Origin: Pseudonocardia sp. SCN 73-27
Lineage (GTDB): Bacteria; Actinomycetota; Actinomycetes; Mycobacteriales; Pseudonocardiaceae
DNA length: 64,000 bases
Direction: 5' to 3'
Assembly: GCA_001725415.1 (NCBI GenBank)
Contig: MEGH01000001.1
Location: 1 to 64,000, forward strand
Under the pieces are notes generated by a model. That model made no database searches. It saw nothing but the letters and a program-made list of their open reading frames with translations, and was not told the DNA's origin. A program made the position numbers and the translations under genes. Below are positions 1 through 64,000 of this stretch, one piece after another. Within the stretch, counting starts at the first letter, position 1, and every line of letters starts with the position of its first letter.

Positions 1-662
1 TCGCCTGGCAGGAAACCGGCGAGGCCGACATCGCCTCGTACTGCAACACCGTCCCCACCTCCCAGGGCGGCACCCACGAATCCTAGGCCTAGCTCGACGA
101 ATCGGAATATGCGGATTCGTCGACGAATGAAAATTGACCTGGCCACATAGTAATCATCGATCTGCGGAGTAACCCGTAGGGCAAAGAACGAATTGAGGTC
201 GTGGACGCTCGGCAGAGAACGCTTTACGGCCTCGATGCCGGTGTGAGCTACGGCGAGGTCGGCTGTTTCGTCGCGAAGCCGCTCTACTCGCGAGCGCAGT
301 CTCGCTCCATTCGAGTCCTCGACAAACGGCCCCGCGCCTGCGAGCCAGAGATAGATGTCAGACTTGAGAGCCTCTGACGCGGACCGAGCTCGCGTCCAGT
401 TGCGAAGCTTCGTCCCGCTCCATGCCGGTCGCAGTAAAGGCAGTAGGGCCGAGCCCGCTGCGGCGACGCACGCGAGAACCTGGCTCCCAATGGGAAATGC
501 GGCCGACAGGGACCCAGCCGCTGTACCCGTTATCGCAACGACTACCACAATGATTAATGCGGCTACTCTAGCCCGATCGATCCTGTGCTTCATGCGGTTG
601 GCGGACTGCGACCACACAGATTGTTCGCACCATAGTTCGTCTAGGACTTCGGGGGGAGCCAC
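1..662 (-). CDS. SLATT/DUF4231-type membrane protein, 3' end lost
   Basis: A GTG at 662 opens a frame that runs off the left edge. About the first 195 residues look native. Residues 9-30 (LWCEQSVWSQ) match the helix that precedes SLATT domains. Two membrane helices follow at about 34-56 and 58-77. Next comes the signature stretch NW.RARSASEALK and AGAGPF, about residues 88-112. A second SLATT start (PQIDDYY, RRRIRIFRF) is at about 166-188. SLATT domains are two-helix membrane effectors associated with nucleotide-signalling defence systems (family knowledge). The third helix is interrupted where the ParE-like sequence begins on the other strand, so the C-terminus is missing or chimeric. Base composition is lower in GC than the neighbours. 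The start is a judgement from family alignment. Confidence 0.6.
   Translation of the reverse strand, partial: MAPPEVLDELWCEQSVWSQSANRMKHRIDRARVAALIIVVVVAITGTAAGSLSAAFPIGSQVLACVAAAGSALLPLLRPAWSGTKLRNWTRARSASEALKSDIYLWLAGAGPFVEDSNGARLRSRVERLRDETADLAVAHTGIEAVKRSLPSVHDLNSFFALRVTPQIDDYYVARSIFIRRRIRIFRFVELGLGFVGAALGGGDGVAVRGDVGLAGFLPG
3..86 (+). pseudogene. ParE/GyrB-like fragment (type IIA topoisomerase B subunit), truncated
   Basis: Frame 3 reads 27 residues that include SYCNTVPTSQGGTHE and then a TAG stop at 84-86. This is the conserved segment of topoisomerase IV subunit B just before the GLR-type continuation of the family. The SYCNTxPT form is typical of proteobacterial, especially alphaproteobacterial, ParE rather than actinobacterial GyrB or ParE (family knowledge). 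The match stops abruptly after THES. The opposite strand from here on carries a different family (SLATT), so the junction lies near 80-90. It may be a chimeric contig end, contamination or a captured fragment. The motif match is clear; the origin is not. Confidence 0.55.
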
Positions 663-719
663 GGCAGTATCGTGCCAGATGAGGGCAGCTCTACGGAGAC
701 AGCGACTGAGATGCGGCTA

Positions 720-1206
720 CGGACGTGCCGGCTGGCGCCGTTGTCATCGACCCTCACGAGGCCGTATCCAGGACCGTTGCGTGGCGACGAGTTCTCTCGA
801 AAGTCGCAGCGGACCTTTCACCTTTGCCGAACCCGGCTCTATGAGATCAAGGCGCCGCCTCCGGCGGCGCGGGGCCGGCCACGCCGGCCCTACGCATCCG
901 GGTCAGCGCCTGGTCTCCCGAGCCAGGACAGCAGACGCGACGCAGCGCAGGCAGGTCCCCTCGCTCATCCAGCATGCCCGCCACGGCGGCCGCATCAAGG
1001 GCGGCTACGCCGTCGCTCCGCGATGCCCTGCGGGCCCCCTTGACCCGACCACCGAGCCGAGCAGGATCACGAGCGCGAGGGGGCCGGGAGGAAAACGGTC
1101 CGGGCCATTCGTGGGCCATACGGGTTGGTCAACAGCGGTCAACGAGGGGGTCACCAGACCGGGCCGCTACGCAGGTCAGGGCCTGGACGTCGGGCCGTCA
1201 GGCTGA
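720..1206. other. No recognisable gene; terminal part of the putative integrated element
   Basis: About 490 bases between the SLATT gene and the tRNA-Gly fragment. Several frames are open because of the high GC, but none gives a recognisable domain, integrase motif or convincing ribosome-binding site. An integrase gene, often found beside such an attachment site, is not seen here and may lie at the other end of the element outside the window. Confidence 0.4.
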
Positions 1207-1250
1207 TTCCCAAGCTGAATACGCGGGTTCGATTCCCGTCATCCGCTCCA
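1207..1250 (+). tRNA. 3' half of tRNA-Gly (anticodon CCC region to CCA), probable attachment site
   Basis: The sequence runs from the anticodon loop ttcccaa (1207-1213) through gctga, the T arm gcggg-ttcgatt-cccgt, the 3' acceptor catccgc, a discriminator t and an encoded cca (1248-1250). This matches the 3' half of bacterial tRNA-Gly(CCC). The matching 5' acceptor (gcggatg) and a D arm are absent upstream, and the 5' side of the anticodon stem does not pair. It is therefore not a functional tRNA as it stands. Integrases of actinomycete elements commonly recreate a tRNA 3' end at one boundary, so this is read as an attL/attR site. The intact gene should lie beyond the left edge. Confidence 0.65.
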
Positions 1251-1254
1251 CCCA

Positions 1255-1299
1255 CGAAGGCCCAGGTCATGCGGTGTCCACACCGGACCTGGGCCTTCG
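1255..1299. terminator. Strong hairpin terminator after the tRNA fragment
   Basis: A perfect 14-bp stem (cgaaggcccaggtc at 1255-1268 with its complement at 1286-1299) encloses a 17-base loop. No clear T tract follows, as is usual in high-GC actinomycetes. It overlaps the stop codon (1267-1269) of the FAD monooxygenase read on the minus strand, so it may serve both strands. Confidence 0.65.
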
Positions 1300-2436
1300 C
1301 CGTGAGTCAGGGCCCCCACCGCCGGGTCGCGGCCCGCCGGCCCCGGCCGCGACCGCCGGGCGGGAGAAGAACCTGGCCATGTCCTGGGCGGCGGTCGGGG
1401 CGAGGAGCATCGCCTGCATCCGGGCCGACTCCTCCGCGATCGGAGTGGTCCGCGCAGTCATCTCGGCCTCGAACGCGGCCACTGCTGCGGCCGGGTCGTC
1501 GGGCTTCGCCGCGAGCGCGAGGCCGAGCTCCAGGCCGTCGAGCATCGCCTGGTTGGCGCCCTCGCCGACCGGCGGCATGAGGTGTGCGGCGTCGCCGATC
1601 AGCGTCACCCCCGGCGTCGACCGCCAGGTCATTCCGACCGGCGTCACCATCAGTTCCCGCGCGACCGCCGGTCCCTCGGCCGCCTCCACCAGCCTCCGGA
1701 CGACGGGCGCCCACCCGCGGAGCAGCTCCGGGACGTCGGCGACGTCGAACGCCGCTCCCCAGCCCGGCGCGACCCGTAGCGAGATCGACACCCCGACCTC
1801 GCCGCCCGCGCGGCGTTGTCCACCGACGACCCGCTCCTCGCCCATCGCCCAGAACGACCCCCGACCGACGACGTCGGCGGCCGGGTGGCCGGGCGCGACC
1901 GTCCCCAGGTCGATCCAGCCCGATCCCGCGCTGCTCGGACGCGCGTCGGTGAGCAGCGGCCGGACCCGGGAGAACGCGCCGTCGGCACCGATGAGCAGGT
2001 CGCACTCGACCGTCGTGCCGTCGGCGAAGCGCAGCCGCCTTCCGCTGGTCGGGTTGTCGACGCCGGTCAACCGCCTGCCCCACTGGACGGTGCCGGCGGG
2101 GAGGGAGTCGAGCAGGACGCGGCGGAGGTCGGCTCGGTCGACCTCGGGGCGTTCGTCGGTGCCGGCGCTCTCGTGGTCGACGAGGACCGTGCCCGTGTGG
2201 TCGAGGATCCGGTGGTCCTCACCCTCGGGCCGGGCGATCGCCTCGAACTCCGCGCCCAGTCCCGCCTCGTACATCGCCCGCTGCCCCGACCCGGTGTGCA
2301 GGTCGAGGCAGCCGCCCTGCGGTCGGGCGTCCGGGGAGGCGTCGGCCTCGCGGACGGTGGCCGGGATGCCGTGGCGATGCAGGACCCGGGCGAGGACCAG
2401 CCCGGCAGGTCCGGCACCCACGATCGCGATGCGCAT
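1267..2436 (-). CDS. FAD-dependent monooxygenase (TetX-like aromatic hydroxylase family)
   Basis: 389 residues. The N-terminal Rossmann motif GAGPAG (residues ~7-12) binds the ADP part of FAD, and the GD motif LIGDAAHLMPPVGEGAN (~285-300) contacts the ribityl/pyrophosphate part. Both are hallmarks of class A flavoprotein monooxygenases, which use NAD(P)H and O2 to hydroxylate small aromatic or polyketide substrates in the cytoplasm. The PQGGCLDLH stretch resembles the TetX subgroup. Start MRIAIVGAG at 2436 is fixed by the fold. The gene diverges from a TetR regulator across twin palindromic operators, so it is probably induced when that repressor binds a ligand. The substrate is unknown; degradation of an antibiotic or aromatic is an inference. 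Confidence 0.85.
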   Translation of the reverse strand: MRIAIVGAGPAGLVLARVLHRHGIPATVREADASPDARPQGGCLDLHTGSGQRAMYEAGLGAEFEAIARPEGEDHRILDHTGTVLVDHESAGTDERPEVDRADLRRVLLDSLPAGTVQWGRRLTGVDNPTSGRRLRFADGTTVECDLLIGADGAFSRVRPLLTDARPSSAGSGWIDLGTVAPGHPAADVVGRGSFWAMGEERVVGGQRRAGGEVGVSISLRVAPGWGAAFDVADVPELLRGWAPVVRRLVEAAEGPAVARELMVTPVGMTWRSTPGVTLIGDAAHLMPPVGEGANQAMLDGLELGLALAAKPDDPAAAVAAFEAEMTARTTPIAEESARMQAMLLAPTAAQDMARFFSRPAVAAGAGGPRPGGGGPDSRRRPRSGVDTA

Positions 2437-2453
2437 TCTCGTCTCCCCGAAGT

Positions 2454-2485
2454 CGATACACTGTATCGAACGATACGCTGTATCG
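2454..2485. promoter_or_regulatory. Twin palindromic TetR operators between divergent genes
   Basis: Two 15-bp palindromes, cgatacactgtatcg (2454-2468) and cgatacgctgtatcg (2471-2485), are separated by two bases. The second abuts the ATG of the TetR gene at 2486. The position in the divergent intergenic space and the dyad symmetry point to the adjacent TetR protein as the binder, controlling itself and the monooxygenase. Confidence 0.75.
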
Positions 2486-3169
2486 ATGGATGCCGTCTGG
2501 GACCGGCCCGAACCCGCCGGCCGCGCCGCACTCGCCCCGCTCAGCCGTGCCGCGATCGTCGCCGCGGCCCTCACCCTCGCCGACGCCGGGGGCCTCGACG
2601 CCGTCTCCCTCCGCAAGGTCGGCGCCGCCCTCGACGCCGGGCCCATGCGCCTCTACGGCTACGTCGCCACCAAGGACGAACTCCTCGACCTCATGGTCGA
2701 CGCGGTCCACGCCGAGATCGACGTCCCCACCGGCCCCGACTGGCGCCCCACCCTCGAGGCCTGGGCCCACCAGACCCGCGCCGCCGCGCTCCGCCACGAA
2801 TGGCTCGTCGACCTCCTCGGCGGCCGCCCCGCCCTCGGACCCCACGCCCTCGCCGTCGGCGAAGCCACCCTCGCCGCCGCCGGCACCCGCTTCCCCGACA
2901 TCGACGACGCCCGACGCGCCATCACCACCCTCCGCGCCTACGTCAACGGCGCCCTCCGCACCGAGATCGGCGAGCTCCGCGCCGCCCGCACCACCGGCCT
3001 CGACGAACACGACTGGCAAGCCACCAACGGCCCCTACCTGATGCGCGTCCTCGCCGATGGCAACCACCCCCACGTCGCACGGCTCGTCACCGACGGCACC
3101 GACGACGACCCCGCCACCGTCTTCGCCACCGGACTCGACATCGTCCTCGCCGGCATCGCCCTACGGTGA
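2486..3169 (+). CDS. TetR family transcriptional regulator
   Basis: 227 residues. The N-terminal helix-turn-helix spans about residues 18-62 (SRAAIVAAALTLADAGG, then MRLYGYVATKDELLDLMVDA), typical of the TetR family. The C-terminal half is the TetR_C ligand-binding and dimerisation type. The ATG at 2486 immediately follows an operator palindrome. No upstream in-frame start or Shine-Dalgarno sequence is present, which suggests a leaderless mRNA. It probably represses the divergent FAD monooxygenase and its own transcription. The ligand cannot be told from sequence. Confidence 0.88.
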   Translation: MDAVWDRPEPAGRAALAPLSRAAIVAAALTLADAGGLDAVSLRKVGAALDAGPMRLYGYVATKDELLDLMVDAVHAEIDVPTGPDWRPTLEAWAHQTRAAALRHEWLVDLLGGRPALGPHALAVGEATLAAAGTRFPDIDDARRAITTLRAYVNGALRTEIGELRAARTTGLDEHDWQATNGPYLMRVLADGNHPHVARLVTDGTDDDPATVFATGLDIVLAGIALR

Positions 3170-3173
3170 GGCG

Positions 3174-3596
3174 ATGGCCACCCCCTGGAGCCTGACGATC
3201 GACTGCGCGTCCCCGACGACCCTCGCCGCCTTCTGGTCCGCCGCCCTCGGGTACGAACCCTCACCCCCGCCGCACGGATGGGCGACCTGGGACGACTGGT
3301 ACGACCACCACGACGTCCCTGTCGACGAACGCGGCGACACCGCATTCCTCCACGACCCCGCCGGCGCCGCCCCCAGCCTGTCCTTCCTGCGCGTGCCCGA
3401 GGCCAAGACCGTCAAGAACCGCATACACCTGGACCTCGCCGTCGGCGGCGGCCGCCACGTCGACCCCGACCTCCGACGCTCCCGCATCGACGCCGAGGTG
3501 CAACGCCTCACCGGCCTCGGGGCCACCGTCCTCTGGGACGTCCCCGACCACGTCACCATGACCGACCCCGAAGGCAACGAGTTCGACGTCCTGTGA
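3174..3596 (+). CDS. VOC (glyoxalase-like) superfamily protein
   Basis: 140 residues with the glyoxalase-like pattern: PWSLTIDCASPTTLAAFWSAALGY at the start, a middle NRIHLDLAV strand, and the closing TDPEGNEFDVL. These paired beta-alpha-beta-beta-beta modules form a small binding pocket. Actinobacteria carry many such proteins of unknown substrate, some acting as resistance or binding proteins. The start at 3174 lies 5 bases after the TetR stop, so the two genes are probably co-transcribed. The function is not assigned beyond the fold. Confidence 0.85.
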   Translation: MATPWSLTIDCASPTTLAAFWSAALGYEPSPPPHGWATWDDWYDHHDVPVDERGDTAFLHDPAGAAPSLSFLRVPEAKTVKNRIHLDLAVGGGRHVDPDLRRSRIDAEVQRLTGLGATVLWDVPDHVTMTDPEGNEFDVL

Positions 3597-3603
3597 ACCG
3601 ACG

Positions 3604-3725
3604 ATGATCATCTGGGTCAACGGCGCCTTCGGGTCGGCAAGACACAAGCCACCCACGAGCTCCGCCGACGCCTCGCCTACCTCCGCCGACGAACGGTGCA
3701 GCTTCGCGACGTCCGCCTGCTCTGA
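3604..3725 (+). pseudogene. Remnant of a small P-loop kinase (AAA/shikimate-kinase-like)
   Basis: ATG at 3604 begins MIIWVNGAFG. A shift of one base inside the P-loop then restores VGKTQATHELRRRLAYL and LRRRTVQLRDVRLL before a TGA at 3723. Intact members read GAFGVGKT in one frame and are about 170 residues. Here a single G appears to be missing near 3633. The body is also shortened, because the region between the P-loop and the LRRTV-like motif is only a few residues. Both lesions indicate decay rather than a sequencing slip. It follows the VOC gene by 7 bases. Confidence 0.6.
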
Positions 3726-3822
3726 CCGGGCTGCCGTGCGTCTCCCGACCCGCCGAGCTGACTTGCTCCTACGTCAAGCAGGGACTGGCCGGGGTGGCCC
3801 GGTTGCGCGCGCAGTCCTGGGG

Positions 3823-6057
3823 TCACGACTCCACGTGGAGCAGGCCCAGGCGTTGGGTGGCTCGGGTCATGGAGACGTAGAGGTCGGCGGGGTTGCGGCT
3901 GCGGATGGCCTCCGGGTCGGCGATGACGACGACGTCGAACTCCAATCCCTTGGCGGACAACGGGGTGTGCTGCTCGGCGGGGAGGTCGCCGAGGCCGGTG
4001 AGATCGTCGGCGATCACGGCGAGGGTGCCGCTGCGCAGCTGCGCGGCCTCCGTCGCGACGGCCTCACGGAGCGCGGCGGCGAGGTCGGCGGCCGGCACCG
4101 TCTTCTCCCAGGGTTCCTCGCCGGTGGAGCGGACGGAGTCGGGTGGGCGGCGGTCGGGGGCGTAGTCGGCCAGGACGGTCGCGGCGGCGGCCATGATCTC
4201 CGTCGGTGTGCGGTAGTTGACGGTGAGCGTGCGGTAGGTCCACCGGTCGGACAGGTGCGGGGCGAGGACGCCGTCCCAGGTCCGGGCCCCGGCGGGGGCG
4301 CTGCGCTGGGCGAGGTCGCCGACCGCGGTGATGGAGTGCGACGGGCAGCGTCGCAGCAGGACGTGCCAGTCCATGGCCGACAGCTCCTGCGCCTCGTCGA
4401 CGACGAGGTGGCCGAACCTCCAGTCGCGGTCGCTCGCGGCGCGTTCGGCGACGCGCGCGAGGTGGCCGGGGACCTGGCGGGCGGCGAGGACGTCGGCGGT
4501 GACGAAGTCGGTGGGGCGGGCTTCGTCGGGGTCCTCGCCGGCGATCTGGCGGTCGGCGGACTCGAGGATGCTGAGGACCTCGGCGGCGTAGCGACTGTCG
4601 GCCTCCGCGTCGGCGTCGCGGCGGGCGGGTCCGTCCGGCAGGGGCCCGAGGAGTTCGGCGAGCTCGTCGAGCAGCGGCGCGTCGGCGACGGTCCACGGGG
4701 CGCCGGGTTCACGGCACAGGGAGGCGTCGCCACCTGCGGACTCCAGTCGGCCAGCCGAGGCGTAGAGGTCGGTGAGCGCCTGCTCGGCGGTGAGGGTCGG
4801 CCACAGCTCCTCGACGGCGGCGTGGAAGCCGAGGTCGGCGCGCAGGTCGTCGCGGAGCTCGGCCTGCATCTCGGCGGTGATCTCGGCGGCGCCGGCGGGC
4901 TCTATCTCGGGGAGACCGGACAGCCCGCTGAGCAGTTCGACCAGCTCGGGCGGGTCCTCGAACTCGTGGTCGAGCCGCTCGAGGCCCTGCTGGACGAGGA
5001 GCTTGCCGAGGGTGTCGCGGAACGTCGTGCGGGCGGTGTTGTGCGGCTGCCCGGTGGCCCGGGCCCGACGGCGGGCCTCGGCCGCGAGCTTTCGGTCGAC
5101 CTCGACGGTGACATCCTCGAGCTCGATGGCGATGGGTGTCGTCGGCAGTTCCTGACGGTCGTCGACGGCGCGCCTCAGCACGTCGACCATCGCGAGGTCG
5201 CCCTTGAGTCGGGCGACGTCGTCGGTGTCGACGGCGGTGGCGACGACGCCGTGTGCGAGCCGCCCGGGCGTCGTGAAGAGGACGGCGGACTCGCCGAGCG
5301 CGGGCAGCACGCCGCCGACATAGCGGATGAAGTCGGCGCTGGGCCCGACGACGAGCACTCCGCTGCGCGCGAGCCGCTCGCGGTGTGCGTAGAGGAGGTA
5401 GGCGACGCGGTGCAGCGCGACGGCCGTCTTGCCGGTGCCGGGCCCGCCCTCGATGACGACCGTCCCCGACAGCGGGAGGCGGATGATCGCGTCCTGCTCG
5501 GCCTGGATGGTCGTGACGATGTCGCGCATCATCGAGCCGCGCGGCGCCTTGAGCGCGGCGAGCAGTGCCGGATCGGATGCGGATCCGGAGTCGACGGTGC
5601 CGTCGAGGACGTCGTCGTGGAATGCGACGACGCGTTCGGAAGGCGCTGTTCCGGCGATCTGGAAATGGCGTCGCCGGCTCACTCCGAGTGGTGTGGCCAT
5701 CGTCGCGCAGTAGAACGGCTGGGCCGCGGGTGCACGCCAGTCGACGAGCGCGCTCTCGCCGTCGGCGGGGTCGGTGAGGCCGATGCGTCCGATGTAGGCG
5801 GTGGTGGTGTCGGCGTGGTCGAGCCGTCCGAAGCAGAGCCCCGACCGGGCGGCGGTGAGCGCACCCACCCGCTCCGACCAGCGGTGGACGGACACGTCGC
5901 GTTCCCAGAGGCCGCTGATCTCGCCGCCGGTGGGCGCCGCCAGCATGCCGCGTGCCTGGGCCGTGGCGCTGTCGAGTTCGTCGACGAGGAGGGCGTGCAG
6001 TCGGCGGATGTGCTCGGTCTCGGTCGCGAGTTCCTGATCGTGAGAAGGTGTTTCCAC
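3823..6057 (-). CDS. helD: HelD-family RNA polymerase recycling ATPase (UvrD-like)
   Basis: 744 residues from the preferred GTG. An N-terminal coiled region (LATETEHIRRLHALLVDELD) precedes a split UvrD/Rep-type motor. Walker A GGPGTGKT is at ~205, and VVDEAQELS, GDLAQR and VNYRTP lie in the second half, with a C-terminal SAKGLEFDVVVI motif and YVSMTRA. This is the actinobacterial class II HelD/HelR, which pries stalled RNA polymerase from DNA and can protect it from rifamycins (family knowledge). An upstream GTG at 6117 would add 20 residues. The GTG at 6057 is chosen because GAGGAG lies just 5' of it and the intervening DNA is AT-rich like a promoter. No rifampicin-associated element was recognised upstream. 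Confidence 0.88.
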   Translation of the reverse strand: METPSHDQELATETEHIRRLHALLVDELDSATAQARGMLAAPTGGEISGLWERDVSVHRWSERVGALTAARSGLCFGRLDHADTTTAYIGRIGLTDPADGESALVDWRAPAAQPFYCATMATPLGVSRRRHFQIAGTAPSERVVAFHDDVLDGTVDSGSASDPALLAALKAPRGSMMRDIVTTIQAEQDAIIRLPLSGTVVIEGGPGTGKTAVALHRVAYLLYAHRERLARSGVLVVGPSADFIRYVGGVLPALGESAVLFTTPGRLAHGVVATAVDTDDVARLKGDLAMVDVLRRAVDDRQELPTTPIAIELEDVTVEVDRKLAAEARRRARATGQPHNTARTTFRDTLGKLLVQQGLERLDHEFEDPPELVELLSGLSGLPEIEPAGAAEITAEMQAELRDDLRADLGFHAAVEELWPTLTAEQALTDLYASAGRLESAGGDASLCREPGAPWTVADAPLLDELAELLGPLPDGPARRDADAEADSRYAAEVLSILESADRQIAGEDPDEARPTDFVTADVLAARQVPGHLARVAERAASDRDWRFGHLVVDEAQELSAMDWHVLLRRCPSHSITAVGDLAQRSAPAGARTWDGVLAPHLSDRWTYRTLTVNYRTPTEIMAAAATVLADYAPDRRPPDSVRSTGEEPWEKTVPAADLAAALREAVATEAAQLRSGTLAVIADDLTGLGDLPAEQHTPLSAKGLEFDVVVIADPEAIRSRNPADLYVSMTRATQRLGLLHVES

Positions 6058-6180
6058 GCTCTCCTCGCCCGTGCTATGATTAAATTGCGGAGCTAGGGAT
6101 CTGTCATTCGAAGGCACCCGTCAGATTAGCGTCTCCGCCGAATTTCGCGCAAATGTCGTGGCGATTCCTGCTGCGGCCGG

Positions 6181-6744
6181 TCAGGCCGTGGAGATGTCCC
6201 GCCAGGCCCACAACGCGTACGCGGTCCCGGCCAGCAGTGCGGCGCCCGAGCCCACACCCGCCACCCCCGCGATCCAGGCCGCCGAGCCGGTCGCGAGACC
6301 GAGGACCGCGCCGAGGATCCCGAGGCCGGTGAGCACCCCGCCGAGGACGTGCAGCGACGGCGCGTGCCAGACCACACCGAGGCCGACGAAGTGCAGTCCC
6401 ACCACGACCGCCACCCAGGCGACCCCGAACTCGCCGTGCCCGAACACGCCGTTGATCAGCATGAGGCCGCCGAAGAGCGCCACCACCTCGATCGCGACGA
6501 CGATCCAGTAGCCGCGCGTGAACCCCACCCCGCCGTCCCGGGGCAACCCGACGCCCGTCCCACCGCGCACTCGCGCCTGCAGCACGAACAGCAGCACCGC
6601 GGCGACGGCCACGCCCGCGATCCGCAGCACGGTCGACGCGGGGGAACCCAGCGGACCGCTGTTGACGATGACGAACACGAGGCCGAACACGATCCCGATG
6701 ATCAACCCGGTACCGGGTCGCGACCGGACGGCGTTGTCGTTCAT
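6181..6744 (-). CDS. Six-helix integral membrane protein of unknown function
   Basis: 187 residues with six hydrophobic segments, for example LIIGIVFGLVFVIV, ILGAVLGLA and a last one ending TAYALWAW. Short charged loops separate them, and there is a soluble N-terminus of about 12 residues. I recognise no family. The start is ATG at 6744; another ATG lies three codons upstream. It is followed downstream by the convergent space before helD and preceded, on the same strand, by the FAD monooxygenase at 6797, with 52 bases between them. Confidence 0.75.
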   Translation of the reverse strand: MNDNAVRSRPGTGLIIGIVFGLVFVIVNSGPLGSPASTVLRIAGVAVAAVLLFVLQARVRGGTGVGLPRDGGVGFTRGYWIVVAIEVVALFGGLMLINGVFGHGEFGVAWVAVVVGLHFVGLGVVWHAPSLHVLGGVLTGLGILGAVLGLATGSAAWIAGVAGVGSGAALLAGTAYALWAWRDISTA

Positions 6745-6796
6745 GCCCCGCATCCTCAGTCGCCCGCCGCCCCGACGGCAACACGAGGCACGACGG

Positions 6797-7954
6797 TCAG
6801 CGGTAGACCGGCGGCTCCCACGCGGCGAACCGCGCCATCGACCGCAGCGCGACCTGCGGCGGCGTCGCCCGGATCGCGGCGTTGCGGACCCGCACGGCCA
6901 GCGGGTTGCGGAGCTCCTGGCCGATCCGCGCGATGCGCCGCGCCGACGCCGCCACCCACTGCGACCGCGACCGACGCTCCGAGTCGTAGCGGCGCAACGC
7001 CTCCGCAGCCGGCGTGCCGCCCGAGAACGCCGCACCGAGGACGACCGCGTCCTCGATCGCCTGGCAGGCGCCCTGCCCGAGGTGGGGCACCATCGCGTGC
7101 GCCGCGTCTCCGAGCACGGCCGCCGCACCGACGACGTAGGTGGGCAACGGCGTCGCCAGATCGCGCAGGTCGTGGCGGATCACCGCGGCCGGGTCGGTGG
7201 CGTCCATGAGACGCGCGATCGGGTCGTGCCAGCCGCCGAAGCGGCGCCGCACCTCGGCGGCCTCGTCGTCGACCCGGGCACCGGGTTCCATGGTGGTGGC
7301 CCCGTACCAGTAGACACGGCCGTCGCCCAGCGGGACGATGCCGAACTCCGATCCCGGACCCCACGTGATCGCGGGGCTGAGCGGCTCCGTCCACGGCTCG
7401 GCCGTGACTGCCCGCCACGCGGTGGAGCCGCTGTAGCGGGTCCCGCCTCGGCCCGGCAGCAGCGCGCTGCGCAGCCGGCTGTCGATGCCGTCGGCGACCA
7501 CGACCACGTCGGCCTCGACCATGTCCTCGACACCCTCGCGGACGACGCCCACCGTCGCGGGCGGACCGGCCTCGACGCCGACGACCTCGGCGCCGGCCTG
7601 CAGCACGTCGGGAGGCAGGGCGTCGAGCAGGATCTGCAGCAGCCGGGCCCGGTGGATGCCGACCACGGTGGCTCCGAGCCGGGACGCCGCCTCGTCGGCG
7701 CGCAGCCGCGACAACCAGCGACCATCGGGCGTACGCGTCCCGACGGATGCCTCCGCGACCCCGCCGTCGACCACCGCGTCGCGCAGGCCCAGGACGTCGA
7801 GCCCGCGCAACGCGTTGGACATCAGCGTGAGGCCTGCGCCGATCTCACCGAACGCGGGCGCCCGCTCGAACACCGTGACGTCGAGCCCCGCGCGCCGCAT
7901 CGCGACCGCCGCCGCAAGGCCCCCGATGCCCCCGCCGACGACGACCGCGCGCAC
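6797..7954 (-). CDS. FAD-dependent monooxygenase (salicylate/3-hydroxybenzoate hydroxylase type)
   Basis: 385 residues from a GTG. The N-terminal GGGIGGLAAA motif (~7-16) binds FAD ADP, VVVADGIDSRLR is the DG motif at ~150-161, and VLGDAAHAMVPHLGQGACQAIEDA is the second FAD motif at ~283-306. This order and length fit group A flavin hydroxylases acting on aromatic carboxylates or quinones with NAD(P)H. It lies four bases from the membrane-protein gene at 7959 and is probably co-transcribed with it. The substrate cannot be told from sequence. It is not a close paralogue of the monooxygenase at 1267, as the signature residues differ. Confidence 0.87.
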   Translation of the reverse strand: MRAVVVGGGIGGLAAAVAMRRAGLDVTVFERAPAFGEIGAGLTLMSNALRGLDVLGLRDAVVDGGVAEASVGTRTPDGRWLSRLRADEAASRLGATVVGIHRARLLQILLDALPPDVLQAGAEVVGVEAGPPATVGVVREGVEDMVEADVVVVADGIDSRLRSALLPGRGGTRYSGSTAWRAVTAEPWTEPLSPAITWGPGSEFGIVPLGDGRVYWYGATTMEPGARVDDEAAEVRRRFGGWHDPIARLMDATDPAAVIRHDLRDLATPLPTYVVGAAAVLGDAAHAMVPHLGQGACQAIEDAVVLGAAFSGGTPAAEALRRYDSERRSRSQWVAASARRIARIGQELRNPLAVRVRNAAIRATPPQVALRSMARFAAWEPPVYR

Positions 7955-7958
7955 TGCG

Positions 7959-8717
7959 TCAGTACCCGGCGGGCGGGTACCCCGCGACCCCGGGAGGCAC
8001 GGCCGGCCCCCTCTGCTTGCTGACGATCACCCCGCCGACGATCGCGACGACGCCACCCACGATCGTCATGATCAGGCCGAAGCCGAGCGAGATGTCGAGC
8101 GCCGCGGCGAGGTCGGCGGCGATGCCCCCGCCGGCGCCACCGGCCGCCGCCATCGTGGAGTTCAGGTTGATGATCACGTAGACCCCGATGGCCACGACGA
8201 CCAGGCCGAACAGGATCGGCAGCCGCTGCACCAGCGCGGGGATCGACGGCTTGACCAGGCGCAGGATCCCGACCGCGAGGATGAGGACACCGACGATCAG
8301 GGTGATGATGCCGTCGCCCTCAATGCCGGCGACCGACAACGAGCCGAACGCTCCCGCCCGGATCGTGACCCACGGCAGGAACGAGCCGACGATCGCGAGC
8401 AGGCCGCCGACGGCCGTGACGATCCCGAAGATCATCCCCGGACCGGCGGCCGGACCCGCCGTGCCCTTGGACGCCGGACCCGGCGCCCTGTACTGCGGCT
8501 GCCCCTGCGGCGCTCCATGGGGCTGCTGTCCGTACTGGGGCGGCTGTCCGTACTGGGGCGGCTGCTGGCCGTACTGCGGCTGACCCTGCTGCTGCCCGGG
8601 GTACTGCTGGCCCGGGTACTGCTGGGGCCCCGAGGGCTGACCCGGGTACGGCTGCCCCGGAGGCGGGTGCCCTCCCGGCGGCGGGTTCTGCGGCCACTGG
8701 CCGGGCGAGCTGGACAT
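7959..8717 (-). CDS. Pro/Gln/Gly-rich membrane protein with four helices
   Basis: 252 residues. The first ~90 residues are low-complexity (PGQPYPGQPSG, repeats of PQYGQ) and are encoded by short tandem repeats near 8520-8620. They are followed by four membrane helices: MIFGIVTAVGGLLAIVG, IITLIVGVLILAVGIL, ILFGLVVVAIGVYVII and IMTIVGGVVAIVGGVIV. Proline/glutamine-rich tails fused to small membrane modules are common in Gram-positive envelope proteins, but no function is known. ATG at 8717 follows a G-rich stretch (GGGGGACGCA). The gene probably leads the small operon with the FAD monooxygenase. Confidence 0.78.
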   Translation of the reverse strand: MSSSPGQWPQNPPPGGHPPPGQPYPGQPSGPQQYPGQQYPGQQQGQPQYGQQPPQYGQPPQYGQQPHGAPQGQPQYRAPGPASKGTAGPAAGPGMIFGIVTAVGGLLAIVGSFLPWVTIRAGAFGSLSVAGIEGDGIITLIVGVLILAVGILRLVKPSIPALVQRLPILFGLVVVAIGVYVIINLNSTMAAAGGAGGGIAADLAAALDISLGFGLIMTIVGGVVAIVGGVIVSKQRGPAVPPGVAGYPPAGY

Positions 8718-8835
8718 TGCGTCCCCCCTGGATCCGACGCCGCCACCACAGCGGCCGTCGCACCGGATTTGTAGCAGACCCACCCGACGAATCCGACGGA
8801 TCGACGGAACCGGTACGAGACCGCGACGGGGCGAC

Positions 8836-9171
8836 TCAGACGTCGTGGGCGGAACGCAGCCGCGTGGGCGCCTTGAGCCGCCACGCCTCGGTGATCAGCT
8901 CCGTGAGCTGCGCCGACCCGATCCTCGTCAGGTCGACGAGTACGGAACCGTAGCCGTCGTAATGGGGTGTCGTCGAGAAGGTGGGGTCGCCCGAGGCGAG
9001 CATCGCCTCCTTCTCGTCGAGCGCGCACATCACCACGAGCAGCCCCTCGGCCTCGGTGCGCAGCCGCACCATCAGCTTGCCGCGGACCTTCAGCGCCGGC
9101 GTCCGGTACGAGGTCGACTCCTCGACCTCCGGCAGCGCCGTCCCGATCCGCACCACGTCGTCCCAGTCCAT
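8836..9171 (-). CDS. MmcQ/YjbR family protein
   Basis: 111 residues matching the MmcQ/YjbR (CyaY-like fold) family. It starts MDWDDVVRIGTALPEVEES, contains the conserved VRGKLMVRLR strand and PTFSTTPHYDGYGSVLVDL, and ends with a helix (LITEAWRLKAP). The family is widespread and often called DNA-binding, but its biochemical role is not established. Start MDWDDV at 9171 fits the family length; an upstream ATG at 9192 would add seven residues. It stands alone between a membrane-protein gene and a transporter on the same strand. Confidence 0.85.
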   Translation of the reverse strand: MDWDDVVRIGTALPEVEESTSYRTPALKVRGKLMVRLRTEAEGLLVVMCALDEKEAMLASGDPTFSTTPHYDGYGSVLVDLTRIGSAQLTELITEAWRLKAPTRLRSAHDV

Positions 9172-9223
9172 ACGCTCATCGTGGCGTCTCACACCCGCGA
9201 GGTCGTGGACGAAACGGAACAGC

Positions 9224-10042
9224 TCAGCGTTGCCACTGCCCCGTGCGCTGCGTCGACGACCCGGCGAGCGCGATCACCCCGGCCGCCGCGAGCACCAGGC
9301 CGACGACGAAGGGGGCGATCCAGCCGTCGCGAACCCGGTCGCCGAGCAGCCCGATGGCCACGAGTCCCGGCACCACGACCTCGGTCACCGTGAACACCGC
9401 GGTGACGATGGAGAGGTCGCCGCGGGAGAGCGCCCGCGCGAACGTCACGATCCCGACCAGCCAGAACCCGATCAGCAGGTACGTCGCGGGCTGGGCGAGC
9501 AGCGCGACGACGTCGAAACCGTCGGGGCCGATGTGCACCGACCGCACCGCCAGCGACGTCCCGCCGAACCCCAGCCCGGCGACGAGCGCGAGCGGCCAGG
9601 CGTGCCGCGAGTTGTAGAGGACGATCGTCACCGCGGCGAGCACCGCGAGGGAGATGCCGAGAACGACATCGGCGGTGGTGTCGGCCCCCTCGGGGCGGTC
9701 GACGCCCGCGGCACCGGCGATGAGCACGAGCCCGATGACGCAGCCGCCGATCGCGACGCGGTCGAGCACGCTCAGCCGAGTCCCCCAGATCCAGCGGACG
9801 GCCAGTGCGGTCAGCGCGATCGAGCCGCCGAGGATCGCCTGCACCGCGAACACCGGCAGGAACCGCAGGGCGACGACCGTGCAGACCCACGCCAGTCCGT
9901 CGACGATCAGGCCGAGGATGAACCGCGGCTGGAGGGCCAGGGGGCGTCGGCGGGTGGTGCGGGTCGTCGCATCGGACTGCAGGAGCCCTGCGACGCAGTT
10001 GAGGACCATCGCCGCGACGGCGAAGACCAGGCCCAGGACCAC
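9224..10042 (-). CDS. DMT/EamA-like membrane transporter
   Basis: 272 residues with about nine to ten membrane helices in two similar halves, from MVLGLVFAVAAMVLNCVAGLLQ to FVVGLVLAAAGVIALAG. It resembles actinobacterial multidrug/metabolite (DMT) transporters with the EamA arrangement, and the first half has the small-residue AIGGCVIGLVLIAGAAG helix. It starts at a GTG. It is probably a cytoplasmic-membrane exporter; the substrate is unknown. It ends 52 bases before the YjbR gene and begins 39 bases after the MFS gene on the same strand. Confidence 0.75.
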   Translation of the reverse strand: MVLGLVFAVAAMVLNCVAGLLQSDATTRTTRRRPLALQPRFILGLIVDGLAWVCTVVALRFLPVFAVQAILGGSIALTALAVRWIWGTRLSVLDRVAIGGCVIGLVLIAGAAGVDRPEGADTTADVVLGISLAVLAAVTIVLYNSRHAWPLALVAGLGFGGTSLAVRSVHIGPDGFDVVALLAQPATYLLIGFWLVGIVTFARALSRGDLSIVTAVFTVTEVVVPGLVAIGLLGDRVRDGWIAPFVVGLVLAAAGVIALAGSSTQRTGQWQR

Positions 10043-10081
10043 GTCGCGATGCTCCCTCCGCTCGTCCGTGCCGAGCCTGCC

Positions 10082-11305
10082 TCAGTCCCGCGCGGCAACG
10101 GAACCACCTGTCACACGACCCAGTCTCCAAGCGGTGAGCGCGGTCACGAGCACCCCCACGCTGCCCGCGACGATCATCGTGGTCCGGGCCGACGTCGCCT
10201 GCAACAACAGGCCACCCCCGAGGTAGGAGATCGCGGCGGCCACGCCGATGCCGCCGTAGAGGTTGGCGAACACCCTGCCCTGCACGCCCGCGGGGACGGT
10301 GCGCTGCAGGATCGTCGTCGCCGCGACGTCCTTCACGGCGAGCCCCGCGCCGCGGATCGCCTGCATCGCGATCGCCGCCGCGGCCGCCCACACGACGCCG
10401 GTCAACAGGTTCCCGAGGCTGCTCACCGCCATGCCGGCGACGAACAGCACCACGGTCGCGGGCACCCGCCGCCGACCCAGCCACAGGTAGCCCGCGAGCA
10501 GGCCGACCCCGACCGCCGCGTACAGGAGAGCCAGCACGAAGTCGGGCGCACCGAGGTCACGGACGACGAAGACCAACGCGACGTCGTCGACACCGTTGGC
10601 GGCCACGACCGCGCAGAACGCGACCACCACGATCCGCACCAGCGGCGTCCGCCGCACGTAGCCGAGCCCGGCTCGGGCCTGCGCGAACATCGAGGGTTCC
10701 GACGGTTCTCGGGGCAGCGCGGGCAGCCGCAGCAGCACGAGCGCCGAGATCGCGAACGACGCGGCGTCGACCAGCAGCACGGCCCCGACGTCGACGACCG
10801 CCAGCAGCGCCGCCGCCAGCAACGGACCGGCGATCTCCGCGACGTTCGCCCCGAACCCGACGCCGGCGTTCGCACCCTCGAGGTCGCGGTCGTCGACGAG
10901 CCCCGGCACCGCCGCCCGCGACGCCGGCGCGAACAGCTGCCCCAGCACCGCGCGCACCGCCACCAACGCCAGCAGCACCGGTAACGGCGGCAGCAGCACC
11001 GCCAGCGCCGCCGTCACCACGGCCTGCGCGACGTCGCACCCGATCATCAGCCGACGCAGGTCCACCCGGTCGGCGATCGACCCCAGCAGCGGCGCCGCCA
11101 GCGCCGGCGCGACGTCGCCCACCAGCAGCAGGACGGTGACCGCGAGGGCCTCGCCCGTCGTCGACGCCACGTGCAGGATCAGCGCGACCAGGCTCAGCGA
11201 GTCGCCCAGCAGCGACACCGCGCGCGCCGTCCACAGCGCCCGATAGGGACCGTGGGTGCGGACGAGGGCGAGCGCCCCGACCGGCGCCGGCTCGGGGGCG
11301 GACAC
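10082..11305 (-). CDS. MFS transporter (macrolide-efflux/Enterobactin-exporter type)
   Basis: 407 residues with twelve predicted helices. The LGSIADRVDLRRLMIGCD stretch after helix 2 is the MFS A-motif region (G...DR..RR). LLVDAASFAISALVLLRLP is characteristic of the MFS_3/MefA-like drug-efflux branch. The central loop (LPREPSEPSMFAQARAG) joins the two six-helix halves. It starts at a GTG. It is likely a proton-driven exporter in the cytoplasmic membrane; the substrate is unknown. The next gene on the same strand is the DMT transporter. Confidence 0.85.
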   Translation of the reverse strand: MSAPEPAPVGALALVRTHGPYRALWTARAVSLLGDSLSLVALILHVASTTGEALAVTVLLLVGDVAPALAAPLLGSIADRVDLRRLMIGCDVAQAVVTAALAVLLPPLPVLLALVAVRAVLGQLFAPASRAAVPGLVDDRDLEGANAGVGFGANVAEIAGPLLAAALLAVVDVGAVLLVDAASFAISALVLLRLPALPREPSEPSMFAQARAGLGYVRRTPLVRIVVVAFCAVVAANGVDDVALVFVVRDLGAPDFVLALLYAAVGVGLLAGYLWLGRRRVPATVVLFVAGMAVSSLGNLLTGVVWAAAAAIAMQAIRGAGLAVKDVAATTILQRTVPAGVQGRVFANLYGGIGVAAAISYLGGGLLLQATSARTTMIVAGSVGVLVTALTAWRLGRVTGGSVAARD

Positions 11306-11355
11306 ACGGGAAACCTACGGCGGCGCCGGACCCGGCGTCGTCCGCATTTTCCCGG

Positions 11356-11652
11356 TCAGGAGCGGGTGCGTTCCGGGGCGTCGACGGGCGCGACCTGCTG
11401 CGGGACGGGCGCTGCCTGCTGGGGGACGCGGAAGAAGCCGCTCATCAGGCCGCCCGGGACGGTGGGAAGCGCCGCCGCCGCCGCCTCGCGACGGACACGG
11501 CGCCGCTCCGCGAGGACCACGGTCGCGAGGACGAGCACCGTCGCCAACAGCGCCGGGACGCCGACCAGTAGGACGAACGGCCCGAACACGGCCACCGCCA
11601 GCGAGATCGCCAGCATCTCCAACACGATCACCACGGCCGACATGCGCGCCAT
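11356..11652 (-). CDS. Small membrane protein, unknown
   Basis: 98 residues. Two hydrophobic segments (VVIVLEMLAISLAVAVFGPFVLLVGVPALLATVLVLATVVL, read as two helices) are followed by a basic stretch (ERRRVRREA) and a Pro/Gln-rich tail (VPQQAAPVPQQVAPV). An internal ATG three codons in is an equally possible start. No family is recognised. Its position just upstream of the MFS gene on the same strand makes co-transcription possible. Confidence 0.6.
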   Translation of the reverse strand: MARMSAVVIVLEMLAISLAVAVFGPFVLLVGVPALLATVLVLATVVLAERRRVRREAAAAALPTVPGGLMSGFFRVPQQAAPVPQQVAPVDAPERTRS

Positions 11653-11739
11653 CCGGCACCTCCCTGATCACCGGGCGCGCCCTCGCGGCGGGCCCGCCCC
11701 TCCATCGCCGGAGGACACCGGAACGTGACACCCCGACCA

Positions 11740-11801
11740 CGCCGAGTTCGACACAGCGCTGCTGCCGAGGGCACCTGCACAGCCTGAGGTCGAACTCGGC
11801 G
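11740..11801. terminator. 13-bp perfect inverted repeat between gene blocks
   Basis: cgccgagttcgac (11740-11752) and its exact complement (11789-11801) flank a 36-base interior. They lie in the 227-base gap downstream of the Hsp70-like gene (minus strand) and upstream of the small membrane-protein gene. It could act as a terminator for the Hsp70-like transcript or be a small non-autonomous repeat. Confidence 0.45.
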
Positions 11802-11879
11802 GTTCAGAGGTGGCGCACCAAGGACCGGCGCGTGGGCTCCCCCCGCCGCGCCGGTCCCGGCCCTTGAGGGCGAGGTGGA

Positions 11880-13727
11880 TCAGCCGGACGCGGGAACCTC
11901 GGCCACCGACGACGGGACGACGGGCGGCGCCTCGGACACGGGCGGCGGGTTCGTGACCGGCGGCGGGTTGGTGACCGGCGGCGGGTTGGTGACCGGCGGC
12001 GGGTTCGTGACCGGCGGCGGGTTCGTGACCGGCGGCGGGTCCGTCGCAGGCGGCGGGTCCGACGGCGTGCCCTCGGTGACCGGCGGCGGAGTGCTCGTGT
12101 CGGTGACCACCGGCGGCGCGGTGGTGCCCGCCGGAGCGGCCGGGACGACCGGCGCGGCGGGGGCACCCGGGGCCGCGGGGGCCTTCGCACCCCCGACGGG
12201 GGCCTTGTTCTGCGCAGCGTTGTTGCTACCGACAGGCTGCTCGACGACAGGGTTGGCGGCCGGCGACACGGCGCCCGGCTCGGCGGGGGCCGAGGCCGTC
12301 GACAGGGGGCCGTTGACGGTCGAGCCCGCGGAGGCGGGACGGGCCGTCGGCCAGGTCAGAACGGCGGCGGCGATGGCCGCGATGCCCAGGGCCGCACCGG
12401 CTCCGATCAGCAGGCCCACGGGGCCGCGGCGCTCACGGGGCTCGTCGAGCTCGTCGCGGGTCCAGTCGGGCAGCGGCTGCACCGGGGGACGCGGCGGCGC
12501 GACGTGCGCGACCGGCCGGACGTCGACGGGCGCCACGTCGGACCAGGAGACCGCGGCCGCACCTGCCGCCGGGACGAGCGCCCCCGCGGAGACGACGGGG
12601 ATCGGGGCCGTGATCTCGACGGGCGCGATCTCGACCGCGGGCCACGACATCGACGGCCGCGGCGCCACCGCGAGGACCGCACCCTTGGCGATGGCGTTCT
12701 TGGGGTCGGCGTCGACGGCGACGGGCCGCTCGAGCTGCTCGGACACCAGCTGCGCGACCAGCGGGATGCGCGACGACCCACCGACCAGCAGCACCGCGTC
12801 GAGCATCTCGGGGGTGAGCCCCGCAGAGCCGACGGCCCGGCGCAGCGCGGCGACCGTCTCCTCGACGTGCGGGCCGATGAGCTGCTCGAACTCGCTGCGG
12901 TGCAGCCGCACCGACCCCTGGGTTCCGGGCAGCAGGACGGGGACGGAGGCCTCGGTGTCGGCGGAGAGCGTCTCCTTGGCCTCGGTGCACTCGCGGCGGA
13001 TGCGGGCGACGGCGGCGAGGACGTCGGGGTCGGTGTCGTCGAGCTCGGCGAACGCGTCGGGCATGGCCTCGACGACGTGGTCGAACACGACCTGGTCGAA
13101 GTCGATGCCGCCGAGGCGCTCGATGCCCTCGGGCCGGCCGAGCAGGCCGAACCCGGAGCCGCCCTTGCGGACGACGGCGGAGTCGAAGGTGCCGCCCCCG
13201 AGGTCGTAGACGGCGATGGTGGAGCCGGCGCCGACCCGCTCCGCGGACGCGTAGTGCATCGCGGCGGCCTCGGGTTCGGCGAGGAACGTGACGGTCAGGC
13301 CGTGCGCGGCGAGGGCCCCGGTCAGCAGGTCCTTCTTGTGCTGGCCCCAGGCGGCGGGGTGGCTGACGGCGATGCTGTCGGCGGCGCCGCCCTCGCGGGC
13401 GGCGACCTGCTGCACGATCCAGGCGACCAGCTGCGCGGCGAGCTCCTCGGCCGGCCACGGCGCCCCGGCCACGACCAGCGGGGTGGGGTCGCCGATGCGG
13501 CGCTTGAACTCGCGGACGACGCGATCCGGGTCGGTCAGGGCGCGGCGCTCCGCGGCCTCACCGACCACGACCGAGCCGTCGACCCCCAGGTAGAGCACCG
13601 AAGGGACGCTCGCCGACCGGGACCCGAGGGTCACCATCTCGGGCTCGGCCCATCGGTCTCCCGACGGGCGGCACACGGCCGCGGCCGAGTACGTCGTGCC
13701 CAGGTCGATACCGAGCAGGTACCCCAT
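11880..13727 (-). CDS. Membrane-anchored Hsp70-like ATPase with proline-rich tail
   Basis: 615 residues. The N-terminal actin/Hsp70 ATPase domain has phosphate-1 GIDLGTTYS (6-14), phosphate-2 VYDLGGGTFD (173-182) and the adenosine motif LLVGGSSRIP (313-322), ending near residue 355. The beta-sandwich substrate-binding domain of DnaK is absent. Instead there is a linker, a single membrane helix (~437-458) and an outside tail rich in Pro/Ala with NPPPVT repeats (562-597). The start MGYLLGIDLG is fixed by the fold. It diverges from iniB1 across 370 bases. Hsp70-like proteins of this shape accompany iniBAC-type clusters in actinomycetes (recollection, not checked). A role in sensing or assembling envelope complexes is an inference. 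Confidence 0.88.
   Translation of the reverse strand: MGYLLGIDLGTTYSAAAVCRPSGDRWAEPEMVTLGSRSASVPSVLYLGVDGSVVVGEAAERRALTDPDRVVREFKRRIGDPTPLVVAGAPWPAEELAAQLVAWIVQQVAAREGGAADSIAVSHPAAWGQHKKDLLTGALAAHGLTVTFLAEPEAAAMHYASAERVGAGSTIAVYDLGGGTFDSAVVRKGGSGFGLLGRPEGIERLGGIDFDQVVFDHVVEAMPDAFAELDDTDPDVLAAVARIRRECTEAKETLSADTEASVPVLLPGTQGSVRLHRSEFEQLIGPHVEETVAALRRAVGSAGLTPEMLDAVLLVGGSSRIPLVAQLVSEQLERPVAVDADPKNAIAKGAVLAVAPRPSMSWPAVEIAPVEITAPIPVVSAGALVPAAGAAAVSWSDVAPVDVRPVAHVAPPRPPVQPLPDWTRDELDEPRERRGPVGLLIGAGAALGIAAIAAAVLTWPTARPASAGSTVNGPLSTASAPAEPGAVSPAANPVVEQPVGSNNAAQNKAPVGGAKAPAAPGAPAAPVVPAAPAGTTAPPVVTDTSTPPPVTEGTPSDPPPATDPPPVTNPPPVTNPPPVTNPPPVTNPPPVTNPPPVSEAPPVVPSSVAEVPASG
11941..12058. repeat. 18-bp tandem repeat encoding NPPPVT units
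   Basis: About six and a half copies of an 18-bp unit (ggcggcgggttSgtgacc) lie inside the 3' end of the Hsp70-like gene. They encode the repeated hexapeptide NPPPVT on the minus strand. The copies differ by single silent or conservative bases, so the repeat number may vary between strains. Confidence 0.85.
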
Positions 13728-14097
13728 CGTCTTTCCCTCCCCCGATGTCCGCGAGCTGCCCCGGTGCGTGCGCGGACCCCCTTGCACTGGTGCCATCGGA
13801 GTATCGCCGGACTTCGTTAGCGACCGAAGGGGTGCTAACACCCCAATGCACGAACGGGTGGCACCACAGGGGGCCGGAACCCGCTCCTGCCTGGGACGTC
13901 CCGCCCCGTCCCCCGAAGCCCCTAACGCCCGATCCCGGGGATCCCCGTACCGACGCTTTACCGAACCATGGGAGTTCCCCGATGGCCGGCGCCCGGTCCG
14001 TCCCTAACTTCTGCATCAACGCCAGGGCCGCTCAGCCCGGCCCGCACGACACACCACAAGCGACCGGGCACCGAGCCCACCGAGGGAGACGATCACG
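13728..14097. promoter_or_regulatory. Divergent promoter region of the Hsp70-like and iniB genes
   Basis: 370 bases without a gene. Visible elements are a hairpin ggggtg-ctaa-cacccc (13829-13844) overlapping an inverted pair gttagc/gctaac (13816-13821, 13834-13839), a 12-bp palindrome cggggatccccg (13936-13947), a related gggagttcccc (13970-13980), and further CTAAC copies near 13921 and 14003. The iniB1 ribosome-binding site is gaggga at about 14081-14087. IniR or another stress regulator is the natural candidate to bind here; the binding sites are not known. Confidence 0.6.
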
Positions 14098-15012
14098 ATG
14101 GCCGAGAGCATCTCGCTGCTGGACTTCCTGCTCCGCCTCATCAACGACGAAGACCTCCGCGAGGACTTCAACGACGACCCCGAGGAGGTCCTGGAGGCCT
14201 ACAACCTGACCGACCTCAGCGCGCAGGACGTCTACGACGCGCTGATCCTCGCCCAGGACAGCCACCAGGCCAGCTTCGACCGCAACTACGACACCGGCCA
14301 CAACTACGTCCCGCCGGTGCCGGCGCACGCGGGTCACGGTGGGGGCCACGACGGCGGCCACAGCCACAAGGAAGCCGTCGAGTACATCAACAAGTACATC
14401 ACCAACAACTACGTCGACGACCGCGACACCATCGTCGACAACTCGGTGAACCAGAACATCGACAACCGCGGCGGCATCTTCGACCAGGACATCGACGTCG
14501 ACTCCGTCGTGGCCTCGGGCGACGGCGCGGTGGCGGCCGGCGACGACATCGAGAACAGCACCGTCACCACGGGCAACGGCAACGTGGTCGGCGACGGCAA
14601 CGACGTCGTCAAGGGCGACGGCAACACCACCGCCTTCGGCGACGGCGACGCGGTCTCCACCGGCGATGTCACCACCGGCAACGGCGGCGCGATCTCCTTC
14701 GGCGGCAACGCCTCGGGCAATGACGCCGACACCAACGTGCGCAACTTCGGCGACGGCGACACCAACGTCGCGACCGCCAGCAACGGCAGCGCCGTCGGCC
14801 AGGCCAACGTCCACGTCGACGACGACTCGACCACCACGACGACGAACAACACGAACTCGGGCAACGAGACCAACGTCGACATCGACGACTCGTTCAACAC
14901 CGAGAACGACATCGACTTCGCGTCGAACAACGACATCGCGTCCGACAACGAGGTGCTGTCGAACAACCAGGGCGGCACCGGCGCGGGCGCCGACGGCGTC
15001 GACGCCTTCTGA
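14098..15012 (+). CDS. iniB: IniB-type Asn/Asp/Gly repeat protein, first copy
   Basis: 304 residues. The first ~60 residues form the IniB N-terminal domain (SLLDFLLRLINDEDLREDF, DLSAQDVYDALILAQDS). A His/Gly-rich linker (HAGHGGGHDGGHSH, ~79-92) follows. The rest is a long low-complexity region of short repeats such as NGNVVGDGN, TTAFGDG and TTTTTNNTN, likely a beta-solenoid-like or disordered chain, ending GADGVDAF. No classical signal peptide is seen. In mycobacteria iniB heads the iniBAC operon, which is induced by cell-wall inhibitors (established). The ATG at 14098 has a good upstream GAGGGAG. It is followed after 45 bases by a near-duplicate. Confidence 0.85.
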   Translation: MAESISLLDFLLRLINDEDLREDFNDDPEEVLEAYNLTDLSAQDVYDALILAQDSHQASFDRNYDTGHNYVPPVPAHAGHGGGHDGGHSHKEAVEYINKYITNNYVDDRDTIVDNSVNQNIDNRGGIFDQDIDVDSVVASGDGAVAAGDDIENSTVTTGNGNVVGDGNDVVKGDGNTTAFGDGDAVSTGDVTTGNGGAISFGGNASGNDADTNVRNFGDGDTNVATASNGSAVGQANVHVDDDSTTTTTNNTNSGNETNVDIDDSFNTENDIDFASNNDIASDNEVLSNNQGGTGAGADGVDAF

Positions 15013-15860
15013 TCTTCCCCTTCACCCACTAACGCCTACTTACCCGAGGAGCCCGAAATGGCCGACCAGACCCTGATCCAGTTCCTGATGAGCCTGTTCG
15101 AGGACGAGGAGCAGCTCGCCGAGTTCCAGGCCAACCCGGAGGCGTTCCTGGCCTCCTGCGGCATCACCGACCTCGACGCCGGCGACGTGCACGAGGCCCT
15201 GGTCCTGCTGCGCGACTCGCACGACGCCAGCTTCGACCGCGACTACAACACCGGTCACAACGGCGGCCACCACCACCCGGTGCCCCCGCCCCCGCACCCG
15301 GGCCCCGGCGAGAACGCGCACGACGTCGCGGTCAAGTACCTGAACACCTACGTCACCAACAACTACATCGACGACCGCGACACCATCGTCGACAACTCGA
15401 TCAACCAGAACATCGACAACCGCGGCGGCATCTTCAACCAGGACATCGACGTCGACTCCGTCGTCGCGTCCGGTGACGGCTCCGTGGCTGCCGGCGGCGA
15501 CATCGAGGACAGCACCATCACCACCGGCAACGACAACGTCGTCGGCAACGGCAACGACGTCGTCAAGGGCGACGGCAACACCACCGCCTTCGGCAACGGC
15601 GACGCGGTCTCCACCGGCGACCTCACCACCGGCAACGGCGGCGCGATCTCCTTCGGCGGCAACGCCTCGGGCAACGACGCCGACACCAACGTCGCAAACT
15701 TCGGCGACGGCGACACCAACGTGGCCACCGCCAGCAACGGCAGCACCGTCGGCCAGGCGAACACCCACGTCGACGACGACTCGACCACCACGACGACGAA
15801 CAACACTAACTCGAACAACGAGACCAACGTGGACGTCGACGACTCGTTCAACACCGACAA
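14380..15860 (+). repeat. Direct duplication of the iniB repeat body, period 954 bp
   Basis: From about 14390 to 14890 the first iniB copy repeats, with few changes, at about 15344-15844. The offset is 954 at both points tested (14461/15415 and 14701/15655). The flanking N-terminal coding parts are clearly more diverged, so the identity is confined to the repeat body. This suggests recent conversion or recombination between the copies. Confidence 0.85.
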
Positions 15861-15966
15861 CGACGTCGACATCCTGTCGAACAACGACGTGCTCTCGCAC
15901 AACGACGTCGCCTCCGGCAACACGGGCGGCTCGGGCACCGGCGCCGACGGCGTCGACGTCCTCTGA
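15058..15966 (+). CDS. iniB: IniB-type Asn/Asp/Gly repeat protein, second copy
   Basis: 302 residues, paralogous to the gene before it. The N-terminal domain is divergent in sequence but the same in design (QFLMSLFEDEEQLAEFQ, LDAGDVHEALVLLRDS). The linker is His/Pro-rich (GGHHHPVPPPPHPG). From about residue 100 onward the repeat body is nearly identical to copy one at a constant DNA offset of 954 bp. The C-terminal tail is again GADGVD. The start has a strong GAGGAG eight bases upstream. Retention of two copies suggests subunits with different N-terminal partners or simple dosage. It should be co-transcribed with the first copy, and a hairpin lies before iniA. Confidence 0.85.
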   Translation: MADQTLIQFLMSLFEDEEQLAEFQANPEAFLASCGITDLDAGDVHEALVLLRDSHDASFDRDYNTGHNGGHHHPVPPPPHPGPGENAHDVAVKYLNTYVTNNYIDDRDTIVDNSINQNIDNRGGIFNQDIDVDSVVASGDGSVAAGGDIEDSTITTGNDNVVGNGNDVVKGDGNTTAFGNGDAVSTGDLTTGNGGAISFGGNASGNDADTNVANFGDGDTNVATASNGSTVGQANTHVDDDSTTTTTNNTNSNNETNVDVDDSFNTDNDVDILSNNDVLSHNDVASGNTGGSGTGADGVDVL

Positions 15967-16001
15967 CGCTGCATCCAGGGGTAGCCTGAGCGGTACCCGA
16001 C

Positions 16002-16043
16002 GATCGGCCCCGTCTTCCCGGACCCGGGAGGGCGGGGCCGATC
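16002..16043 (+). terminator. Large hairpin between iniB and iniA, terminator or attenuator
   Basis: gatcggccccg (16002-16012) pairs perfectly with cggggccgatc (16033-16043), and the interior itself holds a cccgg/ccggg stem. It sits in the 133-base gap after the second iniB. It could end most iniB transcripts while letting some read into iniA, or stabilise the iniB mRNA 3' end. Confidence 0.65.
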
Positions 16044-16099
16044 TCGTCGTGTACCAAGGACACAGCACGCAGCAGCGATACGGGGGGGTTCGGCTCGTA

Positions 16100-17926
16100 G
16101 TGGCGGTTCCGGCAGCTGTCGACCTGGTCGACCTGGCGCTCAAGGCGACCACGGCCTACCAGCGGCCCGACCTGGGGCTCCGGCTGCAACACACCCGCAA
16201 ACGCCTCGCCGACCCCGCGGTCCGCGTCCTCATCGTCGGCGAGTTCAAACAGGGCAAGTCGCAGCTGGTCAACGCACTGGTCAACGCCCCCGTCTGCCCG
16301 GTCGACGACGACATCTCCACCTCGGTGCCCACCGTTGTCAAGCACGGCGAGACGCCCGCCGTGTCGATCGTCCGCGACCACGGCCTCGACGACGACCGGC
16401 CCCCCGAGCGCACGGAGGTGCCCATCGGGCGCCTCGCCGAGTTCGTCTCCGAAGCCGGCAATCCCGACAACCGGGCCAAACTGAGCTACGCCGAGGTCTC
16501 GCTCCCGCGCAAGCTCCTCGCCGGCGGGCTCGTCCTCGTCGACACCCCCGGCGTCGGTGGGCTCGGTTCCGCCCACGGCGCGGCCACGATGTCGGTGCTG
16601 CCCAGCGCCGACGCCGTCCTCCTCGTCTCCGACGCCGCCCAGGAGTACACCGCCCCCGAGATGGAGTTCCTCGGCGCGGCGATGAAGCTGTGCCCCAACG
16701 TGGCCTGCGTCGTCACCAAGACCGACCTCTACCCGCACTGGCGCCGAATCGTCGAGCTCGACGCCGGGCACCTCGAACGCGCCGGGGTGAAGGCCGACAT
16801 CCTGCCAATCTCCTCGACGCTGCGCCTGCACGCCGCGCAGACCCAGGACGCCGCCCTCATGGAGGAGTCCGGGTTCAAGGAGCTCATCGGGTTCCTGCTC
16901 AACCGCGTCGTCGCCCGCGCCGACGACCTCGACCGGCGCTCCACCGCGCAGGACGTCCTCGACGTCTGCGAACAGCTGGCCACGACGATGAAGTCCGAGC
17001 TCACCGCGCAGGAGGACCCCGAGCGGGCCGAAGCGCTGGTCGCCGACCTCACCGCCGCCAAGACCCGCGCCGACGCCCTCCGGCAGCGCTCCGCCCGGTG
17101 GCAGACCACCCTCAACGACGGCGTCGCCGACCTCATCGCCGACATCGACTACGACCTGCGCGACCGGTTGCGCGCCATCGCCCGCGACGCCGAACAGCTC
17201 CTCGAGGACGCCGACCCCGCCGACATATGGGACCAGTTCGCCGAGTGGATGCACCAGCAGGTCTCGACGGCCGCGTCCGCCAACTTCGTGTGGACCGCCG
17301 AACGCGCCCGCTACCTCGCCGGACAGGTCGCCGAACACTTCGCCGAGGGCGCCGAGATCGCGCTGCCGACGCTGCGGTTCGAAGACACCGTCGGCACCAT
17401 GGGCGGCCGCGTCGGCGCCCTCGAACAGCCCGTCGACGAGAAGTTCGGCATCGGCCAGAAACTCTTCACCGGTATGCGCGGCGGCTACGGCGGCCTGCTC
17501 ATGATCGGCCTCGCCACCAGCATCGCCGGCCTCACCCTGCTCAACCCCATCTCCATCGGCGCCGGTCTCCTCTTCGGTGGCAAGACCGTGCGCGACGAGC
17601 GGAAACGCCTCAAGCAACGGCGGCAGGCCGAGTCGAAGAACGCGGTGCGACGCCACATCGACGAGGTGACCTTCCAGGTCTCCAAGGACTCCCGGGACAT
17701 GCTGCGCCGTATCCAGCGCGACCTGCGCGACCACTTCACCGTCCTCGCCGAGGAGGTCTCCACCTCCCTCGCGACGTCCGTCGCCGCCGCCCAGTCGGCC
17801 GTCAAGACCGACACCAACGAGCGCGAGTCCCGCATCCGCGACCTGCGCGCCGAGCTCACCCGCATCGAGGCCCTCGGCGAACGCGCCAAGCAGCTCGCCG
17901 CCCAGGCCGGGCAGGTCACCGCGTGA
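16100..17926 (+). CDS. iniA: IniA-type bacterial dynamin-like GTPase
   Basis: 608 residues from a GTG preceded by a run of G. The GTPase domain has G1 GEFKQGKS (47-54), a switch-1 threonine region DDDISTSVPT, G3 DTPGVGG (148-154) and G4 TKTD (206-209). A long helical neck/trunk follows, then a hydrophobic paddle at about 457-496 (LLMIGLATSIAGLTLLNP, GAGLLFGG) and more helices to the C-terminus. This matches the mycobacterial IniA fold, a membrane-fissioning dynamin-like protein (established for the family). It is the third gene of the iniBAC order and probably acts with IniC at the cytoplasmic membrane during cell-wall stress. An upstream GTG at 16049 is possible, but 16100 fits the family start. 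Confidence 0.9.
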   Translation: MAVPAAVDLVDLALKATTAYQRPDLGLRLQHTRKRLADPAVRVLIVGEFKQGKSQLVNALVNAPVCPVDDDISTSVPTVVKHGETPAVSIVRDHGLDDDRPPERTEVPIGRLAEFVSEAGNPDNRAKLSYAEVSLPRKLLAGGLVLVDTPGVGGLGSAHGAATMSVLPSADAVLLVSDAAQEYTAPEMEFLGAAMKLCPNVACVVTKTDLYPHWRRIVELDAGHLERAGVKADILPISSTLRLHAAQTQDAALMEESGFKELIGFLLNRVVARADDLDRRSTAQDVLDVCEQLATTMKSELTAQEDPERAEALVADLTAAKTRADALRQRSARWQTTLNDGVADLIADIDYDLRDRLRAIARDAEQLLEDADPADIWDQFAEWMHQQVSTAASANFVWTAERARYLAGQVAEHFAEGAEIALPTLRFEDTVGTMGGRVGALEQPVDEKFGIGQKLFTGMRGGYGGLLMIGLATSIAGLTLLNPISIGAGLLFGGKTVRDERKRLKQRRQAESKNAVRRHIDEVTFQVSKDSRDMLRRIQRDLRDHFTVLAEEVSTSLATSVAAAQSAVKTDTNERESRIRDLRAELTRIEALGERAKQLAAQAGQVTA

Positions 17927-18076
17927 GCGAGCGTCAGCGAGCGAACCGACGACACAGCGCGTGCGCGCAGCGCCGCCCGAGCTTCAGCGAGGGCGTGCCT
18001 CCGGGCGAGCGTCAGCGAGCCGGGCATCGACACAGCGCGTGCGCGCAGCGCCGCCCGAGCTTCAGCGAGGGCGTGC
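17927..18076 (+). repeat. Two 72-bp direct repeats between iniA and iniC
   Basis: Copies at 17927-17998 and 18005-18076 begin gcgagcgtcagcgagc and end gcgagggcgtgc. They differ mainly in a few bases after position 16 of the unit. Each contains GC-rich self-complementary stretches (gcgcgtgcgcgc, cagcgc). The second copy ends one base before the iniC ATG, and its terminal GAGGG serves as the Shine-Dalgarno sequence. Similar gcgagcgtcagcgag elements are frequent between genes in some actinomycetes (general recollection). Confidence 0.9.
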
Positions 18077-18077
18077 G

Positions 18078-19577
18078 ATGAGCGCGCCCACTGTCGGTCA
18101 GGCTCCTCCGCTCGGGTCGACCGTCCGGGTCCTGTTGCGGCACACCATGGAGGCCTACTCCGACAGCCCCCAGGCCCTCGGCTGGCTCCGTCACCACCTC
18201 GAACGTTTCGACGAGCCGCTGCGCGTCGCCATCGCCGGCAAGGTCAAGGCCGGGAAGTCCACGCTGCTCAACGCGCTCGTCGGCGAGGAGATCGCACCCA
18301 CCGACGCGGGGGAGTGCACGCGCGTCGTCACCTGGTACCAGGACGGGCACGTCCCCAAGGTCCTCATGTACCCCAAGGCCGCCCAACCCCGGCCGCTGAC
18401 GATCCACCGCAACCGCGGCGCCCTCGCCTTCGACCTCCAGGGCACCCCCACCGAACAGGTCGACCGGCTCGTCGTCGACTGGCCCTCGCAGAACCTGCGC
18501 AGCCAGACCCTCATCGACACCCCCGGCATCGCATCCCTGTCCGGCGACACCTCGATGCGCGCCGGGGCCTTCCTCACCCCCGACGACGCCCCCACCCCCG
18601 CCGACGCCGTCATCTACCTGATGCGCCACCTGCACGCCACCGACGTGCGGTTCCTCGAGTCGTTCTACGACCAGGGCGTCGCCAAGGCCACCCCCGTCAA
18701 CACCATCGCCGTCCTGTCGCGCGCTGACGAGATCGGCGTCGGCCGCCTCGACGCCCTCACCTCCGCACGCCGCATCGCCCGCCGCTACCGCTCCGACGAG
18801 AAGATCCGCGGCCTCTGCCAGACCGTCGTCGCCGTCGCCGGGCTTCTCGCCCAGACCGGCCGCACCATGCGCCAGGACGAGTTCGCCGCCCTCGTCGCCC
18901 TCGCCGAACTGCCCCGCGCCGACATGGACGGCCTGCTGCTGTCGGTCGACCGCTTCGTCCGCGGCGACGGCGTCGAGCTCACCCACCCCGACACCGACGC
19001 CCGCGCCCGCCTCATCGAACGCTTCGGCCTGTTCGGCGTCCGGCTCGGTGTCACCCTCGTCCGGCAGGGCATCAACGACCCCACCCGCGTCGCCGAGGAA
19101 CTCGTCCGCCGCAGCGGCCTCGAAGACCTCCGCACAGTACTGTCGACGCAGTTCACCGAACGCCGCGACCTGCTGAAATCACGGTCGGCCCTGCTCGCCG
19201 TCGAGATGGTGCTGCAGCGCGAACCCCGCCCTGCCGCCACCGCGCTCGCCGCGGAGGTCGAAAAGATTCTTGCGGGGGCGCACGAGTTCGTCGAGCTGCG
19301 CATGCTCTCCGCCCTGCGCGCCGGCGCCGTCAAGCTCCCCACCGACGCCATCGAGGAAGCCGAACGCCTCCTCGGCGGCGAAGGCGGCTCCGCGGCCGCG
19401 AGGCTCGGCCTCGACCCCGGCATCCACCCCGAGGACCTCCGCCGCGCCGCCCTCGAGGCCGCCACCCGCTGGAAGCGCCGCGCCGAGAGCCCCCTCTCCA
19501 GCCGCAACACCGCCGACGCCGCCCGCATCGTCGTTCGCAGCTGCGAAGGAATGCTCGCCAGCCTCCGCCGCTACTGA
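18078..19577 (+). CDS. iniC: IniC-type bacterial dynamin-like GTPase
   Basis: 499 residues. G1 is GKVKAGKS (54-61), the switch-1 region is DAGECTRVVT, G3 is DTPGIAS (147-153), and a LSRADE segment stands for G4. The C-terminal part is helical with no strong membrane paddle, as in IniC of mycobacteria (493 residues). It likely pairs with IniA in remodelling the membrane. The ATG at 18078 is preferred because the family starts near here and the upstream frame is only the repeat sequence. The Shine-Dalgarno sequence lies in the second 72-bp repeat. Codon use is like its neighbours. Confidence 0.9.
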   Translation: MSAPTVGQAPPLGSTVRVLLRHTMEAYSDSPQALGWLRHHLERFDEPLRVAIAGKVKAGKSTLLNALVGEEIAPTDAGECTRVVTWYQDGHVPKVLMYPKAAQPRPLTIHRNRGALAFDLQGTPTEQVDRLVVDWPSQNLRSQTLIDTPGIASLSGDTSMRAGAFLTPDDAPTPADAVIYLMRHLHATDVRFLESFYDQGVAKATPVNTIAVLSRADEIGVGRLDALTSARRIARRYRSDEKIRGLCQTVVAVAGLLAQTGRTMRQDEFAALVALAELPRADMDGLLLSVDRFVRGDGVELTHPDTDARARLIERFGLFGVRLGVTLVRQGINDPTRVAEELVRRSGLEDLRTVLSTQFTERRDLLKSRSALLAVEMVLQREPRPAATALAAEVEKILAGAHEFVELRMLSALRAGAVKLPTDAIEEAERLLGGEGGSAAARLGLDPGIHPEDLRRAALEAATRWKRRAESPLSSRNTADAARIVVRSCEGMLASLRRY

Positions 19578-19626
19578 GTGAGCCTCAGCGGGGACGCGCT
19601 CAGGTTCGCCGAAGCCAGAACGGCTC

Positions 19627-19736
19627 AGGATGGCTCGAGGATCATCCCCGCTGCAGAGGCGTTGAAGCCGGCCGTGAGGCCGCCGCTCTGTGCCGCTGCG
19701 GCGCAATAGATCAACGTGCCGCCGCGGCCCGCCACG
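19627..19736 (-). CDS. Possible small ORF after the DUF3558 lipoprotein
   Basis: A 36-residue frame from a GTG (cac at 19734-19736) reads GRGGTLIYCAAAAQSGG and ends MILEPS before TGA. It starts seven bases after the lipoprotein stop on the same strand. Composition looks protein-like, but I recognise no family, and it may be the decayed 5' or 3' piece of a larger gene. Confidence 0.3.
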
Positions 19737-19743
19737 ACAGTCC

Positions 19744-20283
19744 TCAGAGTGAGGCTATGACCCGCTCCGCAAATGCCGTCGCCTTCTCGCAGACCTGGGC
19801 GTGCGTCGATGAACGCTCCTCAGATGCAGGCTCGTACTGGAAGTTCAGTAAGTGCATACCCTCGTCCTCGACAAACACAAGACACTCCCGGTCTTTGAAC
19901 GTCCGCGACGAATACGTCTGCGCCGCACGCTTTCCGGCGATGGTCGAGGCGACCGGTTCCTCATATCCGCGCAACACTGAGTCCAGGTCCATACTGTCCG
20001 GCAGTACTGCCATGTAATACACCCGACGATCCGGCGTCGACCACGTGCATTCCCGACTGCCCACGACCACAGGGTCGATGGTCTCGGTGCCGATGCCAAT
20101 CGAGAACTGCGCCCTGGTTGCATCATCGACTATTCCGCAGGGCCCTGCGGCGCGCATTTTCTCAACTGCAGGTGACGCAGCCGGCGTCGCCGGAGCGGGG
20201 CTCGCCGGTGTGGAGCAGGAGGCGATGGTGATGATCACAGCGAACGCCGCAGCCGCGTAAATGCTGAGCTTCACAGCTTTCAT
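19744..20283 (-). CDS. DUF3558-type lipoprotein
   Basis: 179 residues. A signal sequence with lipobox (AVIITIASC, Cys at 23) is followed by a Pro/Ala-rich linker. A globular domain carries the DUF3558 pattern: CGIVDDATRAQFSIG, SRECTWS and the closing CEKATAFAERVIASL. It would be exported, lipidated at Cys23 and held on the outer face of the membrane. The ATG at 20283 overlaps the upstream stop as ATGA, so it is translationally coupled to the 20280 gene. In actinomycetes DUF3558 lipoproteins are often encoded next to ESX-type small substrates; their role is unknown. Confidence 0.85.
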   Translation of the reverse strand: MKAVKLSIYAAAAFAVIITIASCSTPASPAPATPAASPAVEKMRAAGPCGIVDDATRAQFSIGIGTETIDPVVVGSRECTWSTPDRRVYYMAVLPDSMDLDSVLRGYEEPVASTIAGKRAAQTYSSRTFKDRECLVFVEDEGMHLLNFQYEPASEERSSTHAQVCEKATAFAERVIASL

Positions 20284-20705
20284 CGACCGGCCATCGAGGC
20301 GGCGATCTGATCTTCTGTGTATCCGTAGGCGGTTGCCGAATCCTTCAACGCATCGGCAACGAGTTTCAGGTCGGCCACATAGAGAAAGAAGTGGTCGATC
20401 AGCGCCTGCGCTCGCTCAGTGAATGCAAGCTCGGCATCTTCGGACACCGGATCCCCGCCACACCGGCCGGCTTTCAGGTTCTTTGCCCCTCGCAAGCTCT
20501 CGGACAGCCGTGTCACCTCACCGAGGATGACGGCCCGAACCTGGAGGACGTTGTCGCGGTTGACTCGCATCCCTGCGACCGGCGTCGTCAGGCCGGTGCG
20601 CAACCCCTCGATCTCCACGAGCAAGGAGGATAGATCGCCATCGTCAAGGCGGTAGCCGCTTTGGTCGAAGTGCGCCCGACTGTGCGTGCACTCGCGAACC
20701 GACAT
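20280..20705 (-). CDS. Hypothetical protein paired with DUF3558 lipoprotein
   Basis: 141 residues, mostly helical (LSSLLVEIEGLRTGL, ALIDHFFLYVADLKLVADALKDSATAYGYTEDQ), with no signal peptide or membrane helix. The C-terminal segment, with a Y.YTEDQ-like end after a long helix, resembles small helical proteins encoded beside DUF3558 genes and in type VII secretion contexts. That link is an inference. Start MSVREC at 20705 is chosen; a longer reading to 20993 has an unlikely composition. Its stop overlaps the lipoprotein ATG. Confidence 0.65.
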   Translation of the reverse strand: MSVRECTHSRAHFDQSGYRLDDGDLSSLLVEIEGLRTGLTTPVAGMRVNRDNVLQVRAVILGEVTRLSESLRGAKNLKAGRCGGDPVSEDAELAFTERAQALIDHFFLYVADLKLVADALKDSATAYGYTEDQIAASMAGR

Positions 20706-21347
20706 CGTCTCGTGAGTTCTGTGGTCACCGCGTGAGTTCGGTGGCAACTGCGGGGTTTCTGCGGTCGACCCTTGCTCTGCACACCGAGCTCCGAACAGAA
20801 GATCCACGCCTTGACGAGAGAAATCGCGCGGTGCTCCCGAGTGAGCACGCACCTCCTCGCGACCGCACCCGTTGCCCAACTCCAGCACCCGTGGAGAGAG
20901 TGGGGCGCGGGCGGAAAGGGGTGCGCCGGCTGCGGGCGGACCCGGCTGCGCGGTCGCCGGATCGTGGGCAGACACTCGATCCCCCGCTGACACATCTCAA
21001 CGAGGTGCTGCATCCGTTTCAGCGCCACGCACCCACTGCAACGGGCGCAGCGCAGCGAGAAGGGTGCAGCCAGCCAGCTGGAGGCCAGAACACGCGGCGG
21101 CCCCCGGGTCCAGCGCTCGGCTTCCGCGGTCGTCACGCACGTTTCACCGTCGTCGCGCCACCTGCAGCTCGACCGACGGCCCGAGAACCCACGCGCCGAC
21201 CGGCCGAGCCACGCGCCGACCCGCAGGGGCCGAGGACGGCGGCCGACCACCACCGCACGCAACGTCAGGGTCCTCGACCAGCCGCCGGCGCAGCAGTGAG
21301 GTTGCGCGCGGACGCCTTCGGCGGCCGAGCACGGGGCACCGGAAGGG
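20706..21347. other. Gene-poor region between the DUF3558 pair and iniR
   Basis: About 640 bases with no frame I can support. An imperfect direct repeat (cgtgagttctgtggtcac at 20710 and cgtgagttcggtggcaac at 20730) lies just upstream of the 20705 start. The rest is GC-rich with scattered open frames of poor composition. No tRNA or IS remnant was recognised. Confidence 0.45.
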
Positions 21348-24071
21348 TCAGGCGTCGGGGCCCATGATCTGGCGGAGGTGGGCGAAGAGCTCGCCGCGGG
21401 AGTTGGAGCCGAGGCGTTGGCGCATGCGGGCGACGTGGTGTTCCACGGTCTTCGCGCTGATGAAGAGGCGTTCGCCGACCTGCTTGTAGGTCAGACCCTC
21501 GAGCACCAGCTTCGCCACCTCGCGCTCCCGGTCGCTGAGGGGGCCTTCGCCCAGGTCCTCGGGCTCGGGGGCGTCCGCCTGGGGCACCGGGCCCGAGGTG
21601 GGAGCGGCGGCGACGGGCCCACCGGCCTGCATCGCCCGAGCCGCGCCCAACAACGCGGTCATGGCCTTGCGGTCGCGGGTGCGGATGGCGGCCTGGCCTG
21701 CGAGTTTGCCACCCTCCCACGACAGTCCCACCGCGTGGAGGCCGCGGGCGGCGGCTTCGACGGCGTCGGCGTCGACCTCGGCGTCCATGAGGTTGACCCA
21801 GTGGGGGGCGGCGTCGGCCATGGCGGTGGCGTAGCGGCTGACGGGGGCGGCGTCGCGGAGGGCGTCGGCGTGGGCGGTGGCGGCGGCGCGGTCGTCGGCG
21901 ACGATCGCGGCGTGCAGCTGTGACCAGTGCAGGGGTGCGGACCAGAGGGCGGGGCGGCCGAGCCGGTCGAGGAGGGTGGCGGCTTCGTCGAGGTGGGGGC
22001 GGACCCAGCTGGTCTCGCGGAGCCGGTTGGCGGCGATGGCGAGCTCGCCGAGGGGTTGGAGGACGAAGAGGTCGACGGGGTGGCGGACGATCGCTTCGCG
22101 GGCGCGGCCCCAGGCGGGCATGAGGGCGGCGAGGTCGCCTGCGCGGCGGGCGATGGAGACCTCGAGGGCGGCGGCGAGGAGCTCGTCGCGGGGTTCGAGG
22201 CGGGCGTCGATGGGCGAGGCGGTGCCGAGTAGGGACCGGGCGGTGGGGATGGCGCCGCGGAAGACGGCGATCCAGGCGAGCAGCAGCTGGTGACGGGTGA
22301 CGGCGGCGGGGCCCCCGAGCTCGACGTCGACGGCGCGGTCGAGGACGGACTGGGCGACGTCGAGCTCGCCGCAGTGGATGGCGACGAGGGCGGCGAGGGC
22401 GGCGGGGGTGTCGGGGAGGAGAGCTGCCCGGTTCGAGGCCTCGAGCAGGGAGGCGGAGCGGGCGAGCTGGGACAGCGCGCGGGTGGGTGACCCGGCGACG
22501 GAGTCGAGGACGCCGGCGGCCATGAGCTGTTCGGCGGAGGCCAGCAGGGTGGGTGGGCGGCCGACGGTCGCGGTGGGTGAGGGGCCGCCGAACAGCGGCG
22601 GCGGCGTGAGGATCGAGGGGGGCGGCGGGATCGCAGCCGGCGCGGGCTGCGAGGGGGCGGGAGGCGACAGGAGCGCGCGGGCTTCCTCGAGAGCTCCGGT
22701 CCCGATCAGGGCCGGGACGGCGAGCGGCCCGGTCTCGGCCGACCCGCCGACGGCGCTGATCCACCGGTAGAGCTCGGCGCTGCGGGCGAGGAGTCCGCGG
22801 TGGGCGAGGACGGCCGCTGCGGCGGTGCCTGCGGTGACGGCGTCCTCGACGTCGACGGCGTCGACGTGGGAGAGGACCTGGTCGGCCTGGGAGAGTGCGA
22901 GGTCGAGGTCGCCTGCGCGGACGGCGGCTTCGGCGCGGCGGGCGGCGAGGCGCAGGCCGGGGGCGCCGGCGGCGACGGCGGCTTCGTAGAGGGGTCCGGC
23001 GACGGGGTCGCCGGTGCGGGCGGCTTCGTCGGCCCCTGCGACGAAGACCTCGGCGGCGCGGGCGCCGGTGGCGCCGGTGTCGAGGAGGCCGCGGGCGGCG
23101 GTGAGGACGGAGCCGCCGCGGTCGAGCTCGATCTCGGCGAGGGTGCGGCGGACCTCGAGGCGCCGGGCGCCGGGGACGCGTTGGCGGACGGCGTGGGCGA
23201 CGAGCGGGGGGAGGGCGCCGTCGGCGGTGAGGTGTCCGGCGGAGCGGGCTTCCTCGACGAGCTCGTCCACCTCGTCGATGCCTCCGCCTGCGGCGTCGGC
23301 GAGGCCGAGGAGGGGGACGAGGACCTCGGCGTCGCGGGGCGCGCCGAGGGCGAGTGCGACGAGGAGCTCGCGGACGCGTCGTTCCAAGCCGTAGACGGCG
23401 TATCCGAGCTGGTGGACGAGGTTCTGCGGGGGCCGGGCGGGGATGCCGCCGGGTTGGGCGAGACGGGCGCGGTCGGCGGGGCCGATCTGGTCGAGGATGG
23501 CGGTGAGGTGGCGGTCGACGAGGTCGGGCAGGCCGGCGGTCTGCGCGAGGACGTGGTCGACGAGCGGGACGGGCGGGCGTTCGCGCAGGAGGCGGGCGGC
23601 GCGGGCAGCGACGCCGGGCCGGTCGAGGGCGCCGAGGACGAGGAGTGTGCCGCCGCCGGCGATGGCGCCACCGAGGGCGGCGAGCTCGGGTCCGGCGGGC
23701 CAGGGCCGGTGGGCGACGACGATGCGGTGGCTGCGGGCGGCGGCGATGTCGCGGAGGTGGCGCAGATCGTCGGCGGGCAGGAGGTGGACGTCGTCGAGGA
23801 CGAGGACGGCGTCGTCGGGGACGTCCGCGGACAGGGCGCGCAGGACGGGGGCGCCGGCGGCGCGGTAGGCGTCGGCGAGGAGGTCGAGCAGGACGGTCTT
23901 GCCGTGTCCGGCGGGGGCGACGACGTCGATGCGGCGGGGTGCGGCGGGGGTGGCGACGATCTCGCGGTAGAGCCTGCGGGCGGCGGTGGCGCCGGCGAGG
24001 GCGCTGTCCGGTTCGGGCCGGGACGGCTCGGAGCCTGCCCCCGGGCCCATCGACCGGGCCGTCACGCTCAC
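21348..24071 (-). CDS. iniR: IniR-type STAND ATPase/LuxR transcriptional regulator
   Basis: 907 residues from a GTG. An N-terminal AAA/STAND module has Walker A APAGHGKT (52-59) and Walker B AVLVLDDVHLL (~87-97). A long alpha-helical repeat region of TPR/LAL type follows. A C-terminal LuxR helix-turn-helix (LSDREREVAKLVLEGL, YKQVGERLFISAKTVEHHV) spans ~840-900. This is the architecture of the isoniazid-response regulator IniR and of LAL regulators. In Mycobacterium tuberculosis iniR (Rv0339c) is encoded close to iniBAC (established). Here it lies about 1.8 kb past iniC on the opposite strand. It probably activates the iniB promoter; direct targets are an inference. Confidence 0.85.
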   Translation of the reverse strand: MSVTARSMGPGAGSEPSRPEPDSALAGATAARRLYREIVATPAAPRRIDVVAPAGHGKTVLLDLLADAYRAAGAPVLRALSADVPDDAVLVLDDVHLLPADDLRHLRDIAAARSHRIVVAHRPWPAGPELAALGGAIAGGGTLLVLGALDRPGVAARAARLLRERPPVPLVDHVLAQTAGLPDLVDRHLTAILDQIGPADRARLAQPGGIPARPPQNLVHQLGYAVYGLERRVRELLVALALGAPRDAEVLVPLLGLADAAGGGIDEVDELVEEARSAGHLTADGALPPLVAHAVRQRVPGARRLEVRRTLAEIELDRGGSVLTAARGLLDTGATGARAAEVFVAGADEAARTGDPVAGPLYEAAVAAGAPGLRLAARRAEAAVRAGDLDLALSQADQVLSHVDAVDVEDAVTAGTAAAAVLAHRGLLARSAELYRWISAVGGSAETGPLAVPALIGTGALEEARALLSPPAPSQPAPAAIPPPPSILTPPPLFGGPSPTATVGRPPTLLASAEQLMAAGVLDSVAGSPTRALSQLARSASLLEASNRAALLPDTPAALAALVAIHCGELDVAQSVLDRAVDVELGGPAAVTRHQLLLAWIAVFRGAIPTARSLLGTASPIDARLEPRDELLAAALEVSIARRAGDLAALMPAWGRAREAIVRHPVDLFVLQPLGELAIAANRLRETSWVRPHLDEAATLLDRLGRPALWSAPLHWSQLHAAIVADDRAAATAHADALRDAAPVSRYATAMADAAPHWVNLMDAEVDADAVEAAARGLHAVGLSWEGGKLAGQAAIRTRDRKAMTALLGAARAMQAGGPVAAAPTSGPVPQADAPEPEDLGEGPLSDREREVAKLVLEGLTYKQVGERLFISAKTVEHHVARMRQRLGSNSRGELFAHLRQIMGPDA

Positions 24072-24258
24072 GTCGTCCTCCCCCGTTCACCGCGCCCCGG
24101 GACTCACCCGTTCAGGACGGGGCGCGGCCAACGAGAGTAGCGGGGACCACAGGCCGCCCCCAGGTCATGACGTCGCGAAGTCGCCCGGGCGGGTGATGGA
24201 CGCGGTCAGCGGACACGTTGGTCCGGTGACGCGGGGCAGCGATCGCCGACACGCAGGG

Positions 24259-25323
24259 TCAGCGCGGCGGGCCGGTGGGGTCGACGGTGAGGTCGGCGGG
24301 TGCGCCGCCGGTGCCGAGGAGGCGTTGCCAGTCGGGGCGGTCGACGACGTCGGGGACGCTCTCGGAGCCGCGGCGGGCGGCGAGGGTCTCGACGGCCTTG
24401 GCGGCGTCGCTGTCCTCGCTGCTGCGCACGGTGCGGGCCAGGACGGGCCAGGTCTCGCCGCCGATCATGCCGACGTCCTCGGCGCCCGTGGCGTACTGGT
24501 AGCGCAGGACGGCGTCGGAGGTGGCGGCGTCGTAGTGACCGTTGGGGACGACCTCGGTGAGTCCGTTGTCGCGCAACAGGTACTGGGCGGCGGTGACGGC
24601 GGCACCGGTGTCGCCGGGGCGCAGCAGCGGCCAGGACGCCTTGCGGGCGGCGCCTCCTTCGATGTTGCGGCCGAGGACGCCGGCGACCTCGTTGCGCAGG
24701 CGGGGGAGCATGCCGTAGAGGGCGTCGCCGGGGCAGGCGGTGTTCTTGAAGTCGCGGTGGCCGTAGAGCTCGGTGGGGGCGATCCCGTACTGGGTGCAGA
24801 TGTAGGCGCAGGTGGCGCGCAGGCTGTCCCACAGTGCACCGGTGGGGACGGTGTCGATGTAGGTGCCCTCGTTCTCGATGCCGACGGCGACGACGTTCTG
24901 TCCGGTGCAGTGGGCGCCCTCGACCTGGCGGGTGCCGCCGCGGAGGACCTCGAGGCTGCGGTGGCGGCCTTCCATGACGAATCCGCCGCGGCTGATGGTG
25001 ACGTGCTGGCCGGTGTCGAGCCAGCCGCGGCTGTCCATGTGGAAGTTCTGGATGCCGCGGGCGAGGGAGAACCCGGCGTCCTGACCGAGGTCGCCGCCGT
25101 TGGGGGTGGCGGTGTGGTGGACGAGGATCTTGACGGGCCGCTGGTTCCAGATGGGGACGATGTCGCTGTTGGGGCGGGCGCCCCAGCCGGCGCAGTCGGT
25201 GATGGGCGGGGATGCGCTCGCAAACGCGGTCCCTGCGCCGACGGTGGAGCCGAGGACGGCTGTCCCGGCGAGGGCGAGCCCGCCGGCGAGAAAACCACGG
25301 CGCGTCATCCGGATGCCGTCCAC
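24259..25323 (-). CDS. Tat-exported N-acetylmuramoyl-L-alanine amidase with peptidoglycan-binding domain
   Basis: 354 residues from GTG 25323, which has AAGGAG five bases upstream. A twin-arginine signal (MTRRGFLAGGLALAG) is followed by a PGRP/amidase_2 domain. The zinc ligands can be placed: His in LVHHTATPN near residue 70, His in LYGHRDF and Cys in NTACPGD. After that comes a peptidoglycan-binding repeat (RPGDTGAAVTAAQYLLRDNG). The enzyme should cleave the bond between muramic acid and L-alanine outside the cell, for wall turnover. The residues needed for zinc are present. Confidence 0.88.
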   Translation of the reverse strand: MDGIRMTRRGFLAGGLALAGTAVLGSTVGAGTAFASASPPITDCAGWGARPNSDIVPIWNQRPVKILVHHTATPNGGDLGQDAGFSLARGIQNFHMDSRGWLDTGQHVTISRGGFVMEGRHRSLEVLRGGTRQVEGAHCTGQNVVAVGIENEGTYIDTVPTGALWDSLRATCAYICTQYGIAPTELYGHRDFKNTACPGDALYGMLPRLRNEVAGVLGRNIEGGAARKASWPLLRPGDTGAAVTAAQYLLRDNGLTEVVPNGHYDAATSDAVLRYQYATGAEDVGMIGGETWPVLARTVRSSEDSDAAKAVETLAARRGSESVPDVVDRPDWQRLLGTGGAPADLTVDPTGPPR

Positions 25324-25460
25324 GCCCACTCCTTCGCTCGACCCGGTGACCACATGGGTCACAGGAACACCATGTGCACCATTCAGCACATACGCAGCGT
25401 GCACAACGGTCGGACCCGAAGGTGTGAGGCGATCTCGACGGGCGGTAGTGGTTGCCGTCG

Positions 25461-25499
25461 GTTACCCGTCAGTAATATCCTTGGGTTACCGGTGAGTAG
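25461..25499. promoter_or_regulatory. Two operator-like repeats upstream of the acyl-CoA dehydrogenase
   Basis: gttacccgtcagtaa (25461-25475) and gttaccggtgagtag (25485-25499) are two copies of a TTAC-N6-GTAA type dyad with centres 24 bases apart, about two helical turns. They lie 50-90 bases upstream of the ATG at 25551. They are probably sites for a dimeric regulator of fatty-acid or acyl-CoA metabolism; no regulator gene is adjacent. Confidence 0.6.
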
Positions 25500-25550
25500 G
25501 TCGTTGACGAGGACGACCTCCGGACGAGCGGGAAACGGCGGTGACCTGGG

Positions 25551-27365
25551 ATGGGCCACTACAGGAGCAACCTGCGCGACCTCGAGTTCAACCTGTTCGA
25601 GGTGTTCCGGGTCCAGGACACGCTGGCTGCGGACTCGGAGGTCGACCTCGACACGATCCGCGGCGTGCTCTCGGAGCTGGACAGCGTCGCGACGGGACCC
25701 CTGGCGGAGTCGTTCACCGACGCCGACCGCAACCCGCCCGTGTTCGACCCGGCGGCGCACTCGGTGACGCTGCCGCAGTCGCTCAAGGACTCCTACAAGG
25801 TGCTGTGGGACGGCGAGTGGTGGCGGCTGTCGCTGCCTGCCGACCTGGGCGGCTATGGCATCCCGCCGACCGTGCAGTGGGCCGCCGCCGAGCTGATCCT
25901 CGGCTCCAACCCGGCCGCCTTCATGTACATGGCGGGCCCCAACTTCGCCTCGATCGTGCACCGTAACGGCACCGACGAGCAGAAGCGCTGGGCCGAGCTG
26001 ATGATCGAGCGCGGCTGGGGCGCCACGATGGTGCTCACCGAGCCCGACGCGGGCTCCGACGTCGGCGCCGGCCGCACGAAGGCCGTCCATCAGGCCGACG
26101 GCACCTGGCACATCGACGGAGTGAAGCGGTTCATCACGTCCGCCGAGCAGGACATGACCGAGAACATCATGCACCTCGTGCTGGCCCGCCCCGAGGGTGC
26201 GAAGGCCGGCACCAAGGGGCTGTCGCTGTTCCTGGTCCCCAAGTTCCACTTCGACCCCGAGACGGGCGAGCCCGGTGAACGCAACGGCGCCTTCGTCACG
26301 GGCGTCGAGCACAAGATGGGCCTCAAGGCGTCGACGACGTGCGAGCTCACCTTCGGCCAGCACGGCACCCCGGCGGTCGGTTGGTTGTTGGGCGAGGTGC
26401 ACGACGGCATCGCGCAGATGTTCCAGGTCATCGAGTACGCCCGGATGATGGTGGGCACCAAGGCGATCGGCACGCTCTCGGCCGGCTACCTCGCCGCACT
26501 GGAGTACGCCAAGGAGCGCGTGCAGGGCGCCGACCTGACGCAGATGCTCGACAAGTCCGCGCCCCGCGTCACCATCACCCACCACCCCGACGTGCGCCGC
26601 ATCCTGATGCTGCAGAAGGCCTACGCGGAGGGCCTGCGCGCGCTGTACACCTACACGGCCACCTACCAGGACCGCATCCGCGCCGGCGGCGACACCGCAC
26701 TGGCGGAGAAGGTCAACGACCTGCTGCTGCCCCTCGTCAAGGGTGTGGGTTCCGAGCGGGCCAGCGAGATGTTGCTGTTGTCGCTGCAGACCCTCGGCGG
26801 CTCCGGCTACCTGCAGGACTACCCGATCGAGCAGTACATCCGCGACGCCAAGATCGACTCCCTCTACGAGGGCACGACGGCGATCCAGTCGCTCGATTTC
26901 GTGTTCCGCAAGATCGTGCGCGACAACGGCCAGGCGTTGATGCACGTCGCCGGGGAGATCCAGGCGTTCCTCGCAGCCGACTCCGGCAACGGCCGGCTCA
27001 AGGAGGAGCGCGAACTGCTCACCCGCGCCCTCGGCGACGTTCAGGGCATGCTCGGGGCGCTCACCGCGCACCTGCAGGGCTCGGCGCAGGACCCGGCCGA
27101 CGTCTACAAGGTCGGCCAGCACTCGGTGCGGTTCCTGATGGCCGTCGGCGACCTGCTCGTCGCGTGGCTGCTGCTGCGTCAGGCCACCGTCGCGCTCGAG
27201 ACGCTCGACGGCGACGTGCCGGCCAAGGACCAGGCGTTCTACGAAGGCAAGATCGGCGCCGCGCACTTCTTCGCCAAGACGGTGCTGCCGCGGCTCACCG
27301 CCGACCGCAAGATCGTCGAGAACACCGACAACGCGCTGATGGAGCTGCCCGAGGCCGCGTTCTGA
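25551..27365 (+). CDS. Acyl-CoA dehydrogenase (FadE5-like)
   Basis: 604 residues, longer than the usual ~390, as in the FadE5/AidB-like group with an extra C-terminal helical part. It begins [19 protein letters not shown]. The flavin/substrate loop is [14 protein letters not shown], and the [12 protein letters not shown] motif near residue 440 is typical. It catalyses FAD-dependent alpha-beta desaturation of acyl-CoA, the first step of beta-oxidation, passing electrons to ETF. It has its own promoter region with two operator-like repeats and a strong hairpin after the stop, so it is likely monocistronic. Chain-length preference cannot be told. Confidence 0.92.
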
Positions 27366-27387
27366 GGCCGAATCGGACAGATGTGTG

Positions 27388-27414
27388 ACGGGCCCGGCGC
27401 GACGCCGGGCCCGT
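27388..27414. terminator. Bidirectional hairpin terminator between convergent genes
   Basis: A perfect 12-bp stem with a 3-base loop: acgggcccggcg (27388-27399), cga, then cgccgggcccgt (27403-27414). It lies between the stop of the acyl-CoA dehydrogenase and the stop of the CBS-domain gene, which converge here. Confidence 0.85.
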
Positions 27415-27431
27415 CGTCACGTCACGGGCAG

Positions 27432-27857
27432 TTACGACGCGATGTAGGACTGCAGCTGCTCGCGCTCCTCTTCCAGGGAGTCGATGCGCGCCTTGACCAT
27501 GTCGCCGATGCTCACGATGCCGACGAGGGCGCCGTCGGCCGTGACCGGCAGGTGCCGGATGCGGCGCTCGGTCATGATCCGCGAGAGTTCCAGCGCGCTG
27601 TCGTCGGGCGACGCGGTGACGACCTCACTGGTCATGATGTCGACGACCGGCGTCCCGACCAGCTCCGGCCCCATCTCGTGCAGCCGTCGCACGACGTCGC
27701 GCTCCGACACGATGCCGACCAGCCGGTCCCCGTCCATCACGGGCAGCGCGCCGTAGTTCCCGGTGGTCAGCATGGCGATGACGTCGCCGACGGAGGCGTC
27801 GGCCCCGATCGTCGCGACGGCAGAGCCCTTGTTGCGCAGTACGTCCGATATTCGCAT
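27432..27857 (-). CDS. Two-CBS-domain protein
   Basis: 141 residues. Two CBS motifs are visible: residues ~8-65 (VGDVIAMLTTGNYGALPVMDGDRLVGIVSERDVVRR) and ~72-130 (IMTSEVVTASPDDS, IRHLPVTADGALVGIVSIGDMVK). Tandem CBS domains form a Bateman module that binds adenosine nucleotides and regulates partner enzymes or transporters. No catalytic domain is attached. It is separate from the VanW gene upstream (95 bases). The partner is unknown. Confidence 0.88.
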   Translation of the reverse strand: MRISDVLRNKGSAVATIGADASVGDVIAMLTTGNYGALPVMDGDRLVGIVSERDVVRRLHEMGPELVGTPVVDIMTSEVVTASPDDSALELSRIMTERRIRHLPVTADGALVGIVSIGDMVKARIDSLEEEREQLQSYIAS

Positions 27858-27952
27858 CGGCGATCCCCGATCCTCGGTGACGGCACTGTCACAGAGAGGG
27901 TACGAATGTGACGGCCGTCTCGAAAGTCGGAACACCCGACCGGCGGTCGGCG

Positions 27953-30901
27953 TCAACCCCCGCAGACGACGATCGGTGACGGGTTGTAGCGCACCGTTCG
28001 CCTCTCCGTACGCACTTCGCCGGTCTGCACGTTGCGCAGCGTCCGGGTGTCGGTGGCGGTGAAGCCCGGGGCGCCGCCGCTGGCCGAACACGGCTGCCCG
28101 GCCGGGATGGTCACCGGGCTCGGCGGGGTCTCGTTGGTCCGCGGCCCGGTCGTGGACGTCACCTCGTAGCGCTTGGTGCCGTAGATCTTCACCGTCAGGC
28201 TCGTCGGGGTCCAGAACGTCTTGATCAGGACGCCCGTCGGGCCGTCGTTGCGGAACCTGAGATCGATGATGTCGTCGAACACCGTCGCCTCGCGCGCCAC
28301 CGGATAGCGGCTGATGTAGAAGCTGTGCTCCTTGTGCGCGACGTCGACCATGCCGGCGAAGTACGCGGCGTTGTACAGCGTCGTCGCCACCTGGGAGACG
28401 CCGCCGCCGATGCCGCGCGCCGGGTGCCCGTCCTCGATGATCCCGGCCTCGACGTAACCGTTGGCCGCGTTGCGCGGGTTGGTCTTCGCATTGAGCGAGA
28501 ACGTCTCGCCGGGCTTCACGATGGTGCCGTCGATCTGCTCGGCGGCGCGGCGGATGTTGCGGCCCGAGTCCGCCGCGAACCCACCGGTGGTGAACGTGCT
28601 GATCTCGCCGGCGATCCCGAGCTTCTGGATGTCCTCGGTGGTCACCTTGGCCGGCTTGTCGCCGTAGACGGCCGCCACCTGACGGGGGGCCTGCGCGGTG
28701 AGCACCGGCATCATCGACGTGAGCGTGGCCGGGTAGTCGATGCCGCGGCCGTCCTGCGAGGGCACGACCACCGGCGTCGGGCCGCTGACGTCGAGCGTCG
28801 CGTCGCGACCCGGCTTCTCCGTCTTCTCCAGCTGCGGCGACAGCGCATCCGACACGATCTCCGGGTTGAGCTCCGGGACCAGCTTCGGCGTCGCGGCGGC
28901 GTCGGCCCGGAACGTGAGGGCCTTTGCGATGTCGGCCGGGTCGAGCGTGCCCTGCGCACCCTCACCGGTCACCGTGATGGGCGCCGACACCGCGGGACGT
29001 GCGATGGAGTCGACGACCTGACGCACGTCGTCGGCCGTCGTGACCGGCTTCAACGTGACCAGCGGCAGCTCCACCGGCCGACCCGTCGCCCACTTCGTCG
29101 AGACGAGCGGGACCGCGGCCGGGATGTCGAGGCGGTGGCCGTCCTCGGGCATCACCGGGACGGGCTCGAGCCCGTCGAAGCGCACCGACGCCTCGGTGGC
29201 CTCGTCGTCGACGAGCGGGCCCATGCCCTCCAGCGCCGCCGCGACCGCGCGGTCGTCGGCCGTGCTGACGATGTCGAAGTCCTCGTCGACGAAGAACGAC
29301 CGGATACGCTCGATCGGGTTGAGCGGCTGCGCGCCGGCACGCTCCATGGTCGCGCCCCAGTCGACGCCGAGCTTCGCGGTGTCGGCATCGATCTCGGTGC
29401 GGACGTCGCCCGCGGTCACGACGATCGGCTGCGTCGAGCGCGGGTCGATCGTCGCGCGCAGCGACGCCTCGGCCTCCTCGCGCGACATCCCGCCCACCGC
29501 CTGTCCCGCAACCGACACACCACGTGGCATGTCGCCCATGCCGAGCAGCAGGTCGACGACGTAGAGCACCGCGAGGAGCCCGACGACCGCGGCCGCGACG
29601 AGCAGCGGCCTGCGCCGGCGGCGGCCCTTCGAACCGCCCTCGGGGGCGTCCGGCCCGTCGGGGCCGTCGCCGCCGGAGCCGGCCTCGGGGCGGACGGGCC
29701 GGGTCGCGTCGGCACCCGGGCTCACCGGCGTGGTGGGTCCCTCGCCGGTGGTGTCGCCCGCCCGCATGGTTGTCGTGCGACCCGCGTCTGCGGCCCGGAC
29801 AGCTGCTGCCCCGAGCACCGCGGTGGCACCGGCCGCGGCTGCCGCGGCGGGGACCTTGGTGAGCTCCGTCGGCGCCTCGGCCTGGTCGGGACGACGCGGG
29901 GCCTCGCGCCGGGGGGCCTCGGCGGCGATCGCAGGGATGACCTCGGTGGGCCGCTCGACCGGCTGCTCACGGCGGGCCGGGATGCGGACGGTCGCCGGGT
30001 CGACGGTTGCGGCCTGGCGCGGGCGAGCGGGCTCGCTCGGGGTGACGGTGGGCTTCGCCGGGCGCACCGCCGGCAGCACCGCGGTCGTCTCGGTGTCGCG
30101 CGCAGGATCGAACCAGCCGCGCCGACGCTCACCGGATTCGGCGGGCTCATCGGGTTCAACGGCGGCGGGGGCCTGAGCGGCGGGAGCCGCGTGCGCATCA
30201 GCGACGGGCTCCGGGCGGGTGGGCTCCGCGGCGGCCTCGACGGCCGGCTCAGCGTGGGCGGGCTCGAGGGCCTCGTCGCCGCTCGTCGGCGCATCGCTGC
30301 TCGCGGGAGCATCACCGCTCGTCGGCGTGGGGGTGTCCTGCTGCGCGGGGGAGACGGCCTCGTCGCGTACAGGCGCGGGACGCGCGGGCGGGGTGATGTC
30401 CGCGACCTCGGGATCGTCGCCGGGGTCGGCGGCCGGGGCGTCGGAGAGGGCAGACGAGTCGTCGGCGCCCGCCCACGCGGCCGCGGCCTCGGAGCGCGGC
30501 GTGTCGGCCGCGACGGCGTCCTCGGCGGCCGGCGCGTCGTCAACAGGCGTTTCGTCGGTTGCGGGCGGCCCGGTCAGCACGGACCCGTCGGCAGCGGAGT
30601 CGGGCGTCGCAGCGCTCTCCGCAGCGGCCGGGTCCGCAGGAGCCGCTGGGCTCGCGGGCGCAGCCGGGCGCTCGGGTGCAGGGGGCGGCTGCGCAGGCCC
30701 GGGCCGCATCGACACGACGGGCGATCCCGCAGCCGGCGACGCCGGGGCAGCGAAGAGGTCGTCGCCGGACAGCGACGGCGCCGGTCGTTCGGCGTCGGAA
30801 CCGGTCGCGTCGGACCGCGCGGCGTCGTCGGCGGCCGGTGTCCCGGCCGCCCCCGCGGCGTGCTCGTGCCCCTCGTCGACCCCGGGCTCGCGCTCGGTCA
30901 T
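27953..30901 (-). CDS. VanW-family protein with large disordered N-terminus
   Basis: 982 residues. About the first 420 are acidic and Ala/Pro-rich, probably disordered and cytoplasmic. They end in a basic patch (KGRRRRRPLL) and one membrane helix (VAAAVVGLLAVLYVVDLLLG). Outside are peptidoglycan-binding-like domains (PG_binding_4 type, GVDWGATMERA region). Near the C-terminus is the VanW domain, with its NPRNAANGYVEAGIIEDG and GGGVSQVATTLYNAAYFAG motifs. A short conserved tail follows. VanW proteins occur in glycopeptide-resistance clusters and widely elsewhere, with unknown biochemical function. No van ligase genes are nearby, so a housekeeping envelope role is more likely. Confidence 0.85.
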   Translation of the reverse strand: MTEREPGVDEGHEHAAGAAGTPAADDAARSDATGSDAERPAPSLSGDDLFAAPASPAAGSPVVSMRPGPAQPPPAPERPAAPASPAAPADPAAAESAATPDSAADGSVLTGPPATDETPVDDAPAAEDAVAADTPRSEAAAAWAGADDSSALSDAPAADPGDDPEVADITPPARPAPVRDEAVSPAQQDTPTPTSGDAPASSDAPTSGDEALEPAHAEPAVEAAAEPTRPEPVADAHAAPAAQAPAAVEPDEPAESGERRRGWFDPARDTETTAVLPAVRPAKPTVTPSEPARPRQAATVDPATVRIPARREQPVERPTEVIPAIAAEAPRREAPRRPDQAEAPTELTKVPAAAAAAGATAVLGAAAVRAADAGRTTTMRAGDTTGEGPTTPVSPGADATRPVRPEAGSGGDGPDGPDAPEGGSKGRRRRRPLLVAAAVVGLLAVLYVVDLLLGMGDMPRGVSVAGQAVGGMSREEAEASLRATIDPRSTQPIVVTAGDVRTEIDADTAKLGVDWGATMERAGAQPLNPIERIRSFFVDEDFDIVSTADDRAVAAALEGMGPLVDDEATEASVRFDGLEPVPVMPEDGHRLDIPAAVPLVSTKWATGRPVELPLVTLKPVTTADDVRQVVDSIARPAVSAPITVTGEGAQGTLDPADIAKALTFRADAAATPKLVPELNPEIVSDALSPQLEKTEKPGRDATLDVSGPTPVVVPSQDGRGIDYPATLTSMMPVLTAQAPRQVAAVYGDKPAKVTTEDIQKLGIAGEISTFTTGGFAADSGRNIRRAAEQIDGTIVKPGETFSLNAKTNPRNAANGYVEAGIIEDGHPARGIGGGVSQVATTLYNAAYFAGMVDVAHKEHSFYISRYPVAREATVFDDIIDLRFRNDGPTGVLIKTFWTPTSLTVKIYGTKRYEVTSTTGPRTNETPPSPVTIPAGQPCSASGGAPGFTATDTRTLRNVQTGEVRTERRTVRYNPSPIVVCGG

Positions 30902-30985
30902 GACGTCCGACTTCCCCTCTTCACTGCCACCCCGGTGGGCCGGGGAGTCGTCCGGTAGAGCTGTCCGGCCCTCAGGGCCGGGGGG

Positions 30986-31306
30986 TCACAGGTAGAGCCC
31001 GGTTCCGTGCTCGGCGCGCTCGGCGGCGACGGCGTGGAGGTCGCGTTCGCGCAGGATGAGGTAGGTCGAGCCCTGCACCTCGACCTCGTACTGTTCCTCG
31101 GGGTTCAGCAGGACGTGGTCGCCCACCTTGACCGAGCGGGCGTGCTGCCCCACCCCGAACACCTCGCCCCACACGAGCCGCTTGGCGACCTGCGCCGTGG
31201 CGGGGATGACGATGCCCGCGGAGCTCCGCCGTTCGCCCGATCCTTCGAGGATGCGGACCAGCACCCGGTCGTGGAGCATCTGGATCTCGAGGCGTGGGTC
31301 CGGCAC
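30986..31306 (-). CDS. Lone GroES-like (Cpn10 fold) protein
   Basis: 106 residues from GTG 31306. The core reads MLHDRVLVRI at residue 10 and VVWGEVFGVG-type strands. The VGDHVLLNPEEQYEVEV segment corresponds to the barrel of GroES, and the C-terminus is ERDLHAVAAERAEHGTGLYL. The GroES mobile loop is replaced by a short GSGERRSSAG segment, so binding to GroEL is uncertain. No groEL is next to it. The ATG at 31279 is an alternative start. Its function beyond the fold is not known. Confidence 0.8.
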   Translation of the reverse strand: MPDPRLEIQMLHDRVLVRILEGSGERRSSAGIVIPATAQVAKRLVWGEVFGVGQHARSVKVGDHVLLNPEEQYEVEVQGSTYLILRERDLHAVAAERAEHGTGLYL

Positions 31307-32255
31307 CGGGCAGATGCTACGGGTCACGTCGTGTGGCTCACGTGCGGGATCCGACGTCCGCGAGGTTCGGACGGTGTATCCGCCGGACACGCCCCCGCCC
31401 CGCCCGGCCCGGCCCGGCGGCACACGACCCCGGCCTGCGTGACGAGTACGTCCTCGGGACACACGCCGCTCCGACGGCGTCCGGGCCCGCGCGGTTCCCC
31501 CGACCCAGGGTCGGTCGCAACCGCGAACCCCCACCCCCGCGCGCAACCTCACTGCTGGTCCGAGACGGCCCGGACAGCGATGGCGTTGCGCCCGGCCGGC
31601 CACGGTGGACGGCTCTCGACGTCTCCCGAGCCTGCGCGGGACGGGCCGTACTCCGTGGTGATCGCCGAGACCGGGACAAGGGCGTCGCGGCTGATTCCGA
31701 TGTTCCGGAGCCCCGGAGGACCGGGGCCGCTCCCCACGACCGCCGACCAGGCGCCCAGGCCGCCTCAGCGCCGCAGACAGTGATCACGGGACTCGGGACA
31801 CACGCGCCACCTCATGTCGCGCGTGTCCCGCTCGCGACGATCGTCGGGACCGCGCCGGGCGCATGATCACCAGAAGTGGTCCCTGCGCGTCGGCAGCGTC
31901 GGTCCAGCGCCACACACGATGATCATCGGCGACGCGGCACAGGAGAATCGGCCGCACCGCCTGCCGCGTCAGCGCCGCACACCTCGTCCGATGGACGCTC
32001 GCTCTCCGTGGTCGAACCCGGGTCAGCACGACGCGCGCCGGCCCCGCAACCCGCGCGACAACCGCGGAAGCACGCCCAGCCGCCGGGCCGACGCTGCGGC
32101 GTGCGCGCGAACCTGAGAAATGAAGAACCCCGCGGGGCTGCCAGGTCGGGGGTCCGACAGCACCACGGGGCTGTACAGGGAGTCGGTTCGACGGGCCCCG
32201 GTGTTACACAGCTCCACGCGAGATCAAGGATTCACTCGTACGGAGCAGTCGCCTC
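31307..32255. other. Gene-poor region of about 950 bases
   Basis: No frame in either strand has a recognisable domain or convincing start. Visible structures are three tgatca-centred palindromes (near 31780, 31865 and 31920) and a gaaccccgcggggctg hairpin near 32126. This may hold promoters for flanking genes, remnants of a lost gene or an RNA. None can be asserted. Confidence 0.4.
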
Positions 32256-33446
32256 TCAGGTTTGCGTCAGCAGGTAGCGACCGAAGTGCGGGACGGTGAA
32301 GGCGATCTGCCCACGTTGCGCGGAGAAGACGAGCCCCTTCTTGAGGAGGCTGTCGCGGGCGGGGCTGAGCGAGGAGGCGCGCCGGGAGAGGTGCTCGGCG
32401 ATGCCGGAGGTGACGACGGGTTCGTCGCGGCCGTCGGACAGTTCGGCCATGGCGCGGAGGTACTCGCGTTCGGCGGGGGTGGCGCGTTCGAAGCGGGAGC
32501 CGAAGAATCCGACCGCGAGCTCGGCCTCGGCCTCGGGTGCGGCGACGACGACGTCGCGGCCGCCGATGGGGTTGGTGGGGGCGGCGTCCCAGGCGGCTTT
32601 CCCGTAGGCCTGGATGAAGTAGGGGTAGCCGCCGGAGCGTTCGTAGAGCCCGTCGAGGGCGTCGTCGTCGAAGGCGGCGTCCTCGCGTTCGGCGGGGGCG
32701 AGGAGAGCCGTGTCGGCGTCGGCGCGGTCGAGGCGGCCGATGCGGCTGTAGGTGAAGAGGCGTTCGGAGTACGACTTGGACGCGGAGAGGACGGCGGGCA
32801 GGTGGGGGAGCCCTGCGCCGACGACGACGAGCGGGGCCCGTGACTGGGACAGTTCGTGGCAGGAGGCGCAGAGGGCGGAGACGTCGTCGGGGCGCAGGTC
32901 CTGCATCTCGTCGATGAAGAGGGCGACGCCGGTGCCGACGTCGGCGGCGAGCTCGGCGACCTCGGTGAACAGTTCGACGAGGTCGATCTCGATGTCGCCG
33001 GAGTCGGCGCGGCCGTTCTTGACGGGGACGTCGATGCCGGGTTGCCAGCGGTCGCGGAGCTTGGCGCCGTCGGGGGAGGCGCGCAGGGCGAAGGCCTTGA
33101 GGACGCCGAGGACCTCGTCGACGCGTTCGGGGTTGCGGTGGCGGACGGCGAGGTCGCGGACGGCGCGGTGGAGGGCGGCGGAGAGGGGCCGGCGGAGGTC
33201 GGCGTCGGGGCGGGCCTCGATCTTGCCGGCGCCCCAGCCGGCGCGGACGGCCATGGAGCGGAGCTCGCCGAGGAGGACGGTCTTGCCGACGCCGCGGAGT
33301 CCGGTGAGGACGAGGCTGCGTTCGGGGCGTCCGCGCGCGACGCGCTCGAGGACGATCTCGAAGGCGTCCACCTCCTTGTCGCGGCCGGCGAGCTCCGGCG
33401 GGCGTTGGCCGGCTCCTGGCGCGAAGGGATTGCGGACGGGGTCCAT
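32256..33446 (-). CDS. ORC/STAND-like AAA ATPase
   Basis: 396 residues. Walker A is GLRGVGKT (49-56), Walker B is ALFIDEMQDL (~175-184), and there is a sensor-1-like VVVGAGLPHLP. A helical lid follows (LYERSGGYPYFIQAYGKAAWD) and the C-terminus has a winged-helix-like part (GIAEHLSRRASSLSPARDSLLKKGL). This matches actinobacterial Orc1/Cdc6-like AAA ATPases of unknown biological role, often encoded alone. The ATG at 33446 is the only sensible start. Upstream, a 210-base AT-richer divergent promoter region separates it from the SIMPL gene. Confidence 0.82.
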   Translation of the reverse strand: MDPVRNPFAPGAGQRPPELAGRDKEVDAFEIVLERVARGRPERSLVLTGLRGVGKTVLLGELRSMAVRAGWGAGKIEARPDADLRRPLSAALHRAVRDLAVRHRNPERVDEVLGVLKAFALRASPDGAKLRDRWQPGIDVPVKNGRADSGDIEIDLVELFTEVAELAADVGTGVALFIDEMQDLRPDDVSALCASCHELSQSRAPLVVVGAGLPHLPAVLSASKSYSERLFTYSRIGRLDRADADTALLAPAEREDAAFDDDALDGLYERSGGYPYFIQAYGKAAWDAAPTNPIGGRDVVVAAPEAEAELAVGFFGSRFERATPAEREYLRAMAELSDGRDEPVVTSGIAEHLSRRASSLSPARDSLLKKGLVFSAQRGQIAFTVPHFGRYLLTQT

Positions 33447-33656
33447 GGATCGGACGGTATCCGGGAGTCTTGGCCGGGCCCTAGATTTCGCTATCGAGCC
33501 CGATCGCGTGTCGTCGATCGGGTCGTCTATGCGTTTCTAGTCGTCGTCGGAGAAAGTCCTATACGGAACGATGGGACGTGCTCGATCGCACTGTCGAGGG
33601 CTTTCTCACGGATCTACTAGACACCGTGATACGACGGAATCCGGTTAACTGGAGCC

Positions 33657-34286
33657 GTGGGGGATCCGCAGATCGTGACGGTGGGGACGGGCTGGCACGA
33701 GCAGCTGGCCGACCGGGCCGAGATCGACGTCTCGTTCAGCGCGACCGGCAAGGACCGGGCCGCCGCGGTGCGCGACCTGGGCCGGGCGGTCGCCGCGGCC
33801 GAACCGGTGTTCACGTTCACCGGTGTGGAGGTGCGCAGCCGGAGTCTGCACGTCGGCACCGAGTGGCGCCGCGGCAAGCAGTCCGGTGCTCGCGCGACCG
33901 AGACCGTCCAGCTCCGGATCATCGACCTGGACGTCCTCGAGAAGGTGCTGGGGACCGTGCTGGCCGCCGAGCCGGCGTCGTTCAACGGCCCTCGTTGGCT
34001 GCTCGACGACCAGGCCGCGGCCCGTGCTTCGGCCCAGCGTGAAGCGGTGGCCGACGCCCGCCGGCGCGCGGAGGGCTACGCCGACGCGCTCGGCGGCACA
34101 CTCGGCGCGCTCCAGCAGCTCACCGAGGCACAGGATCACAGCGGCGGCCCGATGATGATGCGCGCCGCGGCGATGGACGCGGGCGTCCGCGGGCCCGTCG
34201 ACGTCACCGAGCTGGGGCTCGAGCCCGAACCTGTCCGCATCACCGCCCAGTGCACGACCACCTGGGCCTTCGTCCTCGCCGGCTGA
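33657..34286 (+). CDS. SIMPL domain protein (DUF541)
   Basis: 209 residues from a GTG with ctggag upstream. The SIMPL/DUF541 pattern is seen: VTVGTGWHEQLADRAEIDVSFSATG at the N-terminus, a repeated strand-helix body, and the helix AQREAVADARRRAEGYADALGG near residue 125. No signal peptide is apparent, unlike many periplasmic SIMPL proteins, so it may be cytoplasmic. The family function is undefined. It is followed after 13 bases by an Rv1733c-like membrane-protein gene, probably in one transcript. Confidence 0.82.
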   Translation: MGDPQIVTVGTGWHEQLADRAEIDVSFSATGKDRAAAVRDLGRAVAAAEPVFTFTGVEVRSRSLHVGTEWRRGKQSGARATETVQLRIIDLDVLEKVLGTVLAAEPASFNGPRWLLDDQAAARASAQREAVADARRRAEGYADALGGTLGALQQLTEAQDHSGGPMMMRAAAMDAGVRGPVDVTELGLEPEPVRITAQCTTTWAFVLAG

Positions 34287-34299
34287 GCGGGGGGCCATC

Positions 34300-34842
34300 G
34301 TGGAACGTGCCACCGACCGGGCCCGCGCGCGGCTGCGCCGGACCGTCGCGACGCTGGTCGCGCTGGTGCTGCTCCTCGCCCTGCCCATCGGCCTGCTGGC
34401 CCACAATTGGGAGAGGAGCCGTTCGGAGGATGCTGCCGACAGGCTCTCCCCGGTGACGGCCGCGGTCCTGCAGCCCGACGCCGCGCCCGCGGCGCTGCTC
34501 GATCCTGCGGACACGGCGATGACGGCGTCGCGTCTCGTCCGCTACTCCGCGCCGGACGGGAGCGTGCACACGACGACGCTGCCGGTCGCGATCGGCTCGC
34601 CGGACGAGACGACGATGCAGCTGTGGGTCGATCGGCGCGGAGCCGTGGGCGAGCCGCCGAGCTCGCCGAACGTCGCCAGGAACGTCGGGATCGTGCTGGC
34701 CATCGCGTGGACCGTGATGGCGTGGACGGTCATCGCCCTCGTCGCGATCACGTTCCGTATGCGCATCGATGAGACGGACAGCGAACAGTGGGACCGCGAA
34801 TGGGCGCGGGTCGAGCCCCTGTGGAGCGGTCGAATTCCCTGA
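34300..34842 (+). CDS. Rv1733c-like two-helix membrane protein
   Basis: 180 residues with an N-terminal helix (TVATLVALVLLLALPIGLLA), an extracytoplasmic middle part (~40-125) and a second helix (IVLAIAWTVMAWTVIALVAITF), then an acidic C-terminus with several Trp. This layout is the Rv1733c family of actinobacterial membrane proteins. In M. tuberculosis the founding member is a dormancy-regulon antigen (established); the role here is unknown. It starts at a GTG. Confidence 0.8.
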   Translation: MERATDRARARLRRTVATLVALVLLLALPIGLLAHNWERSRSEDAADRLSPVTAAVLQPDAAPAALLDPADTAMTASRLVRYSAPDGSVHTTTLPVAIGSPDETTMQLWVDRRGAVGEPPSSPNVARNVGIVLAIAWTVMAWTVIALVAITFRMRIDETDSEQWDREWARVEPLWSGRIP

Positions 34843-34978
34843 CGGATCCCGTTCGGGTGAAGAACGCGCGTCCTCTGGCTATTCGATGTCCTAACGATGG
34901 ACACTCGAACGGCCTAATCGCTGCGCGCCGTTTCCGGGGGCCTCGTCCCCAGGTCCGGTCAGGGGGGTGCGATTTCGA

Positions 34979-35200
34979 ATGAACCGCAGCCGTGCACGCC
35001 ACCGTCTCCGTCGTTCCTCACACCCGGCCCTGCGCCTGCGACCCAACGACCGCGCCGTGCGCCGCGGCCCGGTCCGCACGGTCCGCGCCCTGCTCGCGGG
35101 GGCTGTCGGCCTCTTGCTGCTCACCGGGACCGCGCTGGGTGTCGCCCATGCCGCGCAGGCGGAGGTCCCCGTCCCGGCCGCGTACGTGTCGGACCGCTGA
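34979..35200 (+). CDS. Small secreted protein
   Basis: About 73 residues: a very basic N-terminus (MNRSRARHRLRRS, RAVRRGPVRTVR), a hydrophobic stretch (ALLAGAVGLLLLTGTALGVAHA) with an AHA-type cleavage site, and a short tail (EVPVPAAYVSDR). A GTG at 34967 with aggggg directly upstream is an alternative start. It looks like a signal peptide with a tiny mature part; no family is recognised. Confidence 0.5.
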   Translation: MNRSRARHRLRRSSHPALRLRPNDRAVRRGPVRTVRALLAGAVGLLLLTGTALGVAHAAQAEVPVPAAYVSDR

Positions 35201-35261
35201 CCTGATTCGCGAATTCGCGCCGGCCGTGTCCCCCGAGACCGGCCGGCGCGAATGTCCGCGA

Positions 35262-35858
35262 TCAGCTCGCGCGTTCTCCGCGTGAGCGGGAATCGCCCTT
35301 TGCGGGGCGCGAACGCTCGTCGTGGGACTCGACGACCTCGCCGTCGACGATCGTCGCGTCGTCGGCCGCGAAGGTGCGTGGGAGGGTCCGCACCGACGCC
35401 CGACCCGGCGCGCCGCCGTCACGTTCGGTGACTCCACCGTCGACCCCGCCCTCGACGACGTCGCCGTCGACGACCGGGCCGTCGCTGTAGATGCGCGCCC
35501 GCTGCAGGTCCGGGTTCGCCCGCTCGGCCGCGCGCACGAGCCGGTTGCGTACGAGTCTGCGCACCGGCGGCACGAGCAGGAGCAGGCCGGCGAGGTCGGT
35601 GACCAGGCCGGGGACGAAGAGCAGCACGCCGGCCGCTGCGACGAGCATCCCGTCGGTCAGCTCGGCGTGTGCCACCCGGCGTTCGCGGAGGGCGGCGCTG
35701 AACGCCTGCGCGGCGCGCACGCCTTCGCGGCGCGCGAGCAGCAGCCCGAGGACGGATCCCGCGAGCAGGACGAGCAGCGTCGCGCCCACGCCGATCCACG
35801 AGCCCAGCGCGACGAGCGCGACGATCTCGACGACGAGGTACAGCAGCACGTACGGCAT
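35262..35858 (-). CDS. fxsA: FxsA family membrane protein
   Basis: 198 residues. The N-terminal ~120 residues fit FxsA: several helices (LLYLVVEIVALVALGSWIG, TLLVLLAGSVLGLLLAR) and the motif GMLVAAAGVLLFVPGLVTDLAGLLLLVPP. The C-terminus is a charged, probably disordered tail (DGPVVDGDVVEG repeats). FxsA is a cytoplasmic-membrane protein that in E. coli affects phage T7 exclusion by F plasmid. Its general role is not known. It lies downstream of the 2-oxoacid dehydrogenase operon on the same strand. Confidence 0.85.
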   Translation of the reverse strand: MPYVLLYLVVEIVALVALGSWIGVGATLLVLLAGSVLGLLLARREGVRAAQAFSAALRERRVAHAELTDGMLVAAAGVLLFVPGLVTDLAGLLLLVPPVRRLVRNRLVRAAERANPDLQRARIYSDGPVVDGDVVEGGVDGGVTERDGGAPGRASVRTLPRTFAADDATIVDGEVVESHDERSRPAKGDSRSRGERAS

Positions 35859-35927
35859 GTCTGCTCAACGAACGAGATGCCGTTCGCGTGCCCGATCTCG
35901 GTAACGACCTCGCCACGGTGCGTCAGG

Positions 35928-37358
35928 TCACCAGGTGAGGGCGACTCCCGGGTCCTCCAGCAGGGCGCCGACGTCGGCCAGGAACCGGGAACCCTGCTCG
36001 CCGTCGACGAGCCGGTGGTCGAACGACAGCGACAGCCGGCACACCGTCCGGACGGCGAGCTCGCCGTCGACGACCCACGGCATCGGCTTGATGGCGCCGA
36101 CGGCGAGGATCGCGGCCTCGCCCGGGTTGATGATGGGCGTCCCGGTGTCGACGCCGAACACGCCGACGTTGGTGATCGTGAAGGTGCCTCCGACCAGGTC
36201 GGACGGTGGCGTCTTCCCCGACCGCGCGGTGGCGGTGAGCTCGGCGAGGCCGTCGGCGAGGCCGCGCAGGTCGAGCAGGTCGGCGTCGCGGATCTTGGGG
36301 ACGATGAGCCCGCGCGGGGTTGCCGCCGCGATCCCGAGGTGTATCGCGCCGTGGTAGACGATCTCGCCGGCGTCGGCGTCCCAGGTGGCGTTGACCGACG
36401 GGGTGCGCTTCGCGGCGAGGCACACGGCCTTGGCGACGAACGCCAGCGGCGTGAGCTTGACGTCGCGGAACTCGCGGCCGGCGCGGAGCCGGTCGCGCAG
36501 GTCCATCGTGGCGGTGACGTCGACCGACAGGAACTCGGTGACGTGCGGCGCGGTGAACGCCGACGACACCATCGCCGCGGCGGTGGCCTTGCGGACACCA
36601 CGGATCGCCTCACGACGGTCCTCACGACCGACCGTCGGCACCGCGACGACCGGTGCGGACGCAGGCTCCGCAGAGGGGGTGAACGACTGCACGTCCTCCC
36701 GCGTGATGACGCCCCCGGCGCCGCTGCCGGTGACCTGCCGCAGGTCGACGCCCAGGTCGCGGGCCAGTTTGCGGACGGGCGGCTTGGCCAGCGGGACGAG
36801 GTCGCCCCACGGCCCGGTGGGGGGTGTGGGTGCGGGACCGCCCACGGACTCGGGCGCGGCGGGCGACGGTTCGACCGGCGCGGGCGGCTCGACCTCGGCG
36901 GGCGCGACAGCGGCGTCGGCAAGGGCGGCGGGCTGTGCGTTGCCCCCAGCAGCAGAGGAGCGCCGCGGACGACGCGACACCGTTCCCTGCCGTGGGCCGT
37001 ACCCGACCAGCGTGGCGATGCGCCCGTCGGCGCCTGCCTCACCGATCTTCGCGCCACCCTCGCCCGACCCCGATCCCGACGCCGCCGGAGCTGCGCCGGC
37101 GGGCGCGGTCTCGGCCGTCTCGATCGCGATGATCGGGCTGCCGACCTCGACGGTCACACCTGGCTCGGCCAGCAGCTCACCGACCGTCCCCGCGTACGGC
37201 GACGGCAGCTCGACGACGGCCTTGGCCGTCTCGATCTCGGCGATGATCTGGTTGACGGTCACGGTGTCGCCGGGCGCGACCCGCCAGGCGACGATCTCGG
37301 CCTCGGTCAGCCCTTCGCCGACGTCGGGCATCCGGAACTCACGACGCACCCGGCTCAC
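35928..37358 (-). CDS. Dihydrolipoamide acyltransferase (E2) of 2-oxoacid dehydrogenase
   Basis: 476 residues. A lipoyl domain (~8-82) carries the lipoylated Lys46 in EIETAKAVVE. A Pro/Ala linker leads to a peripheral-subunit-binding domain (VRKLARDLGVDLRQVTGSG, ~205-240), then the catalytic domain with FDHRLVDG near the C-terminus, the HxxxDG active site. The start GTG overlaps the E1 beta stop (GTGA). It transfers the acyl group from the lipoyl arm to CoA. Substrate, pyruvate or branched-chain oxoacid, is not decided by sequence. No E3 gene is in this operon, so a shared lipoamide dehydrogenase is likely. Confidence 0.9.
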   Translation of the reverse strand: MSRVRREFRMPDVGEGLTEAEIVAWRVAPGDTVTVNQIIAEIETAKAVVELPSPYAGTVGELLAEPGVTVEVGSPIIAIETAETAPAGAAPAASGSGSGEGGAKIGEAGADGRIATLVGYGPRQGTVSRRPRRSSAAGGNAQPAALADAAVAPAEVEPPAPVEPSPAAPESVGGPAPTPPTGPWGDLVPLAKPPVRKLARDLGVDLRQVTGSGAGGVITREDVQSFTPSAEPASAPVVAVPTVGREDRREAIRGVRKATAAAMVSSAFTAPHVTEFLSVDVTATMDLRDRLRAGREFRDVKLTPLAFVAKAVCLAAKRTPSVNATWDADAGEIVYHGAIHLGIAAATPRGLIVPKIRDADLLDLRGLADGLAELTATARSGKTPPSDLVGGTFTITNVGVFGVDTGTPIINPGEAAILAVGAIKPMPWVVDGELAVRTVCRLSLSFDHRLVDGEQGSRFLADVGALLEDPGVALTW

Positions 37359-38329
37359 CAGGCCTTCGAGCGGTCGACGGCGTCGAGCACGCGGTCGAGG
37401 TCGGGCAGGTAGTCGTCCTCGCACTTGGAGGGCGGGTAGGGCGTGTCGAACCCGGTGACGCGCAGGACCGGCGCCTCCAGCGAGTGGAAGCACTCCTGCT
37501 GGACGCGGGCGGCGATCTCGGAGGTCACCGACGACTCGGGCGGTGCCTCGGAGACGACGACGAGCCGGCCCGTCCGGCGTACCGACTCGAACACCGGGTC
37601 GAGGTCGAGCGGCGACAGCGTCCGCAGGTCGACGACCTCCAGCGAGGTGCCGTCGGTCTCGGCGGCGACGGCCGCGTCGAGGCACGTCCGTACCGACGGG
37701 CCGTAGGTGGCGACGGTGACGTCGGTGCCCTCGCGCAGCACCCGTGAGCGCAGCAGCGGCGACGGGGTGGACTCGACGTCGACCTCCGCCTTCTCCCAGT
37801 AGCGCCGCTTGGGCTCGAAGAAGATGACGGGGTCGTCGGTGGAAATGGCCTGCTGGATCATCCAGTACGCGTCGTTCGAGTTGGAGCAGGCGACGACCTT
37901 CAGGCCCGCGACGTGCGCGAACAGCGACTCGGGGGACTCGCTGTGGTGCTCGACCGCGCCGATGCCGCCGCCGAAGGGGATGCGCACGACGACCGGCATG
38001 GGCACCTTGCCCTGCGAGCGGAAGTGCACCTTGGCCAGCTGGGAGACGATCTGGTCGTAGCCGGGGAAGACGAACCCGTCGAACTGGATCTCGCAGACCG
38101 GGCGGAAGCCGCGGATCGCGAGTCCGACGGCGGTGCCGATGATCCCCGACTCCGAGAGCGGGGTGTCGAGGACGCGTTCCTCGCCGAAGTCCTTCTGCAG
38201 GCCGTCGGTGATGCGGAAGACGCCGCCGAGCTTGCCGACGTCCTCACCCATCACGAGCACCCGCGGGTCGGCCTCCATGGCCTTGCGGAGCCCGTCGTTG
38301 AGGGCCTTCGCCATCGTCAGGACCGCCAT
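37355..38329 (-). CDS. 2-oxoacid dehydrogenase E1 beta subunit
   Basis: 324 residues. It begins LTMAKALNDGLRKAMEADP and has the typical GEDVGKLGGVFR and FADYTYP-equivalent region (EIQFDGFVFPGYDQIVSQ). The transketolase C-terminal part is TSLEVVDLRTLSPLDLD. It pairs with the alpha subunit encoded just upstream (one base between stop and start) to decarboxylate a 2-oxoacid with thiamine diphosphate. It is central in the operon E1 alpha - E1 beta - E2. Confidence 0.92.
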   Translation of the reverse strand: MAVLTMAKALNDGLRKAMEADPRVLVMGEDVGKLGGVFRITDGLQKDFGEERVLDTPLSESGIIGTAVGLAIRGFRPVCEIQFDGFVFPGYDQIVSQLAKVHFRSQGKVPMPVVVRIPFGGGIGAVEHHSESPESLFAHVAGLKVVACSNSNDAYWMIQQAISTDDPVIFFEPKRRYWEKAEVDVESTPSPLLRSRVLREGTDVTVATYGPSVRTCLDAAVAAETDGTSLEVVDLRTLSPLDLDPVFESVRRTGRLVVVSEAPPESSVTSEIAARVQQECFHSLEAPVLRVTGFDTPYPPSKCEDDYLPDLDRVLDAVDRSKAW

Positions 38330-38330
38330 G

Positions 38331-39470
38331 TCACGCCTCCCCGTCGGTCGCGAACGACGCGTGGTAGGCGAGGAACTCCTCGCGCTGGGCCTCCACCTGC
38401 GGCGACGCCTCGGCGTAGACCTCGGTGAACATCCGGTCGGGCGCCGGGTCGGGCATGGCGAGGCAGAACTCGCGCAGCCGGGCCGCCAGCTCGTCGGCCT
38501 CGGCGGCGACACCGTCGAAGAACGACTGGTCGACGCCGTGCTCGCGGACGAGGTTGACGCGTACGCGCTCGATGGGGTCCTTCAGCTTCCACAGCTCCAG
38601 CTCGTCGCGCCCGTTGCCGCTGCGGCACTCCTCGAGCGCCCAGCGGGCGACGGCGAGGCAGGCGATGACGTCGTTGCCGTCGACGCGCACGCCCGGGAAG
38701 CCGTAGCCGCGGGCGCGTTCGTAGAGGGGGACGCGGGTCTGGCGTTCCAGCGGCACTGAGATGGCCCACTGGTTGTTCTGGCAGTAGAAGACGACGGGTG
38801 CGTCGTAGGCGGCGGCCCACACGAAGCCCTCGTGGACGTCGCCCTGCGAGGTGGCGCCGTCGCCGAAGAAACACATCGTGGCCTCGTCCGGGGCGTCCGC
38901 GGTGGCGTCGGTGCCGTTGCCGACGCGACCCTCGAAGCGCTGGCCCATGGCGTAGCCGGTGGCGTTCAGGCACTGGTTGCCGATGACGATCGTGTACAGG
39001 TGGAAGCGCTTCTCCAGCGGGTCCCAGCTGCCGTGGTCGGTGCCGCGGAAGATGCCGAGCAGGTCGGTGGGGTCGATGCCGCGGCACCATGCAACGCCGT
39101 GCTCGCGGTAGCTGGGGAACACCATGTCGGTGGGCAGCAGGGCGCGGCCGGCGCCGATCTGGGCGGCCTCCTGGCCGAGCAGCGGGACCCAGATGCCGAG
39201 CTGGCCCTGGCGCTGCAGGGCGTTGCCCTCCCGGTCGGCGCGCCGGACGAGGACCATGTCCCGGTAGAGCGACTTCAGCGTCTCGGCGTCGATGTCGGCG
39301 GCATAGCCGTCGAAGCGTGCGTCGGGGACGCGCTCGCCCTCCGGGGTGAGGAGCTGGACGAGCTCCGGGCCGCCGGCGTCGGTCCCGCGCAGCCCGGCGA
39401 GCACCTGCTCGCGGTTGGGGCGGGACCGGGGATCTGCCGGGTTCCAGGCCTGTGGATCAGAGACGGACAC
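38331..39470 (-). CDS. pdhA: 2-oxoacid dehydrogenase E1 alpha subunit
   Basis: 379 residues from GTG 39470, with AGGAGG five bases upstream. It contains the thiamine diphosphate motif GDGATSQGD...QNN (about residues 180-210). YRDMVLVRRADREGNALQRQGQLG resembles the TPP E1 alpha subunit of the PdhA type. A phosphorylation-loop-like segment is not evident. It carries out the decarboxylation step with E1 beta. It is the first gene of the operon; regulation is not visible. It could equally be a branched-chain enzyme, as in BkdA of mycobacteria. Confidence 0.9.
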   Translation of the reverse strand: MSVSDPQAWNPADPRSRPNREQVLAGLRGTDAGGPELVQLLTPEGERVPDARFDGYAADIDAETLKSLYRDMVLVRRADREGNALQRQGQLGIWVPLLGQEAAQIGAGRALLPTDMVFPSYREHGVAWCRGIDPTDLLGIFRGTDHGSWDPLEKRFHLYTIVIGNQCLNATGYAMGQRFEGRVGNGTDATADAPDEATMCFFGDGATSQGDVHEGFVWAAAYDAPVVFYCQNNQWAISVPLERQTRVPLYERARGYGFPGVRVDGNDVIACLAVARWALEECRSGNGRDELELWKLKDPIERVRVNLVREHGVDQSFFDGVAAEADELAARLREFCLAMPDPAPDRMFTEVYAEASPQVEAQREEFLAYHASFATDGEA

Positions 39471-39660
39471 GGGTGCCTCCTCGCGTACACCGACCCGGCC
39501 CGCTCGTGGCGACGGCCGGGACGGCACCGGGACCCGCCCGGGTGAGGGCGGGCGACCCGGCACTCGACGATGCTGGTTCCCCGATCCTGGCACGCCGTCG
39601 CGGCGAGCGGCAGCGCACCTCACCCACAAGATCGCTTGCGGGATTGTGGGGAACACGCAA

Positions 39661-39694
39661 CGTCCCGCGACAGCCGTGGGGCCGCCGCGGGACG
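39661..39694. terminator. Hairpin downstream of the small antitoxin-like gene
   Basis: cgtcccgcg (39661-39669) pairs with cgcgggacg (39686-39694) around a 16-base GC-rich loop. It follows, on the minus strand, the stop at 39719 and may end that short transcript before the E1 alpha promoter. Confidence 0.5.
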
Positions 39695-39718
39695 CGTACC
39701 GCGTGGTGCGGGCTCGGG

Positions 39719-39934
39719 TCAGACCCCGGGGCCGGGACGGTTGATCCCGGCGGCGCCCTTCACCTTGCCCGCGGCGCCGCTGATCTGGCCCTTGTACTTG
39801 CCCTTCGTCTGCTTGTCGACGAAATCGGCGGCCTGGTCGACGAAGCGACCGGCCTTGTCCGGGTTCTTCTGGGCGTACCGGCGCGCAGCCTCGGCGGCCC
39901 CGCCGAGCACGGCGAGCTTCTTGATCAGCCCCAT
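39719..39934 (-). CDS. MT0933/Rv0909-like antitoxin family protein
   Basis: 71 residues: MGLIKKLAVLGGAAEAARRYAQKNPDKAGRF, then DQAADFVDKQTKGKYKGQI and GKVKGAAG. The N-terminal hydrophobic helix with a DKQTKGKYK core is the signature of the small actinobacterial family named after the Rv0909 antitoxin. No toxin gene is adjacent, so an antitoxin role here is doubtful. The ATG at 39934 has GAGGAGG at a good distance. Confidence 0.78.
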   Translation of the reverse strand: MGLIKKLAVLGGAAEAARRYAQKNPDKAGRFVDQAADFVDKQTKGKYKGQISGAAGKVKGAAGINRPGPGV

Positions 39935-40143
39935 CGTGTTTCCTCCTCGTTCGGGCGTCCGTCGTCTCTCGAACGTCCGATCCGCCCGTGCCGTTCCCGA
40001 ACGCGTACCCGTCGACCGGACGGACGAACCGCGCTGCGATCCCGAGCAACGGTCTTGTGACGACCGCGCTGTACGCGCTGCCACGGACGGATCTCGATGG
40101 CACGATCCGGCGTAATCCGATCGTGGACGCCTGGAGGTGCCCC

Positions 40144-41067
40144 GTGACCCGCCGTACCAGCATCGTCTCCGCTCTTGCCGCCGTCGCACTCGCCGCCACG
40201 CTCGGCGCATGTGGGTCGGGTGGCGACGGGTCGGGAGGAGGTGGCGGGGGCGGCAGCGCACCGACGTCGTCGGCCGAGGCGATCCCGCCCGCGGCGAAGG
40301 ACGCCGCGCTCGCCGCGATGGTCCCGGCCTCGATCTCGGCCGACGGCAAGCTGGTGTTCGGGGTGGACGCGTCGTACCCGCCCAACGAGTTCGTCGGCCC
40401 CGACGGCACGACGATCGTCGGGATGGACGTCGACCTGGGCACGGCGATCGCGCAGAAGTTCGGGCTGACGCCGGAGTTCCAGAACTCCGCCTTCCCGGGC
40501 ATCATCCCGGGCATCCAGGGCGGCAAGTACGAGATGGCGATGTCGTCGTTCACGATCAACGACGAGCGGCTGCAGCTCGTCGACATGGTCAGCTACTTCA
40601 GCGCCGGCACCAGCCTGGCGACGAAGAAGGGCAACCCGAACGGGCTGAACATCGACGACCTGTGCGGCAAGGCGATCGGCGTCCAGGCCGGCACGGTCCA
40701 GGTCGACGACATCACCGCCCGCAGCAAGACCTGCACCGACGCCGGCAAGCCCGCCATCCAGTCCACGGAGCTGCAGCAGCAGACCGACGTGACGCTGGCG
40801 CTGACGTCGAACCGCATCGTCGGGATGCTGGCCGACTCGCCCGTCATCGCCTACGCGGTGAAGACGACGGGTGACCAGCTGGAGGTCGTCGGGCAGGCCT
40901 ACGACACCGCGCCGTACGGCGTCGTCGTCAACAAGGGTCAGGGCCAGTACGCGCAGGCCGTGCAGCAGGCGGTGCAGGCGCTGATCGCGGACGGCACCTA
41001 CAAGAAGATCCTCGACAAGTGGGGTACCGGCGACGGCGCGATCCCGACTGCCGAGGTCCGGAGCTGA
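40144..41067 (+). CDS. Polar amino-acid ABC transporter substrate-binding lipoprotein
   Basis: 307 residues from GTG 40144 with GGAGG nine bases upstream. A lipoprotein signal ([10 protein letters not shown], Cys at ~26) and a Gly/Ser linker precede a type II periplasmic binding fold (SBP_bac_3), with [30 protein letters not shown] and the second-lobe [10 protein letters not shown]. It is tethered outside the membrane and delivers an amino acid to the permease encoded next. The ligand is not decided; the pocket Asp/Arg residues fit a polar or basic amino acid. Confidence 0.9.
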
Positions 41068-41069
41068 GC

Positions 41070-41974
41070 GTGACCGAGCAGGCCGGGGCGGCGAAGCCCG
41101 GGCGGGAGCGGCAGGAGATCCAGGCCGTCCCCGTCCGGCACCCCGGACGTTGGGTGGCCGTCGCGATCCTGGCCGTGCTCGCGGCGATGTTGGTACACAC
41201 CGTGATCACCAACGACCGCTTCGGCTGGGACGTCGTCGGCCAGTACCTGTTCTCCGCCCCGATCCTCAACGGGCTGCGCAACACGCTGGTGCTGACGGTG
41301 CTGTCGATGGTGATCGGAATCGTCGGGGGGATCGGGCTGGCCGTGATGCGCCAGTCGCCCAACCCGATCGTGAGCGGCGCCGCGGCGACCTACATCTGGC
41401 TGTTCCGCGGCACCCCACTGATCGCACAGCTGCTGTTCTGGAACTTCCTGTCGGCGCTGTACCCCCGGCTCTCGCTGGGGATCCCGTTCGGGCCGGAGTT
41501 CGTGTCCGTCGACACCAACATCCTGATCACGCAGTTCGCGGCGTGCCTGCTGGGCCTGGGGCTCAACGAGGCCGCGTACATGGCCGAGATCGTCCGCGGC
41601 GGGCTGCTGTCGGTCGACCGCGGGCAGGCGGAGGCGGCGGGCGCGCTGGGGATGACGCGGGCGCAGGCGTTGCGGCGCATCGTGCTGCCGCAGGCGATGC
41701 GGGTGATCGTGCCGCCGACGGGCAACGAGACGATCTCCATGTTGAAGACGACGTCGCTGGTCGTGGTGATCGGCTACTTCGAGCTGCTGACGTCGGCGCA
41801 GCGCATCTCGAACCAGAACTTCCAGGTCATCCCGCTGCTGATCGTGGCGGCGTTCTGGTACCTGGCGCTGACGTCGCTGCTGACGATCGGGCAGGGCTTC
41901 GTCGAACGCCGCTACGGGCGCGGCTTCGTGCCCGACCGCCCGGGGAGCCGGCTGCTGCCGAAGGCGGGCAACAA

Positions 41975-41978
<4 letters not shown>
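41070..41978 (+). CDS. Amino-acid ABC transporter permease
   Basis: 302 residues from a GTG two bases after the lipoprotein stop. It is a HisM-type permease with the EAA-loop signature [25 protein letters not shown] (~190-214), which contacts the ATPase. Transmembrane helices include [19 protein letters not shown] and [15 protein letters not shown]. The N-terminus is extended by ~35 residues. It forms a homodimer or pairs with itself, as only one permease is encoded. It overlaps the ATPase start by 4 bases. Confidence 0.92.
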
Positions 41979-42736
<758 letters not shown>

Positions 42737-42737
42737 T

Positions 42738-43322
42738 CTAGGAGCGCGGTGTGCGCCCCATGAGGAAGAACTCCTCGTTGGGGCGCAACGCGGTCAGGTG
42801 TGCCAGCCGGTTCGACATCGCGAACAGCGCGGTGATGGCGCCGACGTCCCAGATCTCGTCGTCGGTGAGGCCGGCGGCGCGGGCGTCGTCGAGCTCCGCC
42901 TCGGTCAGCGACGACGACTCGGTGGCGACGATCAGCGCCAGGTCGACGATCGCCCGCTCGCGCGGGCTGAGCTCGACGGCGTAGGGGTTCGTCGCGACCC
43001 GGTCGGCGATCTCCGGGTCCTTCGTGCGCAGCCGCAGGATCGCCCCGTGCGCGACGACGCAGTACGTGCAGTTGTTGGCGCCCGACGTCGCGACGACGAC
43101 CAGCTCCCGCTCCGCCTTCGACAGCCCGTCGTCGCTGTCCATGAGCGCGTCGTGATAGTCGAGGAAGGCCCGCAGCTCGCGCGGGCGCCGGGCCAGCGCC
43201 TTGAACACATTGGGGACGAAGCCGGACTTCTCCGCCACGGCGCCGATGCGGTCGCGCAGGTCGTCGGGCATGTCCTCGAGTTCGACGGCGCCGAAGCGGC
43301 TCACCGGTCGCGTGTCGGTCAT
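42738..43322 (-). CDS. AhpD-like/carboxymuconolactone decarboxylase family protein
   Basis: 194 residues. The CMD/AhpD core has the redox motif [11 protein letters not shown] (Cys-x-x-Cys then His, ~92-102) after [16 protein letters not shown], followed by [19 protein letters not shown]. These proteins act as alkylhydroperoxidases with a thiol relay. It is probably a cytoplasmic peroxidase; the partner is not seen. The gene converges with the ABC ATPase gene. Confidence 0.88.
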
Positions 43323-43383
43323 ACCGGCGACCGTAACCCGGCCGGGCGTTCGTCAGGGTGTGAGACGGGTCGGGCAGTGGCGG

Positions 43384-45321
43384 TCAGGCGGGGTCCTGGC
43401 GTGCCGATCCGGACGCCTGCCGAGCCCGGCTCGCCGCCGACAGGTGCACGACCTGCGCCGTCGGCCCCGCGGGCTCGATGCGCCCGGACACGACCAGTGC
43501 GGACGCGCGGCGCATGACACCCAGCAGCGTCGGCCCCTCGGCGCCCCGCACCCCTGGCGCGACGACCGCGGCGAGCCGCGGCGCGGCAGCGGTGAGCAGC
43601 AGCCGGTCGACACCCAGCTCGGCGGCACCGAGCAGCAGCACCACGTCGACGGAGTCCTCGCCGGGCAGGGCCGACATCAGCCGGTCGGCCTCGACGAACC
43701 ACGCGATGCCGTAGGCGCTGGAGCGCTCGGTCCCGGCGGCCTCCCACGCCTCGGCGACGCGTGGGGCGTCGCGACGCATGCGCTCGAGCAGCTCGACGCA
43801 GCGGTTCTCCTGGTTGGCCAGGAAGCGGGCGGCGGCGAGCTCGTCGAGCGCGGCTGCGTAGGAGTCGGGGTCGTGCGCGCGGAGGGCCTCGAGCGCGCGG
43901 GTGTGCTCGGGCGCCATCCGCGTGTGCGGGGTGAGCAGCCCGACGTGGTGTGCGGCCGCGTCGAGCCGGCGGGCCGCCTCGTCGGCGGAGCCGTTCGCGT
44001 CGTAGTCGAGGATCGTGGCCGCGACGTGCTGTGCGCTGTCGAGGTCGGGCACCGAGACGGGCGAGTTGTGGTGGATGAACAGCACGTCGTGGCGCAGCGC
44101 GCCGACGGCGCGGGCGGCGTCGCCGACGCGGCGCAACGCGGCGTCGAGGTCGGCCAGGTCGGCGGCGCTGCGCGGGGCGGGCACACCGGCCTGCCGGCAG
44201 GAGGTGTCGATGGCGAGCAGCCGCTCGGCCAGCTCGACGTGCGCGAGGGCGGCGCGGATGTCGTCCGCGGACTCGGCCGGCCGCCCGCCGACGACGATCT
44301 GGCGCAGCACGGGTGCCACGTCGCGCTGGGCCTGGGGGCGGAAGTATGCGCGGTTGCGGCCACCGCCGCCGAGGAACTCGGCGTAGCGGCGCAACGCGTC
44401 GACGCCCGCGGGGCCGAGCGAGCCGTGCAGGGTGACCGGGGGGTACGCGCGGGAGCGCTCGTCGGCGGCGAGGGCGTGGCCCACCTGCTCCAGCAGCGCG
44501 TCGAACACGCCGGCGTGCGCGTTGAGGACGAGGTGCGACAACAGCGTCCACGTCCAGTGGCCGGGGACGCGCTGCCCGAGCGCGGAGAGGGTGGCCTCGA
44601 CGCGGCGGGCGTCGTCGGTGACGGCGGCGCGACGCTCGGGGTCCATGCGGGACAGCAGCTCGACGAGCAGCCCGTCGGCGCCGGCGACGGTGCCCGCGGC
44701 GCGGGCGCACAGCTCGGTGACCTCGGCGACGGCGGGGAAGCTCTCGGCCGGCGGGAGCTGGGTGCCGCGGCGGGCCCGGCGTTCAGGGGTGGCGGTGGCC
44801 AGCAGCCGGCGCAGCTCCCGCTGGTCGGCGGGGGACATGACGGGCAGCGCATCGACGCAGGACCGCATGACGGTCGGGGTGAGCGCGTCGCGCAGGCCGG
44901 TGAGCTCGGCCCGGTCGGCGGCGGTCACGGCGACGCGGCGGCCGTCGCGGACCAGCGCGCCCAAGGCGGTCACGACGGCGTCGACGTCGAACTCGTCGAG
45001 GACGACGAGGGTGTTGCCGCGCAAGGCGTCGGCGACGGTGTCCGGGTCCTCGGCGGGGTGGCGGGGCGGGGGCGGCCCGTCGCCCGCGGACGAGGCGAGT
45101 GCCTCGGCGAGGCGGCGCAGGCCGGGGGGGACGTGGCCCGCCGTGATCGAGGCGTGGATGCGGCGGCGCGCAGCGTCAGCCGGCCCGCCGACAGCGTCGC
45201 CGGCGAGCCGATCGACGAACGTGGCCAGGTGTGCGTCCACCTCGAAGGAGCTCGAGGGTCCGACGTCCAGCACCAGTGTCACCTCCACCCGGGGCCGCAG
45301 CCGCGGCTCGGCGACGGTCAC
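43384..45321 (-). CDS. Large hypothetical protein, no recognised domain
   Basis: 645 residues from a GTG. No signal peptide or membrane helix. Patches such as LRGNTLVVLDEFDVDAVV look like a strand followed by acidic residues (Walker B-like), but I find no Walker A. The C-terminal part is rich in Ala/Arg helices (AARRLDAAAHHVGLL, YAAALDELAAARFL) and resembles TPR-like or scaffold helices. It could be a degenerate or inactive P-loop protein; the function is unknown. It lies alone between the convergent AhpD-like gene and the symporter terminator. Confidence 0.7.
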   Translation of the reverse strand: MTVAEPRLRPRVEVTLVLDVGPSSSFEVDAHLATFVDRLAGDAVGGPADAARRRIHASITAGHVPPGLRRLAEALASSAGDGPPPPRHPAEDPDTVADALRGNTLVVLDEFDVDAVVTALGALVRDGRRVAVTAADRAELTGLRDALTPTVMRSCVDALPVMSPADQRELRRLLATATPERRARRGTQLPPAESFPAVAEVTELCARAAGTVAGADGLLVELLSRMDPERRAAVTDDARRVEATLSALGQRVPGHWTWTLLSHLVLNAHAGVFDALLEQVGHALAADERSRAYPPVTLHGSLGPAGVDALRRYAEFLGGGGRNRAYFRPQAQRDVAPVLRQIVVGGRPAESADDIRAALAHVELAERLLAIDTSCRQAGVPAPRSAADLADLDAALRRVGDAARAVGALRHDVLFIHHNSPVSVPDLDSAQHVAATILDYDANGSADEAARRLDAAAHHVGLLTPHTRMAPEHTRALEALRAHDPDSYAAALDELAAARFLANQENRCVELLERMRRDAPRVAEAWEAAGTERSSAYGIAWFVEADRLMSALPGEDSVDVVLLLGAAELGVDRLLLTAAAPRLAAVVAPGVRGAEGPTLLGVMRRASALVVSGRIEPAGPTAQVVHLSAASRARQASGSARQDPA

Positions 45322-45549
45322 AGGATGTATCGCGCAGAATCACGCAATGTTCCACCCCGATCGTGTACATCTGCAACGTTCCGCCGTTGAGAGGTAACTC
45401 TCTGCGCTGTACGGGAGGACCTTCGTCCCGATTCCGTCGCTCGTGTGAGTGGCTCTTCGACCGCGTGTCGTAACGGAGTGCGCTTTTGTCGTCCCTGCTG
45501 CGCCGAGCGGTCCCGGTTCTGCGCCCGGCGACTTGTCCGGGATGACCGA

Positions 45550-45574
45550 AGGGCGCCACCGACGGTGACGCCCT
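45550..45574. terminator. Hairpin terminator after the symporter gene
   Basis: agggcg-c-cacc (45550-45560), loop gac, ggtg-a-cgccct (45564-45574), a stem with one mismatch. It lies 20 bases after the symporter stop on the minus strand. Confidence 0.75.
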
Positions 45575-45594
45575 CCGGTTCGCTCCTGCGAGGC

Positions 45595-47286
45595 TCAGTC
45601 GCTCGGGACGACCTTCGCGCCCGGGGTGCCCGCCACCGCGTCGGCGACCGGCTTGAGCCGCGGCGAGTCCTCGTCGGCGTGGTAGTCGGCGGGGTGGGTC
45701 TGGTCGGCGCCGTTGGACACCTTCCCCGCCTGCAGTACGGCACTGACGATCACCGCCACCAGCAGGTTGACCACCAGGGCCACGAAGCCGACGTAGATCT
45801 GGACGGTCGAGCCCGCGAACGGGTGCCATCCGAACACGGTCAGCTTGTCCAGCGTCAGCGCCGACCCGCCGAAGTGCGCCTTGCCGTTGGCCGGGTTCGG
45901 GATGAGGTACAGCAGGTACATGCCGTAGCCCATGCCGACGACCCAGCCCGCCACGAGCGCCCAGCGATGCAGCCAGCGCGTGTACAGCGCGATCGCCACC
46001 GACGGGAGCGTCTGCAGGATGATGACGCCGCCGATGAGCTGCAGGTCGATGGAGAACTGCGGGTCGACGAACAGGATGAACGCCACCGCCCCGAACTTGA
46101 CGACGAGCGAGGCCAGCTTGGCCTGCCGCGCCTCCTGCCCCGGTGTCGCGCCCTTGTGCAGGTACTCCTTGTAGATGTTGCGCGTCCACAGGTTCGCCGC
46201 CGCGATCGACATGATCGCCGCGGGCACGAGCGCGCCGATGCCGATGGCCGCGAACGCGATCCCCGCGAACAGCGAGCCGAACTGGGAGTCGAACAGCGCC
46301 GGGATGATCGTGTTCGTGTCCGGCCGGCCGGTCGCGTTGTTGGTGATCGGCTTGACCCCCGCCGCGATCGCGACGTAGCCCAGCAGCGCGAGCAGGCCCA
46401 GCAGGAACGAGTACGCCGGCAGCGCCACCATGTTGCGCTTCAGGACGTTGCGGCCCCGCGACGCCAGCACACCCGTCAGCGAGTGCGGATAGAGGAACAG
46501 CGCGAGCGCCGACCCCAGCGCCAGGGTGATGTACTGCAGCTGGTTGTTGGCCGTCAGCAGGATCGAGCCCTGCGGCTTGCCCCCGCTCGTCGCGCTCGGC
46601 TGCGCCATCTTCTGCTCCGCCGCCGAGAAGATCTCCGACCAGCCTCCCAGCTTGGCGGGCAGGTAGAACACGGCCACCAGGATGACGATGTAGATGAGGA
46701 TGTCCTTGACGAACGCGATCAGCGCGGGCGCCCGCAGCCCCGACTGGTACGTGTAGAGCGCCAGGATGACGAAGGCGATCAGCAGCGGCAGGTGCCCGAG
46801 GAAGCCCGACGCGTTGATCCCCATGGTGCGCAACACCGCTTCGAGGCCGACGAGCTGCAGCGCGATGTAGGGCATCGTCGCGACGATCCCGGTGACGGCC
46901 ACGATCAGCGCCAGCAGCGAGCTGCCGTAGCGGCCACGCACGAAGTCGGCGGGCGTCACGTACCCGTGCACCCGCGACACCGACCACAGCCGCAGCACCG
47001 GCAGGAACACCAGCGGGTACAGCACCACCGTGTAGGGAAGCGCGTAGAAGCCCAGCGCGCCGGAGCTGAACAGCAGCGCCGGGACCGCGACGAACGTGTA
47101 CGCCGTGTAGAGGTCACCACCGACGAGGAACCAGGTGATCCACGAGCCGAACTTGCGGCCGCCCAGGCCCCACTCGTCGAGGTGCGCCAGGTCGCCGCCG
47201 CGCTGCCAGCGGGCGGCCATGAAGCCCATGACCGTGACGAGCAGGAACAGGACGAGGAAGACGGTGAGCTCGAGCCAGTCGATCAT
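45595..47286 (-). CDS. mctP: MctP-like sodium:solute symporter (monocarboxylate uptake)
   Basis: 563 residues with 13-14 helices of the SSS family. Near the N-terminus is the signature GGRKFGSWITWFLVGGDLYTAYTFVAVPA; another helix reads PYIALQLVGLEAVLRTMGI. The MctP branch transports lactate, pyruvate or alanine in Rhizobium and in corynebacteria (family knowledge). The ATG overlaps the DUF3311 stop by 4 bases (ATGA). Function by family; the substrate is probable. Confidence 0.85.
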   Translation of the reverse strand: MIDWLELTVFLVLFLLVTVMGFMAARWQRGGDLAHLDEWGLGGRKFGSWITWFLVGGDLYTAYTFVAVPALLFSSGALGFYALPYTVVLYPLVFLPVLRLWSVSRVHGYVTPADFVRGRYGSSLLALIVAVTGIVATMPYIALQLVGLEAVLRTMGINASGFLGHLPLLIAFVILALYTYQSGLRAPALIAFVKDILIYIVILVAVFYLPAKLGGWSEIFSAAEQKMAQPSATSGGKPQGSILLTANNQLQYITLALGSALALFLYPHSLTGVLASRGRNVLKRNMVALPAYSFLLGLLALLGYVAIAAGVKPITNNATGRPDTNTIIPALFDSQFGSLFAGIAFAAIGIGALVPAAIMSIAAANLWTRNIYKEYLHKGATPGQEARQAKLASLVVKFGAVAFILFVDPQFSIDLQLIGGVIILQTLPSVAIALYTRWLHRWALVAGWVVGMGYGMYLLYLIPNPANGKAHFGGSALTLDKLTVFGWHPFAGSTVQIYVGFVALVVNLLVAVIVSAVLQAGKVSNGADQTHPADYHADEDSPRLKPVADAVAGTPGAKVVPSD

Positions 47287-47576
47287 CGGACGTCCCTCTC
47301 GTCGAGGTCGTCGAGACCGAGGTTGTCGGGACCGTGCGACACCGGCTCGTCACGCGTCATGCGGAAGACGATCGCGACGCTGATGACGCCGATGAACACC
47401 CACACGAACTGGATCCAGTAGAAGAACGGCATCCCCAGGAACGTCGGGTCCTTCTTGTTGAACCACGGCGTGACCAGCATCAACAGCGGCACGAGCAGCA
47501 GCAGGTTCCACGCGCTGAAACGCAGCCCTGACCGCTCGCCACCACCCCGCGGCTCCCGCGGCATCGTCTCCGACAT
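47283..47576 (-). CDS. DUF3311 small membrane subunit of the symporter
   Basis: 97 residues with two helices (LLLLVPLLMLVTPWF, FVWVFIGVISVAIVF). The FFYWIQFVW segment before the second helix is typical of DUF3311. Such genes regularly precede MctP-type symporter genes, so it is likely a partner subunit. The ATG at 47576 is followed by a Gly/Arg-rich cytoplasmic part. Confidence 0.82.
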   Translation of the reverse strand: MSETMPREPRGGGERSGLRFSAWNLLLLVPLLMLVTPWFNKKDPTFLGMPFFYWIQFVWVFIGVISVAIVFRMTRDEPVSHGPDNLGLDDLDERDVR

Positions 47577-47713
47577 CGGTGCGCGCCTCCCTCCGATCCT
47601 ACGAACCTGCGGGATCGTAAGACCGCGCGGCACCGCCCGCACCGCACAGCGCATCACACACTCCGGACACGACGGTTCCGACACGGGTCCGACACGGGTC
47701 CGACATGACGAGA

Positions 47714-47740
47714 CCCGCCGCACCAGGAGGGTGCGACGGG
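47714..47740. terminator. Hairpin terminator after pckG
   Basis: cccgccgcacc (47714-47724), loop aggag, ggtgcgacggg (47730-47740), one mismatch, 21 bases beyond the pckG stop on the minus strand. Confidence 0.75.
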
Positions 47741-47761
47741 CCGTCGGGAACTTCGGGTGGG

Positions 47762-49603
<1,842 letters not shown>

Positions 49604-49841
49604 CTGGTGTGAGCTCTCCTGCCTGGTCAGGCCAACCACCTGACCCTGGGAATGCCGACGCCCACCCGCTCCGCGAAGGCCGGGTGTGGCGCAGGAAGAT
49701 GACAATGGAGATTACCCGGAAAACACTGTTCCACTCCTACGAGTGACCTGTCGACCGGCTCACAAGACCGATCAGGTAATCGATTCAGAGACCAAGGGCA
49801 CAGCAGGATCCGGCTCTTTCCAAGATCGATTCACGCGGTCG

Positions 49842-50585
49842 TCACGTGTTCGTGACGACCCCCACGTCCCTGAGCACGGCGGCCAGCGCATCCGGCTCGG
49901 AGAGCATGGGCCAGTGGCCCGTCGGAAGGTCCCGGATGCTCCACTCGGGGCGCGCCAGCTCCACGAACGCGGGTACCCCCGCCGCAGCCAGCCCCCGCAC
50001 CTGTTCGGAGGGGAAGCTGCTCGCGACGAGAGTCTTCGGCAGCGAGGGGTCGTTCACCCCGCGCGACGCCGATCCCGTCACGACACCGCCCGGTTCCGGG
50101 GTCGCACGGGACCACATGGCCTCCAGCGTGTCGTCGTCCAGCCCGTCGAGGCTCGCACCCGACGCACGCATCCACTCCGCGTCCGGGATCGGGTACCAGC
50201 CGTCGTGCGCCGCAATCCGGACGCGGATCCACTCCTGCGTCGACGGCTGGTGGAAGTCGATGTGCGCCATGCCGTCCGGCATCGGGCCGGTGTCGACGAG
50301 CACCAGGTGCTCGACCCGCTCGCGGGCCTTCTCCGCGGCCGCGACCACGACGGGGCCGGCACCGCTGTGGCCGACGAGGACCACCGGGCCGGTCTGTTCC
50401 CCGAGGATCGCGACGATGTCGGCGACCTGGTCGTCGGCACTGACGTCGGCCGTCGTGGCCCGCTCCCCGATGCCGAGCGGCGTCACCGCGTGCACCTCGT
50501 GACCGTCGGCGCGCAACCGGGCGGCCACCCCGTCCCACGCCCACGCACCCAACCAGAACCCCGGGACCAGCACGAATGTCGTCAT
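49842..50585 (-). CDS. Alpha/beta hydrolase (HNL/esterase type)
   Basis: 247 residues. It begins TTFVLVPGFWLGAWAWDGVAARL. The nucleophile elbow is GHSGAG (Ser ~94), with Asp and His in the order expected (LVLVDTGPM; PTGHWPMLSEP with the catalytic His near residue 225). The form resembles the plant methylesterase/hydroxynitrile lyase-like group common in actinobacteria. The substrate is unknown. It diverges from the WYL regulator gene, 44 bases apart, which may control it. Confidence 0.88.
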   Translation of the reverse strand: MTTFVLVPGFWLGAWAWDGVAARLRADGHEVHAVTPLGIGERATTADVSADDQVADIVAILGEQTGPVVLVGHSGAGPVVVAAAEKARERVEHLVLVDTGPMPDGMAHIDFHQPSTQEWIRVRIAAHDGWYPIPDAEWMRASGASLDGLDDDTLEAMWSRATPEPGGVVTGSASRGVNDPSLPKTLVASSFPSEQVRGLAAAGVPAFVELARPEWSIRDLPTGHWPMLSEPDALAAVLRDVGVVTNT

Positions 50586-50629
50586 GCCGACGACCCTAGG
50601 AACAAATCCGGGCCGATCCGGTCCTGATT

Positions 50630-51595
50630 GTGGAGAATCCCGGAATGGCGTCCTCCGCGAGCCGCGTCCTGGCCCTCCTCGAACTCCTCCAGGCCCGCCC
50701 CGGCCTCACCGGACCCGAACTCGCACAACGCCTCGACGTCGACGAGCGCACCGTCCGCCGGCACCTGCGCACCCTCGACGACGTCGGCGTCCCGGTCGTT
50801 GCCCGCCGCGGCCGGCACGGCGGCTACCGGCTCCTCCCCGGATACCGGCTCCCGCCCCTGATGCTGTCCGGCGACGAGGCCGTCGCCGTCGTCCTCGGGC
50901 TCCTCGCCGCCGAACGCACCGGCCTGCACGCCGCCGCACCCGCTGTCGCCACTGCCCGCGCCAAACTCGAACGCGTCCTGCCCGACGCCGTCCGCGACCA
51001 GGTCCGCGCCGTCGCCGACGTCCTCGGTTTCACCGCCCCCGCCCGCACCGCCACCCCACCCGACGCCGACGTCCTGCTCGCCCTCGGCGCCGCGGCCCGG
51101 GACGGCAACCGGGTCCGGCTGGCCTACCGGTCGTTCGGCGGCGACACCTCCGAGCGCGAGCTCGACCCGTGGGGCATCACCTTCCACGCCGGGCGCTGGT
51201 ACGTCAGCGGGCACGACCACGCCCGCGACGACGTCCGCAACTTCCGCGTCGACCGCATCGCGCGGGTCGACGTCCTCGGCGCCGGGTCGACGCCCCCCGC
51301 CGGGTTCGACGCCGCCGAACAGGTCGTCGCCGGCATCGCCGCCGTCGGCTGGGCGCACGCGATCGAGGTCGTCCTCCACGTGCCCGTCGACGAGGCCCGC
51401 CGGCTCTTGCCCCGCAGCGTCGGAACCCTCGCGCGCCATTCCTCCGGAACGTTGTTCACCGGCCGCGCCGAACACCTCGACGGCGCCGCCCGGATGCTCG
51501 CGGGGCTGGGGGTGGACTTCACCGTCGTCGCCCCTGCAGAGCTGCGGAGCGAGGTCCGCGCCCTGGCCGAGCGTCTCCTCCGGAGGAGCCTGTGA
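50630..51595 (+). CDS. Helix-turn-helix/WYL domain transcriptional regulator
   Basis: 321 residues. The N-terminal winged HTH (ASRVLALLELLQARPGLTGPELAQRLDVDERTVRRHLRTL) is followed by a WYL domain (YRSFGGDTSERELDPWGITFHAGRWYVSG) and a WCX C-terminal part (LRSEVRALAERLLRRSL). WYL proteins bind nucleotide or nucleic acid ligands and often repress adjacent genes. A GTG at 50630 and ATG at 50645 are both possible starts. It likely controls the divergent hydrolase. Confidence 0.88.
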   Translation: MENPGMASSASRVLALLELLQARPGLTGPELAQRLDVDERTVRRHLRTLDDVGVPVVARRGRHGGYRLLPGYRLPPLMLSGDEAVAVVLGLLAAERTGLHAAAPAVATARAKLERVLPDAVRDQVRAVADVLGFTAPARTATPPDADVLLALGAAARDGNRVRLAYRSFGGDTSERELDPWGITFHAGRWYVSGHDHARDDVRNFRVDRIARVDVLGAGSTPPAGFDAAEQVVAGIAAVGWAHAIEVVLHVPVDEARRLLPRSVGTLARHSSGTLFTGRAEHLDGAARMLAGLGVDFTVVAPAELRSEVRALAERLLRRSL

Positions 51596-52507
51596 GCGGC
51601 TCACGACGTTCGACTGCGCTGGGGGCCATGGGACCGAGGGCCGTTCTCGCCTCGTCCGCGACCTCAGCGGCCACGGCGTCCAGCAACGGGGAGCGCAGCC
51701 GCCAGCGTTGCCAGAACAGGGGGACCGTGACCGGCGGAGCGCCCAGGCCCACCAGCTCGCCGGCAGCCAACGGCTCACGCGACTGCGGCGGCATCAGCAA
51801 CCCCCAGCCCAGGCCCATGCGGACGGCGGTGGCGAAGTCGTTGCTCGCGGGCACGAGGTTGCGGGGCGGCGCGGCCGGTCGGCGCCGCGTGAGCGCAGCC
51901 AGCGGGTCTGCAGGTCGTCGCGACGGTCGTAGTCGACCAGCGGCGCCCGCGCCAGGGCCTGCGCCGTCACGCCGTCGGGGAACCAGCGCGCCACGAACTG
52001 CGGCGTCGCCACCGCGTCGTACCGCATCACACCCAGCGGCGTCACCGCACACCCCGCGACGGGCGTGCCCTGCGCCGTCACGGCCGCAGTCACCGTGCCG
52101 TCGGCGAGCAGGCCCGCGGTGAAGTCCTGGTCGTCGCGGTGCAGCTCGAACACGACCGGGTACCGACGCGCGACCCGGGCCAACGGGGCGAGGAACCAGG
52201 TGCCGAGGGAGTCGGCGTTCACGGCGAGCGCGAGCGACGTCCGTTCGTCGTCGCCTCCCAGGCCGCACAACGCCTCGTGCTCGAGCAGCGCCGTCTGCCG
52301 CGCGAGCCGCACGATCGCCGCCCCCGCCTCGGTGGGGCGCACCGGTTTCGACCGCACCAGCAGAATCCGGCCCAGCTCGTCCTCCAGCCTGCGCACCCGC
52401 TGGCTGACCGCCGACGGCGTCAGGTGCAACCGCGCGGCCGCGGCCTCGAACGTGCCCTCCTCGACGATCGCCGCGACCGTCTCCACCAGCTCGTGGGCCA
52501 GTCTCAT
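51519..52507 (-). pseudogene. argP: LysR-family ArgP/LysG regulator, frameshifted
   Basis: From ATG 52507 the HTH (FEAAAARLHLTPSAVSQRVRRLEDELG) and most of the ligand domain read in one frame to LQTRWLRSRGAD, after which the frame fails. The rest continues in a second frame (PPRNLVPASNDFATAVRMGL, then LFWQRWRLRSPLLDAVAAEV), just as ArgP/LysG of actinobacteria end. One C is missing near 51876-51879 (expected gacccggcc, present gaccggcc). It diverges from the lysE/argO gene it would activate. A real inactivation or an error in the assembly are both possible. Confidence 0.8.
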
Positions 52508-52578
52508 GAAGCCAGGCTAAAGGTGCTGAAGAATCCTGAGCTGGATTGTCGCTGCGACGGCTCCTACCGTCGCCGGAC

Positions 52579-53211
52579 GTGCCCGCTCTGCTCTCCGGCC
52601 TCGGACTCGGCCTGTCGCTCATCGTCGCCATCGGCGCGCAGAACGCCTTCGTGCTGCGGCAGGGAGTGCGTCGCGAGCACGTCACCGCTGTCGCGTCGGC
52701 CTGCATGCTGAGCGACGCCGTCCTGATCACGGCGTCGGTCGCGGGCGTCGGCGCCGTCCTGGCCGCTGCGCCCTGGCTCGTCACGGTCGTGCGCTGGGCG
52801 GGTGCGGCATTCCTCGTCGGCTACGGGCTGCTGGCCGCGCGGCGCGCGTGGCGGCCGTCGGGGGAGGCGCTCGTCGTCGACAGCGGTCCTTCCGACGCGT
52901 CGCAGGGCGCGACGGCGGTCCGGACCCGCTCTCTCGCCCCCGTCCTCGCCACCTGCCTGGCGCTGACCTGGCTCAACCCGCACGTCTACCTGGACGTCCT
53001 GCTGCTCGGCACGGTCGGCAGCACCCACGGCGCCGACCGCTGGTGGTTCGCGGCAGGGTGCGTCGTCGCCAGCATCACCTGGTTCACGACGCTCGCCTTC
53101 GGCTCCCGGCTCGCCGGTCGGTGGCTGCGGTCGCCGCGGGCGTGGCGGGTGCTCGACGGTTGCGTCGCCGTCACGATGCCGGCGCTGGGCGTCGGCCTCC
53201 TGCACGGCTGA
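52579..53211 (+). CDS. lysE: LysE/ArgO family amino-acid exporter
   Basis: 210 residues from GTG 52579. The six-helix LysE fold shows [28 protein letters not shown] at the start and the [22 protein letters not shown] motif in the middle. It exports lysine/arginine, controlled in corynebacteria by the divergent LysG (family knowledge). With argP frameshifted it may be unregulated. No Shine-Dalgarno sequence precedes this GTG, and tacctg-like bases (taccgt, 52565-52570) suggest a leaderless mRNA. A TTG at 52546 is an alternative. Confidence 0.87.
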
Positions 53212-53235
53212 ACCCGGACCCGTGCGGGTTGTGCA

Positions 53236-53280
53236 CGAACGGCCCTGTGCCGCAACTCAGTTGTGCGACTGTGCCGTTCG
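53236..53280. terminator. Hairpin between convergent lysE and MFS exporter
   Basis: cgaacggc (53236-53243) pairs with gccgttcg (53273-53280), with a second inner stem cgcaac/gttg around tca. It overlaps the last codons of the exporter on the minus strand and lies 24 bases beyond the lysE stop. Confidence 0.6.
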
Positions 53281-54825
53281 TTCGGGCTCGGGCGCCGGAG
53301 CCGCAGCCGGGGAAGTCGCGGGGCGGGTGTGGCGGCGCAGCACGATCCACGCCGCGAGCGCCATCGCCGCGAGGATGACCGCACCCAGGCCGGCGGTGAC
53401 GTCGACGCCCAGGGAGAAGGCCGCTCGCGCCGACTCGATCACCGTCGGGTCGGCGGTGTCGACCGCCCCACCGAGGGTCTCGCGGGCCGGGCCTGCGGGC
53501 GCGTCCACGAATCCGCGGTAGACGGCGGTCAGCACGCCGCCGAGCAGGGCCGTCCCGAGGACGGCGCCGAGTTCGTAGGCGGTCTCCGACATCGCCGAGG
53601 CCGAACCGGCGCGGTCGACGGGTGCGGCGGTGAGGACGACGTCGTTGGTCAGGGTCTCGGTCAGCCCGATCCCGGCGCCGACAAGCACGCCCGCGACCAG
53701 CAGCAACGTCGCCCCGGTCGACGCGCCGAGCAGCACGCACAGCGCGTAGCCGGCAGCGGCCGTCGCCAGACCCGTGGGGACGAGGACCCGGATCGGGAAC
53801 CGTCGCGCCAGCCGGGCCGCGGCCAGCCCGGCGACGACGGTCGCCGCGAACCCGGGCAGCAGGAGCACGCCCGACCGCATCGGGCCGAGGCCCAGGACGA
53901 GCTGCAGGTACTGCGCGGCGAAGAACAGCAGGCCGGTGAGGGCGAGCATCGTCGTGAGGTTGGCGAGCATCGCGATCCGCAGCACCGGCGAGGCGAGCAG
54001 CCGCAGGTCGAGGACGGGTTCGCGGCCGGTGGCGGCGAGCCTGCGGGCGCGTCGGACGAACGCGACCCCGGCACCGATGCCGACGGCGAGGGCCGTCGCG
54101 ATCATCGCAATCGATCCACCGGACGCGACGAGCTTGACGGCGAGCACGACCGGCACGACCGCGGCCATCGACAGGACGACGCCGCCCAGGTCGAGACGGC
54201 CGCGCCGCACCCGTGCGGACTCGGGCAGCAGGAACAGCGCGAGGACCACGACGAGCGCGGTGACGGGCACGTTGACCAGGAAGACCGAGCCCCACCAGAA
54301 GTGCGCGAGCAGCGCGCCGCCGACGAGCGGGCCGAGCGCCGCGCCGGCGGCGAAGCCCGTCGCCCAGATGGCGAGGGCGAGGCGGCGCTGGTCGCGGTCG
54401 ACGAACAGGGCGCGGACCAGCGCGAGCGTGCTCGGCATCAGCATCGCACCGAAGAACCCGAGGAGGGCGCGGGCAGCGACGAGGTGCACGGCGTCAGTGG
54501 TGAAGGTGGCGACCAACGACACCAGGCCGAAGCCGGTGACGCCGACGACGAGCAGGCGCCGCGATCCGACGCGGTCACCGATCGTGCCCATGGTGACGAG
54601 CAGTCCGGCGAGGACGAGCGGGTAGGCGTCGACCATCCAGAGCAGCGTGGTCGCGCTCGGGGACAGCGCGGTGGTGATGGCGGGCAGCGCGAAGCTCAGG
54701 ATCGTGTTGTCGACGGCGACGAGCAGCGTCGGCAGGAACAGAACGGCGAGCGCGAGCCACTGGCGGTGGCCTGCGCGCACGGCCGGGGTCGGGCGCGTGG
54801 GGACGCGCGGGATCGCGACGGTCAT
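53257..54825 (-). CDS. MFS drug exporter, DHA2 (EmrB/QacA) family
   Basis: 522 residues with 14 helices. The N-terminal motif LPTLLVAVDNTILSFALPAI is the D1 signature, and GDRVGSRRLLVVG is the A-motif. RALLGFFGAMLMPSTLALV is motif C-like, as in DHA2 antiporters. The C-terminal tail is charged (PEPERTAQSHN). It is divergent from a TetR gene across an operator palindrome, the usual layout of an inducible drug pump. The start ATG at 54825 is placed by the family start. Confidence 0.9.
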   Translation of the reverse strand: MTVAIPRVPTRPTPAVRAGHRQWLALAVLFLPTLLVAVDNTILSFALPAITTALSPSATTLLWMVDAYPLVLAGLLVTMGTIGDRVGSRRLLVVGVTGFGLVSLVATFTTDAVHLVAARALLGFFGAMLMPSTLALVRALFVDRDQRRLALAIWATGFAAGAALGPLVGGALLAHFWWGSVFLVNVPVTALVVVLALFLLPESARVRRGRLDLGGVVLSMAAVVPVVLAVKLVASGGSIAMIATALAVGIGAGVAFVRRARRLAATGREPVLDLRLLASPVLRIAMLANLTTMLALTGLLFFAAQYLQLVLGLGPMRSGVLLLPGFAATVVAGLAAARLARRFPIRVLVPTGLATAAAGYALCVLLGASTGATLLLVAGVLVGAGIGLTETLTNDVVLTAAPVDRAGSASAMSETAYELGAVLGTALLGGVLTAVYRGFVDAPAGPARETLGGAVDTADPTVIESARAAFSLGVDVTAGLGAVILAAMALAAWIVLRRHTRPATSPAAAPAPEPERTAQSHN

Positions 54826-54861
54826 CTCAGAGGTCCTCGAGGCGTGAACGAGCGGGGAGTT

Positions 54862-54883
54862 CTGTACCGTCCAGACGGTACAG
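54862..54883. promoter_or_regulatory. Palindromic operator between the exporter and TetR genes
   Basis: ctgtaccgt-ccag-acggtacag, nine-base arms with a four-base centre, 37 bases upstream of the exporter ATG. It is the expected site for the TetR protein encoded at 54963. Confidence 0.8.
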
Positions 54884-54962
54884 TTTCGCTGGTTGTTCCC
54901 GCCATGGGCCGGGTGTGCGACGTGCCACCCCGCCGGAGTTGTCCGGCTCATAGACTCACGGC

Positions 54963-55499
54963 GTGCCGAGCGCCCGTGATCGCGTCCTCGACGCCTACGA
55001 GACGCTGCTGATCGAGGCCGGCCCCGGCAGCACGACCCTCGACGCCGTCGCCGCGGCCGCCGACGTGTCCAAGGGCGGCCTGCTCTACCACTTCGCCTCG
55101 AAGGACGCCCTCGCCGCGGGCCTGCTCGACCGCCTCCGCGACCGCAGCGCCGCCGACGCCGACGCCATGAAGGCCGACCCGGACGGGGCGGTCGCCTACT
55201 ACCTGCGGACCTCGGTCCCGGGCCGCGCCTCACCCGCCGGGCTCACCCGCACCTACCTCGCCGCGCTCCGGATCGCCGACGCCAGCCCCACCGGCGTCAC
55301 CGCCCGCGAAGCGCTGGCCGCCGTCGACGCCGACGGGCTCGCCGCGCTGCGCGCCGAGGTCCCCGACCCGTTGCTCGCGTGGCTGGTCCAGCTCGTCGGC
55401 GACGGTCTCTATCTGCGCACCCTCACCGGCGCGCCGCTCACCGGGGTCGGCGACGTCGAGGACCTCGTCGGCGTCCTGCGCGGCCTGCTCACGCGCTGA
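54963..55499 (+). CDS. TetR family regulator of the exporter
   Basis: 178 residues from a GTG. HTH: RDRVLDAYETLLIEAGPGSTTLDAVAAAADVSKGGLLYHFASKDALAAGLLDRL, very typical. The rest is the TetR_C type. It probably represses the divergent MFS gene by the operator palindrome. The inducer is unknown. Confidence 0.88.
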   Translation: MPSARDRVLDAYETLLIEAGPGSTTLDAVAAAADVSKGGLLYHFASKDALAAGLLDRLRDRSAADADAMKADPDGAVAYYLRTSVPGRASPAGLTRTYLAALRIADASPTGVTAREALAAVDADGLAALRAEVPDPLLAWLVQLVGDGLYLRTLTGAPLTGVGDVEDLVGVLRGLLTR

Positions 55500-55691
55500 C
55501 GCACTCCACCGGGAGCACCTCGGCCGGGCGACCGCAGCAGACAGCCGGGCCGACGCATCGCGACCGCAACAGCACCGGATGTGACGAAAGGGGTCGGAAT
55601 CCGGCACCCCGCAGCGCATGATGGACGAGCCCACCGGGTACGAGGTTCCTGATAGAGCCGTCGAGACGACCGATCGCAGGAGGCCCCAACC

Positions 55692-56105
55692 GTGACCACC
55701 GGTCAGTACCTGGTGTTCCTCGTCGTCGCGCTCGCCCTCACCGTGGCCGTCGGTCGCGTGCTCTTCCTCTCGGGTGAGCCGTTCCTCGAGGAGGTCTTCC
55801 AGAGCAAGGAGACCGCCCACTCGCTGAACCTACTGCTCACCGTGCTGTTCCACCTGCTCACGCTGGGTGTGCTCGCGATCATCTCCACGGTCGAGGTGCC
55901 CGTCGAGGGCGTCCTGCAGACGATGGTGACCAAGTTCGGCGTCGTGCTCGTCATCGTCGGCATCGCCTACGGCGTGTCGATGCTCGTGCTCTTCCGCGTC
56001 CGCGAACGCCGCCGCGCCGCCGTCACCGCGGAGAACGTCCAGGTGCGGATCGCCGAGCAGAAGAGCCGCCCCGCAGGCGGCGAACCCGTTCCGCCGCCCA
56101 ACTGA
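55692..56105 (+). CDS. Three-helix integral membrane protein
   Basis: 137 residues from a GTG. Three hydrophobic helices (LVFLVVALALTVAVGRVLFL, LLLTVLFHLLTLGVLAIIS, VVLVIVGIAYGVSMLVLF) are followed by a basic cytoplasmic tail (RVRERRRAA) ending Pro-rich. No family is recognised. It stands alone and converges with the 56113 gene, seven bases apart. Confidence 0.7.
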   Translation: MTTGQYLVFLVVALALTVAVGRVLFLSGEPFLEEVFQSKETAHSLNLLLTVLFHLLTLGVLAIISTVEVPVEGVLQTMVTKFGVVLVIVGIAYGVSMLVLFRVRERRRAAVTAENVQVRIAEQKSRPAGGEPVPPPN

Positions 56106-56112
56106 GCTTCCT

Positions 56113-56421
56113 TCAACCCGTCCGGGCCGCCACCGGGTTCGCGCTGCGCGCGATCACCGGCAGCAGGATCGGCAGCCGGTGTGCCGTGACGTTCCAGAAC
56201 CGCGACTCCGGATCCGCCGCCCGCCAGGCCGACGCCAACCGCGTCGCCGACTCCTCGTCGACCACCCGACGCGGCCGCGGGCGCATCCGCGATCGACTGC
56301 GGACCTCGCGGTCGAGCTCTCGCCACGCCGCCGACGCGCTCCCGTGCACGCTCACCGTCGGCTCGCCGGTGTCGTCTCCGATCACCAGCGTGTAGGCACT
56401 GACCACGTCGTACGACGACAC
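56113..56421 (-). CDS. Small hypothetical protein
   Basis: 102 residues from GTG 56421, with GGGAG seven bases upstream. It reads SSYDVVSAYTLVIGDDTGEPTVSVHGSASAAWRELDREVRSRSRMRPRP and ends PVIARSANPVAARTG. It has no recognised domain. Longer readings to 56682 have an unlikely composition. Confidence 0.5.
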   Translation of the reverse strand: MSSYDVVSAYTLVIGDDTGEPTVSVHGSASAAWRELDREVRSRSRMRPRPRRVVDEESATRLASAWRAADPESRFWNVTAHRLPILLPVIARSANPVAARTG

Positions 56422-56724
56422 GGACGGACTCCCTCGACTAGCGGACCGCGACGGCATCGGCGGGTACCAGGACGGCTTGCTCTGAGTCGTGCTCGGTGGT
56501 GCGGGGTGCTGGCGTCCAGAGTGAGGCATCCGGGGCCCGCTGCGGCCACGGCACGCCGCGTGGGCCGCCGAGTCGGCGCGGGTCTGCGCCGATCCGTCAC
56601 CTCCTGGACACCTGCCGAGAGGTCGGGACCGCTCGGCGCCCGGATCCCCGGCCCCGGCGCCACACGAGCCCCACGCGTTCAAGCGGCTCCGGCTCCCCCG
56701 AGCCTCCGAGGGCGGTGGTGCTGG
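56422..56724. other. Short gap without a gene
   Basis: About 300 bases between the small hypothetical gene and the end of the TldE-like gene. Open frames here are of poor composition and I see no RNA or repeat. It may carry the promoter of the 56421 gene and the 3' region of the TldD operon. Confidence 0.4.
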
Positions 56725-58131
56725 TCAGCGGCCCAGCGACACCGACGACATGTTGAAGTCCGGCACCCGCAGCGGCGGCATCGCCGTCCGCGTGAACCAG
56801 TCCTTCCATTCCCGCGGGATCGTCGGCACCGTGGCGCCCACCTCCGTCGCGCGGCGCAACACGTCGAGCGGGGAGTAGTTGAAGCGGAAGTTGTGCTCGA
56901 CCTCCGCGACGACCTCGCCCTTCTCCACCAGGTACACCCCGTCCCGGGTCAGACCCGTGAGCAGCAGGCTCGTCGGGTCGACCTCCCGGATGTACCAGAG
57001 ACACGTCAGCAGCAGGCCGCGCTCGGTGCCCGCGACCATCTCGTCGATCGACGACGCCGACCCCGACGGGCCGCCCGTCAGCAACAGGTTGTCGCCGGCC
57101 GGGGTGAACGTCGTGCCGAACTCGACAGCCTCCGCACGCGAGTACACGAGCTCGTTGACGACGCCGTCGCGCACCCAGTCGACCCGCCGCGTCGGCGCGC
57201 CGTTGTCGAACACGCTCGACCCGCCGCCGGAGCTCGACGTGACCAGGAACGGCTCGTACTCCAGGCCGCGGGCCGTCGGGTCGCTCGTCAACGTCAACGG
57301 GAACTCGGTCAGCCGCTCGCCGACGCGCGGACCGTCGGGCCCCGAGAGCGCACTGTGCCCCTCCTGTGCGGCCCGCCCCTCCATCGACCACACCAGGTAA
57401 ACCATCAGGTCGGCCACCGCCGACGGCGGCAGCACCGTCTCGTACCGGCCCGCGGGCAGCGCCGTGCGGCGGGCGCCCCACTCCAGGCGCCGCGACGCGT
57501 CGGCAGCCAGCGCGACCACGTCGACATCGGTGAAGTCGGCCGTGCCCACCGCCGTCCACGCCGACCCCTGCAGGTCCGGCGTCTTGACGTTCAGCTCCAC
57601 CGACCCCGTCGGCTGCACCCAGCGCCGCCGCACACCCGCCGACGTCCCCAGCCAGATCGTGGTGAGCGAATGGCTGGCGAAGCCGTAGTGCCGCAGCTCG
57701 CCCGCCAGCACGTCGGACAGGCCGCTCGCGAGGTCGCCGAACACCTCGATCGACGTGCCCGCCGCCGCATCCGTCCACGTGGGGTCGTCGACCACGTCGG
57801 TGGGCAGCTCCGCCGCATCCCGCGACGGGCCCGCATCGCGGGCCGCCTTCTCGCTGGCCGTCACCAGTTCGTCGAGCTGCAACGGATCGATGATCGCCGC
57901 ACTGGAGCTGACCACACCCGCCGCCGTGCCGCCCTCGACCCGCACCAGCGAGATCACCGTCGTCCGACGCGACGTGCCGAGACCGTTCGTCGTCATCGTG
58001 GAGTTGGCCCAGCGCAGCACCGCCTCGCTGGTCTCGGACACGAGCACGACCCGGCCCGCGACGTCGGCGTCCGTGTGCCGGCCGGCCCCGAGGACCCGCT
58101 CGACGACCTGTTGCGGCGGTAGCACCGTCAC
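56725..58131 (-). CDS. pmbA: TldE/PmbA-type subunit of the TldD/TldE protease
   Basis: 468 residues from GTG 58131, overlapping the TldD stop (GTGA). It is a TldE/PmbA homologue with a middle region AGRYETVLPPSAVADLMVYLVW and a C-terminus ETERGLLLTCLWYIREVDPTSLLLTGLTRDGVYLVEKGEVV-like (the segment around residue 395-435). It lacks the zinc HExxxH motif, as TldE does. It forms a complex with TldD for peptide cleavage and maturation of modified peptides. Confidence 0.88.
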   Translation of the reverse strand: MTVLPPQQVVERVLGAGRHTDADVAGRVVLVSETSEAVLRWANSTMTTNGLGTSRRTTVISLVRVEGGTAAGVVSSSAAIIDPLQLDELVTASEKAARDAGPSRDAAELPTDVVDDPTWTDAAAGTSIEVFGDLASGLSDVLAGELRHYGFASHSLTTIWLGTSAGVRRRWVQPTGSVELNVKTPDLQGSAWTAVGTADFTDVDVVALAADASRRLEWGARRTALPAGRYETVLPPSAVADLMVYLVWSMEGRAAQEGHSALSGPDGPRVGERLTEFPLTLTSDPTARGLEYEPFLVTSSSGGGSSVFDNGAPTRRVDWVRDGVVNELVYSRAEAVEFGTTFTPAGDNLLLTGGPSGSASSIDEMVAGTERGLLLTCLWYIREVDPTSLLLTGLTRDGVYLVEKGEVVAEVEHNFRFNYSPLDVLRRATEVGATVPTIPREWKDWFTRTAMPPLRVPDFNMSSVSLGR

Positions 58132-59639
58132 GACGCCTCCTCCTGCGTGTTCAGGACGTTGACCCCGCGGAACAGCGCCGGCGGGCACCCGTGGCTGACC
58201 GGGGCGATCTGCCCCGGCTGCGCCTTCCCGCAGTTCATCGCCCCGCCCAGCCGCCAGCTCGACGGGCCGCCCACGGCCTCCATCGAGCCCCAGAAGTCCG
58301 TGGTCGTGGCCTGGTAGGCGACATCGCGCAGCTGGCCGGCCAGCCGGCCGTCCTCGATCCGGTAGAACCGCTGCCCGGTGAACTGGAAGTTGTAGCGCTG
58401 CATGTCGATCGACCACGACTTGTCGCCGACCACGTAGATCCCCCGCTCGACGCGGGCGATCAGCTCCTCGGCCGTGGTGTCGCGCTCCGGGTCGGGCTGC
58501 AGCGACACGTTGGCCATCCGCTGGATCGGTACGTGGTGCGGTGAGTCGGCGAAGGCGCAGCCGTTGGACCGCTCCAGGCCCAGCCGCGGCGCGAACGTCC
58601 GGTCGAGCTGGTAGCCGACCAGCACCCCGTCGCGCACCAGGTCCCACTCCGTGGTCTCGACGCCGTCATCGTCGTAACCGACCGTCGCCAACCCGTGCTC
58701 CACCGTCCGGTCGCCCGTGACGTGCATGATCGGCGAGCCGTAGCGCAACGTGCCCAGCTTGTCGGGCGTCGCGAAGCTCGTGCCCGCGTACGCCGCCTCG
58801 TAGCCGATCGCCCTGTCGTACTCCGTGGCGTGCCCGATCGACTCGTGGATCGTCAGCCACAGGTTCGTCGGGTCGATCACCAGGTCCGTCGGGCCCGCCT
58901 GCACCGATGGCGCCTTCGTCTTCTCCGCCAACAGCTCCGGGATCGTGGCCAGCTCGCCGTCCCAGTCCCAGCCGGCGCCCGTGGCGTACTCCCAGCCACG
59001 GCCCGCCGGCGGCGCCAGGGTGCTCATCGTCTCGAATCCGCCCGCCGCCCTGTCGACCGCCGTGGCGGTGAAGCCCGGCTCGATCCGGACCCGCTGCTGC
59101 ACCGTGCGCGTGCCCGCCAGGTCGGCGTAGAACTTGTTCTCCCGCACCTGCGAGACCGACGCCTGCACATGGTCGACACCGTCGGCCGCCAGCAGCCGCT
59201 GCGACCACTCCGTGAGCAGCTCCACCTTCTCCCGCGTGGGCACCACGAACGGATCGACCTCGTAGGCCGACACCCACTCGCCCACGTGCACCGGCTCGTC
59301 GGCCCGCTCCACGCGCTCCCGCGCGACCGGCGCCAACGTGCGCGCGACCGCCACGGCCTGCGCGGCCGTCTCCACGGCCCGCAGCGGCGTCAGCTCGACG
59401 TGCGAGGCGAAACCCCACACCCCGTCGACCACCACACGCACCGCGAGACCCACCGACGTCGAGTCCGACACCCCGGTGACCGAACCGTCGCGCAGCGAGA
59501 TGGACTGGGAGACGATCCGCTCCACCCGCACGTCGGCGTGCTGCGCGCCGAGCTCACGGGCACGGGACAACGCCGCATCGGCCAGCGCGTCGAGCGGCAG
59601 GTCCCGGAACGCCGGGTCGATCCTCGGATCAGGAGCCAC
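58128..59639 (-). CDS. tldD: TldD metallopeptidase
   Basis: 503 residues from a GTG. The zinc site HESIGHATE (HExxxH, ~residue 266) and a downstream Cys near the C-terminus (GGAMNCGKAQPGQIAPVSHGCPPALF) match TldD. N-terminal ADAALSRARELGAQHADVRVER. TldD acts with TldE as an ATP-independent protease, trimming modified peptides such as microcin precursors in E. coli; the substrate here is unknown. It is first of the two-gene operon. Confidence 0.93.
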   Translation of the reverse strand: MAPDPRIDPAFRDLPLDALADAALSRARELGAQHADVRVERIVSQSISLRDGSVTGVSDSTSVGLAVRVVVDGVWGFASHVELTPLRAVETAAQAVAVARTLAPVARERVERADEPVHVGEWVSAYEVDPFVVPTREKVELLTEWSQRLLAADGVDHVQASVSQVRENKFYADLAGTRTVQQRVRIEPGFTATAVDRAAGGFETMSTLAPPAGRGWEYATGAGWDWDGELATIPELLAEKTKAPSVQAGPTDLVIDPTNLWLTIHESIGHATEYDRAIGYEAAYAGTSFATPDKLGTLRYGSPIMHVTGDRTVEHGLATVGYDDDGVETTEWDLVRDGVLVGYQLDRTFAPRLGLERSNGCAFADSPHHVPIQRMANVSLQPDPERDTTAEELIARVERGIYVVGDKSWSIDMQRYNFQFTGQRFYRIEDGRLAGQLRDVAYQATTTDFWGSMEAVGGPSSWRLGGAMNCGKAQPGQIAPVSHGCPPALFRGVNVLNTQEEAS

Positions 59640-59749
59640 GCCTGCAACCTACCCAGCTCCACCGACAAAGATCGACGGCTGCGTTACGGGCGTGAACGTT
59701 TCGGGCCGACCGGCCTCACGGAGGCAGGGCGTCGTGCGAGCGTGCGCGC

Positions 59750-60502
59750 ATGGTCGACCGGTACGCCGAGGCAACGCGGATGCGCCGCGCCGAGCTGACC
59801 GCGCAGCGGGACGCCCTGGCCGGGTACCGGGCGGAGGTACGGACCGTCTGCGGGCTCGCCCGGGCATCGGCCCCGACGCACGTCACGGCCGTGGTGGGAG
59901 CACTCACCGCGGAGTCGGTGCGGTACGTCGACCGGGCCTGCCGTGCCGACCGGATCCGTTTCCCCGGACATGCGCAGGTCGCGGCGGATCGGGCTGTCGG
60001 CCTCGTGCTGCACCGGGTCGGACGCCGGCTGCTGCCGGAGCTGCGCCGGGTCGCGACCGCGCGGGGGCTGCCGGTACAGATCGTCGACACCGGTCCGCCG
60101 GACGCCGCGGCCGTCACCTTGCCCGCACTGCCGCCGCCCGCGCGTCCGTGGCAGGTGCTGCCGGGGTCGCGGACGGTGCTGCCGTGGCTGGGAATGCCGA
60201 TCGTCGGCGCCCCGGCGGTGTCCGGGACGGTCGGCCCGGCGGTGGCGTGCGGGCTGGTCCTGCTCGTGGCGACCGCCGCGGCGCGGTGGGTGGCGGCGGA
60301 CCGGGCCCGACTGCGGCAATGGGTTCCGGGTGTCGCGGCGGCGGTCCGGGCGGCAGCGACGTCGGTGCTCGTCGCGTGGTTGATGCACGTCGAGCAGCAG
60401 GTCGTCGCGGCACTGGACGTGGCGGTCGCGGCCCGGCTCGCAACGATCGAGGGCGAGCTTGCGGCCCTCGCCGAGGGAGAGAATGCCTGTGCCCGAACGT
60501 GA
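59750..60502 (+). CDS. Hypothetical protein with one hydrophobic patch
   Basis: 250 residues from an ATG at 59750. It begins with a helical segment (VDRYAEATRMRRAELTAQRDALAGYRAEV), and the middle carries a hydrophobic stretch VGPAVACGLVLLVATAAARWVA that could be a membrane helix. No family is recognised. Its stop overlaps the start of the next gene by 20 bases, so the two are likely coupled. Confidence 0.55.
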   Translation: MVDRYAEATRMRRAELTAQRDALAGYRAEVRTVCGLARASAPTHVTAVVGALTAESVRYVDRACRADRIRFPGHAQVAADRAVGLVLHRVGRRLLPELRRVATARGLPVQIVDTGPPDAAAVTLPALPPPARPWQVLPGSRTVLPWLGMPIVGAPAVSGTVGPAVACGLVLLVATAAARWVAADRARLRQWVPGVAAAVRAAATSVLVAWLMHVEQQVVAALDVAVAARLATIEGELAALAEGENACART

Positions 60503-60743
60503 TCCGATGGTGGCCGACGACCTCGACGTACCCGGCGGGGCCGGCCTGCCGGGCTTGCCGGTGGTTCTGGGCGCCGACACCGACGAGGACGGCGGCGTCG
60601 ACACCCTGGCAGTGGTCGACGACCTGGACCTGTTGCTGCACATGGACCTCGACGGCGACGGACTCTCCGACGAGGTGCTGGTCGTCGACATGCCCGGCGT
60701 GGAGCCGCGCGGCCGGTGGTGGTCGTGGCTCTGGCCCTGGTAG
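60483..60743 (+). CDS. Acidic small protein with Asp-rich calcium-loop-like segments
   Basis: 86 residues. Asp-rich segments DTDEDGGVDTLAVV and DLDGDGLSDEVLVV resemble D-x-D-G calcium-binding loops, as in dockerin or FG-GAP-type repeats. The C-terminus is RGRWWSWLWPW, rich in Trp. The ATG at 60483 overlaps the previous gene. It may be DUF6802-like (weak recollection). The function is unknown. Confidence 0.6.
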   Translation: MPVPERDPMVADDLDVPGGAGLPGLPVVLGADTDEDGGVDTLAVVDDLDLLLHMDLDGDGLSDEVLVVDMPGVEPRGRWWSWLWPW

Positions 60744-60767
60744 CGGGGGCTGCAACGCCCACACGAC

Positions 60768-60798
60768 GGCGCCGCACCCCTTGCCGGGGTGCGACGCC
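60768..60798. terminator. Hairpin terminator between convergent genes
   Basis: ggcgccgcacccc (60768-60780), loop ttgcc, ggggtgcgacgcc (60786-60798), one mismatch. It lies 24 bases after the acidic-protein stop and 22 bases before the DUF2339 gene's end on the other strand. Confidence 0.8.
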
Positions 60799-60820
60799 GG
60801 GGTCGGGTGCGGCTGGCGGG

Positions 60821-63004
60821 CTACTGCGGCGGGCCCCAGGTGTCGCGACCACCCTGGTCCTGCGGCGGCGGACCCTGCGTGGGCGGCTGGGCCTGCGTGG
60901 GCGGCTGGGCCTGCGTGGGCGGCCGACCCTGGGCGGCCTGGCCCGGCGCCACCGCACCTGCGGGGACCGGCCGGCCTGCGGGCGGAGCCGGCGAGGGGTT
61001 GTCGGTCTGCTCCGCCTCGGCGACGAGCCTCGCGTACCGGACACCAGCCGCCAGCAGCACCAGCCCTGCACCGAGGAAGGCGCCGACGCGAGCGAGGCCG
61101 TCGAGGGAGACGAGGTCGAAGAGGATCAGCTTGGCAACGGCGGCGGCGACGAGCACGAGCCCGGCGATGCGCAGCGGCGTGTTGCGGATGCCTCGGGCCA
61201 GCAGGACGAGGGCGAGGATCGTCCAGGAGACGGTGACGACGGCGTGTCCGGCGACGAACCCGTTGCGGTCGGGGGAGATCAGGACGGCGGTGGCGACGGC
61301 GACGCCGGTGAGGCCGTAGAGCCCGACCAGCCCGGCGATGACCCAGAGGGCGGTGCGACCGTCGCGGGAGCCGAGGAGTCCGGTGCGTTCGAAGGCGACG
61401 AGCATCGCGACGGCGAGCCCGACGAGCAGCACCGCGACGAGCAGCCCGGTGACGAGCGCGCCCTGCTGCGGGAGGCCGCCCCGGATGAAGGGGGGCATGG
61501 GGAAGAGGGCGAGGGCGGTGGGCGGGAGGGGTCGGGCGACGGCGCCGAGCACGCCGAGGATCGCGAAGCCGCCGGCGAACATCAGGGTGATGCGGCTGCG
61601 CAGCATGGCGGCGGCGACGGTGAACCCGATGGCCTCGCCGACGATGACGGCGATGGCGACCTCGCCGGAGAAGGGCAGGGACGTCGCGACGAGGAGTGCG
61701 ACAGCGCCGACGGCGAGGGAGACGACGCGGATCGGCCGGCTGAAGGACGGGACGAGCGCGACGCCGAGCATCAGGACCGCGGCACCTGCGGCGAGGGCGG
61801 CGCCGCCCCAGCCGCCGAGCCGGCCGGCGAGGACGAGGGTGGGCAGGGCGGCGGAGGCCAGCACACCGTGGGCGGGCGCCATGTCGCGCTTGGCCAGGGC
61901 GTAGAGGGCGAACGCGACGCCGACGACGAGTGTCGCGATCGCGGAGGTGCCTGCGGCCCAGAGGGCGGAGCTGCGGGCGACGCCGGCGGCGAGTGCGGTG
62001 TAGAGGACGGCCCAGCCGGCGCCGACGACCAGCAGCCAGGGCCAGTTGCGGCGGAGCGCGACGATCCCGGCGGCGATCTCGAGGACGACGACGAGGCCGC
62101 CGAGGAGCGGCACCCAGCCCTGGGTGACGAACGGTGCGAGGACGGCGGCTCCGACGACGGCTCCGATGGCGAGGGCCTGGAGGCGCCAGACGTCGGCGAG
62201 GCCGAGGCCGCCCGCGGCGACGAGGACGGCGAGCAGGAGGCCGACGGCGGGCGGCAGGTACTCGTACTGGGCGGTCGCCGAGCCGACGACGAGGTAGAGC
62301 GCGGCGACGCCGGTCCCGGCGAGGGCCGCGGCTCCGGTGCGGGCGGTCTCCTTGCGGTGCAGCCAGGCGGCGAGGCCGATCAGGACGACGCCGAGGGCGG
62401 CGCCGGCGACGAGGCGTGCGCCGGGGGAGAACCAGCCGCGGGAGGCGGCCAGGACGAGGAGCATGACGACGCCGAGGAGGGTGACGGCGCCACCGGTCCA
62501 GGCGAGGAGCCGGGCACCGGTCAGCGACGCGGCGCCGGTCTTCCTCGGGGCGGCCGGGGGCCGGGCCGGGGCGTGGGGGGCGTGGAACTGCCGGTTCCAG
62601 GGCGCGCCGGAGCCGGCGGGCGGGTACTGCTGCGGCCAGCCGGTCGCGGGCGCGGCGGCGGGGTGGTTGCCGGGCCAGGGCGTGGCGCCGGGAGCGGTCC
62701 TCCCGGGCGCCGGTGGCCGCGGACCGGAGGGCGGCTGAGCCACTGGCGCCGCCGGCGCAGACGCAGCGGCCGGCACAGCAGGCCCAGAAGCAGCAGCCGG
62801 CGCAGCAGGAGCGGGAGGAGCGGCCGGCGCCACCTCGCGCTCGGGACCGGACCCGGCTCCGGCCCCCCCGTCCGGCGCCGGATCCGGCGGCGTGCCCCGG
62901 AGGGACAGCAGTTCGCCGCCGAGGTCGTCGAGCCGCCGTCCCAGCCTGCCGAGCTCGGCGGCGACGGCGGCGAGCCTGTCGTCTGTCACCTGCGAATCGG
63001 ACAC
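60821..63004 (-). CDS. DUF2339 family multi-pass membrane protein
   Basis: 727 residues from GTG 63004. A short N-terminal coiled segment (LAAVAAELGRLGRRLDDLG) is followed by a Pro/Ala/Gly-rich linker and then more than twenty hydrophobic helices running to about residue 660. The C-terminus is a proline/glutamine-rich tail (PPTQAQPPTQ), encoded by 18-bp tandem repeats near 60875-60925. This is the DUF2339 type, a large membrane protein of unknown function. ATG alternatives upstream are not needed. Confidence 0.85.
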   Translation of the reverse strand: MSDSQVTDDRLAAVAAELGRLGRRLDDLGGELLSLRGTPPDPAPDGGAGAGSGPEREVAPAAPPAPAAPAAASGPAVPAAASAPAAPVAQPPSGPRPPAPGRTAPGATPWPGNHPAAAPATGWPQQYPPAGSGAPWNRQFHAPHAPARPPAAPRKTGAASLTGARLLAWTGGAVTLLGVVMLLVLAASRGWFSPGARLVAGAALGVVLIGLAAWLHRKETARTGAAALAGTGVAALYLVVGSATAQYEYLPPAVGLLLAVLVAAGGLGLADVWRLQALAIGAVVGAAVLAPFVTQGWVPLLGGLVVVLEIAAGIVALRRNWPWLLVVGAGWAVLYTALAAGVARSSALWAAGTSAIATLVVGVAFALYALAKRDMAPAHGVLASAALPTLVLAGRLGGWGGAALAAGAAVLMLGVALVPSFSRPIRVVSLAVGAVALLVATSLPFSGEVAIAVIVGEAIGFTVAAAMLRSRITLMFAGGFAILGVLGAVARPLPPTALALFPMPPFIRGGLPQQGALVTGLLVAVLLVGLAVAMLVAFERTGLLGSRDGRTALWVIAGLVGLYGLTGVAVATAVLISPDRNGFVAGHAVVTVSWTILALVLLARGIRNTPLRIAGLVLVAAAVAKLILFDLVSLDGLARVGAFLGAGLVLLAAGVRYARLVAEAEQTDNPSPAPPAGRPVPAGAVAPGQAAQGRPPTQAQPPTQAQPPTQGPPPQDQGGRDTWGPPQ

Positions 63005-63158
63005 AACGCAGAGAATGACGATCTCCGGGGCGTCACGGATGCGTAGTTGCACCCTGCGGAGGTCACGGATCGGTTACAACGTCCGGACCGGGCCCCGCCG
63101 GGGTCGCGAGGACATCGGGAAGAATTGATGCGCCAGCCCCGGACCGACAGCGGAGACG

Positions 63159-63911
63159 ATGACCGTGCACCCCGAGACCGTGACCGATGCGACGGCCGAC
63201 GGGGGCGCGCGGCGGCCGAACCGGATTCCGAGTTTCGTCCATCAGCGCAACCGGCTGACGGAGGGCCAGCAGTCGGCGTGGGACAGGTTGTGGGGCACGT
63301 TCGGCCGGGATGTCGACGATCTCGTCGGCGGCCGGGAGCCGTTCGCGCCGGCTGTGTGGTTCGGTCGTGAGGCGCCGGTGGTGCTGGAGATCGGGTCGGG
63401 CATGGGGGAGACGACGGCGGCGCTGGCGGCAGCGGCGCCGGAGGTCGACCACGTCGCGGTGGAGGTGTTCGAGCCGGGTCTGGCGCAGCTGTTGCTTCGG
63501 ATCGAGGACGCCGGGCTGCGCAACCTGTTGCTCCTGAGGGGTGACGCGGTGGCCCTGCTCGACTCGTGCATCCCGGTGGATTCGCTCGACGGCATCCGGA
63601 TCTTCTTCCCGGACCCGTGGCAGAAGCGGCGGCACCGCAAGCGGCGGTTGGTGCAGCCGGAGTTCGTGGCGTTGGCGGCGTCACGGCTGCGGCCTGGGGC
63701 GATGTTGCACATGGCGACCGACTGGGCCGACTACGCCGTCCAGATGCGCGAGGTCGCGGACGCCGAACGGTCGCTGCGGCGGGCGCCGGGCGTCGGGCCG
63801 GACGGCTTCCTGCCGCGACCCGAATGGCGGCCGGTGTCGAAGTTCGAACAACGGGCGGTCGTGGAGGAACGGGCGATTTTCGACCTGATGTACGAACGAG
63901 TGTCACATTAG
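63159..63911 (+). CDS. trmB: tRNA (guanine-N7-)-methyltransferase
   Basis: 250 residues. The SAM-binding motif EIGSGMGETTAALA (~75-88), VAVEVFEPGLAQLL and the TrmB signature RIFFPDPWQKRRHRKRRLVQPEFV (~147-170) are present, plus the late FEQRAVVEERAIFDL. It methylates G46 of tRNAs. In M. tuberculosis trmB (Rv0208c) lies near pckA and mmpL3. Here the neighbour downstream begins at 63998. Confidence 0.94.
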   Translation: MTVHPETVTDATADGGARRPNRIPSFVHQRNRLTEGQQSAWDRLWGTFGRDVDDLVGGREPFAPAVWFGREAPVVLEIGSGMGETTAALAAAAPEVDHVAVEVFEPGLAQLLLRIEDAGLRNLLLLRGDAVALLDSCIPVDSLDGIRIFFPDPWQKRRHRKRRLVQPEFVALAASRLRPGAMLHMATDWADYAVQMREVADAERSLRRAPGVGPDGFLPRPEWRPVSKFEQRAVVEERAIFDLMYERVSH

Positions 63912-63983
63912 GGCAACGGTGACATACTGAGAGTCACCGGGTACAAAGACTCAGGAACGCTCCCCGTATCCATCGAGTGACTT

Positions 63984-64000
63984 CCTGGAGGCTTTCCGTG
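63984..64000 (+). promoter_or_regulatory. Ribosome-binding site and start codon of the next gene
   Basis: tggaggctttccgtg: a GGAGG followed seven bases later by a GTG at 63998-64000, with the coding sequence beyond the window. The 87 bases between trmB and this codon hold no terminator, so read-through from trmB is possible. The product cannot be named. Confidence 0.6.

What the first reader, a model, noticed from the sequence alone, without database searches (positions are those of the whole stretch)
14098..24071. Whole Ini module as a possible undescribed envelope-remodelling machine
IniR, Hsp70-like protein, two IniB proteins, IniA and IniC together give a sensor, an ATP switch, a surface polymer-like protein and two membrane-fission GTPases. 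The mycobacterial iniBAC is known as an antibiotic-induced operon, but the Hsp70-like partner, the IniB pair and the module as a whole have no established joint mechanism that I know of.
Basis: partly seen in the sequence, partly recalled or inferred. Interest (0 to 1): 0.75.

Follow-up and report, generated by a model that had tools for sequence, protein, structure and literature searches.

The report
Envelope-stress module with decaying Hsp70
A block of genes that actinobacteria use to answer cell-envelope damage turns out to carry, almost always, an Hsp70-like protein that has lost its substrate-binding half and often its ATPase residues, which suggests it acts as a membrane-bound sensor part rather than as a chaperone.

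Summary
The genes are real, but the span is off: the Hsp70-like gene (11880-13727, minus) lies outside it and two unrelated genes (19744-20993) lie inside. All 115 IniB genomes among 298 also carry IniA.

The parts are not one co-regulated block. A MalT-like box with a fixed-spacing -10 precedes IniB, nearly always pointing at it: 22 of 28 IniB genes in loci kept out of training, against 5 of 433 other genes. IniBAC looks like the induced effector arm, Hsp70-like plus IniR like a sensor arm (inference).

The Hsp70-like protein has no substrate-binding domain. Its catalytic residues are intact in the window but changed in 61 of 107 loci, at least 8 times on the IniA tree. The IniB pair shows signs of concerted evolution of its repeat domain.

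No structure prediction came back. IniA fission, IniA/IniC vesicle release and IniR control were already published for mycobacteria; a dnaK-like gene beside iniR was remarked once.

The parts
11880..13727 (-). Hsp70-like protein, 615 aa: Hsp70 ATPase domain (about 1-352) without substrate-binding domain, predicted membrane helix 439-457 preceded by RERRG, Pro-rich tail with PPPVTN repeats. Catalytic residues D8, T11, K75, E151, D175, T180, D182 present.
   Evidence: Pfam HSP70 6.5e-47, best stretch ends at profile position 370 of 599; hydropathy; residues
13728..14097 (.). Divergent intergenic region between Hsp70-like gene and iniB1
   Evidence: 370 bp between the two called genes
13916..13927 (+). 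Predicted IniR box 1 (AAGCCCCTAACG)
   Evidence: 17.2 bits; motif from 78 divergent intergenics, this one included, 15.84 bits against 8.71-8.94 in 3 dinucleotide shuffles
13974..13985 (+). Predicted IniR box 2 (GTTCCCCGATGG) in the -35 position
   Evidence: 7.9 bits, under the 10-11 bit thresholds used elsewhere; CCCCGATG 28-29 nt before a TANNNT in related intergenics
14005..14010 (+). Predicted -10 hexamer TAACTT of the iniB operon
   Evidence: Read; offset 28 nt from CCCCGATG at 13977
14098..15012 (+). IniB1, 304 aa: LigA-like N-terminal domain plus acidic N/D/G/T repeat domain
   Evidence: NF038175 53.6 bits, cut-off 40; composition and net charge -50
15058..15966 (+). IniB2, 302 aa: same plan
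   Evidence: NF038175 62.8 bits; N-terminal domain 44% and repeat core 87% identical to IniB1
16100..17926 (+). IniA, bacterial dynamin-like GTPase with membrane loop
   Evidence: Dynamin_N; profile A1 finds solved IniA 6j72 at 4.7e-241; conserved loop GSYGGVLM in the consensus
17927..18076 (+). 72-bp direct duplication between iniA and iniC
18079..19577 (+). IniC, second dynamin-like GTPase
   Evidence: Dynamin_N 3.4e-12; ATG at 18079 read; my gene caller chose 18147
21348..24071 (-). IniR-like STAND ATPase with LuxR-type DNA-binding domain
   Evidence: NF038181 2.8e-121 but 406 bits against cut-off 750; GerE domain at 844-896

Best explanation
It is an envelope-stress module with two arms. 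Effector arm: IniB, IniA and IniC are switched on together by the MalT-like regulator IniR from an activator-dependent promoter upstream of iniB. IniA, probably with IniC, cuts the inner membrane (known in mycobacteria). IniB proteins dock through their LigA-like N-terminal domain and co-assemble through their acidic repeat domains on the membrane that is being remodelled. Sensor arm: the Hsp70-like protein is not a chaperone. It uses an Hsp70 ATPase fold, often degenerate, as a docking platform. Here and in many relatives it is tied to the membrane with a Pro-rich tail reaching into the wall. I propose that it holds IniR inactive at the membrane, as the transporter ATPase MalK holds MalT in E. 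coli, and releases it when the envelope is damaged or the inducer (trehalose in mycobacteria) rises. Shown here by sequence: five-gene conservation, the promoter signature and its specificity, lack of the substrate-binding domain, repeated change of catalytic residues, the split identity pattern of the IniB pair. Inferred: that IniR binds the box, that the Hsp70-like protein binds IniR, membrane topology, and what IniB does.
For: Hsp70-like in 75 of 75 fully flanked loci; all five gene types in 71 of 75. Of 13 IniA+IniC loci (of 144) without it, 11 run off the contig on that side; only L102 and L124 have room for it. Hsp70-like and IniR are adjacent, co-oriented genes in 72 called pairs: median gap 11 bp, 48 of 72 at most 60 bp. 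They stay together when the locus is rearranged in Micrococcales. Box upstream of IniB in 22 of 28 held-out co-directional loci against 5 of 433 other called genes; upstream of Hsp70-like 0 of 27 and IniR 0 of 27. CCCCGATG occurs in 47 of 78 intergenics (shuffle mean 1.03, max 6), with TANNNT at 28-29 nt 42 times and at one other offset once within 15-60 nt. Catalytic Glu/Asp/Thr changed in 61 of 107 loci, at least 8 changes on the IniA tree. IniB repeat cores: 87% (window) and 94% (P. dioxanivorans) within genome against 77 and 80% between the two, while N-terminal domains are 44-45% within and 85-88% between. Precedent: MalK anchors MalT at the membrane (PMC10427625, passages).
Against: In the window and its Pseudonocardia relatives iniR is not next to the Hsp70-like gene but downstream of iniC on the minus strand, so the operon argument does not hold locally. 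In 87 of 100 loci in which both genes were called, Hsp70-like and iniB are divergent neighbours and the boxes lie between them; 84 of these 87 have a site of 10 bits within 500 bp upstream of the Hsp70-like gene, so control of both genes from there is not excluded. Several relatives lack a membrane helix by hydropathy (for example L082, L088, L061), so membrane tethering is not universal. PMC5760070 lists the dnaK-like gene as a difference of M. smegmatis; IniR works in M. marinum, so it can act without this neighbour. L102 has IniR and no Hsp70-like gene in the stretch. IniB: against the nearest relative (L117) repeat cores are more alike between genomes (97 and 99%) than within (87%), and the repeat core is better conserved than the N-terminal domain in general.
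Confidence: 0.45

Rival explanations
1. The Hsp70-like protein serves the effector arm: it assembles or takes apart IniA/IniC or IniB polymers at the membrane, as Hsc70 uncoats clathrin next to dynamin in eukaryotes (analogy recalled).
For: Divergent from iniB with a shared upstream region in 87 of the 100 loci in which both genes were called; the window copy keeps the ATPase residues; in Pseudonocardia it sits beside iniB while iniR is elsewhere. Another locus in the same genome (L037) has an Hsp70-like protein near an IniC-like GTPase fused to a histidine kinase.
Against: No substrate-binding domain and ATPase residues changed at least 8 times; not under the IniB box in co-directional loci.
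Confidence: 0.27
2. The Hsp70-like protein is mainly a structural tie between membrane and cell wall that positions IniA/IniC; the Hsp70 fold is only an anchor for IniB or the GTPases.
For: A hydropathy-predicted helix after residue 330 in 43 of 52 called Hsp70-like proteins of the named set (the 52 include partial genes), often followed by Pro/Thr/Ser-rich tails; ATPase residues dispensable.
Against: Some proteins have no helix (for example L082, L088, L061) but keep a short RPPV-x-I-T-P-L motif at the C-terminus (strict form in 25 of 114 tails; shuffled mean 0.01, max 1).
Confidence: 0.13
3. The module is a conflict or anti-phage system, like the published GTPase-centred systems with Hsp70 proteins lacking the peptide-binding domain.
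For: PMC7159879 (passages) describes GTPases with Hsp70, some without peptide-binding domain, and STAND NTPases; IniA and IniC hit LeoA/LeoBC models in PADLOC.
Against: Those hits are explained by shared dynamin homology; most genomes with IniA have a single match; mycobacterial homologues answer cell-wall drugs (PMC5760070).
Confidence: 0.06
4. The Hsp70-like gene is a chance neighbour.
For: None found.
Against: 75 of 75 fully flanked loci across Pseudonocardiaceae, unnamed families of the order and Micrococcales, also after rearrangement.
Confidence: 0.01

Closest known systems
Mycobacterial iniBAC operon with IniR (PMC5760070: passages and two sections read)
   Same: IniR, an iniB-type gene pair (iniB*/iniB), iniA, iniC; STAND regulator of MalT type; N-terminal part of IniB conserved.
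   Different: The Hsp70-like partner as a conserved member, a different layout, an N/D/G/T-rich IniB; a host genome without an apparent Pks13 (window genome only). The paper mentions a dnaK-like gene only for M. smegmatis. A second mycobacterial regulator of iniBAC, HpoR (PMC13413693, abstract and passages), was not looked for here.
IniA dynamin-like protein, PDB 6j72 (PMC6715688: abstract and passages)
   Same: Profile match over almost the full length at 4.7e-241, conserved GTPase motifs and membrane loop.
   Different: No biochemistry on the Pseudonocardia protein.
IniA/IniC in extracellular vesicle release (PMC11077946, review, passages; PMC11832169, passages)
   Same: Two GTPases needed together for vesicles; induced through IniR.
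   Different: Shown in mycobacteria; the primary paper is not held here.
MalT and its negative partners MalK, MalY, Aes (PMC10427625: passages)
   Same: STAND activator with a C-terminal DNA-binding domain; partner proteins that are enzymes or an ATPase sequester it; several binding sites at a promoter.
   Different: Proposed partner is an Hsp70-like protein; no interaction shown here.
DnaK / Hsp70 chaperones
   Same: ATPase domain (125 distinct solved sequences at E <= 1e-5).
   Different: No substrate-binding domain; catalytic residues often changed; often a membrane helix and wall tail.
GTPase-centred conflict systems with Hsp70 (PMC7159879: passages)
   Same: GTPases with Hsp70 proteins, some lacking the peptide-binding domain.
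   Different: Other GTPase families; the terms dynamin and IniB have 0 occurrences in that text.

Membership tests
iniBAC/IniR module | iniB, iniA, iniC in one direction in this order | tested here: met
iniBAC/IniR module | IniR passes the curated equivalog cut-off (NF038181, 750 bits) | tested here: not met
   406 bits, 2.8e-121; named IniR-like only
iniBAC/IniR module | Induced by cell-wall inhibitors or trehalose through IniR | not testable with these tools
   Only a predicted operator was found
IniB family | IniB N-terminal domain over cut-off (NF038175, 40 bits) | tested here: met
   53.6 and 62.8 bits
Rv0340 (iniB*) family | NF038176 over 100 bits | tested here: not met
   18.3 and 18.9 bits
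Bacterial dynamin-like proteins, IniA | Dynamin_N domain and full-length similarity to solved IniA | tested here: met
Bacterial dynamin-like proteins, IniC | Dynamin_N domain over cut-off | tested here: met
   47.2 bits, cut-off 27
Hsp70 chaperones (DnaK) | Substrate-binding domain | tested here: not met
   Best profile match stops at position 370 of 599; DnaK equivalog cut-off not reached (152.9 against 648)
Hsp70 ATPase domain | Catalytic residues D8, K70, E171, D194, T199 (DnaK numbers recalled) | tested here: met
   All present in the window protein; Glu/Asp/Thr set intact in only 46 of 107 loci
MalT-type STAND activators | Activator sites at the -35 position with further upstream sites (recalled) | tested here: inconclusive
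   Fixed 28-29 nt spacing and upstream boxes; binding not tested
Anti-phage defence systems | PADLOC match beyond generic dynamin homology | tested here: not met
   Only LeoA/LeoBC hits for the GTPases and a CARF3 model on the regulator's DNA-binding domain

The most novel reading that the evidence does not exclude
A signalling system in which an Hsp70 has been turned into a membrane-spanning, wall-reaching pseudo-ATPase that gates a STAND transcription factor, while the regulated arm (IniB co-polymer plus two dynamins) remodels the membrane. The module would be older than, and independent of, the mycolic-acid envelope in which iniBAC was found.
Probability: 0.35. Interest if true: 0.82.

Novelty: new variant of a known kind. 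Interest (0 to 1): 0.62.

Why it matters
In mycobacteria iniBAC has been studied without the Hsp70-like partner; the comparison in PMC5760070 gives a dnaK-like neighbour only for M. smegmatis. Showing that the partner is present in nearly every other module examined, that it decays as an enzyme yet is kept, and that IniB-IniA-IniC carry the predicted operator turns a vague operon into a two-arm model with testable edges. It also gives a candidate IniR binding site, places the module in a genome with no apparent mycolic-acid condensase (window genome), and would add a case of Hsp70 used for signalling rather than folding.

Tried and rejected
Structure prediction: jobs for IniB (A3) and the Hsp70-like protein (A4) never finished; no fold claim is made, and the beta-solenoid idea for IniB stays untested.

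Resemblance of the C-terminal RPPV-x-I-T-P-L motif to the DnaK linker (VLLLDVTPLSLG, visible): seen by eye, not tested, not used as evidence.

First count of catalytic residues by plain patterns (36 to 63 of 114 by motif) was replaced by an alignment-based count.

Regulon search in the window genome with RATCCCCKAWSG gave 3 hits against 1 in the reversed control and does not match the window's own box; no regulon claimed.

A -10 search after the last box at the higher threshold was weak (14 of 74, shuffled mean 4.6, max 10); aligning on CCCCGATG gave the clear spacing. That second pattern was chosen after looking at the sequences.

Box orientation: all 55 sites near IniB in 48 fully flanked loci point at IniB, but the listing (60 of 87 divergent loci shown, 10-bit threshold) has two opposite sites, L059 and L069.

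Conflict system and chance neighbour were considered and rejected as main reading. Literature: term searches (listings; one search listed 30 of 92; few papers were opened) showed no paper on the Hsp70-like partner beyond the remark in PMC5760070. The 2000 promoter paper and the 2023 vesicle paper are not held.

Neither was picked by Hsp70, but neither is random.
Full report
WHAT IS THERE. The window most likely comes from a Pseudonocardia: its IniA is 96% identical to that of Pseudonocardia sp. N23 and 94% to P. dioxanivorans CB1190 (best segments). From left to right the module is: Hsp70-like (11880-13727, -), iniB1 (14098-15012, +), iniB2 (15058-15966, +), iniA (16100-17926, +), iniC (about 18079-19577, +), then a DUF3558 gene and an unknown ORF on the minus strand, then an IniR-like regulator (21348-24071, -). 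The finding's span leaves out the Hsp70-like gene and takes in the two unrelated genes.

CONSERVATION. IniB was found in 115 of 298 genomes of the order and IniA (E <= 1e-60) in 122 of the 298; all 115 are among the 122, and 7 genomes have IniA without IniB. In a sample of the phylum the IniB domain is rare: 18 of 396 genomes, 11 over the cut-off. I fetched 78 usable neighbourhoods from 63 of the 115 genomes (two further stretches were placeholders and dropped) and 80 named ones chosen by IniA. With the window, 159 loci were examined. 144 hold both IniA and IniC; of these 131 hold an Hsp70-like gene, 135 IniB, 135 IniR. Among the 75 with at least 8 kb on both sides of the middle of IniA the counts are 75, 72 and 74, with all five in 71. 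Of the 13 loci without the Hsp70-like gene, 11 run off the contig on the relevant side; L102 and L124 are the two with room. Neither set was chosen by Hsp70. The window genome has Hsp70 matches at 8 separate places in 6.95 Mb, so chance adjacency is out of the question. The sets overlap at least once (L038 and L131), and relatives are not independent.

LAYOUT. The commonest layouts among the 75 are: Hsp70-IniR-IniB-IniA-IniC all in one direction (21; seen in Micrococcales such as Arthrobacter and Agromyces), IniR and Hsp70 divergent from IniB-IniA-IniC (18), and the window's type with IniR downstream of IniC (11, plus 4 with three iniB genes). Where Hsp70-like and IniR are adjacent and co-oriented their median gap is 11 bp (72 pairs, 48 at most 60 bp); IniA-IniC overlap by 4 bp at the median of 135 pairs. 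In the window's genus the Hsp70-IniR adjacency is lost, which weakens the argument locally.

THE PROMOTER. Gibbs sampling on 78 Hsp70-IniB intergenics gave a 12-mer, roughly [AG]ATCCCC[TG]A[AT][CT]G, with 15.84 bits against 8.71-8.94 in three dinucleotide shuffles. The 28 co-directional loci were not in the training set: a same-strand box lies within 400 bp upstream of IniB in 22 of 28, and upstream of 5 of 433 other called genes. In 27 fully flanked co-directional loci the box is upstream of Hsp70-like in 0, IniR 0, IniA 0, IniC 0, IniB 21. With a lower threshold (10 bits) and called genes, 2 of 12 co-directional loci have a site upstream of Hsp70-like, both pointing the other way. In 48 other fully flanked loci all 55 IniB-associated sites point towards IniB; two opposite ones appear in the wider listing (L059, L069, 60 of 87 shown). 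In divergent loci the same region is also upstream of the Hsp70-like gene (84 of 87 with a site), so joint control there is not excluded. CCCCGATG occurs in 47 of 78 intergenics (shuffled mean 1.03, max 6), and TANNNT follows it at 28 or 29 nt 42 times and once elsewhere within 15-60 nt. In the window: box 1 at 13916-13927 (17.2 bits), a weaker box 2 at 13974-13985 (7.9 bits), TAACTT at 14005-14010. This is what an activator that replaces the -35 contact would leave, and fits a MalT-type regulator (inference). That IniR is the protein that binds is inferred from its family and neighbourhood. PMC5760070 does not contain the terms 'binding site' or 'palindrom'.

THE HSP70-LIKE PROTEIN. The best Pfam Hsp70 match ends at model position 370 of 599, i.e. 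the ATPase domain only. All 35 members scanned, the window's included, match Hsp70. In the window a predicted membrane helix (439-457) follows an arginine-rich stretch, and a Pro-rich tail follows the helix, so by the positive-inside rule the ATPase domain should be in the cytoplasm and the tail in the wall (inference). A helix after residue 330 was found by hydropathy in 43 of 52 called proteins of the named set, partial genes included, but some proteins of the unnamed set have none. The catalytic Glu/Asp/Thr set is intact in 46 of 107 loci with a usable IniA and changed in 61; at least 8 changes are needed on the IniA tree, including within Pseudonocardia (3 of 17 named changed). The call rests on one MAFFT alignment anchored on the window protein; I looked at nine changed relatives by eye and the decay is real there. 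A protein kept in place while its catalytic residues are lost is more likely a binding platform than an engine (inference).

THE INIB PAIR. Both have the IniB N-terminal domain. A profile of 35 Pseudonocardia IniB proteins finds only LigA-domain chains among solved structures (7 of 7 hits, E 0.0018-0.0031), weak but consistent; two of the listed rows name SonA, one of them as a RiPP precursor. This suggests a docking domain (inference). The rest is acidic (net charge of the whole proteins -50 and -46) and rich in N, D, G, T. In 12 genomes the first and last IniB differ in the N-terminal domain (34-48% identity) but are alike in the repeat core (64-94%). Between the window and P. dioxanivorans the repeat cores are 77 and 80% identical, less than within each genome (87 and 94%), while N-terminal domains are the reverse (85-88% between, 44-45% within). 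Within-genome core identity exceeds both window-to-genome values in 9 of 11 genomes compared; the exceptions are L117, the nearest relative (97 and 99% between, 87% within), and L131 (64% within; 52 and 66% between). For the more distant genomes the N-terminal domains are too diverged (34-49%) to show orthology, and the repeat core is better conserved in general, so the case for homogenisation rests mainly on P. dioxanivorans and on the DNA, where identity of the two window copies steps from 60-68% to 87-95% near alignment position 300 and falls again near the end. I read this as gene conversion confined to the repeat domain, which would suggest that the two repeat domains must fit each other, as in a mixed assembly (inference). 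PMC7350357 (passages) reports Rv0341 (IniB) in the cell-wall fraction; how a protein without a visible signal peptide would get there is open, and vesicles made by IniA/IniC are one possible route (inference).

MECHANISM. Known in mycobacteria: IniA has GTP-dependent fission activity (PMC6715688, abstract and passages); IniA and IniC are needed for vesicle release (PMC11077946, passages); IniR activates iniBAC, with trehalose as a signal (PMC5760070, two sections and passages) and perhaps ATP (PMC6104191, passages); HpoR represses it (PMC13413693, abstract and passages). New here: the two-arm split and the conserved Hsp70-like partner. Closest precedent: E. coli MalT is held at the membrane by the transporter ATPase MalK and inhibited by the enzymes MalY and Aes (PMC10427625, passages). 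I propose the same role for the Hsp70-like protein towards IniR. The rival that it serves the dynamins or IniB is not excluded; another locus in the same genome (L037) has an Hsp70-like protein with a propeller-like tail (YVTN-type repeats by eye), two-component regulators and an IniC-like GTPase fused to a histidine kinase within 20 kb, which shows such a protein near a dynamin-like GTPase in another setting.

NOT THE MYCOMEMBRANE. No Pks13 over the cut-off was found in the window genome (best 292 bits against 2100; 1 of 14 control genomes passes). Other genomes were not tested; that Pseudonocardiaceae and Micrococcaceae lack mycolic acids is recalled. If so, the module is not tied to mycolic acids, although its drug response was discovered there.

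VERDICT.

Noticed in passing
L037 (window genome, contig C7:1-20000), 402-1316, 6811-11706 and 14880-17390: Another locus: a lone third IniB near the contig start, a 1631-aa protein that joins a sensor histidine kinase to an IniC-like GTPase, two-component regulators, and an 836-aa Hsp70-like protein with a membrane helix and a YVTN-type propeller-like tail (domain names other than Hsp70, IniB and IniC by eye).
   Followed up: partly
window 17927-18076: A 72-bp direct duplication (92% alike) between iniA and iniC; its 21-bp end occurs exactly nowhere else in the genome.
   Followed up: partly
Hsp70-like C-termini in unnamed loci such as L082, L061, L070: A short motif RPP[VI]-x-[VIL]-x-P-[LMF] in 25 of 114 tails (shuffled mean 0.01, max 1), just before the helix or near the C-terminus; by eye it recalls the DnaK interdomain linker.
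   Followed up: partly
window genome, contigs C54, C8, C63, C37: Further Hsp70 matches besides two full-length DnaK-like ones, the window gene and the C7 gene; their neighbourhoods were not looked at and could be other Hsp70-based signalling loci.
   Followed up: no
L044, L051, L068: Second copies made of IniR and IniB alone, without IniA, IniC or an Hsp70-like gene in the stretch.
   Followed up: no
L119, L120, L122, L124, L128: Pseudonocardia loci with three tandem iniB genes, one of those in L120 short.
   Followed up: partly
window genome, contig C11:174076-175654: A divergent pair of Dynamin_N genes apart from the ini locus, perhaps like the DynA/DynB pair of Streptomyces (recalled).
   Followed up: no
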